From NCBI GenBank assembly GCA_020627985.1, contig JAHDFV010000003.1:1-46397 (forward strand): 46,397 nt of DNA, in the 5' to 3' direction. The position numbers were made by a program, and so were the translations under genes. The stretch's first letter is position 1, and every line of letters starts with the position of its first letter. Shown piece by piece: positions 1 through 46,397 of the stretch. The notes under the pieces are model-generated. The model ran no database searches. It was not told where the DNA came from and was given only the letters and a program-made list of their open reading frames with translations. The stretch comes from Saprospiraceae bacterium. GTDB taxonomy: Bacteria; Bacteroidota; Bacteroidia; Chitinophagales; Saprospiraceae.

Positions 1-51
1 TTTACAAGCACTTACAAATCATTTTAACATTAGTTTTTAAATCACTTCAAT
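1..51. repeat. Partial copy of a dispersed palindromic repeat
   Basis: Bases 25-51 are identical over 27 nt to 14805-14831, and bases 1-9 match 14791-14799. The copy at 14.8 kb is a full inverted repeat; here the left arm would lie before the window start, so only the central part and right arm are seen. It sits just beyond the 3' end of the minus-strand MOSC gene. The identity is seen directly; that the element belongs to a larger family is inference. Confidence 0.6.
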
Positions 52-63
52 AAAAGATAAAGA

Positions 64-699
64 TTATCGGACTAAATTTACAAAATTACTTTTTAGTAAT
101 TGAGGAAAAAAGGGAATATCTAAAATGGCTTTTAAAAGTTTTTGATCTTCTCCTTTACTGATTAATGTCTGTGTAATATCTTCAATAGTTATTTGGTATT
201 CCGATTTTTCTATTAATTCAATCTTGTCACCAGCTTGTAAAGCTCCTTCTTGTAAAACTTTAAAATAAATTCCATTCTTTTTTTCTAGGTAAAATAAATC
301 TACCATATTGTTTAAATTAAATCGAGCATTCAATTTATAACAAGGTATTCTAGGCTGAACAGCCATTAGGATTACTGATCCTATTTTAAATTGATCACCA
401 ATACACACTTTGTGATCTAAAAGACCATCCGTTGTCAAATTTTCACCAAAGGCTCCGAAAGGAAATTCTATTTGAGGTAATTTATTTTTCCAAAAATTAT
501 AATAAGAAATATCGTAAGAATAAATGGCTTTATTTTCACCACCATGATATTTTAAATCAGCTTGTTGATCTGTTTTTATATTTAAAAACGATACGGCGCA
601 AGATCCTGCTTGAGGATATTTATAAATACTGGTCGAAAATATTTTTCCATTCCATTCTATCGTTTTCGGAGCACCAGTATTTACAGATAAGATTTTCAA
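64..699 (-). CDS. MOSC domain protein (YiiM-like)
   Basis: This 211-residue protein looks like a stand-alone MOSC domain of the YiiM type. MOSC domains are beta-rich folds, some of which bind molybdenum cofactor through a conserved cysteine; YiiM homologues have been linked to reduction of N-hydroxylated compounds. Family-like stretches are KYHGGENKAIYSYD near residue 52, GAFGENLTTDGL near 83, and QPRIPCYKLNARF near 115 with the probable ligand cysteine. The length fits the family. No signal peptide is present, so it is likely cytoplasmic. It lies 3 nt downstream of the Fur-like gene on the same strand and is probably cotranscribed with it. The exact substrate cannot be told. Confidence 0.85.
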   Translation of the reverse strand: MKILSVNTGAPKTIEWNGKIFSTSIYKYPQAGSCAVSFLNIKTDQQADLKYHGGENKAIYSYDISYYNFWKNKLPQIEFPFGAFGENLTTDGLLDHKVCIGDQFKIGSVILMAVQPRIPCYKLNARFNLNNMVDLFYLEKKNGIYFKVLQEGALQAGDKIELIEKSEYQITIEDITQTLISKGEDQKLLKAILDIPFFPQLLKSNFVNLVR

Positions 700-702
700 A
701 AA

Positions 703-1212
703 TTATTTATGTTTCTTTCCTTTACAATTTTCATCGGTACAATTCCCATAAAAATTCAGAGAGTGACTATGAATTTCAAAACCATAATGTTCTGCAACAA
801 CATCCCGAATATTTTGAATTCTAGGATCGCAAAATTCTAAAATTTTATTGCATTCCGTACAAATCAAATGGTCGTGCTGACGGTAAGAATATGATTTTTC
901 GTAGAAAGATAAATTCTGTCCAAAATGATGTTTACGTATTAAACTACATTCCGCTAATAATTCCAAAGTATTGTAGACTGTTGCCCTACTTACTTTAAAA
1001 TTTTTAGTTTTCATATCAATGTAGAGTTGCTCTGCATCAAAATGATCATCTCGAGTATATATTTCTTCTAATAATGCAAAACGCTCTGGTGTCTTTCGGA
1101 GTTTTTTCTCTTCAAGATATTTAGCAAATAATTCTTTTACTTCTAAAACCTGGCTTTCTAGCATTTTAATGAAATTCTCTTTAATGATGTTAATATCTAA
1201 AGATAACAACAA
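703..1212 (-). CDS. Fur family transcriptional regulator
   Basis: A 169-residue ferric-uptake-regulator-type repressor. It has the N-terminal winged helix (RKTPERFALLEEIY near residue 39, then HFDAEQLY and SRATVYNTLELL) and the C-terminal metal-binding half with HDHLICTEC, a second cysteine pair CTDENC near the C-terminus, and a His-rich end. The two Cys pairs suggest a structural zinc site. The family senses Fe, Zn, Mn or peroxide; the sequence does not decide which, so no symbol is given. The start is uncertain: an internal Met at residue 17 would give 153 residues, a more usual length. It starts 23 nt after the M29 aminopeptidase stop and is followed after 3 nt by the MOSC gene. Confidence 0.88.
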   Translation of the reverse strand: MLLSLDINIIKENFIKMLESQVLEVKELFAKYLEEKKLRKTPERFALLEEIYTRDDHFDAEQLYIDMKTKNFKVSRATVYNTLELLAECSLIRKHHFGQNLSFYEKSYSYRQHDHLICTECNKILEFCDPRIQNIRDVVAEHYGFEIHSHSLNFYGNCTDENCKGKKHK

Positions 1213-1235
1213 TTTATTAGACTTAAAGTTAGTGA

Positions 1236-2333
1236 TTAAAATAAAAATTTCCCGTTTTGATAAATTAATTCATCATCTGCAAAAATTTCTCCACCATCTG
1301 TCATGTCTGTAATCATATCCCAATGGATTGGGGATTCATTTTTACCACCTGTTTGATAATATGATTGACCAATTGCCATATGGATGGTTCCTCCAATTTT
1401 TTCATCAAATAAAATATTTCGAGTTCTTCTATTGATGTCATAATTAGTACCAATGGCTACTTCTCCAAAATATCTTGCTCCTTTCATGGCAAAAACTTCA
1501 TCTAAGAAAGCAACATCCCCTTTTGCTTCCCATTTTTTTACTTCACCATCTTCCACCCAAAGCGTTACATCTTCTAATTCTCTCCCCATATATAACGCGG
1601 GTAAGGAAAATTTCACCTTCCCATTAACTGAGTTTTCAACAGGTCCAGAATATACTTCCCCAGAAGGCATATTGGTTTGTCCATCTGAATTAATCCAAAT
1701 TCGATCCTTTACAGAAAAAGAGATATCGATATCTTTTCCTTTATAATGTATTTTAGATTTTTCATTTAAAAGATCAACAATTTTTTGCTGATCTTTTCTT
1801 CTATTCAACCATTTTTGAATGGGATCATCATCAAATAAACCACAAGCATTGAAGACGAATTCTTCATACTCTTCTAAAGACATTTTAGCATTCTGAGCAG
1901 AAGACATCGTTGGGAATTGACATAAATTACGTTTCATGTCTCTCGTCGCAGTTCTCTTAGAATAAATCTTATATAATGGAGCTAAAGCATTCTTAGTAAT
2001 TTTCTGTCGAGCGGGATCAACAGATTCTTCATCATTTAAATTAAATGGAGCTCTAATAAAAATATAAGCATCAAAATTCTGCAATGCTTCTTTCAAAAGT
2101 GTTGGAACATAAGATAATTGATCATCATTCCCATACGTATAAAAAGTACGATGTTGTTCTCTAAATTCAAACTCTACTTCCATATGCCCTCCAGCCTGAA
2201 TTGCTTTCTTATATACTTCTCTAACTAATGGTTCAGCTAATGTAGTTGTTCGAACTAAAAGCTTCTCTCCTGGCTTGAGTTCTACACAATAATTCACAAG
2301 AAGGTTGGCATATTTCTCTAATATCGGATTCAT
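1236..2333 (-). CDS. M29 family aminopeptidase
   Basis: A 365-residue cytosolic metallo-aminopeptidase of family M29 (AmpS / aminopeptidase T type), which removes N-terminal residues from peptides using a two-metal centre. The N-terminal part (LEKYANLLVNYCVELKPGEK) is typical of the family. Probable metal ligands lie in the C-terminal third: the Glu in SGEVYSGPVE, the Glu in GEVAIGTNYDINR, the His in GGTIHMAIGQSY, and the His/Asp pair in IHWDMITDM. Length matches the family. A TAnnTTTG promoter element lies about 53 nt upstream (2386-2393). The Fur-like and MOSC genes follow on the same strand, probably as one transcript. Confidence 0.9.
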   Translation of the reverse strand: MNPILEKYANLLVNYCVELKPGEKLLVRTTTLAEPLVREVYKKAIQAGGHMEVEFEFREQHRTFYTYGNDDQLSYVPTLLKEALQNFDAYIFIRAPFNLNDEESVDPARQKITKNALAPLYKIYSKRTATRDMKRNLCQFPTMSSAQNAKMSLEEYEEFVFNACGLFDDDPIQKWLNRRKDQQKIVDLLNEKSKIHYKGKDIDISFSVKDRIWINSDGQTNMPSGEVYSGPVENSVNGKVKFSLPALYMGRELEDVTLWVEDGEVKKWEAKGDVAFLDEVFAMKGARYFGEVAIGTNYDINRRTRNILFDEKIGGTIHMAIGQSYYQTGGKNESPIHWDMITDMTDGGEIFADDELIYQNGKFLF

Positions 2334-2385
2334 AATCTATTTTTAAATGATGATGCTTTTAAATCAGTTGATTAGAAAGCTAGCA

Positions 2386-2393
2386 CAAAAGTA
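2386..2393 (-). promoter_or_regulatory. Promoter -7 element of the M29 aminopeptidase
   Basis: On the minus strand this reads TACTTTTG, an exact match to the Bacteroidota housekeeping -7 consensus TAnnTTTG. It lies 53 nt upstream of the aminopeptidase start. No clear -33 TTTG is found at the usual distance, so confidence is moderate. Confidence 0.5.
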
Positions 2394-2462
2394 AGGGAAT
2401 TCCTTTGTTTTTATTTCATTTCAAAAATAAAGGATTAGTTAAATAGAATTGAATCGCTTTTT

Positions 2463-3677
2463 TTACCAAGTCTTTGTTTGATAAGGGTATCTTTTTTGAT
2501 ATTGTTCACTGATCATTTCTTGCATTTTGGCTCTTAATTCTGTTAAACCTTCTCTTTCTAATGCAGAAATAAAAATGTTGGGTTGTTTTAAATTATTTTC
2601 TAAGTTTTCCTTTAATTCTGTTTCAATCGAGGCTTTAACATCATCTTCTAAGTAATCATCATAATTCCTTTTTCGATAAAGATCAATCTTATTAAAAATA
2701 TAAAGGGTAGGTTTTTCTATGGCACCCAAGCTTTGTAAAGTTTTATTGACAGAAGCAATATGATCTTCATATTGAGGATGAGCAATATCTACTACATGTA
2801 AGATGATATCCGATTCTTTTACTTCGTCTAATGTAGATTTAAAACTCTCAATTAAATGGTGAGGTAGTTTACGAATAAATCCTACAGTATCTGAAAGTAA
2901 AAAAGGCATCGTTTCAAAGACAACTTTTCGAACTGTTGTATCTAAAGTCGCAAAAAGTTTATTTTCAGCAAAGACATCTGATTTGCTCAAGGTATTCATC
3001 AATGTAGATTTCCCAACATTGGTATAACCGACTAAAGAAACTCTGATCATTTGTCCTCTTTGTTTCCTCCTCGTTACATTCTGTTTATCAATCTTCTCTA
3101 ATTTCTTTTTCAAAAGAGAAATTTTTTCCCGAATGATCCGTCTATCCGTTTCTATTTCTGTTTCACCAGGACCTCTCATTCCAATTCCACCCCGTTGCCT
3201 TTCTAAGTGAGTCCAAAGTCCTCTCAACCGAGGTAACATATATTGCATTTGCGCAAGTTCTACTTGAGCTTTTGCTTGTGCTGTTTGAGCACGACCTGCA
3301 AAAATATCAAGTATCAAATTACTTCGATCTAATATTTTAATCTTGAATTCTTCTTCTAACATACTCACTTGCTTCCCTGATAAATCATCATCAAAGATGG
3401 CAAGCGTCACACCTTCATGCGTTTCAATATATTCTTTGATTTCAAGCATCTTACCTTTCCGAACATAGAAACGGCTTTCAGGATGAGGAAGCTTCTGCGT
3501 AAATCTCTTTACCGTTTTCGCTCCTGCCGTCATTGCTAAAAATTCTAGTTCATCAAGATATTCTTTTGCTTTTTCTTCTGTTTGGCTACCAAAAATAACA
3601 CTAATCAAAATCGCTTTTTCTTCTACTTTGGCTAAGCCTCTTTTCTTTTTATCTCCTAAATCCCATTCGTTGGCCAT
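2463..3677 (-). CDS. hflX: GTPase HflX
   Basis: A 404-residue ribosome-associated GTPase that splits stalled or heat-damaged 70S ribosomes in characterised species. It has the N-terminal HflX domain, the family signature GGIGMRGPGETEIETDRR near residue 163, and a G domain with the P-loop GYTNVGKST, switch region LFATLDTTVR, DTVGFIRKLP (G3) and NKID (G4). Length and order agree with the family. The start puts MANEWDLGDKKKRG at the N-terminus; a promoter -7 match is 38 nt upstream. It is monocistronic or leads a loose minus-strand group. Confidence 0.96.
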   Translation of the reverse strand: MANEWDLGDKKKRGLAKVEEKAILISVIFGSQTEEKAKEYLDELEFLAMTAGAKTVKRFTQKLPHPESRFYVRKGKMLEIKEYIETHEGVTLAIFDDDLSGKQVSMLEEEFKIKILDRSNLILDIFAGRAQTAQAKAQVELAQMQYMLPRLRGLWTHLERQRGGIGMRGPGETEIETDRRIIREKISLLKKKLEKIDKQNVTRRKQRGQMIRVSLVGYTNVGKSTLMNTLSKSDVFAENKLFATLDTTVRKVVFETMPFLLSDTVGFIRKLPHHLIESFKSTLDEVKESDIILHVVDIAHPQYEDHIASVNKTLQSLGAIEKPTLYIFNKIDLYRKRNYDDYLEDDVKASIETELKENLENNLKQPNIFISALEREGLTELRAKMQEMISEQYQKRYPYQTKTW

Positions 3678-3714
3678 ATAATTAATGTTTATTTTTAGTC
3701 AGAAAATTGAAGTA

Positions 3715-3722
3715 CAAAAATA
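3715..3722 (-). promoter_or_regulatory. Promoter -7 element of hflX
   Basis: On the minus strand this is TATTTTTG followed by TAC, matching TAnnTTTG, 38 nt before the hflX start. It lies in the 231-nt divergent gap shared with the aldehyde dehydrogenase gene; I found no equally good plus-strand promoter there. Confidence 0.5.
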
Positions 3723-3908
3723 CTAACATGTTTTATTAAAAAATGATTCAATTCTAAATAGTTTTTTACAAGAACAAAGTAAATAAAATAAATGACATGA
3801 TGTTATTTTGCATATGTAATTACTTAATAACATATCTTTATTTCATATAGCTTGCGTATTCCCTCAACTTAGGTTAATATTACTATCTGAAATGACCAAA
3901 ATAATTAC

Positions 3909-5363
3909 ATGAAGTCAGCAAAATACATTAAAAATTATATTGGAGGAGCATTGATTCCACCAGATTCTGGTGAATACATTGATAATGTAAGCCCACCAAA
4001 TGGTGAAATTTATTCTCATATTCCCGATTCTGATGCTTCTGATGTTCAAAAAGCAGTTGAAGCAGCTGAAAGAGCTTTCCCAGAATGGTCAACTTGTGGT
4101 ATTGAAAAACGTTTTAGAATCTTAACTCGTCTTGCAGATATTATTGAACAAAATCTAGAAGCTTTCGCTCATGCTGAAAGTATGGATTCTGGCAAGCCTA
4201 TTACTATGTCTAAAAGTGTTGATATTCCAAGAGCTCATGCTAATATCCGTTTTTTTGCAACGGCTATAATGCATTTTGCTTCTGAATCTCACCATATGGA
4301 AAAAAACGCTATAAATTTTACGATGCGACAACCCATAGGTATTGTTGGTTGTATTTCTCCCTGGAATTTACCTTTGTATCTTTTTACTTGGAAAATTGCT
4401 CCAGCTTTAGCGACAGGTAATTGTGTTATTGCTAAACCTTCAGAAGTTACTCCAATGACTGCGTTTTTGTTTGCGCAAGCTTGTCAGGAAGCTGGTTTAC
4501 CACCTGGTGTTTTAAATATCGTTCATGGCTTAGGGCCTAAAGCGGGGCAAGCAATAATTGAACATCCTAAAATAAAAGCTATCTCGTTTACTGGTGGTAC
4601 CAATACAGGAAGAGAAATCGCTAAGATTGCTGCTCCAATGTTCAAGAAGCTTTCATTAGAATTGGGCGGAAAAAATCCGAACATCATTTTTGCTGATTGC
4701 GACTTTGATAAAATGATTTTTGATACTTTGCGTTCTTCTTTTTCTAACAATGGTCAAATATGCCTTTGTGGTTCTAGAATTTTTGTAGAACGACCGATTT
4801 ATGAAAAATTCAAAGATGAATTCGTTAAGCGTACACAATTTCTTAAAGTAGGAGATCCTTTCTCTGTTGTAACCGATTTGGGAGCTCTTGTGAGTCAATC
4901 ACACATGGAAAAAGTGATGAGTTATATTGAATTGGCGAAAGTAGAAGGTGGAGAAGTTTTGTGTGGTGGAAAAGCAGTTGAAATGGAAGGAAGTAAAATA
5001 GAAAATGGTTTCTATCTACGACCTACAATTATCGAAGGTTTAGGACCTTATTGTAGAACGAATCAAGAAGAGATATTCGGACCTGTTGTTACCATAATGC
5101 CTTTTGATACAGAAGAAGAAGTATTGGAATACGCCAATTCTGTAGACTATGGTTTATCCGCTACGATTTGGACGCAAAACATAACACGTGCCAATAGAAT
5201 GGCAGAACAAATTCAAGCAGGTGTAGTATGGATTAATTGCTGGTTGCTTCGTGATTTAAGAACACCATTTGGTGGAGTGAAAAATTCTGGGGTTGGTCGT
5301 GAAGGCGGTTTGGAAGCTCTTCGATTCTTTACAGAAGCCAAGAATGTTTGTATGAAATATTAA
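3909..5363 (+). CDS. Aldehyde dehydrogenase, ALDH8 / 2-aminomuconate semialdehyde DH-like
   Basis: A 484-residue NAD(P)-dependent aldehyde dehydrogenase. The full fold is present: PWN near residue 151, the cofactor motif FTGGTNTG near 227, the general base Glu251 in ELGGKN, the nucleophile Cys285 in NNGQICLCGSR, and EEIFGPVV. The stretches GQICLCGSR and VWINCWLLRDLRTPFGG resemble ALDH8A1 and bacterial 2-aminomuconate / 2-hydroxymuconate semialdehyde dehydrogenases more than betaine aldehyde dehydrogenases. That suggests a semialdehyde carrying a carboxylate, but no other kynurenine- or meta-cleavage-pathway gene is in the window, so the substrate is inferred. The next gene starts 11 nt downstream, so they are probably cotranscribed. 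Confidence 0.88.
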   Translation: MKSAKYIKNYIGGALIPPDSGEYIDNVSPPNGEIYSHIPDSDASDVQKAVEAAERAFPEWSTCGIEKRFRILTRLADIIEQNLEAFAHAESMDSGKPITMSKSVDIPRAHANIRFFATAIMHFASESHHMEKNAINFTMRQPIGIVGCISPWNLPLYLFTWKIAPALATGNCVIAKPSEVTPMTAFLFAQACQEAGLPPGVLNIVHGLGPKAGQAIIEHPKIKAISFTGGTNTGREIAKIAAPMFKKLSLELGGKNPNIIFADCDFDKMIFDTLRSSFSNNGQICLCGSRIFVERPIYEKFKDEFVKRTQFLKVGDPFSVVTDLGALVSQSHMEKVMSYIELAKVEGGEVLCGGKAVEMEGSKIENGFYLRPTIIEGLGPYCRTNQEEIFGPVVTIMPFDTEEEVLEYANSVDYGLSATIWTQNITRANRMAEQIQAGVVWINCWLLRDLRTPFGGVKNSGVGREGGLEALRFFTEAKNVCMKY

Positions 5364-5374
5364 TTTAAACATCA

Positions 5375-6373
5375 ATGAAAGTTATCATTCCCGTTGCAGG
5401 TGTAGGTACTCGATTACGACCACACACATATACTCAACCCAAGCCACTAATTCCTGTAGCTGGTAAACCTATTATTTCATTTATTATAGATCAATTAGTC
5501 GATGTAGGAGTTACCGACTTTGTCTTTGTTATTGGTCATCTTGGAGAAAAGATTCGTTTATATTTAGAAAAAAGATATCCTAATTTAAATAAAGAATTTG
5601 TCAAACAAGAAAATCGTTTAGGATTAGGTCATGCCATTTGGACTGCAAGAAAAAAATTAAAAGGTGTTGATGAAATTTTTATTATTTTAGGAGATACTAT
5701 TTATGAAACAGAATTGTCTAAATTTTTAAGTTTAGAAAACTCTTGTGTTGGTGTTAAAAAAGTAAATGCACCAGGTGATTTTGGTGTTGCTGAACTGAAC
5801 GATAATGGGCAAGTAATTCGAATGGTGGAAAAACCAAAAATTCCTAAATCTAATTTAGCTCTTGTTGGTTTATATAAAATTAAAGAAGTAGAAATCCTTC
5901 TAAGTTGTTTAGATGAAATAATTTCAAATGACATTAGAACCAATGATGAATATCAATTAACTGATGCTCTAATGATGATGATTAAAAAGGGAGTGAATTT
6001 TATTCCTTTAACGATTAATAATTGGTATGACTGTGGAAAAAAAGATGTTTTATTAGAGACAAATTCGATGTTATTAAAAAAAGAAGGATTTGTTTCTTCT
6101 GATTTACCTCCTTATTATAACACTATTATTATACATCCTGTAGCCATTGGGAAAAATTGTAAAATTTCGAGCTCTATCATTGGACCACATGTTACAATTG
6201 GAGAAAATACTGTTATAAATCATTCCGTTGTTTCAAATTCTATCATCGGTAATTTTGCTAAAATTGAAGAAATCGTATTGCGTAAATCAGTAGTAGGTAA
6301 TGATGCTTCAATAAAAGGCATGAGACAAAGTTTAAATATTGGAGACAATACAGAAATTGATTTTAGTAAATAA
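5375..6373 (+). CDS. Sugar-phosphate nucleotidyltransferase with left-handed beta-helix tail
   Basis: A 332-residue enzyme of the glucose-1-phosphate thymidylyltransferase / NDP-sugar pyrophosphorylase superfamily. The N-terminal catalytic domain shows the signature GVGTRLRPHTYTQPKPLIP and AGKPI, with the metal-binding ILGDTIY near residue 108. The C-terminal 80 residues have hexapeptide-type repeats (IHPVAIGKNCKI, SIIGPHVTIGENTVI, SIIGNFAKI), which build a left-handed beta-helix. It probably joins a sugar 1-phosphate to a nucleotide for surface glycans; the sugar and nucleotide cannot be read from the sequence. It lies 11 nt after the aldehyde dehydrogenase and 1 nt before a lipoprotein gene. 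Confidence 0.88.
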   Translation: MKVIIPVAGVGTRLRPHTYTQPKPLIPVAGKPIISFIIDQLVDVGVTDFVFVIGHLGEKIRLYLEKRYPNLNKEFVKQENRLGLGHAIWTARKKLKGVDEIFIILGDTIYETELSKFLSLENSCVGVKKVNAPGDFGVAELNDNGQVIRMVEKPKIPKSNLALVGLYKIKEVEILLSCLDEIISNDIRTNDEYQLTDALMMMIKKGVNFIPLTINNWYDCGKKDVLLETNSMLLKKEGFVSSDLPPYYNTIIIHPVAIGKNCKISSSIIGPHVTIGENTVINHSVVSNSIIGNFAKIEEIVLRKSVVGNDASIKGMRQSLNIGDNTEIDFSK

Positions 6374-6374
6374 A

Positions 6375-7172
6375 ATGAATATGAAATATTTATTCCTTCT
6401 TTTAATTTTTGTTTTGAATTTCATTTCTTGCACTACAAATTCCACAAACGAAGAATCTTCTAAAATAGAAGAAATTCAAAATCTCCCTTTAGAAAATAAA
6501 AACCACACAACAACTGACAGAATAATATCTTATTCATTTACGGGTTCATTAGAAGGAGATATTCCAATAGAAATTTCTATTTCTCAATTTGGTACTGTTT
6601 TAAAAGGAGAACTCATTTATAAAAAAGTTGGAAAACCCATTACATTAATTGGTGATGCTAGCGAAACCAATTATTGGCGAGTCTTGGAGTTTTCTGACAA
6701 AGGAATGGTTACAGGTATTTTAACAGGTGATTTTAATAATTTAAAAAAATTAAGTTGGTTTTCTCCTACTAATAGAAAATCGATTCCAATGAATTTAGAA
6801 TCTAAACTCATTGAAAACTATTCTATTGATTTCGCGCCAAAAAATATAGGAGGTAGATATTTTTGTAAATTTGGAAAAGAAGGTTACACAGGTTCTTTAA
6901 TCATCCATGAAGTAAAAAATGACAGTATTTATTTTGATGTATCTGCTTTAACACAAGCTCCTGCAAGAAATATGGCTATATTAAAAAATCAAGTTGGATT
7001 ATTATCTGGAAATAAAACATTTATTGAGTTTAAAGAAGAAGACTATATTGATTGTGCATTCCAAATTGAATTCTTTAATGGTTTTGCACAAATCAAACAT
7101 GAAGAAGAAAGAACTACTTGCGGCTTTGGACACAATGCTCATATCGATGGTTTATTTAAAAAAATGAATTAA
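6375..7172 (+). CDS. Putative lipoprotein of unknown function
   Basis: About 265 residues. I chose the ATG at 6375, 1 nt after the preceding stop; an upstream in-frame Met at 6339 would overlap the nucleotidyltransferase and spoil the signal peptide. From 6375 the protein begins MNMKYLFLLLIFVLNFISC, a short basic start, a hydrophobic core and a lipobox-like FISC, so it is likely a lipidated envelope protein. The mature part looks beta-rich and includes a Cys near the end (TTCGFGHNAHIDG). I do not recognise the family. Tight linkage to the nucleotidyltransferase suggests cotranscription, not necessarily shared function. Confidence 0.7.
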   Translation: MNMKYLFLLLIFVLNFISCTTNSTNEESSKIEEIQNLPLENKNHTTTDRIISYSFTGSLEGDIPIEISISQFGTVLKGELIYKKVGKPITLIGDASETNYWRVLEFSDKGMVTGILTGDFNNLKKLSWFSPTNRKSIPMNLESKLIENYSIDFAPKNIGGRYFCKFGKEGYTGSLIIHEVKNDSIYFDVSALTQAPARNMAILKNQVGLLSGNKTFIEFKEEDYIDCAFQIEFFNGFAQIKHEEERTTCGFGHNAHIDGLFKKMN

Positions 7173-7226
7173 AAGTCTTCCATCCAACCCCTTTCACCAT
7201 CAGACAATAGCTTTTCACCTAAAAAG

Positions 7227-7235
7227 TTATCCACA
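7227..7235 (+). other. Isolated perfect DnaA box
   Basis: The sequence TTATCCACA matches the strongest DnaA-box consensus exactly. It lies in the 113-nt gap between the lipoprotein gene and the DUF1800 gene, with no other box next to it. It may be chance or a minor DnaA-binding site. Confidence 0.3.
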
Positions 7236-7285
7236 GCACATAAGAAACAAGCATCTTATAGAGTTATTACATCATAAATTTTTAT

Positions 7286-8731
7286 ATGACTAACTCTAAG
7301 TTAAATTATTTATATCCTAGTTCAGCTATCACATTAGACAGAAATAAAATTAAGTTTTTATTTCGAAGATTAGCTTACGGTATTCCTGAACAAGAATTAA
7401 ATAAGTTATCTAAAACATCTCCACTAAAATTAATCGATCATCTTATTTTAAAAGCGGAAAAAGATCGAGTACTTCCTCAACCTAAATGGTCAGATTGGAC
7501 ACTTAAAGATTATGAAAAAAGAAATGGCGAATTAAAAGATAAACTAATTGAAAAACAATTCTATGAATACATTTCGACACTTTCTAACCGAGTTCAAGAA
7601 AAGGGTTTAAAAGGTAAATTAATTTTATTTTGGTCTAACCATTTTGTAACTGAATTTTGGGATTACGAAAGTCCAATCATGCTACACAAATATTTAAAGA
7701 TTATTCAGAAATATGCATTAGGCAATTTTAAAGAGTTTGTATTAAAAATTGGACTTACTCCTGCTATGTTATTTTATTTAAATGGTAATGAGAACACAGC
7801 TAAACAACCTAATGAAAACTATGCTAGAGAATTATTAGAATTATTTACTTTAGGAAGAGATAATAATTATACTCAAAAAGACATTACGGAAATTGCTAGA
7901 GCTTTTTCTGGTTACGAAGTACTAGATTGGACAAAAATTTATTTAAACAAAGACAATCATGATTCAGAATTAAAAAACATTTTCGGTGTAAACAACAGTT
8001 TTAATTATAATCAAGTTATTGATCTTTTATTTAAAAAAAGAAAAAAAGAAATCGCTCAATTTATTTGTACTAAAATTTATAAAGCTTTTGTTTCTCACCA
8101 AATAAATAAAAATATTATTCAAGAATTAAGCAATGTTTTTATCCAGCATAATTTTGAATTAAAACCTGTATTTATTCAACTGTTTAAAAGCGATCATTTT
8201 CTTTCTGCTAAATCAAATGGAACATTGATAAAAAGTCCTTTCGAACTGCATTTCATTTTCATGAATGAATTAGGAATTAAATTTAATAATGATTTACAAA
8301 AAAAAGAAGCCGTTGAAAATTTAGAATGGTGCGGTCAAGCATTATTTAATCCTCCAAATGTTGCTGGATGGAAAGGACAAAGACATTGGATTAATGCAAC
8401 ATCTTTTACGAAAAGATGGCAAATTCTTGATGGTTTATTATATGATGTTTCAGGAAAAGGTAAACGAGAAATTTTAATTTCTTTTACCAAAAAAATTGTT
8501 AGTAATTATTCTGACCCTGCAATAATAACCAAAGCAATTATTGATTATTTTATTCCTAGAAAATTACAATCTGAAGAAGAGTACATTAAAGCGGTAAAAC
8601 ATTTCAAAGGAGAATGGCCGGAAGAAGTATTCGAAACAAGATGGTGGAATTTAGATCGAGAAGATACAGAATGGCAAGTAGCAGGTTTAATTTCATATTT
8701 ATTTCGATTACCAGAATTTCATCTTTGTTAA
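7286..8731 (+). CDS. DUF1800 family protein
   Basis: A 481-residue protein of the DUF1800 family, whose biochemical role is not established. Recognisable features are the N-terminal FLFRRLAYGIPEQEL stretch, FWSNHFVTEF near residue 114, GNENTAKQPNENYARELLELFTLG near 170 (the most conserved part of the family), and NPPNVAGWKGQRHWINA near 362. I see no signal peptide. It is followed 10 nt later by a DUF1501 gene; these two families occur side by side in very many Bacteroidota, Planctomycetota and Proteobacteria, which suggests that they act together. Length is typical. Confidence 0.9.
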   Translation: MTNSKLNYLYPSSAITLDRNKIKFLFRRLAYGIPEQELNKLSKTSPLKLIDHLILKAEKDRVLPQPKWSDWTLKDYEKRNGELKDKLIEKQFYEYISTLSNRVQEKGLKGKLILFWSNHFVTEFWDYESPIMLHKYLKIIQKYALGNFKEFVLKIGLTPAMLFYLNGNENTAKQPNENYARELLELFTLGRDNNYTQKDITEIARAFSGYEVLDWTKIYLNKDNHDSELKNIFGVNNSFNYNQVIDLLFKKRKKEIAQFICTKIYKAFVSHQINKNIIQELSNVFIQHNFELKPVFIQLFKSDHFLSAKSNGTLIKSPFELHFIFMNELGIKFNNDLQKKEAVENLEWCGQALFNPPNVAGWKGQRHWINATSFTKRWQILDGLLYDVSGKGKREILISFTKKIVSNYSDPAIITKAIIDYFIPRKLQSEEEYIKAVKHFKGEWPEEVFETRWWNLDREDTEWQVAGLISYLFRLPEFHLC

Positions 8732-8741
8732 ATTAATTTAT

Positions 8742-10016
8742 ATGTGTCAAGATCATCATAAAGAAAAAAGAAATTGGACGAGGCGGCATTTTATTCAAAA
8801 AGTAGGATTTCTAACTGGTGCATCCATGTTTATGTCTCCTTTTTCGATCCGAGCTTTAGCAAAAAATCCCATTTCAAATTTATTCCCTTTAAATCAGAAT
8901 AAAAACATTTTAGTATTAATTCAATTAAAAGGAGGGAATGATGGATTAAACACAATTATTCCTTTATATGATTACGGATTCTATAAATCAAAAAGACCTA
9001 AAATACATATTCCTAAATCTGATTTAATTTCATTAAATAATGATTTTGCTATTCCTAATTCTATGAAACCCTTAAAAAGCTTATGGGATAAAGGAATGAT
9101 GAAAATTGTAAATGGAGTAGGTTATCCAAACCCAAATTTATCACATTTTAGATCCGCTGATATTTGGGCGACTGGAAGCTCAAGCCAAAGAATAAAAAAT
9201 ACAGGATGGCTCGGTAGATATTTAGCTCATGAATACCCTAATTATCAAAATCAACCTCCTGAAATTCCTGCTGCAATTCAAATAGGAGAGGACAGCGATA
9301 TTGTATTTGAGAGTGAATTAGGTCAACTCGGTTTTACAGTAGAAGACCCAAAAGAATTATATGAAATAGCACAATCGGCAGAAACATTTTCAAATGTAAA
9401 AGAACAATCTTATTATCATGAGGAACTTCAATTTTTAAGAACGGTTTCTAATAGTACTTTCAATTATACTAATGCGATAAAAAAAGCAGAAAGTGAAGGT
9501 CAAACCAAAACTCATTATGAATCAGATCCGCTTTCTCAACAATTAAAATTAGCGGCAAAACTCATAAAAGGAAATCTAGGAACGACCACTTACCTAGTTT
9601 CTTTAGATGGATTTGATACTCATGCGCAACAATCTTGGAAACATCAAGATTTGCTTCGTCATTTATCGAATGCTATTCATTCCTTTTATATGGATTTATC
9701 TACTTCTCCATTAGATCAAAAAGTACTTACAATGACTTATTCTGAATTTGGTAGACGAATTGAAGAAAATGGATCAAAAGGAACAGATCATGGTACCGCA
9801 GCTCCAATGCTATTTTTTGGCAAAGCACTAGGAAAAAGCAATATCATTGGTACACCTTGTAATTTACAAAAACCCGACAACGACGGAAACTTACAATTCA
9901 CAACAGATTTCAGATCGGTTTATTCTACGATTTTAAAGGAATGGCTTGGGGTGAATCAAAATAACAAACTAAATATTTTGGGTGGTAATTTTAAAGGTAT
10001 TCCTGAATTGATTTAG
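8742..10016 (+). CDS. DUF1501 family protein with Tat-like signal
   Basis: A 424-residue member of DUF1501, distantly related to the alkaline-phosphatase/sulfatase superfamily. The N-terminus has a twin-arginine-like motif (WTRRHFIQKVGF) followed by a hydrophobic stretch and a possible cleavage site near IRALA, so export by the Tat route is likely. Family motifs are LIQLKGGNDGLNTIIP near residue 57, SHFRSADIWATGS near 128, VSLDGFDTHAQQ near 285, and TYSEFGRRIEENGSKGTDHG near 330. It forms a two-gene unit with the DUF1800 gene 10 nt upstream. Its stop codon is next to the promoter of the isoaspartyl peptidase gene. The molecular function is unknown. Confidence 0.9.
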   Translation: MCQDHHKEKRNWTRRHFIQKVGFLTGASMFMSPFSIRALAKNPISNLFPLNQNKNILVLIQLKGGNDGLNTIIPLYDYGFYKSKRPKIHIPKSDLISLNNDFAIPNSMKPLKSLWDKGMMKIVNGVGYPNPNLSHFRSADIWATGSSSQRIKNTGWLGRYLAHEYPNYQNQPPEIPAAIQIGEDSDIVFESELGQLGFTVEDPKELYEIAQSAETFSNVKEQSYYHEELQFLRTVSNSTFNYTNAIKKAESEGQTKTHYESDPLSQQLKLAAKLIKGNLGTTTYLVSLDGFDTHAQQSWKHQDLLRHLSNAIHSFYMDLSTSPLDQKVLTMTYSEFGRRIEENGSKGTDHGTAAPMLFFGKALGKSNIIGTPCNLQKPDNDGNLQFTTDFRSVYSTILKEWLGVNQNNKLNILGGNFKGIPELI

Positions 10017-10034
10017 ATGCAGTTAAAAATTAAT

Positions 10035-10042
10035 TATTTTTG
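10035..10042 (+). promoter_or_regulatory. Promoter -7 element of the isoaspartyl peptidase gene
   Basis: TATTTTTG fits TAnnTTTG exactly and is followed by CG, typical of Bacteroidota promoters; a TTG at 10008-10010 is a possible though distant -33 element. It lies between the DUF1501 stop and the Met at 10062, so the isoaspartyl peptidase can be transcribed on its own and its start must be the Met at 10062, not the one at 10017. Confidence 0.6.
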
Positions 10043-10061
10043 CGTTCTAAATCTATACTCA

Positions 10062-10997
10062 ATGTCAAAGTACGCCTTAGCAATTCATGGAGGAGCAGGA
10101 ACAATCCTTAAATCTAAAATGACTCCTGAAAAAGAAAAAGAATATAAAGATGCGCTTGAAACTGCAATCCAATTAGGAGAAGCAATTTTAAAAAAAGGAG
10201 GCACTGCAATTGACGCTGTAGAGGTTGCCGTCAGATCATTAGAAGATTGTCATTTATTTAATGCGGGAAAAGGTTCTGTTTTCAATGCTCAAGGCGGTCA
10301 CGAAATGGATGCTTCTATCATGGAGGGTAAAACTAAAAATGCAGGGGCAGTATCAACAGTAACTGGAGTTAAAAATCCTATTTCTCTCGCTCGAAAAGTA
10401 ATGGAAGAATCAGATCATGTTTTTTTAGTTGGATCAGGGGTAGAAGAATTCGCTAAACTTCATAATTTAGAATTCGTAGATAAAGAATATTTCTATGATG
10501 AATTTAGATATCAACAATGGCTCAGTATTAAAGACAGCGATAGCTTCCAATTGGATCACAGTACAGATAAGAAAGAACAAAAATTTGGAACCGTTGGCGC
10601 TGTTGCTTTAGATTTGGACGGCAATTTAGCTGCAGCTACTTCTACAGGAGGAATGACCAATAAAAAATTCGGACGAATTGGAGATAGTTCTATTATTGGC
10701 GCAGGCACTTATGCTAACAATAAAACTTGCGCTATTTCTTGTACAGGTAGTGGAGAATTTTTCATCAGAAATGTCGTGGCTTATGACGTTTCTTGTTTAA
10801 TGGAATTCAAAGGACTCTCTCTTGAAGAAGCGAGCAAAGAAGTGATCAATAAAAGATTATTAGAAATTGATGGAGATGGAGGATTAATTGCTGTTGATGC
10901 ACAAGGAAATATCGCTCTACCATTTAATACGGAAGGGATGTATAGAGCATCCGTAAAAATAAATGAATCGCCTGTAATTCAAATTTATGGAAATTAA
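10062..10997 (+). CDS. Isoaspartyl peptidase / plant-type L-asparaginase
   Basis: A 311-residue Ntn-hydrolase that splits beta-aspartyl dipeptides. It begins MSKYALAIHGGAGT, typical of the family, has the GKGSVFNAQGGHEMDASIM region, and carries the autocleavage site KFGTVGAVALD, where Thr177 becomes the N-terminal nucleophile of the beta subunit; SCTGSGEFFIRN and TEGMYR follow. Such enzymes convert beta-Asp-Arg, the product of cyanophycinase, to Asp and Arg. The cyanophycinase and cyanophycin synthetase genes lie immediately downstream, which makes this the likely role. The start at 10062 is preferred because a promoter lies between it and the Met at 10017. A bidirectional terminator follows. 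Confidence 0.93.
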   Translation: MSKYALAIHGGAGTILKSKMTPEKEKEYKDALETAIQLGEAILKKGGTAIDAVEVAVRSLEDCHLFNAGKGSVFNAQGGHEMDASIMEGKTKNAGAVSTVTGVKNPISLARKVMEESDHVFLVGSGVEEFAKLHNLEFVDKEYFYDEFRYQQWLSIKDSDSFQLDHSTDKKEQKFGTVGAVALDLDGNLAAATSTGGMTNKKFGRIGDSSIIGAGTYANNKTCAISCTGSGEFFIRNVVAYDVSCLMEFKGLSLEEASKEVINKRLLEIDGDGGLIAVDAQGNIALPFNTEGMYRASVKINESPVIQIYGN

Positions 10998-11007
10998 AAT
11001 TGATGAT

Positions 11008-11053
11008 AAAATTCCATTCTCATCAACCCTTTTTTAATGAGAATGGAAATTTT
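11008..11053. terminator. Bidirectional terminator between isoaspartyl peptidase and cyanophycinase
   Basis: The arms 11008-11023 and 11037-11053 pair over 16 bp with one bulged base, with an A-rich left side and a T-rich right side. It serves the two convergent genes. Confidence 0.8.
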
Positions 11054-11066
11054 ATATTATGAATGA

Positions 11067-11927
11067 TTATTCAAAAGGAGCATCAATTGGTAACACTTCT
11101 AACTTCCGTTGATCAATCATAAATCGATCACTATTGGCTAATACATGTGTAATCAAATTAGAAATGGTCATTGGTGTTCCTCGATCCAAAATTTCAGAAT
11201 TGTTATGCGTTAGTTTACTCGGATCAAATACAATCACCATTCCTGAACCAATCACCTTACATTCATTTCCATTCTTAAGGATAAGTCCAGTGTCTTCTGC
11301 TAAACCAATACCCATTAAATGTGGAAACCGAGCTACCGCTTCAGCCAATCGACCGAATCGCCCTCTTTGAATAAAGTGAGAATCAATAATTAAATCTGGA
11401 ATCAGATTCAATCCTTTCATCATTCGAACTGAGCCTTTTTGTAATGCTTCCGTACTACTGCCGCCATAAATCATTTCTGTAGACATTGCCATTGCTCCAG
11501 CACTCGTTCCTGCAACAACAAATCCTTCTTCATTAATCAGACGATTCATTAAGATATTATGAATAGGACTTCCTCCAATGATATCAGCAATTCTAGATTG
11601 ATCACCTCCAGACATCATTACGATATCTGCTTGACTGATCAAATCGACATTTGCTTCATCAAAAGCTTCACTCCGTTCTCTAATATCTAAAACGATTACA
11701 TTTTTACAGCCCAGTTTATGAAAAGCAGACAAATAGTTTTCGCCTACTTCAACAGGTATACTTGATGCTGTTGGAATAACAATAATGTTGGCTTTCTTTC
11801 CACCACCTTCTTTGACGACGTGGCTTAAAATTCCCTCTTTAACAAAATTTAAAGTATGTCTTTCGTCCTTACCCAATCCTTTATCTTCGTTCCCCCCGAT
11901 TGGAATGAGTGTACCTCTTAATTTCAT
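11067..11927 (-). CDS. cphB: Cyanophycinase
   Basis: A 286-residue serine peptidase of family S51 that cleaves cyanophycin (multi-L-arginyl-poly-L-aspartate) to beta-Asp-Arg dipeptides. It starts MKLRGTLIPIGGNEDKG, has the MSGGDQSR motif near residue 105, and the nucleophile Ser142 in AGTSAGAMAMS, followed by the GLNLIPDLIIDSHFIQRGR and GIGLAEDTGL stretches typical of cyanophycinases. No signal peptide is seen, so it probably acts on intracellular granules. It converges with the isoaspartyl peptidase gene and diverges from cphA, so degradation and synthesis start from one 154-nt control region. S51 also contains dipeptidase E, but the context and length favour cyanophycinase. Confidence 0.95.
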   Translation of the reverse strand: MKLRGTLIPIGGNEDKGLGKDERHTLNFVKEGILSHVVKEGGGKKANIIVIPTASSIPVEVGENYLSAFHKLGCKNVIVLDIRERSEAFDEANVDLISQADIVMMSGGDQSRIADIIGGSPIHNILMNRLINEEGFVVAGTSAGAMAMSTEMIYGGSSTEALQKGSVRMMKGLNLIPDLIIDSHFIQRGRFGRLAEAVARFPHLMGIGLAEDTGLILKNGNECKVIGSGMVIVFDPSKLTHNNSEILDRGTPMTISNLITHVLANSDRFMIDQRKLEVLPIDAPFE

Positions 11928-11967
11928 GATACCGCTTTGAAAGTAATTAAATTATAATTGTTGTGCA

Positions 11968-11975
11968 CAAAGATA
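11968..11975 (-). promoter_or_regulatory. Promoter -7 element of cphB
   Basis: On the minus strand it reads TATCTTTG, followed by TGC, matching TAnnTTTG, 40 nt upstream of the cyanophycinase start. No clear -33 TTTG is seen. Confidence 0.55.
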
Positions 11976-12020
11976 AAGTTTATTTGATGTTATTCTATTC
12001 CATTTGCTATATTTAAAGCC

Positions 12021-12050
12021 AACAATGTATTGTTAGGTCAAAACTAACAA
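12021..12050. promoter_or_regulatory. Overlapping inverted repeats in the cphB-cphA gap
   Basis: Two palindromes share an arm: AACAAT-GT-ATTGTT (12021-12034) and TTGTTAG-n7-CTAACAA (12030-12050). They lie 32-61 nt upstream of the cphA start and upstream of the cphB promoter, a good place for a regulator that controls both. No flanking T-tract makes this look like a terminator. The operator role is inference. Confidence 0.4.
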
Positions 12051-12081
12051 CGCCAATTTTAAAATATCAAAACAATCGCAA

Positions 12082-14703
12082 ATGAGAATTCGAGAAATCA
12101 GGGCTATGCGAGGACCAAATTATTGGTCTATTCGTCGACACAAATTAATTGTCATGACATTAGACCTAGAAGAATTAGAAGCTTTACCCACTAATAAAAT
12201 AGAAGGCTTTAATGATCGGTTACAAGCCATGTTTCCAACCATGCATAGCCATAGATGCTCTGTTGGTACTGCTGGTGGTTTTTTCCAAAGAGTAGATGAA
12301 GGTACTTGGATGGGGCATGTCATTGAACATATTGCACTTGAAATCCAAACGTTAGCAGGAATGGATACTGGCTTTGGTAGAACAAGAGGTTATGGAGAAG
12401 AAGGAGTTTACCATGTTGTTTTTAGTTACATGGAGGAAAAAGTAGGAAAATTCGCTGCCAAATCTGCTGTTAGAATCGCTCAAGCCCTTGTAGATAATAA
12501 AGAATATGATCTCGAAGAAGATATTCAAGAAATGCGTGAGATTCGAGAAAGAGAACGCCTTGGACCAAGTACAGGTTCAATTATTAAAGAAGCTCAAAGC
12601 AGAAATATCCCTTGGATTCGTTTGAACAAATACTCCCTTTGCCAATTAGGTTATGGTGTAAATCAAAAAAGAATTCAAGCTACGGTTAGTAGTTTATCGA
12701 GTAGTATTGGGGTAGAGATAGCTTGTGATAAAGAAGACACCAAACACCTTTTAGAACAAGCAGAAGTTCCTGTTCCCAAAGGAGATATTATTCGTTCGGA
12801 AAGAGGATTAAAAGATGCAATACGATACATTGGTTATCCTGTAGTTTTAAAACCGATCAATGGAAATCACGGAAGAGGAATTACCATTAATGTAAACAAT
12901 TGGGATCAAGCAGTCGAAGCCCTTGAAGCAGCTAAAAAAGTCTCTCGTTCTGTAATCGTAGAAAAATTTATCACTGGAGAAGACTATCGTCTTTTAGTGA
13001 TCAATCATAAATTAGTTGCTGCAGCTTTAAGAACACCTGCTCATGTTGTTGGAGATGGTTCATCTACTATTCAACAATTGGTAGATAAAGTCAATGAAGA
13101 TCCTAGAAGAGGATATGGTCATGAAAAAGTTTTAACCATGATCAAAATTGATAAAATGTCTGAAAACTTATTAGAAGCCAAAGGCTATACTTTAGATACT
13201 GTTTTACCCAAAGACGAAGTATTTACTTTAAAAGAAACAGCGAATTTAAGTACAGGAGGTACCGCTCAAGATGTAACAGATATTGTTCATCCTGATAATA
13301 TCTTTATGGCTGAAAGAATTTCTAGAGTAATCGGATTAGATATTTGTGGAATTGATGTAATGACTTCTGACATTAGTATCCCTCTTGAAAAAACAGGTGG
13401 TGCTATTCTAGAAGTGAATGCTGGTCCAGGATTCAGAATGCACTTGGCTCCTACTGAAGGCTTACCTAGAAACGTAGCTGCAAACGTTGTTGATATGTTA
13501 TTCCCTCCTGGTACAACTTCTAGAATTCCAATTGTAGCCGTTACAGGTACGAATGGTAAAACAACCACAACTCGTTTGATTGCTCATATGATGAAAATAA
13601 TGGGTCATAATGTAGGATTCACTACTTCTGATGGTGTTTATATCCAAAATCATTTATTGATGAAAGGAGATTGTACAGGACCAGTGAGTGCAGAGTTTGT
13701 ATTAAAAGATCCTACCGTTGATTTCGCTGTTTTAGAAACAGCACGAGGAGGAATGATTCGAGCGGGTTTAGGGTTTCATCATTGTGATATTGCTGTTGTA
13801 ACCAATGTTGCAGCCGATCATTTAGGTTTAAAGGGGATTCATACCTTAGAGCAATTAGCTCGATTAAAAGGAGTAGTGCCTGAAACCGTTTTGCCCACAG
13901 GTACTGCTATATTAAATGCTGACGATGATCATGTGTTTAACATGAGAAAAGAAGTAAAAGGAAGTATTGCTTTATTTTCTATGGATGAAAACAATCCAAG
14001 AATTATAAAACATATGTCTAATGGTGGATTATGTGCTATTTATGAAAATGGCTTTGTAACGATTTGCAAAGGAGGATGGAAAATGAGAGTAGCCAAAGCT
14101 GTAAATATTCCTTTGACCTTTGGTGGAAAAGCGAAATTCATGATTCAAAATGTATTACCAGCCATTCTTACAGGCTATATCAGGGGTTTTGATTTGAATG
14201 ATATTAAGATGGCGATTACCACATTTATTCCTTCCCCATCTCAAACTCCTGGAAGGCTGAATATGTTCCGCTTCAAGAATTTCCAAGTCTTAGTCGATTA
14301 TGCGCATAACCCAGCTGGAATGCGAGCACTTGGAGAATTCATTAAAAATATTGATGCGACCAACAAAGTAGGTATTATTGCAGGTATTGGTGACCGAAGA
14401 GATGAAGACAATCGAGAAATGGGTGGTATTGCTGCAGAAATGTTTGACGAGGTTGTTATTCGACAGGATAAAAACTTAAGAGGGCAAACGGAAGAGCGTT
14501 TAATTTCTTTATTAAAAGAAGGTATTGAATCTAAAAATTTAAATACTAAAATAACGATCATTCCTAAAGAAGAGGAAGCAATTAAATATGCTATTGAAAA
14601 AGCAGAAGAAAATTCTTTAATTGCCATGTGTAGTGATGTTGTTCCTGATGCTTTAGATTTAGTTATGAAATTTAAAGAAGAGGAAGCAAAAGAATTATAT
14701 TAA
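12082..14703 (+). CDS. cphA: Cyanophycin synthetase
   Basis: An 873-residue ATP-dependent ligase that builds cyanophycin by adding Asp to the backbone and Arg to the side chains. The three-part layout is clear: an N-terminal domain (MRIREIRAMRGPNYWS to about residue 160), an ATP-grasp domain with RLNKYSLCQLGYG, VLKPINGNHGRGI and ILEVNAGPGFRMHL, and a Mur-ligase-like C-terminal domain with P-loop GTNGKTTTTR at residues 489-498, LETARGGMIRAGLGF, VTNVAADHLGLKGI and DYAHNPAGMRALGEF. Length is normal (about 870-900). All motifs look intact, so it should be active. It is divergent from cphB, and a strong terminator follows 18 nt after its stop. Confidence 0.98.
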   Translation: MRIREIRAMRGPNYWSIRRHKLIVMTLDLEELEALPTNKIEGFNDRLQAMFPTMHSHRCSVGTAGGFFQRVDEGTWMGHVIEHIALEIQTLAGMDTGFGRTRGYGEEGVYHVVFSYMEEKVGKFAAKSAVRIAQALVDNKEYDLEEDIQEMREIRERERLGPSTGSIIKEAQSRNIPWIRLNKYSLCQLGYGVNQKRIQATVSSLSSSIGVEIACDKEDTKHLLEQAEVPVPKGDIIRSERGLKDAIRYIGYPVVLKPINGNHGRGITINVNNWDQAVEALEAAKKVSRSVIVEKFITGEDYRLLVINHKLVAAALRTPAHVVGDGSSTIQQLVDKVNEDPRRGYGHEKVLTMIKIDKMSENLLEAKGYTLDTVLPKDEVFTLKETANLSTGGTAQDVTDIVHPDNIFMAERISRVIGLDICGIDVMTSDISIPLEKTGGAILEVNAGPGFRMHLAPTEGLPRNVAANVVDMLFPPGTTSRIPIVAVTGTNGKTTTTRLIAHMMKIMGHNVGFTTSDGVYIQNHLLMKGDCTGPVSAEFVLKDPTVDFAVLETARGGMIRAGLGFHHCDIAVVTNVAADHLGLKGIHTLEQLARLKGVVPETVLPTGTAILNADDDHVFNMRKEVKGSIALFSMDENNPRIIKHMSNGGLCAIYENGFVTICKGGWKMRVAKAVNIPLTFGGKAKFMIQNVLPAILTGYIRGFDLNDIKMAITTFIPSPSQTPGRLNMFRFKNFQVLVDYAHNPAGMRALGEFIKNIDATNKVGIIAGIGDRRDEDNREMGGIAAEMFDEVVIRQDKNLRGQTEERLISLLKEGIESKNLNTKITIIPKEEEAIKYAIEKAEENSLIAMCSDVVPDALDLVMKFKEEEAKELY

Positions 14704-14721
14704 TCTCTTTTTTTAAAAAAT

Positions 14722-14757
14722 AAAAGCCTTAAGAATTCATTTTCTTAAGGCTTTTTT
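14722..14757 (+). terminator. Intrinsic terminator of cphA
   Basis: The 14-bp perfect stem at 14722-14735 and 14742-14755 has a 6-nt loop and is followed by T residues. It lies just after the cphA stop. Confidence 0.9.
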
Positions 14758-14759
14758 AA

Positions 14760-14831
14760 TGAAGTGATTTAAGAACACAATATTAATTCCTTTACAAGCT
14801 ATTGTAACATTAGTTTTTAAATCACTTCAAT
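14760..14831. repeat. Palindromic dispersed repeat (complete copy)
   Basis: The ends TGAAGTGATTTAA (14760-14772) and TTAAATCACTTCA (14817-14829) are perfect 13-bp inverted repeats. Inside them a second pairing, CAATA (14778-14782) with TATTG (14800-14804), extends the hairpin. The right half is repeated at the start of the window in the same orientation. It has no coding capacity and lies after the cphA terminator. It may be a REP-like or MITE-like element. Confidence 0.6.
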
Positions 14832-14950
14832 GAATAAACTAATTTATTTTATTTATTTAAAAATTTTAATTCCGAAAGTGTGATTTTTTTGAGCTTTATC
14901 ATACTAATAAATAAATGGATAAAAAATATTAAAATCTATCCGTCAATTAA

Positions 14951-15439
14951 ATGACAGACAAAACAAAATTCATAAAGATAATTAAAGAACACGAAGGAAT
15001 TATTTATAAAATAACTCGTGTTTATACCAATAATGATGAAGATCAGAAAGATCTTTATCAAGAAATAGTTTATCAATTATGGAAATCATTTGAGTCATTT
15101 AAAGGCAATTCAAAAATGAGTACTTGGATTTATAAAGTAGCTTTAAATACTTCGATTACACATACTAAGAAAGAAAAGAAATCAGGACGAAAGATAGAAT
15201 TAGATTTTAGTATTTATCAGTTTATTAATGAAACGGATAATGTTAAAGAAGAGAGATTGAATATTCTATACAAACATATCCACGAACTCAACATTATTGA
15301 AAAGGGCATCATACTATTATATTTAGAAGGAAAGAATTACGAAGAAATAGCAAATATTACTGGTTTCACAAAAACAAATGTTTCAACGAAACTTAGTAGA
15401 ATAAAAATCAAATTAAAAAATAAAATAAAAAAAGTATAG
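14951..15439 (+). CDS. ECF-type RNA polymerase sigma factor
   Basis: A 162-residue sigma-70 family protein of the extracytoplasmic-function class, with only regions 2 and 4. Region 2 includes DEDQKDLYQEIVYQLWKSF and STWIYKVALNTS (residues about 25-75); region 4 has EGKNYEEIANITGFTKTNV and a helix-turn-helix near residues 120-155. It directs RNA polymerase to a small regulon. The next gene begins 2 nt after its stop and encodes a membrane protein, an arrangement often seen for sigma factors and their membrane-bound partners. I cannot identify its target promoters here. Confidence 0.92.
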   Translation: MTDKTKFIKIIKEHEGIIYKITRVYTNNDEDQKDLYQEIVYQLWKSFESFKGNSKMSTWIYKVALNTSITHTKKEKKSGRKIELDFSIYQFINETDNVKEERLNILYKHIHELNIIEKGIILLYLEGKNYEEIANITGFTKTNVSTKLSRIKIKLKNKIKKV

Positions 15440-15441
15440 TC

Positions 15442-16035
15442 ATGGAATTAGAAGAAATGAAAATGCTTTGGAAAGAGATGAGCGAAAAAGTAGAACAGCA
15501 ACAACTATTAAATAATAAAATTATATTAGAAATGACTGAAAGAAAATATCAGGAAAAAATCAATAAATTATTTTATTGGGAATTAACCGCTACGATTATT
15601 AATATTATTGCAGCATTATTATTAATTATTTTTTACCATAAATTAGATACCACTTTTTTACAAATCGATGGAATAATTTTAATAATGGGTTTTGGTTTAT
15701 CTCCATTCCTTTCATTAAAGAAAATTCTACAAATGAAAAAAATAGATGTCGTAAATAATAGCTATCAGGAAACTATTGTTAATTATACTAAAATGAAAAA
15801 AGATTTTTTCAATATCCAAAAATTTTATTTCTATATAACAACACCATTAATGGTATTAGGTCTTCCTGTTTATTTAAAATTGGCTTACGATACGGATTTA
15901 AACATGAGTCCTTTTTCATGGGCTTGTTATATTATGTTTATTCTAGTTTTCTTATTTGGTTTATCTAAGGTTATTAAAAAAACGTATGGTACACTTTCCG
16001 ATTCTGCTGAAAATATTCTTAAGGAATTAGAATAA
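15442..16035 (+). CDS. Membrane protein cotranscribed with ECF sigma factor
   Basis: A 197-residue protein with a charged, helical N-terminus (MELEEMKMLWKEMSEKVEQQ), two hydrophobic segments at about residues 50-68 and 72-92, a charged linker, and two more near 128-147 and 158-176. The cytoplasmic N-terminal helix plus membrane segments, and the 2-nt spacing after the sigma gene, would suit an anti-sigma-like partner, but I see no recognised anti-sigma domain (no zinc-binding HxxxCxxC). The function is therefore inferred only from position. An intrinsic terminator closes the two-gene unit. Confidence 0.75.
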   Translation: MELEEMKMLWKEMSEKVEQQQLLNNKIILEMTERKYQEKINKLFYWELTATIINIIAALLLIIFYHKLDTTFLQIDGIILIMGFGLSPFLSLKKILQMKKIDVVNNSYQETIVNYTKMKKDFFNIQKFYFYITTPLMVLGLPVYLKLAYDTDLNMSPFSWACYIMFILVFLFGLSKVIKKTYGTLSDSAENILKELE

Positions 16036-16064
16036 GAAAAAGATTTAAATTTAATATTTTTAAT

Positions 16065-16099
16065 AAAAAATCCTGCTTGAAAATCAAGTAGGATTTTTT
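16065..16099 (+). terminator. Intrinsic terminator of the sigma factor operon
   Basis: The stem AATCCTGCTTGA / TCAAGTAGGATT has one G-T wobble and a 3-nt loop. It is flanked by A and T runs, 30 nt after the stop of the membrane protein gene. Confidence 0.85.
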
Positions 16100-16120
16100 A
16101 TTAAAAATAATGACACTACA

Positions 16121-16150
16121 AAAAAAACCAGCTACCTTACGGTAACTGGT
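16121..16150 (-). terminator. Intrinsic terminator of the rpsF-rpsR-rplI operon
   Basis: The stem ACCAG-c-TACC / GGTA-a-CTGGT has a TTAC loop at 16127-16150. The A-run at 16121-16127 becomes the U-tract on the minus strand. It lies 37 nt beyond the rplI stop. Confidence 0.75.
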
Positions 16151-16186
16151 CCTCTGTATTGCATAGCGGGTTTGCACCCACAATCT

Positions 16187-16633
16187 TTAGTCAGTTACAA
16201 CCTCAAAATTGATTGTAGCTTTAACTTCTTTGTGTAAGTTAGCGATAGCGGTATATGAACCTAAGTTCTTTACCTCTTCTGTCATTTCAATCGCTCTACG
16301 TTCTACATCTACACCAATCTGATCTTTGATCGCTTGGATAATCTGTATATTCGTAACACTACCGAAAATCTTGCCACTTGTTCCTGCTTTCGCAACAATT
16401 TTAAGAACAGTTCCTGAAATCTTTTCAGCGATGTCCTTAAATTCATCAACTCGCTTAGCCATTTCAGCTTCATACTTAGCAATAATTCCTTCACGCTTTT
16501 CACGATTGGTATCATTTGCTAAAACAGCAAGTTTTTGTGGGATTAAATAATTACGTCCGTATCCGTTTTTCACTGTAACAACGTCGTACTTATATCCCAA
16601 CTTATCTAAGTCTTTCAATAATATAATTTCCAT
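16187..16633 (-). CDS. rplI: 50S ribosomal protein L9
   Basis: A 148-residue protein starting MEIILLKDLDKLGYKYDVV, with the N-domain signature VKNGYGRNYLIPQKLA, the long connecting helix (NREKREGIIAKYEAEMAKR), and the C-domain GSVTNIQIIQAIKDQIGVDV. L9 binds 23S rRNA near the L1 stalk base. It is the last gene of rpsF-rpsR-rplI, a very common order, 31 nt after rpsR. Length is standard. Confidence 0.99.
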   Translation of the reverse strand: MEIILLKDLDKLGYKYDVVTVKNGYGRNYLIPQKLAVLANDTNREKREGIIAKYEAEMAKRVDEFKDIAEKISGTVLKIVAKAGTSGKIFGSVTNIQIIQAIKDQIGVDVERRAIEMTEEVKNLGSYTAIANLHKEVKATINFEVVTD

Positions 16634-16664
16634 TACTAAAGGATTAATCGTTAAATAAAAAGGA

Positions 16665-16931
16665 TTACTTCAATAAATCTGTAACATAAGGCATCATTGC
16701 CAAATGTCTAGATCTTTTGACAGCAGTAGCAATACGTCTTTGGAATTTTAAAGAATTACCAGTGATACGTCTAGGAAGAATTTTTCCTTGCTCATTTACG
16801 AACTGTTTTAAAAAGTCCGCATCCTTATAATCAATGTGTTTGATTCCGAATTTACGGAAACGGCAATACTTCTTACGTGCATTGCCAATATTAGGATTAC
16901 TTAAAAATTTGATATCGTCTCTAGATGCCAT
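16665..16931 (-). CDS. rpsR: 30S ribosomal protein S18
   Basis: An 88-residue protein with the conserved [32 protein letters not shown] and [14 protein letters not shown] stretches. S18 pairs with S6 on the platform of the small subunit. Its gene lies between rpsF and rplI, 33 nt after rpsF. Only one Cys remains near the N-terminus, so zinc binding is unlikely. Confidence 0.99.
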
Positions 16932-16964
16932 TTTCTTTTTCTTTTAAATCGTTAGATAATAAAA

Positions 16965-17525
16965 TTAGGCGTCGCCATCTTTAGTTTCCTCCGTTTTTGG
17001 AGCTTCGTTTTCTGCTACTGGAGCAACGATCTCTTCAACTGGAGCTGGAGCTTCTTCCTTAGCTTCTTTAGCAGGAGTAGCTTTCTCTTCAACTGGTGCA
17101 GCTTCATTCTTTACTGCTGGCTTATCCTTAGGCTTTCTAGAATCACGACGATCTCTACGATCATCCTTCTTTTCTTCTTTTTTCTTAACCTTTCCGATTT
17201 TACCATTTCTTTTGTCCTCATTGTACTTAATACCATACTTATCTAGTTTTGCAACTAGGAAACGCATGATACGCTCATCTCTACGGAATGAAAGTTCCAT
17301 TCTGTCAATTAAGCTTCCATCTTTAGGTTGGAATTCGATACAATAATAAACACCTGTGTTCCGTCGATTGATTGGGTATGCCAATTGGCGTAATCCCATT
17401 TCATCTATGTGTACAATCTCGCAACCTTCGTCTTTTAAAAGATCGGTATAGGTCTGGACTGTCGCTTTCGCCTCATCGCTCGACAGAACTGGATCTACGA
17501 TGAAGGTCACTTCATACTGACGCAT
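16965..17525 (-). CDS. rpsF: 30S ribosomal protein S6 with long acidic tail
   Basis: Residues 1 to about 110 are a normal S6 (MRQYEVTFIVDPVLSSDEAK, RQLAYPINRRNTGVYYCIEF, RDERIMRFLVAKLDKYG). About 75 further residues follow: first Lys/Arg/Asp-rich, then an Ala/Glu/Pro-rich segment (APVEEKATPAKEAKEEAPAP) ending TEETKDGDA. Extended S6 tails are seen in other Bacteroidota, and this one is probably disordered. S6 binds 16S rRNA with S18. It is the first gene of the operon, with a structured leader of about 110 nt. Confidence 0.98.
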   Translation of the reverse strand: MRQYEVTFIVDPVLSSDEAKATVQTYTDLLKDEGCEIVHIDEMGLRQLAYPINRRNTGVYYCIEFQPKDGSLIDRMELSFRRDERIMRFLVAKLDKYGIKYNEDKRNGKIGKVKKKEEKKDDRRDRRDSRKPKDKPAVKNEAAPVEEKATPAKEAKEEAPAPVEEIVAPVAENEAPKTEETKDGDA

Positions 17526-17557
17526 AAGCTATAAAAGTATTAGTGAGTTAATTAAAA

Positions 17558-17625
17558 GTATTGGAAAGAGTATCCAATACATATGATTTCAAATTGTTTC
17601 TATTTGTAAGGTCTTCACCTACAAA
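17558..17625 (-). promoter_or_regulatory. Structured 5' leader of the rpsF operon
   Basis: Between the promoter and rpsF the minus-strand transcript can form two hairpins: 17618-17625 with 17603-17611 (one bulge), and an 8-bp stem 17573-17580 with 17558-17565. Leaders bound by the S6:S18 complex are known upstream of rpsF in many bacteria; whether this is one is inference. Confidence 0.45.
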
Positions 17626-17641
17626 CATTAAGAAACGGCTG

Positions 17642-17673
17642 CAAAGGTATACTTTTCAGCCGTTTCAAACAAA
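17642..17673 (-). promoter_or_regulatory. Promoter of the rpsF-rpsR-rplI operon
   Basis: On the minus strand the -7 element is TACCTTTG (17642-17649) and a -33 TTTG lies at 17670-17673, with the usual 20-nt spacing. It overlaps a 10-bp inverted repeat, GAAACGGCTG / CAGCCGTTTC. Confidence 0.7.
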
Positions 17674-17722
17674 TTTTATAAGACCTTATTTCAAAGGCTT
17701 TATTTTTTATATCTATGAATTC

Positions 17723-18631
17723 TTATTTGATATCAATCAATTGAACATCAAAAATCAATACTGCATTAGGTGGTATTGCTCCTCCGGCTCCTCTTGGACC
17801 ATATGCTAAACCTGAAGGAATATATAAAGTCCCACTTCCGCCTTTACTAAATAAAGGAACTCCTAATTGCCATCCTGGTACTACACCAGATAAAGGAAAT
17901 GTTGCAGGTTGACCTCTTTTAATCGAAGAATCAAAAATATTTCCATTTAATAACTTCCCTTCATAATGAACCGTAACCTTACTGTTGATATCTGGGTGTG
18001 TTCCATTTCCTGTTTTATCAACGGTATAGTAAATACCATCATCGGTACGCTTCGCAGTAATACCATTCGATTTTAAATATTCAGCTATTAAAGCTTCATC
18101 TTTTTCTGCTTGGATTTTAGCTTTATCCTCTGCTTTATAAAAGTCTAATAATTCTACATCAAAAATCAAAACAGTATTGGGTGGAATGTCTGCTCCGGCT
18201 CCTCTTGAACCATAAGCGATTTCCGAAGGAATAATAAACGTTCCTTTTCCGCCTTTCTGCAACATTGGAATAGCTTCTTGCCATCCTTGAATTACTGCAG
18301 TTAGAGGAAATTCTATAGGCTCACCTCTATCATAAGATGAATCAAACGTTTTACCATCTAAGCGGTATCCTTTATAATGTGTATTTACAATGTGAGACTT
18401 AGTTGGATGTCCGCCTTCTCCTTCATTTTCTATGGAATAATAAATACCTGATTCCGTTGATTTAAAATCTAATTTATTATCCTGAAGGTATTGTAAAATG
18501 ATGTTTTTATCCTTATCTGCCTGTGTGGTAGGATTCTCTATCATAGCTTCTTTGTATTGTTTTAAATACTTTGGACTGCATGCAAACAAGCCAAGTATCA
18601 AAAAGATTGAAATATATTTAAATGTTTTCAT
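17723..18631 (-). CDS. Double-domain FKBP-type peptidyl-prolyl isomerase lipoprotein
   Basis: A 302-residue lipoprotein with signal peptide MKTFKYISIFLILGLFAC (lipobox Cys18). It has two FKBP domains in tandem, each with a DGKTFDSSYDRG / NGNIFDSSIKRG motif, a GWQEAIP / GWQLGVP core, and AYG..GAG..IPPN. They are joined by a Lys/Glu-rich helix (KAEDKAKIQAEKDEALIAEY). FKBP domains speed cis-trans proline isomerisation; envelope versions aid folding of exported proteins. The gene follows a paralogue with the same layout 52 nt upstream, clearly a tandem duplication. Confidence 0.93.
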   Translation of the reverse strand: MKTFKYISIFLILGLFACSPKYLKQYKEAMIENPTTQADKDKNIILQYLQDNKLDFKSTESGIYYSIENEGEGGHPTKSHIVNTHYKGYRLDGKTFDSSYDRGEPIEFPLTAVIQGWQEAIPMLQKGGKGTFIIPSEIAYGSRGAGADIPPNTVLIFDVELLDFYKAEDKAKIQAEKDEALIAEYLKSNGITAKRTDDGIYYTVDKTGNGTHPDINSKVTVHYEGKLLNGNIFDSSIKRGQPATFPLSGVVPGWQLGVPLFSKGGSGTLYIPSGLAYGPRGAGGAIPPNAVLIFDVQLIDIK

Positions 18632-18683
18632 TACAACTGGTTAACAATGAATTAAAGCATTCATAGTTGCTTTTGACTATATA

Positions 18684-19625
18684 TTATTTAAAGTCTTTTA
18701 ATTCTACTTTGAACTTCAAACAACTATTGGGTGGAATCCCACCTGGAGACCCTTGTGGGCCATACGCTAAACCTGAAGGAATATAAAGTGTTCCTGAACC
18801 ACCCTTCCCAAATTGAGGAATACCAATTTGCCATCCTTTTACCACAGCATTTAAACCAAAAGTTATTGGCTCTCCTCTATCATATGAAGAATCAAATTTC
18901 TTACCATCTAATAACGTTCCTTCATAATGAACGGTAACTTTATTGTCTATAGTTGGTTTTGCTCCTCCTGCTTTTTCTACTATATAATAAACTCCTTCAG
19001 GCGTTCTTTTTGGAGAAAGATTATTTTCCTTAAAATAATCTTGTAATATTTTGTCATCCAAACCTTTTTGTACCTCGGCCTTCTTCGCCTGCTTTTCCAT
19101 CATTTCTTTTTGGAAAGCAGCCATTTCTTGTTGATCCATTACATCCATTAATTCAATGTCAAATGCAATTACTGAATTAGGTGGAATATCTGCTCCAGCT
19201 CCTCTAGGTCCATAACCTAAACCAGAAGGGATCAAAATGGTTCCTTTTCCACCTTCGTTGAATAATGGAATACCTTGTTGCCATCCTTGTACTACTCTTC
19301 CTAATGGAAAAACAGCAGGCTCTCCTCTATCATAAGATGAATCAAATGTTTGACCATCTAATCTAAATCCTTTATAATGAACTTTAACATTATCAGAAAC
19401 AGTAGGTGTTGCGCCATCTCCTTTTTTCTCTACGATATAATAAATACCTGTTTCAGTTCTTTCTGCTTTTAAATTATTTGACTCTAAATAATCTAAAATA
19501 AGGTTTTGATCTGTTTCTGCTTGATTACTTGGATTTTCATAACGTTGACCATCGTAGTTAGATCCTCCACAAGAGAATAACAATAAGAGAGGCAATGCCC
19601 AAGCCATTAAATGTAATTTTTTCAT
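18684..19625 (-). CDS. Double-domain FKBP-type peptidyl-prolyl isomerase lipoprotein (paralogue)
   Basis: A 313-residue lipoprotein with lipobox Cys19 (LPLLLLFSCGGSN). Two FKBP domains are visible, with DGQTFDSSYDRGEPAVFPLG and DGKKFDSSYDRGEPITFGL, joined by a charged helix near residues 165-200 (KEMMEKQAKKAEVQKGL). Its active-site-type aromatic and Asp residues look kept in both domains. It probably acts in the periplasm or at a membrane surface on exported proteins. It is the first gene of the FKBP pair, and a -7 promoter match lies 61 nt upstream. Confidence 0.93.
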   Translation of the reverse strand: MKKLHLMAWALPLLLLFSCGGSNYDGQRYENPSNQAETDQNLILDYLESNNLKAERTETGIYYIVEKKGDGATPTVSDNVKVHYKGFRLDGQTFDSSYDRGEPAVFPLGRVVQGWQQGIPLFNEGGKGTILIPSGLGYGPRGAGADIPPNSVIAFDIELMDVMDQQEMAAFQKEMMEKQAKKAEVQKGLDDKILQDYFKENNLSPKRTPEGVYYIVEKAGGAKPTIDNKVTVHYEGTLLDGKKFDSSYDRGEPITFGLNAVVKGWQIGIPQFGKGGSGTLYIPSGLAYGPQGSPGGIPPNSCLKFKVELKDFK

Positions 19626-19686
19626 TGTCTATTATTTTATTGAATGCCTAAACGGGTTAATGCTTAGTATTTTAAAAAACTGAGTG

Positions 19687-19694
19687 CAAAAGTA
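19687..19694 (-). promoter_or_regulatory. Promoter -7 element of the FKBP pair
   Basis: On the minus strand it reads TACTTTTG followed by CAC, matching TAnnTTTG, 61 nt upstream of the first FKBP gene. The -33 region is not clear. Confidence 0.5.
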
Positions 19695-19732
19695 CATATA
19701 AATAGGGAAAGAATGTGTGGAATTTATTGAGA

Positions 19733-21664
19733 CTAATGATTATAAAAATTTTTATCAATTTCCATTATCGGAATTCTTACTTCAACTTTCGTACCGATTG
19801 GATTTCCATTTTCATCTTTTAAATCAATGGTTTTTGTAGAAAGTTGCTTATTGGAACCATCGTTAAATAAATCTAATCTTTCTTTGGTAATCATGGCTCC
19901 CATAGATCGGTGAGAAGAATCTTGATATTCCTTTTGCTGCACAGAAGCTAATTCTCTACCAATGCCATTATCCTCAATTGTACATATTAGGTTTTCATCA
20001 TCAATCATTTCAAATGATAATTTTACAAAACCATTCTTCACATTTCTAACGCCATGTTTAATACAATTTTCAATGTATGGTTGAATAATCATTGGCGGAA
20101 TCCCCATGATATCTTCCTCTACTTCATCATCTATATAGATAGAAAAATCAAAATCTCCTTTAAATCTTTCTTTTTCTAAGGTTAAATAATCTTCTAAAAA
20201 CTGCACCTCATCTTCTAAAGGAATAACATCAAACTCTGAAAACTCTAAACTATTCCGAATTAATCTAGAAAACTTAGCAAAGAAGATCGTGGCTTGCTCT
20301 GGATTATCACTTGTAATATACCCTTGTATTGAATTTAAACTATTAAAAATAAAGTGAGGATTCATTTGAGCCCTCAATGCTTTTAATTGTAACTCAGTAG
20401 TTTGCAATCTCAATAATTCAGTTTCTCTTTCTTTCTTCTCTGTTTCATACTTCACCTCTAATTCTGTTACAACTCTATCTCTTTCTTCATCAATAAATTT
20501 ATCCCTACTTTCCGTGAATCGCTTACGATATTCAAATGCTTTTTTATAATCATCTAGTTCTTCATAAAAATCAGATAAATCTTTATATACAGCAGACATT
20601 TGTTTATAATCATTACTTTTTACCGCCAATTTAATTGCCGCTTTATAATGTTTTAATGCTTTATTTATTTTGCCTTCTCCCCCAAACAAATGGGCTCGAT
20701 ATCGTTCTAAAACTGAAGCATTAAAATTAGCATCGTTCCCTTTTGACTTCAGGTACAAGGCTTTTGCATTTTTATACATTTTTAAGGCCTGCTTAAAATC
20801 TCCTTTTATGAACCCAATTTGCCCCAAGTTTGCATAAGCACTTGCCTTCACTTCATTATTGGGAAAACCATAGGTATTTGATTTGGCTTTCTTAAAGTAC
20901 TTTGAAGCCTTTTTATATTTCCCTAAAGCCGAATATGCATTACCTGCATGATTATAATACCAGGACAACCTCATTTTAAAGCCAAAAGTTTCACAAATTT
21001 CAATGGTCTTTAAATACGATTTTGCACTTTCTTTTATTTTTTCCAACTTCATATATGAATAGCCTAAGCCACTATAAATCAGCGCCAAAATATAATAATC
21101 TCTTACAGTTATTTCTTCTTTTTGAGATTCTAATATCCATTTGGCTTCAAATAATAAATCAATCGTTTTATCATATACAAATCGGCGAGTATATAACTGA
21201 GCTTTTCGATGTAAAAGTTTGGCTTTTATCGATCCATCCATTTCTTCAGATACAAAACGACTGGCTTGCTCTAGATAAATATCTGATTCATCTAATGAAT
21301 TTAAATTAAAATAAGAGCCACCTAATTCGATATAAGCGTTGGCTATTTGATCATTAATTCTTTGTTCTTCAAAAATCTTTTTAGCCGCTTGCAGATGGAG
21401 AATCGCTCCATTATAATTATACTTTTGGTTTTCTAAAAATGATTGGATGGCATGAGCATATGCTTGATATTCTTGGTTATTATTTTCTAATGATAACTGC
21501 TTTAACTCATTTAAATATTTAATCGATTTATCATGTTGAGTAAAACTATAATATTCCGAAAGTTCCTTTAGTAAAGAAAGACGAGCATTTAAGTCAACTA
21601 TTTTTTCTAGTTGCTTTTCTTTTTTTACTATTTTTTGATTGAAGAGCTGAGCTGCTTTTTGCAT
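19733..21664 (-). CDS. Soluble TPR histidine kinase, LytS / His_kinase type
   Basis: A 643-residue protein. Residues 1 to about 390 are tandem TPR-like helical repeats (for example YIELGGSYFNLNSLDESDIY, NHAGNAYSALGKYKKASKYF, YANLGQIGFIKGDFKQALKMY). A coiled coil follows (ERDRVVTELEVKYETEKKER), then the LytS-type kinase domain with the phospho-acceptor His437 in QMNPHFIFNSLNS, IPPMIIQPYIENCIKHG and DNGIGREL in the ATP-binding part. Related Bacteroidota kinases usually have a signal peptide and a membrane helix between TPR and kinase; I see neither, so it is probably cytosolic. No LytTR response regulator is adjacent. The stimulus is unknown. Confidence 0.9.
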   Translation of the reverse strand: MQKAAQLFNQKIVKKEKQLEKIVDLNARLSLLKELSEYYSFTQHDKSIKYLNELKQLSLENNNQEYQAYAHAIQSFLENQKYNYNGAILHLQAAKKIFEEQRINDQIANAYIELGGSYFNLNSLDESDIYLEQASRFVSEEMDGSIKAKLLHRKAQLYTRRFVYDKTIDLLFEAKWILESQKEEITVRDYYILALIYSGLGYSYMKLEKIKESAKSYLKTIEICETFGFKMRLSWYYNHAGNAYSALGKYKKASKYFKKAKSNTYGFPNNEVKASAYANLGQIGFIKGDFKQALKMYKNAKALYLKSKGNDANFNASVLERYRAHLFGGEGKINKALKHYKAAIKLAVKSNDYKQMSAVYKDLSDFYEELDDYKKAFEYRKRFTESRDKFIDEERDRVVTELEVKYETEKKERETELLRLQTTELQLKALRAQMNPHFIFNSLNSIQGYITSDNPEQATIFFAKFSRLIRNSLEFSEFDVIPLEDEVQFLEDYLTLEKERFKGDFDFSIYIDDEVEEDIMGIPPMIIQPYIENCIKHGVRNVKNGFVKLSFEMIDDENLICTIEDNGIGRELASVQQKEYQDSSHRSMGAMITKERLDLFNDGSNKQLSTKTIDLKDENGNPIGTKVEVRIPIMEIDKNFYNH

Positions 21665-21787
21665 GATTCGATATTTGCATTTCGAAATTACATATAAATT
21701 ATTAAATATTATATATAAGTGTTCCTACAAAAAATTTGAAGTAGAAATAGTATAATAGATTCTAAAGAATTGAATTTTCAATTTAGC

Positions 21788-22600
21788 CTAAAATCGGATC
21801 CCATTATCATAGTTATATTGATTATATCCATGTTTATCAATAATAAACCATTCTTGATTTTTAACCCATTCAAAAGATTCTTCATCATAATACTCTTCAA
21901 AACGAAGATGTTGAGATGAGTTCGTTTTTTCTTCCATCATCTTCATCATTTTAGGTGAAGTTTCAATCTTATTTTTTTGTAAAAAAGAAAGGAAATCCTG
22001 ATTAAGATTTTCTTGATGAATGAACGTATCTACCATATTTTGAGATTGATCTAAATTTCGCATTGTTTCACTAGAATCAATCAAAGCTTGTTGCTCTAAA
22101 AAATCTTTTTGATACAATCTAAAATAACGATAAGTATAAAGCCCCGAATATTTTGATATCGGACTTTTACCATATTCAATCAAATCTCGTTTTCTATTAG
22201 ATGAAAATAAAAGACGTAACCAATCTTTAAATGCTTTTTTTGAATGTACATCTTGATATAATGAAGCCCATTTTTTTCGGGGAATTAAAAGATAATGTAA
22301 CGACCTATCTTTTTGATTGAAATCATTCCATAGAAACTGAGTCAATGTTTTATAGATTGCTCCTTTATTTCCACATCCATAAGCCCATAAAGAGACATAC
22401 CATGCCCAAGGACTTCTGATGCTTCCTAATTTAATTTTAGCATCCCAATTTTTTTGTGCTTCTATAGGTAATTGATCAAATGTGATGTGCTTCCTATATT
22501 TCTTTCCTTCTATTAAAGGAAGATTGGATAGTAATTTTTTGATATGCGTACTTCCCGTTTTCTGAAGATCGAGGTATACTATTTTATGTCCAACAAACAA
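21788..22600 (-). CDS. Sulfotransferase-family protein
   Basis: A 270-residue protein with features of PAPS-dependent sulfotransferases: the N-terminal phosphosulfate-binding loop DLQKTGSTHIKKLL near residue 12, and the 3'-phosphate-binding segment GSIRSPWAWYVSLW near residue 59. The rest is poorly conserved and I cannot name an acceptor; such enzymes often sulfate surface sugars or lipids. No signal peptide is present. It starts 3 nt after the DUF4129 gene, so it is the last gene of that cluster. An unrelated function through cotranscription is possible. Confidence 0.75.
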   Translation of the reverse strand: MFVGHKIVYLDLQKTGSTHIKKLLSNLPLIEGKKYRKHITFDQLPIEAQKNWDAKIKLGSIRSPWAWYVSLWAYGCGNKGAIYKTLTQFLWNDFNQKDRSLHYLLIPRKKWASLYQDVHSKKAFKDWLRLLFSSNRKRDLIEYGKSPISKYSGLYTYRYFRLYQKDFLEQQALIDSSETMRNLDQSQNMVDTFIHQENLNQDFLSFLQKNKIETSPKMMKMMEEKTNSSQHLRFEEYYDEESFEWVKNQEWFIIDKHGYNQYNYDNGIRF

Positions 22601-22603
22601 GAT

Positions 22604-23374
22604 TTATTTTATCTTTATGGTATTCACAAAATCTTGAAGCTTCTTTTGAAGTTGCATATAACTAGGCTGATCCAATTCTTTTTGATTACCATACCATACT
22701 CGTTCAAAGATTCTAGTTACGTCTCTAAATGGTTTATGTAAATCCGTTTTCCTTAATTCGCGAGCATAATCTCTATTGGTTTTATCTCTTTTCCATTTGA
22801 TATAATGTTTAGCTGACAACTCCTTAATCGCCCATAAATAATACAAACGGATCGCCATCATATAATTTCCTTCTTTCAATGAATTTTCAATTAAAATTTC
22901 CATATCAGATTTATGAAGGTTTTGTTCCACTTTCTCGATATCTACATTCGTTGAAATCGTTGCACCTTTCTTTTTCGTTTTTTCAGGGGCAGCAAAACTT
23001 CCTCCACTTAATTTATATACCACAAATGCTAAAAATAATATACAGAGAATAAGCAATAGTAATTTAAAGAATCCAGACAAGGCGCCTGATCCTACATCCC
23101 AATTCCAAGGACTAAAATCTCTTGATCGATTATTATTTCTACTATTGGTAGTCCCTCCATTTGTTGTTGACGTATCTTCTTTTTCTTTTTTCTTAATTGC
23201 AGCTGGAGTATAATCGATTTCTCCTATTGCTTCCTCCCAGGCTTTATCATCAAATTTTCTTGTTTCAATTGGATTTTCATAATACGTTTCCTTAATAGTA
23301 GATGCTTCTATTTGTTGAAAATTCAACAATAGAAATCCTAAAACGATAATGAATATGTAGTTATTTTTTTTCAA
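22604..23374 (-). CDS. DUF4129-domain membrane protein
   Basis: A 256-residue protein with a signal peptide (cleavage likely after QIEA near residue 24), a low-complexity Ser/Thr/Asn/Arg linker near 67-85, one membrane helix at about 103-123 (LLLLILCILFLAFVVYKL), and a C-terminal cytosolic DUF4129-like domain with EGNYMMAIRLYYLWAIKEL, the WKRDKTNRDYARELR motif and FERVWYG. DUF4129 proteins commonly sit beside SpoIIM-like, DUF58 and MoxR genes; here only the SpoIIM-like gene, 34 nt upstream, is present. The function is unknown. Confidence 0.85.
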   Translation of the reverse strand: MKKNNYIFIIVLGFLLLNFQQIEASTIKETYYENPIETRKFDDKAWEEAIGEIDYTPAAIKKKEKEDTSTTNGGTTNSRNNNRSRDFSPWNWDVGSGALSGFFKLLLLILCILFLAFVVYKLSGGSFAAPEKTKKKGATISTNVDIEKVEQNLHKSDMEILIENSLKEGNYMMAIRLYYLWAIKELSAKHYIKWKRDKTNRDYARELRKTDLHKPFRDVTRIFERVWYGNQKELDQPSYMQLQKKLQDFVNTIKIK

Positions 23375-23408
23375 ATTTTAAATTGTATCTACAAGATAAT
23401 GAATTCAT

Positions 23409-25517
23409 TTAGCCTTCTCTTTCTAAACCTCGAATTCTTTTTCCTGTACCTATTTTTTGAATTTTTTCAAATAAACTTTTTGCATCCGTTATTTCTATTT
23501 GAGAATAATATAACAGACCTGATCCTATAACAAGTAAAAATGATATTAGGGCAAACATAAACTGAGCTATAAAGGTAACTAAGATAACAAGTACCTGATC
23601 CATAGTATCTTGAGATGCCGATAAATTATAACCAAAATTCTCAAGTATGAACATCATCACTGGAGAAAAAATTAAAGCTAAAATCATGATTGAAATTAAT
23701 CCAAAGATTAAAAACAATTGGAATGTATTCCCTAATCTCGTGAATAAAAGTTTAAAAGCTCTTGCTAATGCATTCATTATATTCGTCTCTTCAAGCACAC
23801 TTATAGCTGCCCATAATAAGAGTAAAGGAATACTAATGACAAAAAGAAACTTAAAAACCCCAAGCACTTCTCCAGCAAGTAACATCATATTTCCAATTAA
23901 TACTATTATGGCTACTTTCGAAAAGTCAATCCATTTATTTTGCCATCTATCAATACTTGGCAAATCTGTTGTCAATTCATGATATGTGTTCTTTACCCAT
24001 TTCAATCCGAAGTAAGCCACTAATGTATAAACAATCGAATTGGCAATAAAATGTATAGAAAGCGGATTACCCTTATAATTGAAAAACTGTCCAATATATT
24101 TAGACTCCTCAATTACACCACCAGTAATGAAGTAAAACAGATCTTCAAACACTCCTTCATATGAAGCAGGATAAGCAAATAAATCTGTAGGTTTTCCATT
24201 ACCCAACAATAACACTCCAGCAGTAAAAATACTGGCAGCGCCAAAAGCAATCATAAAAATATGACCTACCTTTTTTCGGTAAACGACAAATGAATCTTTA
24301 AAAATTTCACCTGACGTTTTTATTCGATCAAAACGAAGACTGGTATTTTTTTCTGCTTGCAATTTTTCTTCAACTTCCTCAATTTTCACTCCTTCATAAT
24401 GCCCCAAAATAGATAAGCTCTTAACTGCAATAAATAATAAAGGAGGAATAGAAATCATAGACACAATAATCATGTTTGGAACATTAAAAAAGAACAGTAA
24501 GCCAATTAAAAGCATTAATAACATCCCTGTAATTCCTCCTATTAAAGGAATTTTGTTTGTAAAATTTTCAGTGTTTTGGATATAAGGCCAAACTACATAA
24601 TAGAACAAAACAAAAAAGAGATTAAACGTTATAAATGATGCTCTTAATATATCAGGGGTATCTGTCAAACGAGTAATATAACTTTCAATAAAAGCTGCGG
24701 CTAATATCAAAGGAATTGTACCAATCATAATTTGGATTCCCTTACGAGCTGATATCATGAAGGCTTGAATTCTAGAATATGTGCCAGGGAAGACTAATCC
24801 TTTCCCCATTACGATACCACCTACTCCTGCAAGGATAGCAGCAGGTATTTCTAAAGAACCATGAGTCCAAATACCCAAAACAGAGGGAAGCAATTCTCCT
24901 TGTTCAAAGAAGAAATATTGAAAGGCTCCAACGTATAAACCAAAATAAATTAAGCTAACTACAGATCCTATTGTAAATAATGCACCGAACATAAAATAAC
25001 GGAATGACACCATTAGATTATTTAGAAATATGCCAATAAACATGGTTAATGCAGATTGATCTTTATAGACGGCCATTGGGTCCCCTGACTGTATATTAGC
25101 CAAAGTCATGTTTATATAATCATTCCCTAAAAGTTGACGGGCGAATTCTTCTTCTTCTCCCATTGTTCCTGATAAACAACCTCCAATAAAAGGTATCCAA
25201 AACAACAGAATACCTAAGAATAATTCCCAACGACATTGGTACATAATTCTTGGTAGATCCGTTACCCAAAATTCTAAAAACTTATTACCCGTTGTTTTTT
25301 TATTTCTATAAATAGAATAAAAGATTTGTTGGGCTAAACCATTAAGATAAACTCTAACAGATCGATTAGGATAAAATGTTCTAGAATAAGAAAGATCATC
25401 TGTAATTTGAACATACAGATCATTCAATTTTTCAGGATCAGGATTAGATTGTTGCATTGTGCGTTCCAGCTCAATCCACTTATCTTTTTTCTGCTTAATG
25501 AAATTTGTCTCCCGCAT
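23409..25517 (-). CDS. SpoIIM-like membrane protein with extra C-terminal membrane domain
   Basis: A 702-residue polytopic protein. The N-terminal about 340 residues match the stage II sporulation protein M / DUF95 family as found in non-sporulating bacteria: a cytosolic start (KWIELERTMQQSNPDPEKLN, YNGLAQ-like VYLNGLAQQIFYSIYR), then membrane helices with LFGTIG-like FMFGALFTIGSVVSLIYFGLY and THGSLEIPAAILAGVGG. After a short soluble linker (near 380-405) come about six more helices resembling a separate integral-membrane family. The usual SpoIIM-like protein is about 320 residues, so this is a fusion or extended form. It leads the DUF4129 and sulfotransferase cluster. Confidence 0.85.
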   Translation of the reverse strand: MRETNFIKQKKDKWIELERTMQQSNPDPEKLNDLYVQITDDLSYSRTFYPNRSVRVYLNGLAQQIFYSIYRNKKTTGNKFLEFWVTDLPRIMYQCRWELFLGILLFWIPFIGGCLSGTMGEEEEFARQLLGNDYINMTLANIQSGDPMAVYKDQSALTMFIGIFLNNLMVSFRYFMFGALFTIGSVVSLIYFGLYVGAFQYFFFEQGELLPSVLGIWTHGSLEIPAAILAGVGGIVMGKGLVFPGTYSRIQAFMISARKGIQIMIGTIPLILAAAFIESYITRLTDTPDILRASFITFNLFFVLFYYVVWPYIQNTENFTNKIPLIGGITGMLLMLLIGLLFFFNVPNMIIVSMISIPPLLFIAVKSLSILGHYEGVKIEEVEEKLQAEKNTSLRFDRIKTSGEIFKDSFVVYRKKVGHIFMIAFGAASIFTAGVLLLGNGKPTDLFAYPASYEGVFEDLFYFITGGVIEESKYIGQFFNYKGNPLSIHFIANSIVYTLVAYFGLKWVKNTYHELTTDLPSIDRWQNKWIDFSKVAIIVLIGNMMLLAGEVLGVFKFLFVISIPLLLLWAAISVLEETNIMNALARAFKLLFTRLGNTFQLFLIFGLISIMILALIFSPVMMFILENFGYNLSASQDTMDQVLVILVTFIAQFMFALISFLLVIGSGLLYYSQIEITDAKSLFEKIQKIGTGKRIRGLEREG

Positions 25518-25668
25518 GGGTAATGAAATATCGTTGTTTTTACAAAAAAACGAAATGAATGCTAAAGAATCATTTGTTTTCTACAAATTGACTTAAGTAT
25601 TCGATTTAAGGTTATTCTGAGTTCAATGATAAAGGTTTTTAATATATGAATCTAGTTTTTAGCAGAAA

Positions 25669-26181
25669 TTATGATCTTGGAATTGGTTTATAAAATGTAT
25701 GATCTTCAATTCTAACTTTCCGCTTCCCACCAATTTTATAGGTTTTGTGTCTAAAAATAAATCCAAACAACCAGCCTAACAAAAAAGCAACGCCTACAAC
25801 TACCAATGTTCCCCATAACCAAGGTTCGCCTAAAAATAATGCTGCAATAACAGAATAAACGCCCCAGCCTAAACCAAAAGTCCACAATTGATACCGAAGC
25901 AACTTCCCTAATTTTTTCACCTTAAAGGTTCTTATTCTTTCTATTTGATTAATATGAATTGGTCCTAATTGAGTAATTATTAAATTGGCTTCTGGATTGA
26001 GGTCTTTAATAAATAAAGTATGAAAACCATCTTCTCCTTTTAAACGGACTGTTATTTCATCACCTATATTATAGTCTAAAGATTTTACCCGCCCAAATTT
26101 ATCCATTTTCAATTTGACTTGCGCATAAGCGTCCATATTTAATAATGAAAAAAGGATGGAAAAAAGAAGGGTAATTCTCAT
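25669..26181 (-). CDS. Exported membrane protein of unknown function, Gln at +1
   Basis: A 170-residue protein with a signal peptide ending MDAYA followed directly by Gln21, a typical signal peptidase I site. A small beta-rich domain follows (DEITVRLKGEDGFHTLFIKDL), then two close membrane segments near residues 108-150 (GWGVYSVIAALFLG and WGTLVVVGVAFLLGWLFGFIF) and a basic C-terminus ending YKPIPRS. I do not recognise the family. It diverges from the lysoplasmalogenase gene with a 45-nt gap. The Gln at +1 makes it a candidate substrate for the glutaminyl-cyclase-like proteins at 35-37 kb. Confidence 0.7.
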   Translation of the reverse strand: MRITLLFSILFSLLNMDAYAQVKLKMDKFGRVKSLDYNIGDEITVRLKGEDGFHTLFIKDLNPEANLIITQLGPIHINQIERIRTFKVKKLGKLLRYQLWTFGLGWGVYSVIAALFLGEPWLWGTLVVVGVAFLLGWLFGFIFRHKTYKIGGKRKVRIEDHTFYKPIPRS

Positions 26182-26226
26182 AGGATTGATTAGTTTAGAA
26201 AAAATTTATCTATTAGCATCTAAAGT

Positions 26227-26937
26227 ATGAAAAATAAATTATTGATTTTATATCTAGTATTATCTATACTCAATATAATTGCATCAGCAATAGACCATTC
26301 TGTCTTGATTTATATCACAAAACCACTTTTAATGTTGGTTTTAATTGGATATTTTTTGAAACAGGCACATCAACCTACTAGTACATTCAAAAAGATAATC
26401 GTTGCAGCATTATTTTTTTCATGGTTAGGTGATACCTTTTTAATGTTTGTTGAAAATCCTCCATTTATCGAATGGTTTTTCTTAATTGGATTAGGTGCTT
26501 TTTTAATTGCACATCTTTGTTATATTTCTGCTTTCCTCAAAATACCAAGTCAAGAAACTTCTTTTCTCAAAAAACAACCATGGTGGATTGCTGTTTTTCT
26601 TGGATTTCTTTTGTTGAATATTTACACCTTATGGTCAGGTATTCCTGCAGACATGAAAATTCCAGTTGTTATTTATAGTTGTGTTATTGTTTTGATGGCA
26701 ATTACTTGCTTGCATTTAAAAGGAAGAATTCCAAAAGAAGCTTTTCTCTATTTATTTGGAGGGGTGCTTTTATTTGTACTTTCTGATACTTGTATTGGTA
26801 TTAAAAAATTCAAGTACTTTTTTCCTTTCGCTCAAGCAACAATCATGATATTATACCTTTCTGGTCAATTATTTATTTGCCAAGGAGCAATAAAGATTCA
26901 TAATTATATCAACAAAAAAGGGAATCATGATGTTTGA
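26227..26937 (+). CDS. Lysoplasmalogenase (YhhN / TMEM86 family)
   Basis: A 236-residue integral membrane protein with about eight hydrophobic segments and the family's conserved acidic motifs: KPLLMLVLIGYF near residue 32, FFSWLGDTFLMF near 63 and VLSDTCIGIKKF near 186. Characterised members (TMEM86) hydrolyse the vinyl-ether bond of lysoplasmalogens. Whether this organism makes plasmalogens is not visible in the window, so the substrate is assumed from the family. It diverges from the small exported protein on its left. Confidence 0.88.
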   Translation: MKNKLLILYLVLSILNIIASAIDHSVLIYITKPLLMLVLIGYFLKQAHQPTSTFKKIIVAALFFSWLGDTFLMFVENPPFIEWFFLIGLGAFLIAHLCYISAFLKIPSQETSFLKKQPWWIAVFLGFLLLNIYTLWSGIPADMKIPVVIYSCVIVLMAITCLHLKGRIPKEAFLYLFGGVLLFVLSDTCIGIKKFKYFFPFAQATIMILYLSGQLFICQGAIKIHNYINKKGNHDV

Positions 26938-26980
26938 ATAAAGAATCAATGATCTTACTTTTTAAAAATAGCTTTTCTAA

Positions 26981-27589
26981 ATGAAATGGTGGGACATCAT
27001 AAAGGCTTTGCGTGAGCAACAAAATAAACAATCTCAACCTGAGAAGGGTTGTGCCCAACCTATTTCCCATCAACTCATCCAACGAAGTGAAGAAGATGAA
27101 GCTGAATTTCTAAAATGGAAAGAAACAGATTGTAAAGAAAAAATACTGCTTTACATCTCAAAAAATTACAATACTTGGCAAACAACAACCTGTGAACAAT
27201 GCGATGCCATTGACTTTTTAAAGCTGCCTTCTTTCAGAGGATTTGTAATCCATTTCATGGATTTAAAATATGATTGTAATGAAGTAAAATACCTTTTTGA
27301 TTATTTAAAAGAAAAGGTATTAACCTTAGGGTATAAAGTCCAAGTTTCTGATGAACGTGTATTTGAAAAAGCAAAATGGCTTGAAAAAACGGAACGACAT
27401 TATTTAAAACCCGTTGTTAAAATAAAAGCCAATGAAAAAATTGAACAGCGTTTTGGCAATATTAATATTGAATTGAAATTCAGAGATGATGAGCCCATGC
27501 ATTTAAAATTTGCCGCCGCTACATATCATGATTGTCAATTTAAAAATGCAGAAGAATTTCAAGAATTAATGAAATATATTACCGCTTAA
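26981..27589 (+). CDS. Hypothetical protein
   Basis: A 202-residue soluble protein I do not recognise. It starts MKWWDIIKALREQQNKQ and has five Cys in the first two thirds, including TTCEQCDAIDF. The middle has helices (FIHFMDLKYDCNEVKYLFDYLKEKVLTLGYKVQ) and the end appears alpha/beta (NINIELKFRDDEPMHLKFAAATYHDC). No signal peptide or membrane segment is seen. It ends 3 nt before the convergent rfaE2 stop. Codon use looks like its neighbours, so I judge it a real gene. Confidence 0.65.
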   Translation: MKWWDIIKALREQQNKQSQPEKGCAQPISHQLIQRSEEDEAEFLKWKETDCKEKILLYISKNYNTWQTTTCEQCDAIDFLKLPSFRGFVIHFMDLKYDCNEVKYLFDYLKEKVLTLGYKVQVSDERVFEKAKWLEKTERHYLKPVVKIKANEKIEQRFGNINIELKFRDDEPMHLKFAAATYHDCQFKNAEEFQELMKYITA

Positions 27590-27592
27590 GTT

Positions 27593-28075
27593 TTAGCTCT
27601 TCTTAATCTTTTGCTCAATTTTTGTAGTTGAATATCCATCAATAAAAGGTAGAATTTTTACTTTTCCGCCTTTGCTTTTAACTTCAGAATAACCTACTAT
27701 TTCTTTCGGTTTATAATCTCCTCCTTTTACAAGAATATTGGGTTCTAAATCAATTATTAATTCAAGTGGAGTGTCTTGATCAAAAAAGATAACAAGATCT
27801 ACCATTTCTAGAGCTGCTAATAGATGACTTCTAGTTGCATCATCATTAATAGGACGATGTTTTCCTTTTAATCTGGAAACAGAAGCGGATGAATTTAAGC
27901 CGATAATTAAACGATTACCTAATTTTTTGGCTTGTGCTAAATAGTGTATATGTCCATAATGTAGAATATCAAAACAGCCATTGGTAAAAACTATTGTTTC
28001 ACCTTTAGACTTCCATTTCAATACTTTCTTTTGAGCCTTTTTTGCTGAAAGAATTTTATTCTTTATTTTTTTCAA
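27593..28075 (-). CDS. rfaE2: D-glycero-beta-D-manno-heptose 1-phosphate adenylyltransferase
   Basis: A 160-residue cytidylyltransferase-fold enzyme corresponding to the C-terminal half of HldE. It has TNGCFDILHYGHIHYL (HxGH nucleotide-binding motif), GLNSSASVSRLKG, RPINDDATRSHLLAALEMVD, KGGDYKPKEIVG and the C-terminal GYSTTKI. It adenylates heptose 1-phosphate on the way to ADP-heptose for lipopolysaccharide. Here it is a stand-alone protein; the kinase half is not in the window. Its start overlaps the stop of the flippase-like gene by 4 nt, so the two are translationally coupled. Confidence 0.9.
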   Translation of the reverse strand: MKKIKNKILSAKKAQKKVLKWKSKGETIVFTNGCFDILHYGHIHYLAQAKKLGNRLIIGLNSSASVSRLKGKHRPINDDATRSHLLAALEMVDLVIFFDQDTPLELIIDLEPNILVKGGDYKPKEIVGYSEVKSKGGKVKILPFIDGYSTTKIEQKIKKS

Positions 28076-29148
28076 TTGCTTTTTTCTTCTACTTCTTTTT
28101 TACCATCCATGAAATAACTAATAACAAATGGAAAAAGAATTAGTCCTAAGATAATATTTAAAAAGTAAATAGGCCAAAAAGCAATATTAGAAAAAGAAAA
28201 AGCATCAGCATAATTTAATCCGTAAAATTGATTTAGACAAGTCGTTACTAAATATTGATATGCACCTAAACCTCCAGGTGAAGGTATTACGATTCCTAAG
28301 GTTCCAAAAATAAACACAATTAAACCTGTAGCTGGTGAAAGGTTTTCAGTTGCTGAAAAAGCAAAAAAGCCAACATAAGTCATAAAATAATACATTATCC
28401 ATATATTAATAGAATGTAAGATAAACAACCAAGGCTTATCTACATTCTTGACAGACATGATGCCTTCCCAGACTCCTTTTAATTTCTCTTCAAAAAATCT
28501 AAATATTTTATTTTGTCTCAATTTTGCTCTATTGAAAAAAGCAAAAATACATGCTAGAATGCCAACAGCTACAGCAAGCCAAACAATTGGATTTCCTAGT
28601 AATCCTTCTCTAGGGTCTCCCATGTTTTCAACTACAAAATTATAGAGCATATCAAACTCCATTAAAAAACCTAAACTCATAACTAAAGCAAGAAAAGTAA
28701 CATCAATTGCCCTTTCAATAGCAATGGTTCCAATTATTTTTTCAATGGGAGTTTTATCGGTAAAACTAAGGTATCCTGGTCGCGCTAATTCTCCAGCTCT
28801 AGGTATTAATGAATTAACAAAATAGCCTGTCATTGTAGCAATAAAAGCCGTTTTAAATGTAGTTGGGTGACCTATAGATTTCAACATCATCATCCACCTA
28901 AGAATACGACTAATATTTGAAGTCATATACAATACAAGGACTAATAAAATCCAACCAATTTTTACATTACTAAAATCTTGATAGAGCTTATCTAGTAGGC
29001 TACAATTTTCAGGAGCTATATTATTTTCAGAACAATAAATTTGGTATGCACTTTCTTGGCTAGTATACAACCAATACATAATAGCAATTCCTATTCCTAA
29101 GAATAGAAAAAATCGTAAAATAGACTTTAAGTTCTGATTCAAAACCAA
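28072..29148 (-). CDS. Lysylphosphatidylglycerol synthase TM-region family (flippase-like) protein
   Basis: A 358-residue polytopic protein with about eight membrane helices, of the family that matches the membrane half of MprF (UPF0104). Conserved stretches are ISRILRWMMMLKSIG near residue 82, TGYFVNSLIPRAGELARPGYL near 106 and FGTLGIVIPSPGGLGAYQYL near 280. Members are proposed to move lipids or lipid-linked sugars across the membrane, but the substrate here is unknown. It lies between panD (57 nt upstream) and rfaE2 (4-nt overlap). Confidence 0.85.
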   Translation of the reverse strand: MVLNQNLKSILRFFLFLGIGIAIMYWLYTSQESAYQIYCSENNIAPENCSLLDKLYQDFSNVKIGWILLVLVLYMTSNISRILRWMMMLKSIGHPTTFKTAFIATMTGYFVNSLIPRAGELARPGYLSFTDKTPIEKIIGTIAIERAIDVTFLALVMSLGFLMEFDMLYNFVVENMGDPREGLLGNPIVWLAVAVGILACIFAFFNRAKLRQNKIFRFFEEKLKGVWEGIMSVKNVDKPWLFILHSINIWIMYYFMTYVGFFAFSATENLSPATGLIVFIFGTLGIVIPSPGGLGAYQYLVTTCLNQFYGLNYADAFSFSNIAFWPIYFLNIILGLILFPFVISYFMDGKKEVEEKSN

Positions 29149-29205
29149 TATTTTATTGAGAGTAAAATACTCTATTTTAGGTAAACGTAAACTTCGTAGT
29201 TTAAG

Positions 29206-29556
29206 TTACTTCTTTATTCGATTATTCTCGTCAGGAAAAACTAGGATCGGTTCGTAGTTTCTAGCTTCTTCTTGTGTCATTAATCCATATGATATGATTA
29301 TTACAACATCACCTACTTGTACTTTTCTTGCTGCTGCACCATTCAAACAAATAACACCAGAACCCCTTTCCCCTACAATAACATAAGTCTCTAAACGAGC
29401 TCCATTGTTATTATTTACAATTTGTACTCTTTCTCCTTCTTGTAAATCTGCAGCTTCAATTAAATCTTCATCTATAGTAATTGAACCTACATAATTTAAC
29501 TCCGCTTGGGTTACGGTTACTCTATGAATTTTTGACTTAAAACGTTGTATTAGCAT
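29206..29556 (-). CDS. panD: Aspartate 1-decarboxylase
   Basis: A 116-residue pyruvoyl enzyme that makes beta-alanine from aspartate for pantothenate and coenzyme A. The self-cleavage site is intact: Gly24-Ser25 in [11 protein letters not shown], and Ser25 becomes the pyruvoyl group. Also visible are [14 protein letters not shown]-like [36 protein letters not shown] and VIIISYG. The length is standard. It heads the panD / flippase-like / rfaE2 unit; panC is not adjacent. A -7 promoter match lies just upstream. Confidence 0.97.
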
Positions 29557-29586
29557 CCTCTCTAGTTTTCATTTGTTATCTAAACA

Positions 29587-29594
29587 CAAATGTA
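29587..29594 (-). promoter_or_regulatory. Promoter -7 element of panD
   Basis: On the minus strand it reads TACATTTG followed by TG, matching TAnnTTTG, 31 nt upstream of the panD start. Confidence 0.5.
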
Positions 29595-29609
29595 TTAAAT
29601 TCCTAGATG

Positions 29610-30857
29610 CTATGCAGATATTTCTGTGTCTGTAGCTACTTGTTTTGAAGAGAAATATTTTTTAATTTTTTTCATCCAAGCCATTGGCTCTTTATCTTGA
29701 TCAGCAATCAACTCATTTTCATCATTAAAATCAAAGGCAGCTACGATTTCATCTTTATAATTAAAGAATTCTCGAGACATTCTAAGTTTTAAAGGATAGG
29801 TTGTATCCGCATAAATTGTTAAGAAGTTAAATTCCTTTTTCAAATTGACTTCTCCTTCAATTTCTTGAATATTAGAACCTGTTATTGCTTTCATTTGATA
29901 TAATTGAGCTGGGCCATCTTCCTCTTTAATCAACCACGTTTTTTTCTTTTTCTGAATCGAACCATATGATTCTAATGGCCAAACTGGAATTGCATATTGG
30001 ATGTTTTTGTTTTTTATTTTTTTGGCAATTCCTTGATCCAATACTGTTCTTCTTTTTCCCATAATCCAACCTAAAATTGGACTGATATAAAAGTCTTTAA
30101 AATATTTTAATGAAGTACTCGCTTTCTTAAAAAAGAAAAAAGCGATTACTAATAGAATTAAACTAATTCCTAAAGCAATTTCAGGTGATACAAAATATAC
30201 TCCCATCATTACTAAAGAAGATATTTTTTTCAATATTTCTGTTACTGTATCTACAAAGGGGATTGGAGTGACAAATGCCATAATTTCAAAAAACAAACGG
30301 ACAGTTGTTACAACAAACATATAAAATGCTGAAAATGCCATTAACATCACAGTATAAATCGAGGTACCGAAAAAGCCAAATTCTCCATGAGGAGAAGTTT
30401 CTCCTATAGCTGTTCCAACCATTTGCAAAAATAAAGTAAGTACTACGACTACAATGGCTGTATTATCTTCTAAATAATTGACTGCCACTCCTAATGCTTT
30501 TGAATATTTTGTGATATTAGGTATAGATGTAATGATGGCAATAAGTAAGAAAAGACCAAAAACAATCCAATTTCCGAGTAGTGGGTGAGTCATTAAATAT
30601 TCATTATTACCTAAACCCAACATTGATGAAGCTGAAGCTAAGAATAAACCCCAATATGGTGAAATGGCAACAGGACCAAGCATTCCTAATTGTTCTGATA
30701 AAAGGAGGTTGGTTTTTAATGCAATGGCAACATCAGTTGTTCCACTTTGAGCCATTAATACAGAGAAACAGCCCAATGTCAATAGTCCTAAACAAAATGC
30801 CTTGTAAAATTGCGGCTTAATTTGATTCCATTGTTGTTCCATTGGTATAAAATTCAT
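29610..30857 (-). CDS. Polytopic membrane protein of unknown function
   Basis: A 415-residue protein. It begins MNFIPMEQQWNQIKPQFYKA, then a hydrophobic segment ending CFSVLMA followed by Gln37, which could be a signal peptidase I site (Q-rule) or a first membrane helix. About six further hydrophobic segments run to residue 245 (for example WIVFGLFLLIAIITSI, AIVVVVLTLFLQMVG, ALGISLILLVIAFFFF). The last 150 residues are soluble, with YAIPVWPLESYG and KLRMSREFFNYKDEIV. I do not recognise the family. It lies between the radical SAM gene and panD on the same strand. Confidence 0.7.
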   Translation of the reverse strand: MNFIPMEQQWNQIKPQFYKAFCLGLLTLGCFSVLMAQSGTTDVAIALKTNLLLSEQLGMLGPVAISPYWGLFLASASSMLGLGNNEYLMTHPLLGNWIVFGLFLLIAIITSIPNITKYSKALGVAVNYLEDNTAIVVVVLTLFLQMVGTAIGETSPHGEFGFFGTSIYTVMLMAFSAFYMFVVTTVRLFFEIMAFVTPIPFVDTVTEILKKISSLVMMGVYFVSPEIALGISLILLVIAFFFFKKASTSLKYFKDFYISPILGWIMGKRRTVLDQGIAKKIKNKNIQYAIPVWPLESYGSIQKKKKTWLIKEEDGPAQLYQMKAITGSNIQEIEGEVNLKKEFNFLTIYADTTYPLKLRMSREFFNYKDEIVAAFDFNDENELIADQDKEPMAWMKKIKKYFSSKQVATDTEISA

Positions 30858-30897
30858 TTAAGATGATCTAGTAATTTATACATAAAAGTAAAAACTA

Positions 30898-31941
30898 TTA
30901 AGCCCAAACTTTACAGCCTTCTGTACAATTGGTGCAAATATCAATTTGATCTCTACCTTTAAGTAACATTTTACGGAACCTAACATATTCTTCACCATGC
31001 CATAATTCCTTAAAGGTTTCATTTTTTAGATCCCCTAATTTATGATCTGCATCTTTATCAAAACAACAAGGAACAACAACTCCATCCCAAGTAATGACGC
31101 AAGAGTGCCATAATTTCCAACAATGATTTAATAATTCATTTTTAACGGTATACTTTCCTTCTGAAGTTTTAGCATAGCGTGAATATTTTTCAATCGTAGG
31201 AATTAAATCATTTCCATTTTCATAGTCATAGACTTGAGCTGTTTTAAGTTTTACTTCATCTACTCCTATTTCTTCCGCTAATTTGTATATCTCTGGGATC
31301 TGATGTTCATTAGGTTTGACAACTAAGAATTGGAAAATTAAATGTGGGGTGGGCGAATTCATTTTCTTCTTCCATTTTACCATATTTCTGGCTCCTGCTA
31401 AAACATTCTCTAAATTCCCTGCTTTCCTATAATTTTGATAAACTTCTTGTGTTGTTCCATCTACAGAAATAATCATACGATCTAATCCAGATTCAATCGT
31501 TTTCTTAGCATTTTCATCATTTAAAAAATGACCATTTGTAGATGTAATGGTATATATGCCTTTATCGTTGGCGTATTTTACCATATCTAAAAACTTTGGA
31601 TTGATATACGGTTCTCCTTGAAAATAGAAAATGAGATACATTAATTCACGTCCCATTTCATTTATCATATCTCTAAAGAAATTCTCCTTTAGATTTCCCG
31701 TGGGGCGTGTAAAAGCTCTTAAACCACTGGGACATTCTGGGCATCTTAAATTACAAGCCGTTGTGGGTTCTATTGATACCGTAAATGGCATACCCCATTG
31801 AATTGGCTTTTTTGTCCATTTAGTGATATAAAAAGATGAGATTACTTTAATGGCGTTCCAAATTCTTCTAAAAGAAGTTTTAGAAACGAAATTTAATGTA
31901 TCTCTGTAATAAAATCTTGACATAAAGCGTGTGATTCTCAA
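30898..31941 (-). CDS. Radical SAM / SPASM domain protein
   Basis: A 347-residue radical S-adenosylmethionine enzyme. The [4Fe-4S] motif CxxxCxxC is at EPTTACNLRCPECPSGL, followed by FQGEPYINPKFLDM and SVDGTTQEVYQNYR. The C-terminal SPASM-type region carries further Cys residues: CWKLWHSCVITWDG, VVPCCFDKD and CTNCTEGC. SPASM enzymes often act on peptides or sugars as maturases or dehydrogenases. No precursor peptide gene is evident nearby, so the substrate is unknown. It has its own promoter match 22 nt upstream. Confidence 0.9.
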   Translation of the reverse strand: MRITRFMSRFYYRDTLNFVSKTSFRRIWNAIKVISSFYITKWTKKPIQWGMPFTVSIEPTTACNLRCPECPSGLRAFTRPTGNLKENFFRDMINEMGRELMYLIFYFQGEPYINPKFLDMVKYANDKGIYTITSTNGHFLNDENAKKTIESGLDRMIISVDGTTQEVYQNYRKAGNLENVLAGARNMVKWKKKMNSPTPHLIFQFLVVKPNEHQIPEIYKLAEEIGVDEVKLKTAQVYDYENGNDLIPTIEKYSRYAKTSEGKYTVKNELLNHCWKLWHSCVITWDGVVVPCCFDKDADHKLGDLKNETFKELWHGEEYVRFRKMLLKGRDQIDICTNCTEGCKVWA

Positions 31942-31962
31942 TCTATTATTCTAAACGCTACA

Positions 31963-31992
31963 CAAAGGTAACCGTTGCTTAGAATAAACAAA
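31963..31992 (-). promoter_or_regulatory. Promoter of the radical SAM gene
   Basis: On the minus strand the -7 element TACCTTTG (31963-31970) and a -33 TTTG (31989-31992) are 18 nt apart, inside the usual range. Confidence 0.65.
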
Positions 31993-32073
31993 CTTAGGTT
32001 TAGATAAGATTTGATGGAAGCCGTTTTTTTAATAAAAATTTAAGTTTATCAAGCTAATATTAACTACGTCCAT

Positions 32074-32108
32074 AAAAAAAGGAGCAAGCTTAAAGCTTAC
32101 TCCTTTTC
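32074..32108 (-). terminator. Intrinsic terminator of the HAD gene
   Basis: The stem AAAAGGAG-c-AAGCTT / AAGCTT-a-CTCCTTTT has one mismatch, and the A-run at 32074-32080 serves as the U-tract on the minus strand. It lies 19 nt past the gene's stop. Confidence 0.8.
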
Positions 32109-32126
32109 TAATTATTGATCTTATAA

Positions 32127-32561
32127 TTATTTTTTAAAGACTTCAATCTCTTTTGATTCAACAACTAAATCTGTAAACTTACCTTTAAAACGAGTTGCTT
32201 TTACAATGTGATTATCAATCCAATGGTAGTTTCCTCCTCTTGGTTTATCCATTAATAAGCCATGATATTTAAAGCCGTGCTTATCTAACCAAGTAATGGT
32301 TATTTCTCTTGTTGCTTCTGTTCTGGAAGTAAAGAACGTAATAATATGACCTTCGTCATACCACTTATTCAAAATCTTTAAAGCATCCGGATATGGCATA
32401 ACTGTTACCATTCTTTCTGGCTCTTCATTAGGAACATCATCACATACTGTTCCATCAATATCAATTAAGTAATTCTTTATATTTTCAGGTAAAACGGGGC
32501 TTAAAGTTTCCCCTTTTTCATTGAAAATTTGTTTTAACTCATGATTATCTTTGTTACTCAT
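32127..32561 (-). CDS. HAD-superfamily phosphatase-like protein
   Basis: A 144-residue small HAD protein. The first motif is YLIDIDGTVCDD (DxDGT, nucleophile and acid/base Asp), the second is ITFFTSRTEA, a basic residue is in DKPRGGNYHWIDNH, and Asp follows. It has no large cap. Close relatives are common in Bacteroidota and in my recollection are often labelled 'phosphoheptose isomerase', a label the HAD motifs do not support. The substrate is unknown; small capless HAD proteins usually act on phosphorylated sugars, lipids or proteins. It is transcribed alone, with a terminator just after it. Confidence 0.8.
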   Translation of the reverse strand: MSNKDNHELKQIFNEKGETLSPVLPENIKNYLIDIDGTVCDDVPNEEPERMVTVMPYPDALKILNKWYDEGHIITFFTSRTEATREITITWLDKHGFKYHGLLMDKPRGGNYHWIDNHIVKATRFKGKFTDLVVESKEIEVFKK

Positions 32562-32678
32562 AATTCTTCTTTTTGTGATTATTTACTAGGAGTCATATTG
32601 TAATACGATAAATATATAATTCTGTTACAAACATCGTACTAAGCTTTCCTAATTAATAAAATCGTCAAAAATTTATAT

Positions 32679-32710
32679 TAAAAAAACAGGTAGAATTAAA
32701 TTCTACCTGT
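32679..32710 (-). terminator. Intrinsic terminator of citrate synthase gene
   Basis: The 12-bp perfect arms ACAGGTAGAATT and AATTCTACCTGT (32686-32697 and 32699-32710) and an A-run on the left give a U-tract on the minus strand, 28 nt past the stop. Confidence 0.85.
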
Positions 32711-32738
32711 CTCATTTATCTTTATAATAAAATAGGTA

Positions 32739-34058
32739 TTATACATTTGCTTTTTCTTCAGCAAGATGGTTTTTTACCCAATCTAATGTTACTGATTTTG
32801 GTCTTTCTAATGGTAAACCTAAAGCTCTTGCCCAACAAGCTGAAGCCAAAACACCCATTGCTCTACTAACACCAAATAATACGGTATAGAAGCTATATTC
32901 AGACATTCCATAATGTACTAATAATGCACCAGAATGAGCATCTACATTTGGCCATGGGTTTTTAACTTTACCTAAACTTTTAAGGATTGGTGGTACAACA
33001 TCAAATGCTTTCCAGATTACTTCAATGATATCTGAATTTTGAATGTATTCTTCAGCAAATCTTTTTTGAGCCGTAAACCTTGGATCTGGTTCACGTAAAA
33101 CAGCGTGTCCATAACCAGGAATTACTTTACCTGCTGCTAATGTATTATTTACATAATCAGCAATTTGTTCTTTTGATGGTTTACGAGTTCCAAGTGTATC
33201 GATCATTCTAAAGACCCACTTGATGACTTCTTGATTTGCTAAACCGTGCAATGGTCCTGCTAATGCATCCATTCCAGCAGAAAGTGATAAATAAACATCA
33301 CTTAAAGTAGAACCAACTAATTGAGTCGTATGTGCAGAAGCATTTCCTCCTTCGTGATCTGCATGAATGGTTAGATATAAACGCAATAAGCTCTTAAATC
33401 CTGGCTTATCTATCCCTAACATATGTGCAAAATTACCGCCCCAATCTAAAGAAATATCAGGATTGATAATATCACCATTATGGTAAGATCTTCTGTAAAT
33501 GTATGAGGCAATTCTTGGTAGTTTTGCAATCAGATTCATTGTATCTTCATAAGTAGCATCCCAATATTCACTCTTGTTCATTCCTTCAGCATATCTTCTT
33601 GCAAAAACACTTTCTGTTTGCATAGAAGAAATCGCAATAGTAAACTGAGTCATTGGGTGAGTCGTTTCTGGTAAAGCATTTATTACATTAAATGTATGCT
33701 CAGGTACGACACTTCTTCTTTTCCATTGTTCAGATAACCATCTAACATCCTCTTCGGTAGGTAATTCATCTACTAACATTAACCAAAATAATCCTTCTGG
33801 TAGCGGTTCTTTATCTCCTGGTGCTGTTGGTAATAATTTACGCAATTCTGGAATAGAATATCCTCTGAAACGAATCCCTTCATTTGGATCTAATTGAGAT
33901 GTTTCATAAAGCATACTTTTTACACCACGCATTCCGCCCATCATTTGAGCTAAAGTAACTTCTCCTACTTTTAAGTCTGCGTGTTCTTTTTTTATACTTC
34001 TAAATTCAGTATAAACTTCTAATGCTTTTTGTTGGAATTTCTGTTTAAGCGGATCCAT
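32739..34058 (-). CDS. Citrate synthase, eukaryotic mitochondrial type
   Basis: A 439-residue citrate (Si)-synthase joining acetyl-CoA and oxaloacetate. The catalytic residues align with the pig enzyme's His274, His320 and Asp375: His271 in LAGPLHGLANQEV, His318 in IPGYGHAVLREPDPRF and Asp373 in NVDAHSGALL. HADHEGGNASAHTTQLVGS and the opening GVKSMLYETSQLDPNEGIRFRGYSI are of the mitochondrial form, not of the usual bacterial GltA; the N-terminus lacks the NADH-regulated domain of Gram-negative enzymes. This type is known in some Bacteroidota. It is monocistronic, with its own promoter and terminator. Confidence 0.95.
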   Translation of the reverse strand: MDPLKQKFQQKALEVYTEFRSIKKEHADLKVGEVTLAQMMGGMRGVKSMLYETSQLDPNEGIRFRGYSIPELRKLLPTAPGDKEPLPEGLFWLMLVDELPTEEDVRWLSEQWKRRSVVPEHTFNVINALPETTHPMTQFTIAISSMQTESVFARRYAEGMNKSEYWDATYEDTMNLIAKLPRIASYIYRRSYHNGDIINPDISLDWGGNFAHMLGIDKPGFKSLLRLYLTIHADHEGGNASAHTTQLVGSTLSDVYLSLSAGMDALAGPLHGLANQEVIKWVFRMIDTLGTRKPSKEQIADYVNNTLAAGKVIPGYGHAVLREPDPRFTAQKRFAEEYIQNSDIIEVIWKAFDVVPPILKSLGKVKNPWPNVDAHSGALLVHYGMSEYSFYTVLFGVSRAMGVLASACWARALGLPLERPKSVTLDWVKNHLAEEKANV

Positions 34059-34108
34059 TGAGAATGATTTCCTTAATTAATGAATAAATAGTTTCTATGT
34101 CCTATAAA

Positions 34109-34116
34109 CAAATTTA
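34109..34116 (-). promoter_or_regulatory. Promoter -7 element of citrate synthase gene
   Basis: On the minus strand it reads TAAATTTG, with a -33 TTTG 17 nt further upstream. A second TAAATTTG followed by CG at 34151-34158 is an alternative start site. Confidence 0.5.
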
Positions 34117-34316
34117 TGACCAATTGTTTGGGACAAATTATAAAATCACGCAAATTTAGCAATTAATACGTTAAATTTTACCTTTATAGCCTTACATTAT
34201 TCGTTCTTTAGTTGATAAGACTCTTTTAGATGTTAAAAACAGATACATCTATTCAAAATTCTAAGAATTTGGAGTTGTTTTATCAACCTTTTATCCAAAG
34301 TTTTTAAAATTAAAGT

Positions 34317-34919
34317 ATGCGATTTTTTGCTGTTTTATTGTTTATATTTTTGATCTTTTCTATTGGATGTGGGAATGATGAAATGAATTATTCTCCTAAG
34401 CCTCGTTGTTATCCTAAAGTAGATTTACCTAAGAAAGAATACCAATCTTTTACAGAAGGTTATTGTGATTTTACTTTTGAATATCCAACTTATGCAACTA
34501 TTGAACAGGATAAAAAATTCTTTGAAGATAAACCCAAGCACCCTTGCTGGTTTGATGTTATTATTCCATCGGTGAATGGTCGAATTCATTGTAGTTATAT
34601 TTCTTTAAATAAAAATAAAGAAGATACATTTGACAAAATGATGAGTGATGCTTTTAAAATGGCAGAAGAGCACATTATCAAAGCAGATTATATTGATCAA
34701 TATCCTGTTAAAAAAGAGAATGGTGTCTCAGGAATGGTCTTCGAAATAGATGGACCTGCTGCTTCGCCTTTTCAGTTTTTCCTAACTGATAGTGTGGAGC
34801 ATTTTCTTAGGGGATCCGTTTATATTCATTCTAGAGCTGAACCTGATTCCTTAGCACCAATTATTGAATTCTTGAAAGAAGATGCTGCTCACCTTGTTGG
34901 AACAATAGAGTGGAATTAA
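34317..34919 (+). CDS. gldD: Gliding motility lipoprotein GldD
   Basis: A 200-residue lipoprotein with signal MRFFAVLLFIFLIFSIGC (lipobox Cys18). The mature part has the GldD features: YSPKPRCYPKVDLPKKEYQSF, YCDFTFEYPTYATIE, HPCWFDVIIPSVNGRIHCSY and FLRGSVYIHSRAEPDSLAPI. GldD is required for gliding and for type IX secretion in Flavobacterium johnsoniae; its exact role there is unclear. Here it stands alone on the plus strand, not beside gldE or other gld genes, but in the same window as sprA. A bidirectional terminator separates it from the M28 gene. Confidence 0.92.
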   Translation: MRFFAVLLFIFLIFSIGCGNDEMNYSPKPRCYPKVDLPKKEYQSFTEGYCDFTFEYPTYATIEQDKKFFEDKPKHPCWFDVIIPSVNGRIHCSYISLNKNKEDTFDKMMSDAFKMAEEHIIKADYIDQYPVKKENGVSGMVFEIDGPAASPFQFFLTDSVEHFLRGSVYIHSRAEPDSLAPIIEFLKEDAAHLVGTIEWN

Positions 34920-34934
34920 AAACTATTTCTAAAT

Positions 34935-34965
34935 AAAAAGGGAAGTCAAATTGACTTCCCTTTTT
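34935..34965. terminator. Bidirectional terminator between gldD and M28 gene
   Basis: The arms 34935-34949 and 34951-34965 are perfectly complementary over 15 bp, with A-run and T-run ends, between two convergent genes. Confidence 0.9.
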
Positions 34966-34967
34966 AT

Positions 34968-35945
34968 TTATTCATTATATAAAACATTAAGGACTACATT
35001 ACCAACAGCACCTAAAGATTTTTTACTGATAACATCCATATTATCATCGTGTGTGTGCCAATATTTACCAAAACCACCATCAGCAGGTCTGTTTATAATA
35101 TCGATGGTTCTTACTCCTCCTTGGTTTACAAAAACGTGATCATCTGTTATTCCTCCAACTCTTGCGTCTACAAAATAATCTCCATATCCCATGTCTTTTG
35201 CGGTTTTCCAAACCTTATTCATAATGTCTGGAGCAAATTGCATTGAATAATCTTCTCTTCCAAAACGAGCCCCTTTTGAACCTACCATATCCAATAAAAT
35301 TCCATACTCTGCTTTATAGCCTTGAACATGTTTGTTTTTTGCCCAATACTGTGAACCTATACACCAGGTTAAAGAAGTATCTTCTGTTCCATCTCCATCT
35401 TTCCCTTGATCTTCTGCATCAAAGAAAATAATATCTACTCCTATATCAATAGGATTTTCTTGTATTACTCTCGCAATCTCCAACAATACACCTACGCCAC
35501 TTGCGCCATCATCAGCTCCAAGAATAGCTTCATTTTTACGTTCGGTATCTTGATCTGCTTGGAAGCGACTATCCCAATGAGCACATAATAGTACCCTTCT
35601 CTTTTTTTCTGGGTTGATTGCTCCAACAATATTTACAGCATCTGCAGATTTTCCAAAATAAAAATCTGCTTTATATTCTTGCATGTATACTTTTGCTCCA
35701 AATGATTCTAATTTGTTTTTCAACCAATTGCTACATTCTTTATGGGCTTTTGTCCCAGGCATTCTTGAACCAAAATCAACTTGTGATTTTACAAATGCAT
35801 ATGCAGAATCTCTATTAATATTGGGTATCTTTTTCTCTTCGATGGTCGTTGTTGTCGTTGTTGTCGAATTTGTTTCAGGCAGTTCACAACTAGAAACTAT
35901 AATGCCTAAAAGAAAAACAAGGAATACTAAAATATATTTATTCAT
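34968..35945 (-). CDS. M28-family glutaminyl-peptide cyclotransferase-like lipoprotein
   Basis: A 325-residue lipoprotein (lipobox Cys20, IIVSSCELPE) followed by a run of seven Thr at residues 28-34. The zinc-enzyme fold of family M28 is clear: CAHWDSR, ILGADDGASGVGVLLE, FFDAEDQG, a DDH in ITDDHVFVNQGG, and WHTHDDN. The C-terminal arrangement (DDH, then a Pro-containing stretch, then WHTHDDN) resembles type II glutaminyl cyclases more than aminopeptidases. Such enzymes turn N-terminal Gln into pyroglutamate. An M28 aminopeptidase role remains possible. It lies just downstream of a paralogue, 14 nt apart, so they are probably cotranscribed. Confidence 0.85.
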   Translation of the reverse strand: MNKYILVFLVFLLGIIVSSCELPETNSTTTTTTTIEEKKIPNINRDSAYAFVKSQVDFGSRMPGTKAHKECSNWLKNKLESFGAKVYMQEYKADFYFGKSADAVNIVGAINPEKKRRVLLCAHWDSRFQADQDTERKNEAILGADDGASGVGVLLEIARVIQENPIDIGVDIIFFDAEDQGKDGDGTEDTSLTWCIGSQYWAKNKHVQGYKAEYGILLDMVGSKGARFGREDYSMQFAPDIMNKVWKTAKDMGYGDYFVDARVGGITDDHVFVNQGGVRTIDIINRPADGGFGKYWHTHDDNMDVISKKSLGAVGNVVLNVLYNE

Positions 35946-35959
35946 AGAAAAATGTTTTG

Positions 35960-36973
35960 TTAGAATGCTCCAACAGATTCATTATATAAAACAGTGGTCA
36001 CTACATTACCCGTTACACCTAAAGTCTTTTTATCAATGATACTCATATTATCATTATGTGTATGCCAATATGTCCCAAACCTACTATTTTTTGGTCTATT
36101 GATGATATCAATAGTAGGAATAGAACCGCTTAACATGGTATTAATGAAATAATGATCATCAATAACCCCTTCTGATTCCTCATCAACAAAATAATTAGAA
36201 TAGCCCAATTCTCTAGCTAGTGTCCAAACCTTATTCATTGTTGTTGGAGCAAAAGCCATTGATGTATTTTCTTTTACAAATCTAGCACCTTTAGATCCTA
36301 CCATATCTAATAGAATACCATATTTTGCTCTATAATTGTTTTGATGTAAATTTTTAACCCAATATTGAGAGCCTAAACACCAGCTATTGGTTGTTTTCTC
36401 ATTTCCTTGATCTTCTACATCAAATAAGATAATATCTACGCCTAAATCAATCGGGTATTTTTGTAATAATCGTGCTACTTCTAAAAGAACTGCAACACCA
36501 CTTCCTCCATCATCCGCTCCTAAAATAGCCTCATCTTTTCTCGTTTTATCTTTATCCGCTACATATCGGCTGTCCCAGTGTGCACACAACATGATTCTTT
36601 TAGATTTTTCTGGATTGATGGCTGCAATGATATTCGTTGCTTCAGCTGAACCACCAAAATGAAAATCTGCTTTAAATTTTTGAAGCATTACTTTTGCACC
36701 ATAGTTTTTGAATTTAGATTCTAACCATTTAGCACAGGCGGCATGTGCTTTTGAACCTGGAACTCTAGGACCAAACGCCACTTGTTTTTCAACAAAATGG
36801 TAGATAGAATCTTCTACAACATTTGGTATTTCTAAAATTATATTTCCGTCTTTCGTATCTTTTGTTTTTTTATCGTCTACTTTTTTTTCTCCTGTACAAC
36901 TAGAAAGTAAGGATAGAATTCCAATTAAAGACCACAATAAATATTTCATGCTTTTCTTTTTTATTATTGACAT
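35960..36973 (-). CDS. M28-family glutaminyl-peptide cyclotransferase-like lipoprotein (paralogue)
   Basis: A 337-residue lipoprotein with lipobox LSLLSSCTG (Cys26, or Cys18 if the internal Met9 MKYLLWSL is the true start). It has CAHWDSRY, ILGADDGGSGVAVLLE, LFDVEDQG, WCLGSQYW, VIDDHYFI and WHTHNDN: the same metal and active-site pattern as its neighbour and as Bacteroidota glutaminyl cyclases. The Asp that follows the His is kept as HNDN instead of HDDN. The two genes are a tandem duplication. A promoter match and a perfect palindrome lie about 150 nt upstream, at 37096-37133. Confidence 0.85.
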   Translation of the reverse strand: MSIIKKKSMKYLLWSLIGILSLLSSCTGEKKVDDKKTKDTKDGNIILEIPNVVEDSIYHFVEKQVAFGPRVPGSKAHAACAKWLESKFKNYGAKVMLQKFKADFHFGGSAEATNIIAAINPEKSKRIMLCAHWDSRYVADKDKTRKDEAILGADDGGSGVAVLLEVARLLQKYPIDLGVDIILFDVEDQGNEKTTNSWCLGSQYWVKNLHQNNYRAKYGILLDMVGSKGARFVKENTSMAFAPTTMNKVWTLARELGYSNYFVDEESEGVIDDHYFINTMLSGSIPTIDIINRPKNSRFGTYWHTHNDNMSIIDKKTLGVTGNVVTTVLYNESVGAF

Positions 36974-37095
36974 ATCAACAAATAGAATGAATGTTTTAAT
37001 TCGTAAAAACTATTTGTAATGTCTAGACGAGTGAAATGACAAAATAGTGGCATTGAAAAAATATAATTATGTATTCATTCATCGTCTAAATTCAA

Positions 37096-37133
37096 CACCC
37101 AATAATGATTGATCATTATTGGGTGCAAAAATA
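37096..37133 (-). promoter_or_regulatory. Promoter with abutting 30-bp palindrome upstream of the M28 pair
   Basis: On the minus strand a -7 element TATTTTTG (37126-37133) is directly followed by a palindrome with 14-bp perfect arms (37096-37109 and 37112-37125, 2-nt centre). The palindrome therefore covers the expected transcription start. It could be an operator or a 5'-end hairpin; a dnaB terminator is less likely because no T-run follows it. Confidence 0.5.
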
Positions 37134-37154
37134 AGATTTATTAATTATTATTTT

Positions 37155-38681
37155 CTAAAATGGTATATCATCTAAATCGTCATTCATACGAGATGATCTA
37201 GTTATAACACCTGATTGTGCCTTTTTAGGTTCATCTTCTGTATTTCCTCCAAAGAAATCATAATCTGAATCATCCAAATTATCAAATTTAGCAAAAGTAT
37301 CTACCCATTTTAGTTTTACGGTTTCTAATGCTCCATTTCTATGTTTGGCTACGATGATTTCTGCAGTACCTTTAAGAGAATTTCCTTCTTCATCTTCTAA
37401 TATTCCATAATATTCTGGACGATAAATAAAGGATACAATATCTGCATCTTGTTCAATGGCTCCAGATTCTCGCAAATCCGATAACATTGGCTTTTTACTT
37501 CCACCTCTAGATTCTACCGCTCTACTTAATTGTGATAAAGCAATTACTGGAATATTTAATTCCTTAGCAAGACCTTTTAGCGCTCTAGAAATGGCAGAAA
37601 TTTCTTGTTCTCTGTTTCCGTTTTTATTATCAGACTTGCCTGACATCAATTGTAAATAGTCGATTACGACTAATTGTATGTCGTGTTGCATCTTAAGCCT
37701 TCTGCATTTGGCCCTCAATTCAAAAATATTAATACCAGGAGTGTCATCAATAAAGATGGGAACTTCACTCATTTTTTCAATGGCTGAATGAAGTTGTTGC
37801 CATTCATAATCTTCTAGGTTTCCATTTCTCATTTTAGAACCAGGTATCTCTGCTTCTAATGAAATTAATCTTTGTACTAATTGTACATTAGACATCTCCA
37901 GTGAAAATAATGCAACAGGTTTTTCGAAATCCATTGCAGCATTCTTAGCCAAAGCGAGAGTAAAACTCGTTTTACCCATACCTGGTCTAGCAGCTACAAT
38001 AATTAAATCAGAACTTTGCCAACCAGATGTTAAGCGATCTAAATCTACAAAACCTGTAGGAACACCTGTCAAGCCATCTTCTTTAGTTGTCAATTCTTCC
38101 ATTTGTTTTTGGAAACGACTTAAAATGGAGCTCATTCCTTCGTATCCTCTACTTAAATTTTGTTGAGTGATCGAAAATAAACCTTGCTCTGCTTCATCTA
38201 ATAATTGGAAAACATCCGTAGTTTCTTCAAAAGCATCTTTTATCGTCTTGGTAGATACTCGAATCAATTCTCTTTGAATGTGCTTTTGTGCAATGATTCT
38301 TGCGTGGTATTCTATATTAGCTGCAGAAGCTACTCTATTGGTTAATTCAACGAGATAATATGCTCCTCCTATTTTCTCAAGGGAGCCATCTTTTTTTAAT
38401 TCTTCTGTAACCGTCAACATATCGACGGGTTGCGAACGCTCAAATAAATTAAGCATCGCTTTATATATGGCTTTATGCCCTTCGGAATAAAAACTTTGTG
38501 ATTGCAAAGTATCAATTACAACTGGTAAAGCATCCTTATCCAACATTAAGGCTCCAAGCACTGCTTCTTCTAAGGGAATTGCTTGTGGCGGTAATTTGCC
38601 AAAAACAAAATCTGAGAGTTCGTTGCTGGTTCGTTTTAGGTTTCTAGTCCTAGCCACTTTTTTCATTGGGTCATCCGACAT
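37155..38681 (-). CDS. dnaB: Replicative DNA helicase
   Basis: A 508-residue DnaB helicase that unwinds DNA at the fork as a hexamer. The N-terminal domain (LPPQAIPLEEAVLGALMLD near residue 29) and RecA-like motor are present: Walker A ARPGMGKTSF near 231, Walker B LVVIDYLQLMSG, ALSQLSRAVESR, and LRESGAIEQDADIVSFIYRP near the C-terminus. The last 30 residues are acidic and end NDDLDDIPF. It is complete, with no intein. A cluster of DnaA boxes lies about 270-310 nt upstream. Confidence 0.98.
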   Translation of the reverse strand: MSDDPMKKVARTRNLKRTSNELSDFVFGKLPPQAIPLEEAVLGALMLDKDALPVVIDTLQSQSFYSEGHKAIYKAMLNLFERSQPVDMLTVTEELKKDGSLEKIGGAYYLVELTNRVASAANIEYHARIIAQKHIQRELIRVSTKTIKDAFEETTDVFQLLDEAEQGLFSITQQNLSRGYEGMSSILSRFQKQMEELTTKEDGLTGVPTGFVDLDRLTSGWQSSDLIIVAARPGMGKTSFTLALAKNAAMDFEKPVALFSLEMSNVQLVQRLISLEAEIPGSKMRNGNLEDYEWQQLHSAIEKMSEVPIFIDDTPGINIFELRAKCRRLKMQHDIQLVVIDYLQLMSGKSDNKNGNREQEISAISRALKGLAKELNIPVIALSQLSRAVESRGGSKKPMLSDLRESGAIEQDADIVSFIYRPEYYGILEDEEGNSLKGTAEIIVAKHRNGALETVKLKWVDTFAKFDNLDDSDYDFFGGNTEDEPKKAQSGVITRSSRMNDDLDDIPF

Positions 38682-38897
38682 TAATCTTTTCTTTTAGAAA
38701 GAGATAAACTGTTCCCTCTCGAATGGGTTCGAGGGTAGGCCCGTAGTTTCTCAATAGTATTATAATAAATAAGATAAGGACTTTCAATCAGTAAAAAAAT
38801 TAAAAGGAGATTAAAAATATCAATGGTGATATTATTCCTTTATCCTTATTAAATTGAATTCCTTTGATATAGTAAATGTTCTTAAAATTGCTCAATG

Positions 38898-38916
38898 CAA
38901 AGCTAATACAAAACTA
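38898..38916 (-). promoter_or_regulatory. Two overlapping promoter -7 matches upstream of dnaB
   Basis: On the minus strand TAGTTTTG (38909-38916) and TAGCTTTG (38898-38905) each fit TAnnTTTG. They give a dnaB leader of about 210 nt and lie only 33-52 nt from the first DnaA box. Neither has a clear -33 TTTG. Confidence 0.4.
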
Positions 38917-38949
38917 TAATTAGTCGTTTATTTGGTTCTGGTTCTTCAT

Positions 38950-38990
38950 TTATCCACAACTGTGGATAACTTTAAAATATTTGTGGATAA
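38950..38990. promoter_or_regulatory. Cluster of three perfect DnaA boxes
   Basis: TTATCCACA occurs at 38950-38958 on the plus strand, and at 38961-38969 and 38982-38990 on the minus strand (as TGTGGATAA). All three equal the high-affinity R1-type consensus. The first two form an inverted pair 2 nt apart. A very AT-rich stretch starts just after. This fits an origin of replication core or a DnaA-controlled promoter. Confidence 0.6.
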
Positions 38991-39344
38991 CTATATCCCT
39001 TTAGTGGAAAAAAAAATGATCGATCCTATAAATATAAAAATTAGAAAATATTTATTAATTGATAATATAGTTATTGATTTACATTAAATACTCTAAAAGA
39101 ACAAGTTATAATACAGTTGGTCATTAAAAAAATATATAAGCCTTTTTATTAACAAACAAATATCTTTGTTTTGATGATTTGAAACGAATAGATGACAAAA
39201 TGTGAGAAAAAATAATAAATATTTTAAACTGCCCTAGCATTTAAATCAATTTGATTCAAACTACATTTTTTTGTTTAAAACTAAAAACATTTCGGCAAAC
39301 ATGCAAGTTACTCAAAATCTAATCTAGACAAGGCTATTACCCTA

Positions 39345-39380
39345 CAAAAAAGAGCTTGCTCCTATAAAAGAACAAGCTCT
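39345..39380 (-). terminator. Intrinsic terminator of sprA
   Basis: The arms AGAGCTTG (39351-39358) and CAAGCTCT (39373-39380), with extra pairing inside, are preceded by an A-run that becomes the U-tract on the minus strand. It lies 27 nt beyond the sprA stop. Confidence 0.8.
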
Positions 39381-39406
39381 ATCTATTTTTACGTTGATCA
39401 ATCAAA

Positions 39407-42400
39407 TTAGTTCAAAGAGAAACGAATTTGTAAACCAGCGGAAGTGTTAGTAATTGGGAAAGAAGCTGATGTAGCAGGGATCGTTCTACTATAATCATAG
39501 AATAATCTTAGACTCAATTGTTTATTGATCGTATAATCAATTGAAGGTGATAAACGAATCGTTTTCATCCCTCTTGTTGGTACACTTACCCCTTGATCTA
39601 ATAAATGATTAACTGTAATATCATCTCTCCATGAGAAATCAAATTTAAAGGTCATATCATTTCCTTTTCCATCTTTACTTTTTCCTCCTTTATCTTTGCT
39701 GTCCTTGTCATCTTTACCTCTATTCTTCTTTAACTTTAATTTATTACCTGTAAAGTCTCCAAAATCTAAGAACTTGATATACACATTTTTCAATCTATAT
39801 CCTAAGCCTACAATAAACTCATCTGAACGTGTTTCACTTAATTGATAATCGGTAAAACTCATTGCTAAGTTTCTAGATTTCTTCCAATCCAATCTAGCCG
39901 TAAGGTCATTTTTGAAACGCATATCGACTCCAATTAAAGGGGATAATTGTTCAGAAATCACTAAGCCAGGCACCTCATACTCTGAATAATAATTTTCTGT
40001 ATTTACATTCTTTAAATTTTCTTCAAAGTCAAAGTCTGTATTAAAGCTATTAATACTTAATCCAGATTTATAACCGTGTTGTAATGTAAAGCTTGAAAAG
40101 ATTTTATCAAATCCTTTTACTTTGTGTAAACCCTTATAATTCAACTTCCAATTCGGTAAAGGAATCATTCTGAATAATCCTGGTTTACCATTGTCAGATT
40201 TCTTTAAAACATCTAAAGCTGCTTTGTTAGGATCCTTTCCTCTATATGCTGATAAAAATGCAGGAACTAATACATCTAATTGATATCGCCCATATCCTTC
40301 ATAATAATTAGCATCTTCGTCATGATCAATTAAAGATCCGTTATCATATGCCTCATTTAATCTTGCTGAAATGATTTCTCTATTGGCTTCAAATTGTTCA
40401 AATAAAGCGAAGTAATCTTTTTTGAATAATGTTCCTAAAGTAAAGTAAGACATTTGGAACGAGCCCATATCTCTCGGTGCTAAATAATCAAAATCACTTG
40501 TTGGATCTACTTTCTTATAATAAGCAGAACTATTTTCAGTGAATTTACGGTTTGCTTCCAAATCAATATTAAAGTCATTAAACGGTTCTATGGTTACTTT
40601 AGCGGAAATATCTTGAGAGTGAGTTCCTAATACTTGTTGATTCAAATAAATACTCTCTGAAATCCATCCTTGATTTTGATTTAACCAAGCTTCATCAGCT
40701 TGTTTTAGACCAAATACATAATCCCAACCAGGAGCAGAGAAATCATTATTCATTCCTAGTAATCGTTGGTTTTGTGTAAACCCTGGAACAATACTAGAGA
40801 ATTGTTCTGAATACGTAAATCTTGCTTTTCGAAGCATCATCAAAGGTCTTAAAATAGCTTTAGCAACAGCTGAAGGTTCTTTATCTTTCTTATCCTTCTT
40901 TGCCTTCCCGTCTTTGCCTTTGCCATCTTTTCCTTTATCATCAGCTACATTCTTATCTTTATCATTTTTCTTATCCAGTAGATCTTTTGCTCTGTTTCCT
41001 GTTCTACCTTTTGAAGACTTTTTCTTTGAATTAATTTTCTTCAAATATTTAGACTTATTGTATAGTGTCGTGAAATCAATGTCTCCATTAATTTGTCGAG
41101 TTTGTCCATTTTGAATAACATTACCTAAGCTAACACCATCTACATCGAAACCATTTAATGCAGCAGCTTGCCAAGAGTAATTGGCGTTGTACTGTGCTTT
41201 AACTTTTAAGAAATCTAAAAATGGGAAATTTTTAAATGGCACATCAAAGGTTACATTTACGTTTTGTTGAAATCCTTTGTTCCGTCCCCAATCTTTAATG
41301 TTACCCCAAATTTCTTCTTTTGCTTCATCCGTTCCTATAAATGTTTCATCTAATTCATCAATTACAGTATTGGTCACTGCATTGTAATTAAACTTCAATG
41401 ACTTAGATAAATCCCATTTTAAATCATAAGATCTATCCCAATTGAATTTTCTATTATACCATGTATTCTGGCTTGGATCAGAGAAACGATAAGTTGTTTC
41501 TTGAAACTGACGCTGCATTCTTGTACTAAAAGAAAATGAATTAGGATATGGATTAAAATTAAAGTCGGTAAAGAATTTCAAATACTTAGCCGCACCTGGT
41601 TTCTTCACTGCCTTTTTAAAGGGTGTTATGTATTTTACTTTTGTAGAAAAATTATAATCAATAATTCCTTGATGATCTTTTAGTTGATCATTTGCGATTA
41701 AAGGTGTTCTTCTTTCTGTATTTGAATAAGCATAAGTTAAACTTAAGTTTTCAACATCCCAAGGCATTGGTTTTTTCTTGGTGTTGGTTCTTTCTTTTCT
41801 AACATTTGTTACATTGACACTTTTAATTTTTGTAACATCTTGTGCTGATTCCTTAATTTCTTTCCGTTCATCTCTATCAGAAGTAGAATTCAATTTATCT
41901 TTTAATTCAATATCTAGATCATACGGATCGTATTGAGGATTCTTAGTTATGTTAGAATATTGAGCGTAAACAGGTATTTTAATTCCTGCTTTCTCAGGGA
42001 AGAAACGACCTAACTCTACATTACCGGCAATATCATATTGAATTTTTTCTTCTCTACTTCTTTGTTCTAATTTTTGCTCTAATCCACCAAATCCAATTGA
42101 AGTATAATTTGTTGACATGTTAATATTACCAAAATCGGCTAATTGAACATCTAAACGAGCCAATGCACCCCAGCCTCCTCTTTCATCAAAGCCACTCATT
42201 CGTAATTCATTACACCATATTTCAGCACATTTTGAAAGTCCATCATCTTCTGTGTTTCGAACTCCAATCATAATGCTTTTCACTAATCCTAAATTAGGAT
42301 TTCCTTTTACTCCTATATTATTAAGAGGATTTTCAGGATCAGGAATTGAGTATAAAAAGTTTAGTGCTGCATTGGTTGAATTCCTTTCTTTCTTTACATC

Positions 42401-45400
42401 TTGTAATAGAGCAAGTTTTAATGCAATTCTATTGGCTTCTGGCCAAACTTCTTCTGCATATGCTCCTTCATCTAAGCCTGTAACATCTCCAGACATTTCT
42501 AAAGGAATCTCATACTCATAATAGTTTTTTTCGAAATCCGAACCTAGCCGTATAAACATAGTTAATTCTCCTGGAGCGATATTATCATCATTATCTGGTT
42601 CGGCATGTACAAACATTTTCAATTCTTTAAACAGACGTAAGTCTAAGTTTAAATTCTTAAATATTCCCCTTGCATCGCCATCCTTTAGGTTACAAATATT
42701 CATCGCAAGGGACTGTTCATTTTGAAGAGCATTGTTAAATGCAGATCCTATTTGTTGTTCTCTTTGAACTCCAGGAGGTAATACATAGTTGTACGGATCT
42801 TTAGCACTATTTTCTTCTAAATTCACTTCATTTACATCAAAAATAGTTTCATTGTTTTGATCGACAACTGTACCAATACCTGATTCAGCTAAAGAACGAG
42901 AATATCTTCTCCATTGATTTCTTACTAATTCGAAACGCGCAAAACGCATAACAGCTGGCGTATCAAATTTATTCATATACATTCTAATAAATCGAATAGA
43001 TCTAAAATCTTGAATGCCTCCAACCCTAGAAGTATATTGATCTATTGGCACTTTAACTCTATACCAAATTCTACCATTGTCTGCATTAGCTCTATCAATC
43101 ACAAAATCATTTAATTCCATTTCACCTGCATTAGATGCCCTTTTGATTGGAATTTTATATTGATAGTATGATTCTGTTTCATTCAGTGTATTATCCTTAT
43201 TGATATCTTCAGAATCAGGAATATTTGTTGCTGAATTTACTTGGTTTACAGATTGAGCCGAATTTCCTTGTGGATTATTATAGTTGAGATATCTTTCAAA
43301 TACTTGATCGTTTTCTGTAAAGGAATCATCATTATAATATATGAAATTATCATTAGAAACATCTTCTAGGATTTGATCTTTTATTCCATTAGGAATGGTT
43401 GGATCATTTTCAATCGCTGAAACATAATTAGCATATAATTCTCTTTCACCTGCATCATCTACACCATCTAATCCTACATCTTGTGCATTTCTTACATTTT
43501 CATCATTATCAAATGATCGAGTAATCGCACTTGTTCTTGGAATTCTTGACCATTGGGTTTCATCCGTTGTTGTTTCAGATCCTTCTGCTGGTAAACCATT
43601 TTCAAAAAATAATCTTGAATCCCTTAATACGTCCTCTGAAATGTTACCTAAATTGATATTTAGTTCTCCATCACTAACTAAAGAGACAGATCCATCTGAT
43701 TCAGGTAGAAATGGGCTTAACATCCAAAATTCGATAAACTCAACATTTGCTGCTTCAAAGTTATTGGTATTTAAAGATCTTTGAATACCTGCCCATCTTG
43801 TCTCTGGATCTCTTAATCCTCCACTATTGTTCAAACCTGACGAATAAGCCGTACCTCCAGGTAAATCAAAATTATAAGGACCTTTTTCATCAGGATAATA
43901 AGCTAAATCCAGCGTACGAATATTATTGTTAGCAATATTATTTCCTCCTATTGTTGTATTCGGAAAAATCTCTTGTATACTTACAGCACTCGTATAAAAG
44001 TTACTATTAATTTCTGTTGTATTAATCGAACGATCGATTTGGTACCAAGCTAATCTTGCTCTATTTACACCTGAAAGTGTTGTATCAATAAACTCTGCTT
44101 CAGGAAAATCAGGGTTATTTCCAAATTGATCTCCTTGAGGAACAGAAGCTAATGTCCATGCATTAGCAGGAATTCTTAAATCTAAACTCGTTGTTGAGCC
44201 TTCAAAATCATCTACATAAACAACACCTTGATCTTCTTGTGAGATGGCTTTCGCATGACCAGGATTTAAGTAAGCTGCTTCAGCCATGAAAGAAACATTA
44301 GAAGGAGCTTTAGTATTAATTAAAGGTATTTTATCTACCATTTTAGTAATCCAAGGTGCTTCTGTTGAATATTGAACATCTGCTCCATAAATACTATTAT
44401 TAATTGGATCATCTCCAATATTTACTTTTTGAGTAAATGGCCTTTCATATAATTTCATGACCGTACCCCCTACATTGAAGTTTTCACTAATTTTATAATC
44501 TGCTCTTAAACCCAATAAGGTTTTGGTTTGGAATCCAAATAGGGTATTGTCTTCAAAGGAAACATTAATGGGAACTCCAGAATTTAAAAAAGATTCATTG
44601 ATGATTTTTACTCGACCAATATTATAATCAACTGTATAATCTGAACCTTCTTGTAAAACTTGTCCACCTGCTCTTACAACAACCGAACCTCTAGGAATAT
44701 TAAAGGCACCTAATGATATTTCTGAAGAAACACTTGAACGATAATTACCCCAAATTGTGAAACGATTAAATTCAGGATATTCTCTTGCAGCAACTACTGT
44801 AGAATCATATAATTGTTGATATGTAAATTGATCAGCTTCTGCTGAAATAGCTGGATTAACAGTTGTTGAAGCATCAAGTATGCTTTGTTTTAAAGCAGTA
44901 CCAAATGGTTCTAAAACGGGGAACATAATTCTACCGTTCCTTGAATTTATAGTTATCCCTTCAACAAAGTCAAAACGTCCATCTGGTTGAGGATCATTTT
45001 GATTGTTTAAATTATCTAAATTAAATACTTGTAATAAAGGTTTTCCTTCTAATGCTGTTGCTGGTAAAAATCTTTTTTGCCCTCCACCTGGATCTTCATA
45101 AGCGATATCCAATACGAAATCTTCTCTACTCACTTGAAATGCTCCTATTGAATAGATATTTTTCATCATTAAATCCCACATAGGAATATCCACTCTAGGA
45201 GTTGTACTTTTTAACATTTTTACATAAAGCACATTTAAATCATCTGGATCTACAGGAACATCATTCGTAAACTCACCAATTTTATATACTTCTCCATTGT
45301 AAGTATATTCCATTGCAACTCCAAGTACATCTTCAGGTTGTAAAGCAACGTTTAAAGAAACAAATCCAAGCTCAGAATTGAAATTATATTCATTCGCTGA

Positions 45401-46397
45401 AAGCATTCTTGCTCTTACTTTTTCGAAGTCTCTTGCTTGTTGTAATTGATACGTTCCTTGTAATTGAGCTACAGCGCCATCAATTTGTCTAGCTGTAGGA
45501 TTATTAATAATCTCATTATACATTGGATTTGCTTCATTTGTTGGTAAAGCATTTGTTCCATTGATATCTGGATTTGTTGGAATTAACGGCGCTTGGAATA
45601 AAGGATTTGTATTTGCAATTTTATCATTATCTCCTTCACCTAAGTCAGCTATTGCAACAATATCCCTTACGTTTTCAGTTTGGTTTCTAGTATTGGTTAC
45701 CCATACTTCCATTCTTTGAATCGTAAATAAACTTCTTACCTGTGGCATTTGTTCTAAAGCAGGCTCAAAGGTTTCTCTGTTAAAGTGAGAAATAAAGAAG
45801 TGCCTATTTTCATCATAATCATCTGTAGAAACTTCAAAGTTTTGGACCTGACTTCCTCCTTGTATTTGGATTTCGTTTCTTTTAGATTTTTGTTGTGAAG
45901 CAACACCTGTTAAAGTCATTCGACCAAAGCGTAATTCTGTTTTTACACCAAATAAACTTTGGGATCCTTTAATTAATGAAGATCTTAATGGTAGACTTAC
46001 ATTACCTGCTTCAATTTTTTGAATGATATCATCTTCTCCACCAGAATACTCTAGTTTCATTTGATTTTCAAAATTGAAGGTTGCTTGAGTATTATAACTT
46101 GTACCCAATTTCATCTTATCTCCAATTTGGCCTGTAACATTCATTTGAATGTTCATATCAAAATCAAATCCTCCTTGTCTTCTTTGTCTTTCTGGAATAA
46201 TGGGATTATCCACTTTTTGATAATCTGCCCCTAATGTTAAATCAATATTTCCTTGAGGTTTGATTTCAATTTTTGTACCACCAAATAATTTGTCCAGCAA
46301 ATTTTTAGGTACATCAATTTCCATCATTGGATCGGTTTTGCCACTATCGCCATACGAGTTTTGAGTATTTCTGGAGAGTTTATCGAAGTAATCACTT
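39407..46397 (-). CDS. sprA: SprA, type IX secretion outer-membrane translocon (5' end missing)
   Basis: The frame is open from the stop at 39407 to the window end; the Met at 46327 is not the start, because 23 more codons without a stop follow to the edge (SDYFDKLSRNTQNSYGDSGK and onward). About 2,330 residues are visible; Flavobacterium johnsoniae SprA has about 2,400, so only a short N-terminus is missing. Recognisable parts are the repeated TLGADYQKVDNPIIPERQRR / SEISLGAFNIPRGSVVVRAG regions, VYVDDFEGSTTSLDLR, and a C-terminal beta-barrel with many alternating strands ending LQIRFSLN. SprA forms the giant barrel through which type IX cargo crosses the outer membrane. Two Lys/Asp/Gly-rich insertions are noted near 39.7 and 40.95 kb. 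Confidence 0.95.
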   Translation of the reverse strand, partial: SDYFDKLSRNTQNSYGDSGKTDPMMEIDVPKNLLDKLFGGTKIEIKPQGNIDLTLGADYQKVDNPIIPERQRRQGGFDFDMNIQMNVTGQIGDKMKLGTSYNTQATFNFENQMKLEYSGGEDDIIQKIEAGNVSLPLRSSLIKGSQSLFGVKTELRFGRMTLTGVASQQKSKRNEIQIQGGSQVQNFEVSTDDYDENRHFFISHFNRETFEPALEQMPQVRSLFTIQRMEVWVTNTRNQTENVRDIVAIADLGEGDNDKIANTNPLFQAPLIPTNPDINGTNALPTNEANPMYNEIINNPTARQIDGAVAQLQGTYQLQQARDFEKVRARMLSANEYNFNSELGFVSLNVALQPEDVLGVAMEYTYNGEVYKIGEFTNDVPVDPDDLNVLYVKMLKSTTPRVDIPMWDLMMKNIYSIGAFQVSREDFVLDIAYEDPGGGQKRFLPATALEGKPLLQVFNLDNLNNQNDPQPDGRFDFVEGITINSRNGRIMFPVLEPFGTALKQSILDASTTVNPAISAEADQFTYQQLYDSTVVAAREYPEFNRFTIWGNYRSSVSSEISLGAFNIPRGSVVVRAGGQVLQEGSDYTVDYNIGRVKIINESFLNSGVPINVSFEDNTLFGFQTKTLLGLRADYKISENFNVGGTVMKLYERPFTQKVNIGDDPINNSIYGADVQYSTEAPWITKMVDKIPLINTKAPSNVSFMAEAAYLNPGHAKAISQEDQGVVYVDDFEGSTTSLDLRIPANAWTLASVPQGDQFGNNPDFPEAEFIDTTLSGVNRARLAWYQIDRSINTTEINSNFYTSAVSIQEIFPNTTIGGNNIANNNIRTLDLAYYPDEKGPYNFDLPGGTAYSSGLNNSGGLRDPETRWAGIQRSLNTNNFEAANVEFIEFWMLSPFLPESDGSVSLVSDGELNINLGNISEDVLRDSRLFFENGLPAEGSETTTDETQWSRIPRTSAITRSFDNDENVRNAQDVGLDGVDDAGERELYANYVSAIENDPTIPNGIKDQILEDVSNDNFIYYNDDSFTENDQVFERYLNYNNPQGNSAQSVNQVNSATNIPDSEDINKDNTLNETESYYQYKIPIKRASNAGEMELNDFVIDRANADNGRIWYRVKVPIDQYTSRVGGIQDFRSIRFIRMYMNKFDTPAVMRFARFELVRNQWRRYSRSLAESGIGTVVDQNNETIFDVNEVNLEENSAKDPYNYVLPPGVQREQQIGSAFNNALQNEQSLAMNICNLKDGDARGIFKNLNLDLRLFKELKMFVHAEPDNDDNIAPGELTMFIRLGSDFEKNYYEYEIPLEMSGDVTGLDEGAYAEEVWPEANRIALKLALLQDVKKERNSTNAALNFLYSIPDPENPLNNIGVKGNPNLGLVKSIMIGVRNTEDDGLSKCAEIWCNELRMSGFDERGGWGALARLDVQLADFGNINMSTNYTSIGFGGLEQKLEQRSREEKIQYDIAGNVELGRFFPEKAGIKIPVYAQYSNITKNPQYDPYDLDIELKDKLNSTSDRDERKEIKESAQDVTKIKSVNVTNVRKERTNTKKKPMPWDVENLSLTYAYSNTERRTPLIANDQLKDHQGIIDYNFSTKVKYITPFKKAVKKPGAAKYLKFFTDFNFNPYPNSFSFSTRMQRQFQETTYRFSDPSQNTWYNRKFNWDRSYDLKWDLSKSLKFNYNAVTNTVIDELDETFIGTDEAKEEIWGNIKDWGRNKGFQQNVNVTFDVPFKNFPFLDFLKVKAQYNANYSWQAAALNGFDVDGVSLGNVIQNGQTRQINGDIDFTTLYNKSKYLKKINSKKKSSKGRTGNRAKDLLDKKNDKDKNVADDKGKDGKGKDGKAKKDKKDKEPSAVAKAILRPLMMLRKARFTYSEQFSSIVPGFTQNQRLLGMNNDFSAPGWDYVFGLKQADEAWLNQNQGWISESIYLNQQVLGTHSQDISAKVTIEPFNDFNIDLEANRKFTENSSAYYKKVDPTSDFDYLAPRDMGSFQMSYFTLGTLFKKDYFALFEQFEANREIISARLNEAYDNGSLIDHDEDANYYEGYGRYQLDVLVPAFLSAYRGKDPNKAALDVLKKSDNGKPGLFRMIPLPNWKLNYKGLHKVKGFDKIFSSFTLQHGYKSGLSINSFNTDFDFEENLKNVNTENYYSEYEVPGLVISEQLSPLIGVDMRFKNDLTARLDWKKSRNLAMSFTDYQLSETRSDEFIVGLGYRLKNVYIKFLDFGDFTGNKLKLKKNRGKDDKDSKDKGGKSKDGKGNDMTFKFDFSWRDDITVNHLLDQGVSVPTRGMKTIRLSPSIDYTINKQLSLRLFYDYSRTIPATSASFPITNTSAGLQIRFSLN

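Follow-up and report, generated by a model that had tools for sequence, protein, structure and literature searches.

The DnaA regulon of Caulobacter crescentus was reportedly defined by Hottes et al. in 2005, with DnaA boxes found upstream of dnaB, the gene for the replicative helicase. In one account of this bacterium, boxes are predicted upstream of dnaB, transcription of dnaB depends on DnaA, and the ribonucleotide reductase genes are proposed as further DnaA targets (PMC8203912). A DnaA pull-down in Mycobacterium tuberculosis showed enrichment of a site upstream of dnaB, and its authors draw a link to the Caulobacter case (PMC7738170). For Escherichia coli, DnaA is described as able to activate or to repress nrdAB (PMC8203912), and as preferring boxes 2–3 bp apart, which corresponds to 11–12 nt from start to start (PMC11317965). 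No report of a DnaA regulon, or of DnaA at dnaB, was found for Bacteroidota in the open-access literature.

Here we analyse a contig stretch of 46,397 nt from a Saprospiraceae bacterium (the window), in which three exact DnaA boxes lie upstream of dnaB. With a probability of about 0.8, we read these boxes as a putative DnaA operator of the dnaB promoter, at which cooperative binding on one face of the helix would alter dnaB transcription. The connection between DnaA and dnaB itself is already known elsewhere, and it is the layout in helical register that we did not find described. Bacteroidota would be a third phylum with an apparent regulatory link between the initiator and the gene for the replicative helicase.

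The locus shares with the Caulobacter regulon the boxes upstream of dnaB and the sites at ribonucleotide reductase genes, but it belongs to another phylum, and the passages of that account concerned with these genes describe no promoter-register array extending over two families (PMC8203912). The M. tuberculosis site is likewise located upstream of dnaB and also in another phylum; binding is experimental there, whereas here the site is known from its sequence (PMC7738170). Similarities to E. coli are the sites at a ribonucleotide reductase promoter and the preference for a 2–3 bp separation (PMC8203912, PMC11317965). The E. coli double boxes are modelled in tandem, however, while the 2-bp pair of the window is inverted, and the direct spacing of 21–22 nt that is common in relatives of the window is also unlike that of the double boxes (PMC11317965). 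The promoter type, TAnnTTTG in the window, differs from that of E. coli nrdAB (PMC8203912).

DnaA boxes precede dnaB in the window and in relatives

The three copies of TTATCCACA occupy positions 38950..38958 (+), 38961..38969 (−) and 38982..38990 (−). The first two form a palindromic pair with a 2-bp gap, of which the first is the promoter-side arm, and the third follows after a gap of 12 nt, 21 nt from start to start. A scan of the window places the whole triple, 41 nt in length, upstream of dnaB (37155..38681, −; PF00772 and PF03796), which encodes the replicative DNA helicase and is the gene presumed to be controlled. Sites resembling TTATCCACA with at most one mismatch number 13 in the window against 15.5 expected, so there is no overall excess and it is the clustering that is unusual. 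The genome of origin (G000) is an incomplete metagenome-assembled genome (MAG; 82.66% complete), and its 445 contigs together hold 57 exact sites, compared with 47 for the backwards motif. At this density about 6e-6 triples as tight as the one upstream of dnaB are expected, and no second place with three such close boxes exists among the 57 sites; the original prediction, which had called three exact boxes within 41 nt far above chance, was correct in this respect and in the positions. The next-tightest groups are two pairs. One (C238:4956/4986) is located immediately beyond the 3′ end of a gene of the DUF255 family, on a contig that ends about 330 nt away, and the other (C24:5945/6026) is inside an ORF. 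A different ratio is seen in the whole genome of G192, a member of the same genus, where TTATCCACA occurs 242 times and the backwards motif 83 times, unlike the 57 and 47 of G000.

As had been anticipated, no gap of the window is longer than the one that holds the array, the 725 nt between dnaB and the upstream gene sprA (39407..46327, −; PF14349). The accompanying claim of a very AT-rich neighbourhood is correct for a 50-nt stretch at 39032–39081 (92% AT) but not for the gap overall, which is ordinary, with an AT content of 74.5% compared with 75.4% for the intergenic DNA of the window as a whole. The presence of sprA is not needed for the array, because in one relative (L034) sprA was not found within 10 kb upstream of dnaB and boxes nevertheless remain at −313, −302 and −280. 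In another (L025), sprA is located just upstream of dnaB.

Control of dnaB by DnaA had been proposed together with a check on orthologous promoters, and boxes are indeed kept in most of those examined. Among the 44 regions upstream of dnaB, which amount to 43 different ones because L025 and L037 are one contig, 38 contain at least one box with no more than one mismatch, and six have none. The 30 best-scoring dnaB loci out of 114 Saprospiraceae genomes with a match, the window included, contain 61 boxes within 450 nt upstream, against 4.5 ± 2.1 (maximum 13) in dinucleotide shuffles, and 19 of exact sequence, against 0.12 expected. Similar values were obtained for the 30 best-scoring loci among 56 Chitinophagaceae genomes with a match (45 boxes against 4.5 ± 2.1, maximum 11, in dinucleotide shuffles; 12 exact boxes against 0.17 expected). 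Two or more boxes are present at 21 of the 30 Saprospiraceae loci and at 14 of the 30 Chitinophagaceae loci. The signal is weaker in other Bacteroidia, where the 29 loci that scored best among 115 further genomes with a match yield 22 boxes against 4.3 ± 1.9 in mononucleotide shuffles, with any box at 14 of the 29 loci. Eight of 20 additional loci, which were picked by hand, have any box; one locus (L265) comes from the same genome as L238.

Within a 580-kb stretch of the G192 genome, dnaB is the only one of 420 ORFs of at least 150 aa to be preceded within 450 nt by two or more exact boxes. When one mismatch is permitted, at least two boxes precede 25 of these 420 ORFs and a close pair precedes 10, so that dnaB is not unique at this level.

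Helical register with the likely dnaB promoter

Two matches to TAnnTTTG, which we take to be the consensus of the Bacteroidota −7 element, lie between the array and dnaB. The likely dnaB promoter is TAGCTTTG (38898..38905, −), at 44 nt from the nearest box. The second match, TAGTTTTG (38909..38916, −), is more distant from the ATG by 11 nt and has its nearest box 33 nt away; two −7 matches at 30–90 nt from the boxes had been predicted. Upstream of dnaB in relatives, TAnnTTTG is over-represented, with 41 occurrences against 9.1 ± 3.2 in mononucleotide shuffles, and in a further comparison 20 against 3.9.

Among Saprospiraceae box pairs no more than 35 nt apart, 22 of 25 are separated by 11, 21–22 or 32–33 nt from start to start. 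The distance from the nearest box edge to TAnnTTTG takes values of 31–33, 41–44, 51–54, 60–62, 73–75 and 84 bp in this family, and in Chitinophagaceae the corresponding distances from the nearest box to TAnnTTCG are 54, 63–65, 73–76, 84–86, 108 and 116. At a period of 10.5 bp the register amounts to R = 0.74 for Saprospiraceae (n = 22 of 30 loci; 0.79 with n = 20 when the genus of the window is left out) and to R = 0.86 for Chitinophagaceae (n = 16 of 30 loci), in a test whose loci share ancestry and which was not blind, since its rule was written after a looser first pass that had taken in far-upstream motifs at L038 and L039. Under this rule, each locus was represented by whichever motif with a box 20–120 nt upstream came closest to the ATG, and only the nearest box was used; eight Saprospiraceae and 14 Chitinophagaceae loci lacked a usable box–promoter pair. 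None of 5000 jittered sets reached the observed best register value in any of these cases. No such order is seen in the distance from box to ATG, which served as a control (0.28 for Saprospiraceae and 0.43 for Chitinophagaceae at 10.5 bp) and has a spread 5.0 and 2.8 times larger than that of the distance from box to −7 element. The three other TAnnXXXX motifs that could be tested in Saprospiraceae (n of at least 8) gave values of 0.21–0.28. Two features expected of a DnaA-regulated promoter, conserved upstream boxes and a fixed helical register, are present, and the register supports the proposal of DnaA control.

We therefore propose, as a model, that DnaA molecules would occupy the array cooperatively, aligned along one face of the DNA and upstream of the −7 element, and that array-bound DnaA would change the rate of dnaB transcription, with a sign and a cell-cycle timing that we infer. 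Sites of class I activators lie upstream of the promoter by whole helical turns. Contact with RNA polymerase, leading to activation, would be likelier than promoter occlusion because the boxes are placed 31–84 bp upstream in whole turns, and boxes in a 10.5-bp register with a −7 element may serve as a signature that predicts such contact. Regulation of dnaB by DnaA is thus probable, with activation as the expected sign. It would also be possible, as at E. coli nrdAB, that the level of DnaA and its bound nucleotide decide between activation and repression, so that the array acts as a switch.

The leader of dnaB may provide a second, post-transcriptional control. A hairpin at 38709..38743 (−), part of the 5′ region directly before the ATG, is kept in five close relatives, and five of its 15 predicted pairs are changed on both sides, with a covariation term of only −0.11 over the six sequences. 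A search of the whole window against Rfam, this hairpin included, gave no match at the gathering score. Downstream of dnaB are two tandem M28 peptidase genes (34968–36973, −), which are paired in several relatives too. In several Saprospiraceae (for example G280, G199 and G288) the dnaB frames are 700–1277 aa long with split matches, which suggests putative inteins; the dnaB of the window bears no sign of one.

Palindromic pairs at nrdB and alternative roles of the array

The strict form of the palindromic pair, TTWTCCACAN{2,3}TGTGGAWAA, occurs at four places in six genomes of the family, and all four are upstream of dnaB or nrdB, the latter identified by PF00268: at dnaB of the window and at nrdB of the same genome, of G173 and of G111. 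Its only two occurrences in the genome of the window are thus those upstream of dnaB and of nrdB. The nrdB pair of this genome is located at L172:1047-1067, and two inverted pairs, 65–67 nt apart, precede nrdB in both G173 (L169:1021-1106) and G111 (L170:1297-1382). In the genome of the window and in G173 the pair lies more than 350 nt from the start of the ORF. The nrdB upstream regions of G192 and G241 contain weak boxes only, and TAnnTTTG was not found in those of three of five loci (L169, L170 and L014). Across 198 genomes of the order, 12 contain a looser form of the pair, once at dnaB, three times at nrdB, once at a likely oriC and seven times elsewhere or at unassigned loci; four of these seven were placed by the Pfam families of their neighbours (G189, G182, G194, G186), and the other three are L019–L021. 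As nrdB carries similar pairs, DnaA would adjust the supply of helicase and of dNTPs together.

The upstream regions of dnaA itself, three of which are truncated at 0–136 nt, contain at most one weak box in each of six genomes, and for this reason there appears to be no classical autoregulation of dnaA. The DnaA protein of the window's genome contains the DNA-binding domain family and a DHST signature, in favour of the proposed DnaA operator.

Could the array instead be a reservoir or nucleotide-exchange site for DnaA of the datA or DARS type, located at dnaB by chance and controlling the timing of initiation rather than dnaB? Its order on the + strand, > < <, is that of the bioD–uvrB gap of E. 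coli MG1655, which we take to be DARS1. The likeness to the DARS1 core (PMC8682772) ends with three boxes in this order on one strand, as the spacing differs and the order in the window is not kept in relatives. Successive box starts are separated by 14 and 12 nt in DARS1, compared with 11 and 21 nt in the window. The order is not conserved because most pairs in relatives are direct repeats: pairs of the >> type outnumber >< pairs in Saprospiraceae, and all Chitinophagaceae pairs within 60 nt are <<. A three-box core of defined order and spacing is accordingly not conserved, and a reservoir would not be expected to stand in register with a −7 element, which together make this explanation improbable. 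Equally doubtful is a combination of the two roles, in which the array would be both a helix-phased activator site, where the initiator touches the RNA polymerase of Bacteroidota and so serves helicase supply and, at nrdB, dNTP supply, and an exchange site of the DARS or datA type that times initiation. Were it to hold, the link between DnaA and dnaB would be an old circuit common to several phyla, those of Caulobacter and the mycobacteria included.

Another regulator with a site resembling TTATCCACA might occupy the boxes in place of DnaA. This would suit the palindromic arrangement of two of the sites in the window, as well as the 15 of 61 Saprospiraceae boxes and 20 of 45 Chitinophagaceae boxes that fall outside the E. 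coli consensus; TTATCAACA is the commonest such variant in Saprospiraceae (9 of 15). The remaining 46 of the 61 Saprospiraceae boxes, however, fit TT[A/T]TNCACA, the consensus given for the DnaA box (PMC8682772), many arrays are direct repeats, and the same nonamers build the large arrays found where replication of G241 and G180 is likely to start. Recognition by a protein other than DnaA is accordingly very improbable.

The likely replication origin

That the dnaB–sprA gap is oriC, with DnaA boxes and adjoining AT-rich DNA at which the duplex opens, is hardly credible, as neither G192 nor G173 shows a skew switch at dnaB and the array keeps a register with the promoter that an origin does not need.

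This possibility had been raised in the original prediction on account of the three exact boxes, the AT-rich flank and the longest gap of the window. It might be added in its favour that neither ctaA nor the SRAP gene was found in the incomplete MAG from which the window derives, and that the ctaA–SRAP gap of G192, from the same genus, has no box at up to one mismatch. The base skew of the window follows gene strand, as had been noted by eye, and decides nothing about the origin. For relatives, raw skew was supplemented by four-fold sites averaged over the gene strands, to allow for the bias that gene strand introduces. The DnaB of G192 is 90% identical to that of the window, and skew was calculated over 29 adjacent 20-kb stretches of its 583-kb contig C134. 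All stretches between 0 and 520 kb have negative skew, and dnaB is located among them, at 150 kb. The cumulative minimum falls at about 525–530 kb, approximately 375 kb from dnaB; the strand-averaged four-fold sites agree in every stretch that could be measured on both strands. For G173, a relative assembled as a single contig of 7.5 Mb and sampled in 29 stretches, skew changes from negative to positive at 2.33–2.35 Mb and reverts somewhere from 6.0 to 6.5 Mb; a single stretch, at 2.59 Mb, departs from this pattern with a value close to zero (−0.001). Its dnaB, at 1.23 Mb, is 1.1 Mb from the first of these turns, and its dnaA is at 1.2 kb. The dnaB site thus does not coincide with a GC-skew minimum in either relative.

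The skew minimum of G192 and the first turn of G173 instead coincide with a pair of genes, ctaA (PF02628) and SRAP (PF02586), which is divergent in G192 (L138:8666-9266) and whose counterpart in G173 (L149:10803-11405) encodes homologous proteins that are 42% identical. Boxes crowd at the G173 pair. The ctaA–SRAP neighbourhood is thus the likely oriC of Saprospiraceae, away from dnaA in G173 and away from dnaB in both genomes. It resembles the dnaB array in that some members carry the same nonamers, and differs from it in lying at the skew minimum, which the dnaB site does not. Most likely, then, the dnaB site tunes the supply of helicase rather than starting replication. A misleading cluster of DnaA boxes can in this way be told apart from the likely origin in this family, a separation that matters for origin-finding programs and for the construction of replicating plasmids.

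Further members of the family are consistent with this placement. The 1 kb upstream of ctaA in G241 holds 18 boxes, six of them exact, and SRAP lies beside ctaA in G182, with five boxes in the gap between them; skew in these two genomes is too weak to place the origin by itself (20 and 16 stretches of 20 kb, respectively). Three boxes are found in the 759 nt upstream of ctaA in G111. The palindromic pair of G182, at 7.53 Mb beside an OmpA-family gene, is accompanied by no clear skew switch in a genome whose skew is weak throughout. In G180, from a sister family, 12 boxes lie between nadA and the gene for NADH-oxidoreductase chain 3, at 1.27 Mb from dnaB, and their density marks this site as a likely origin.
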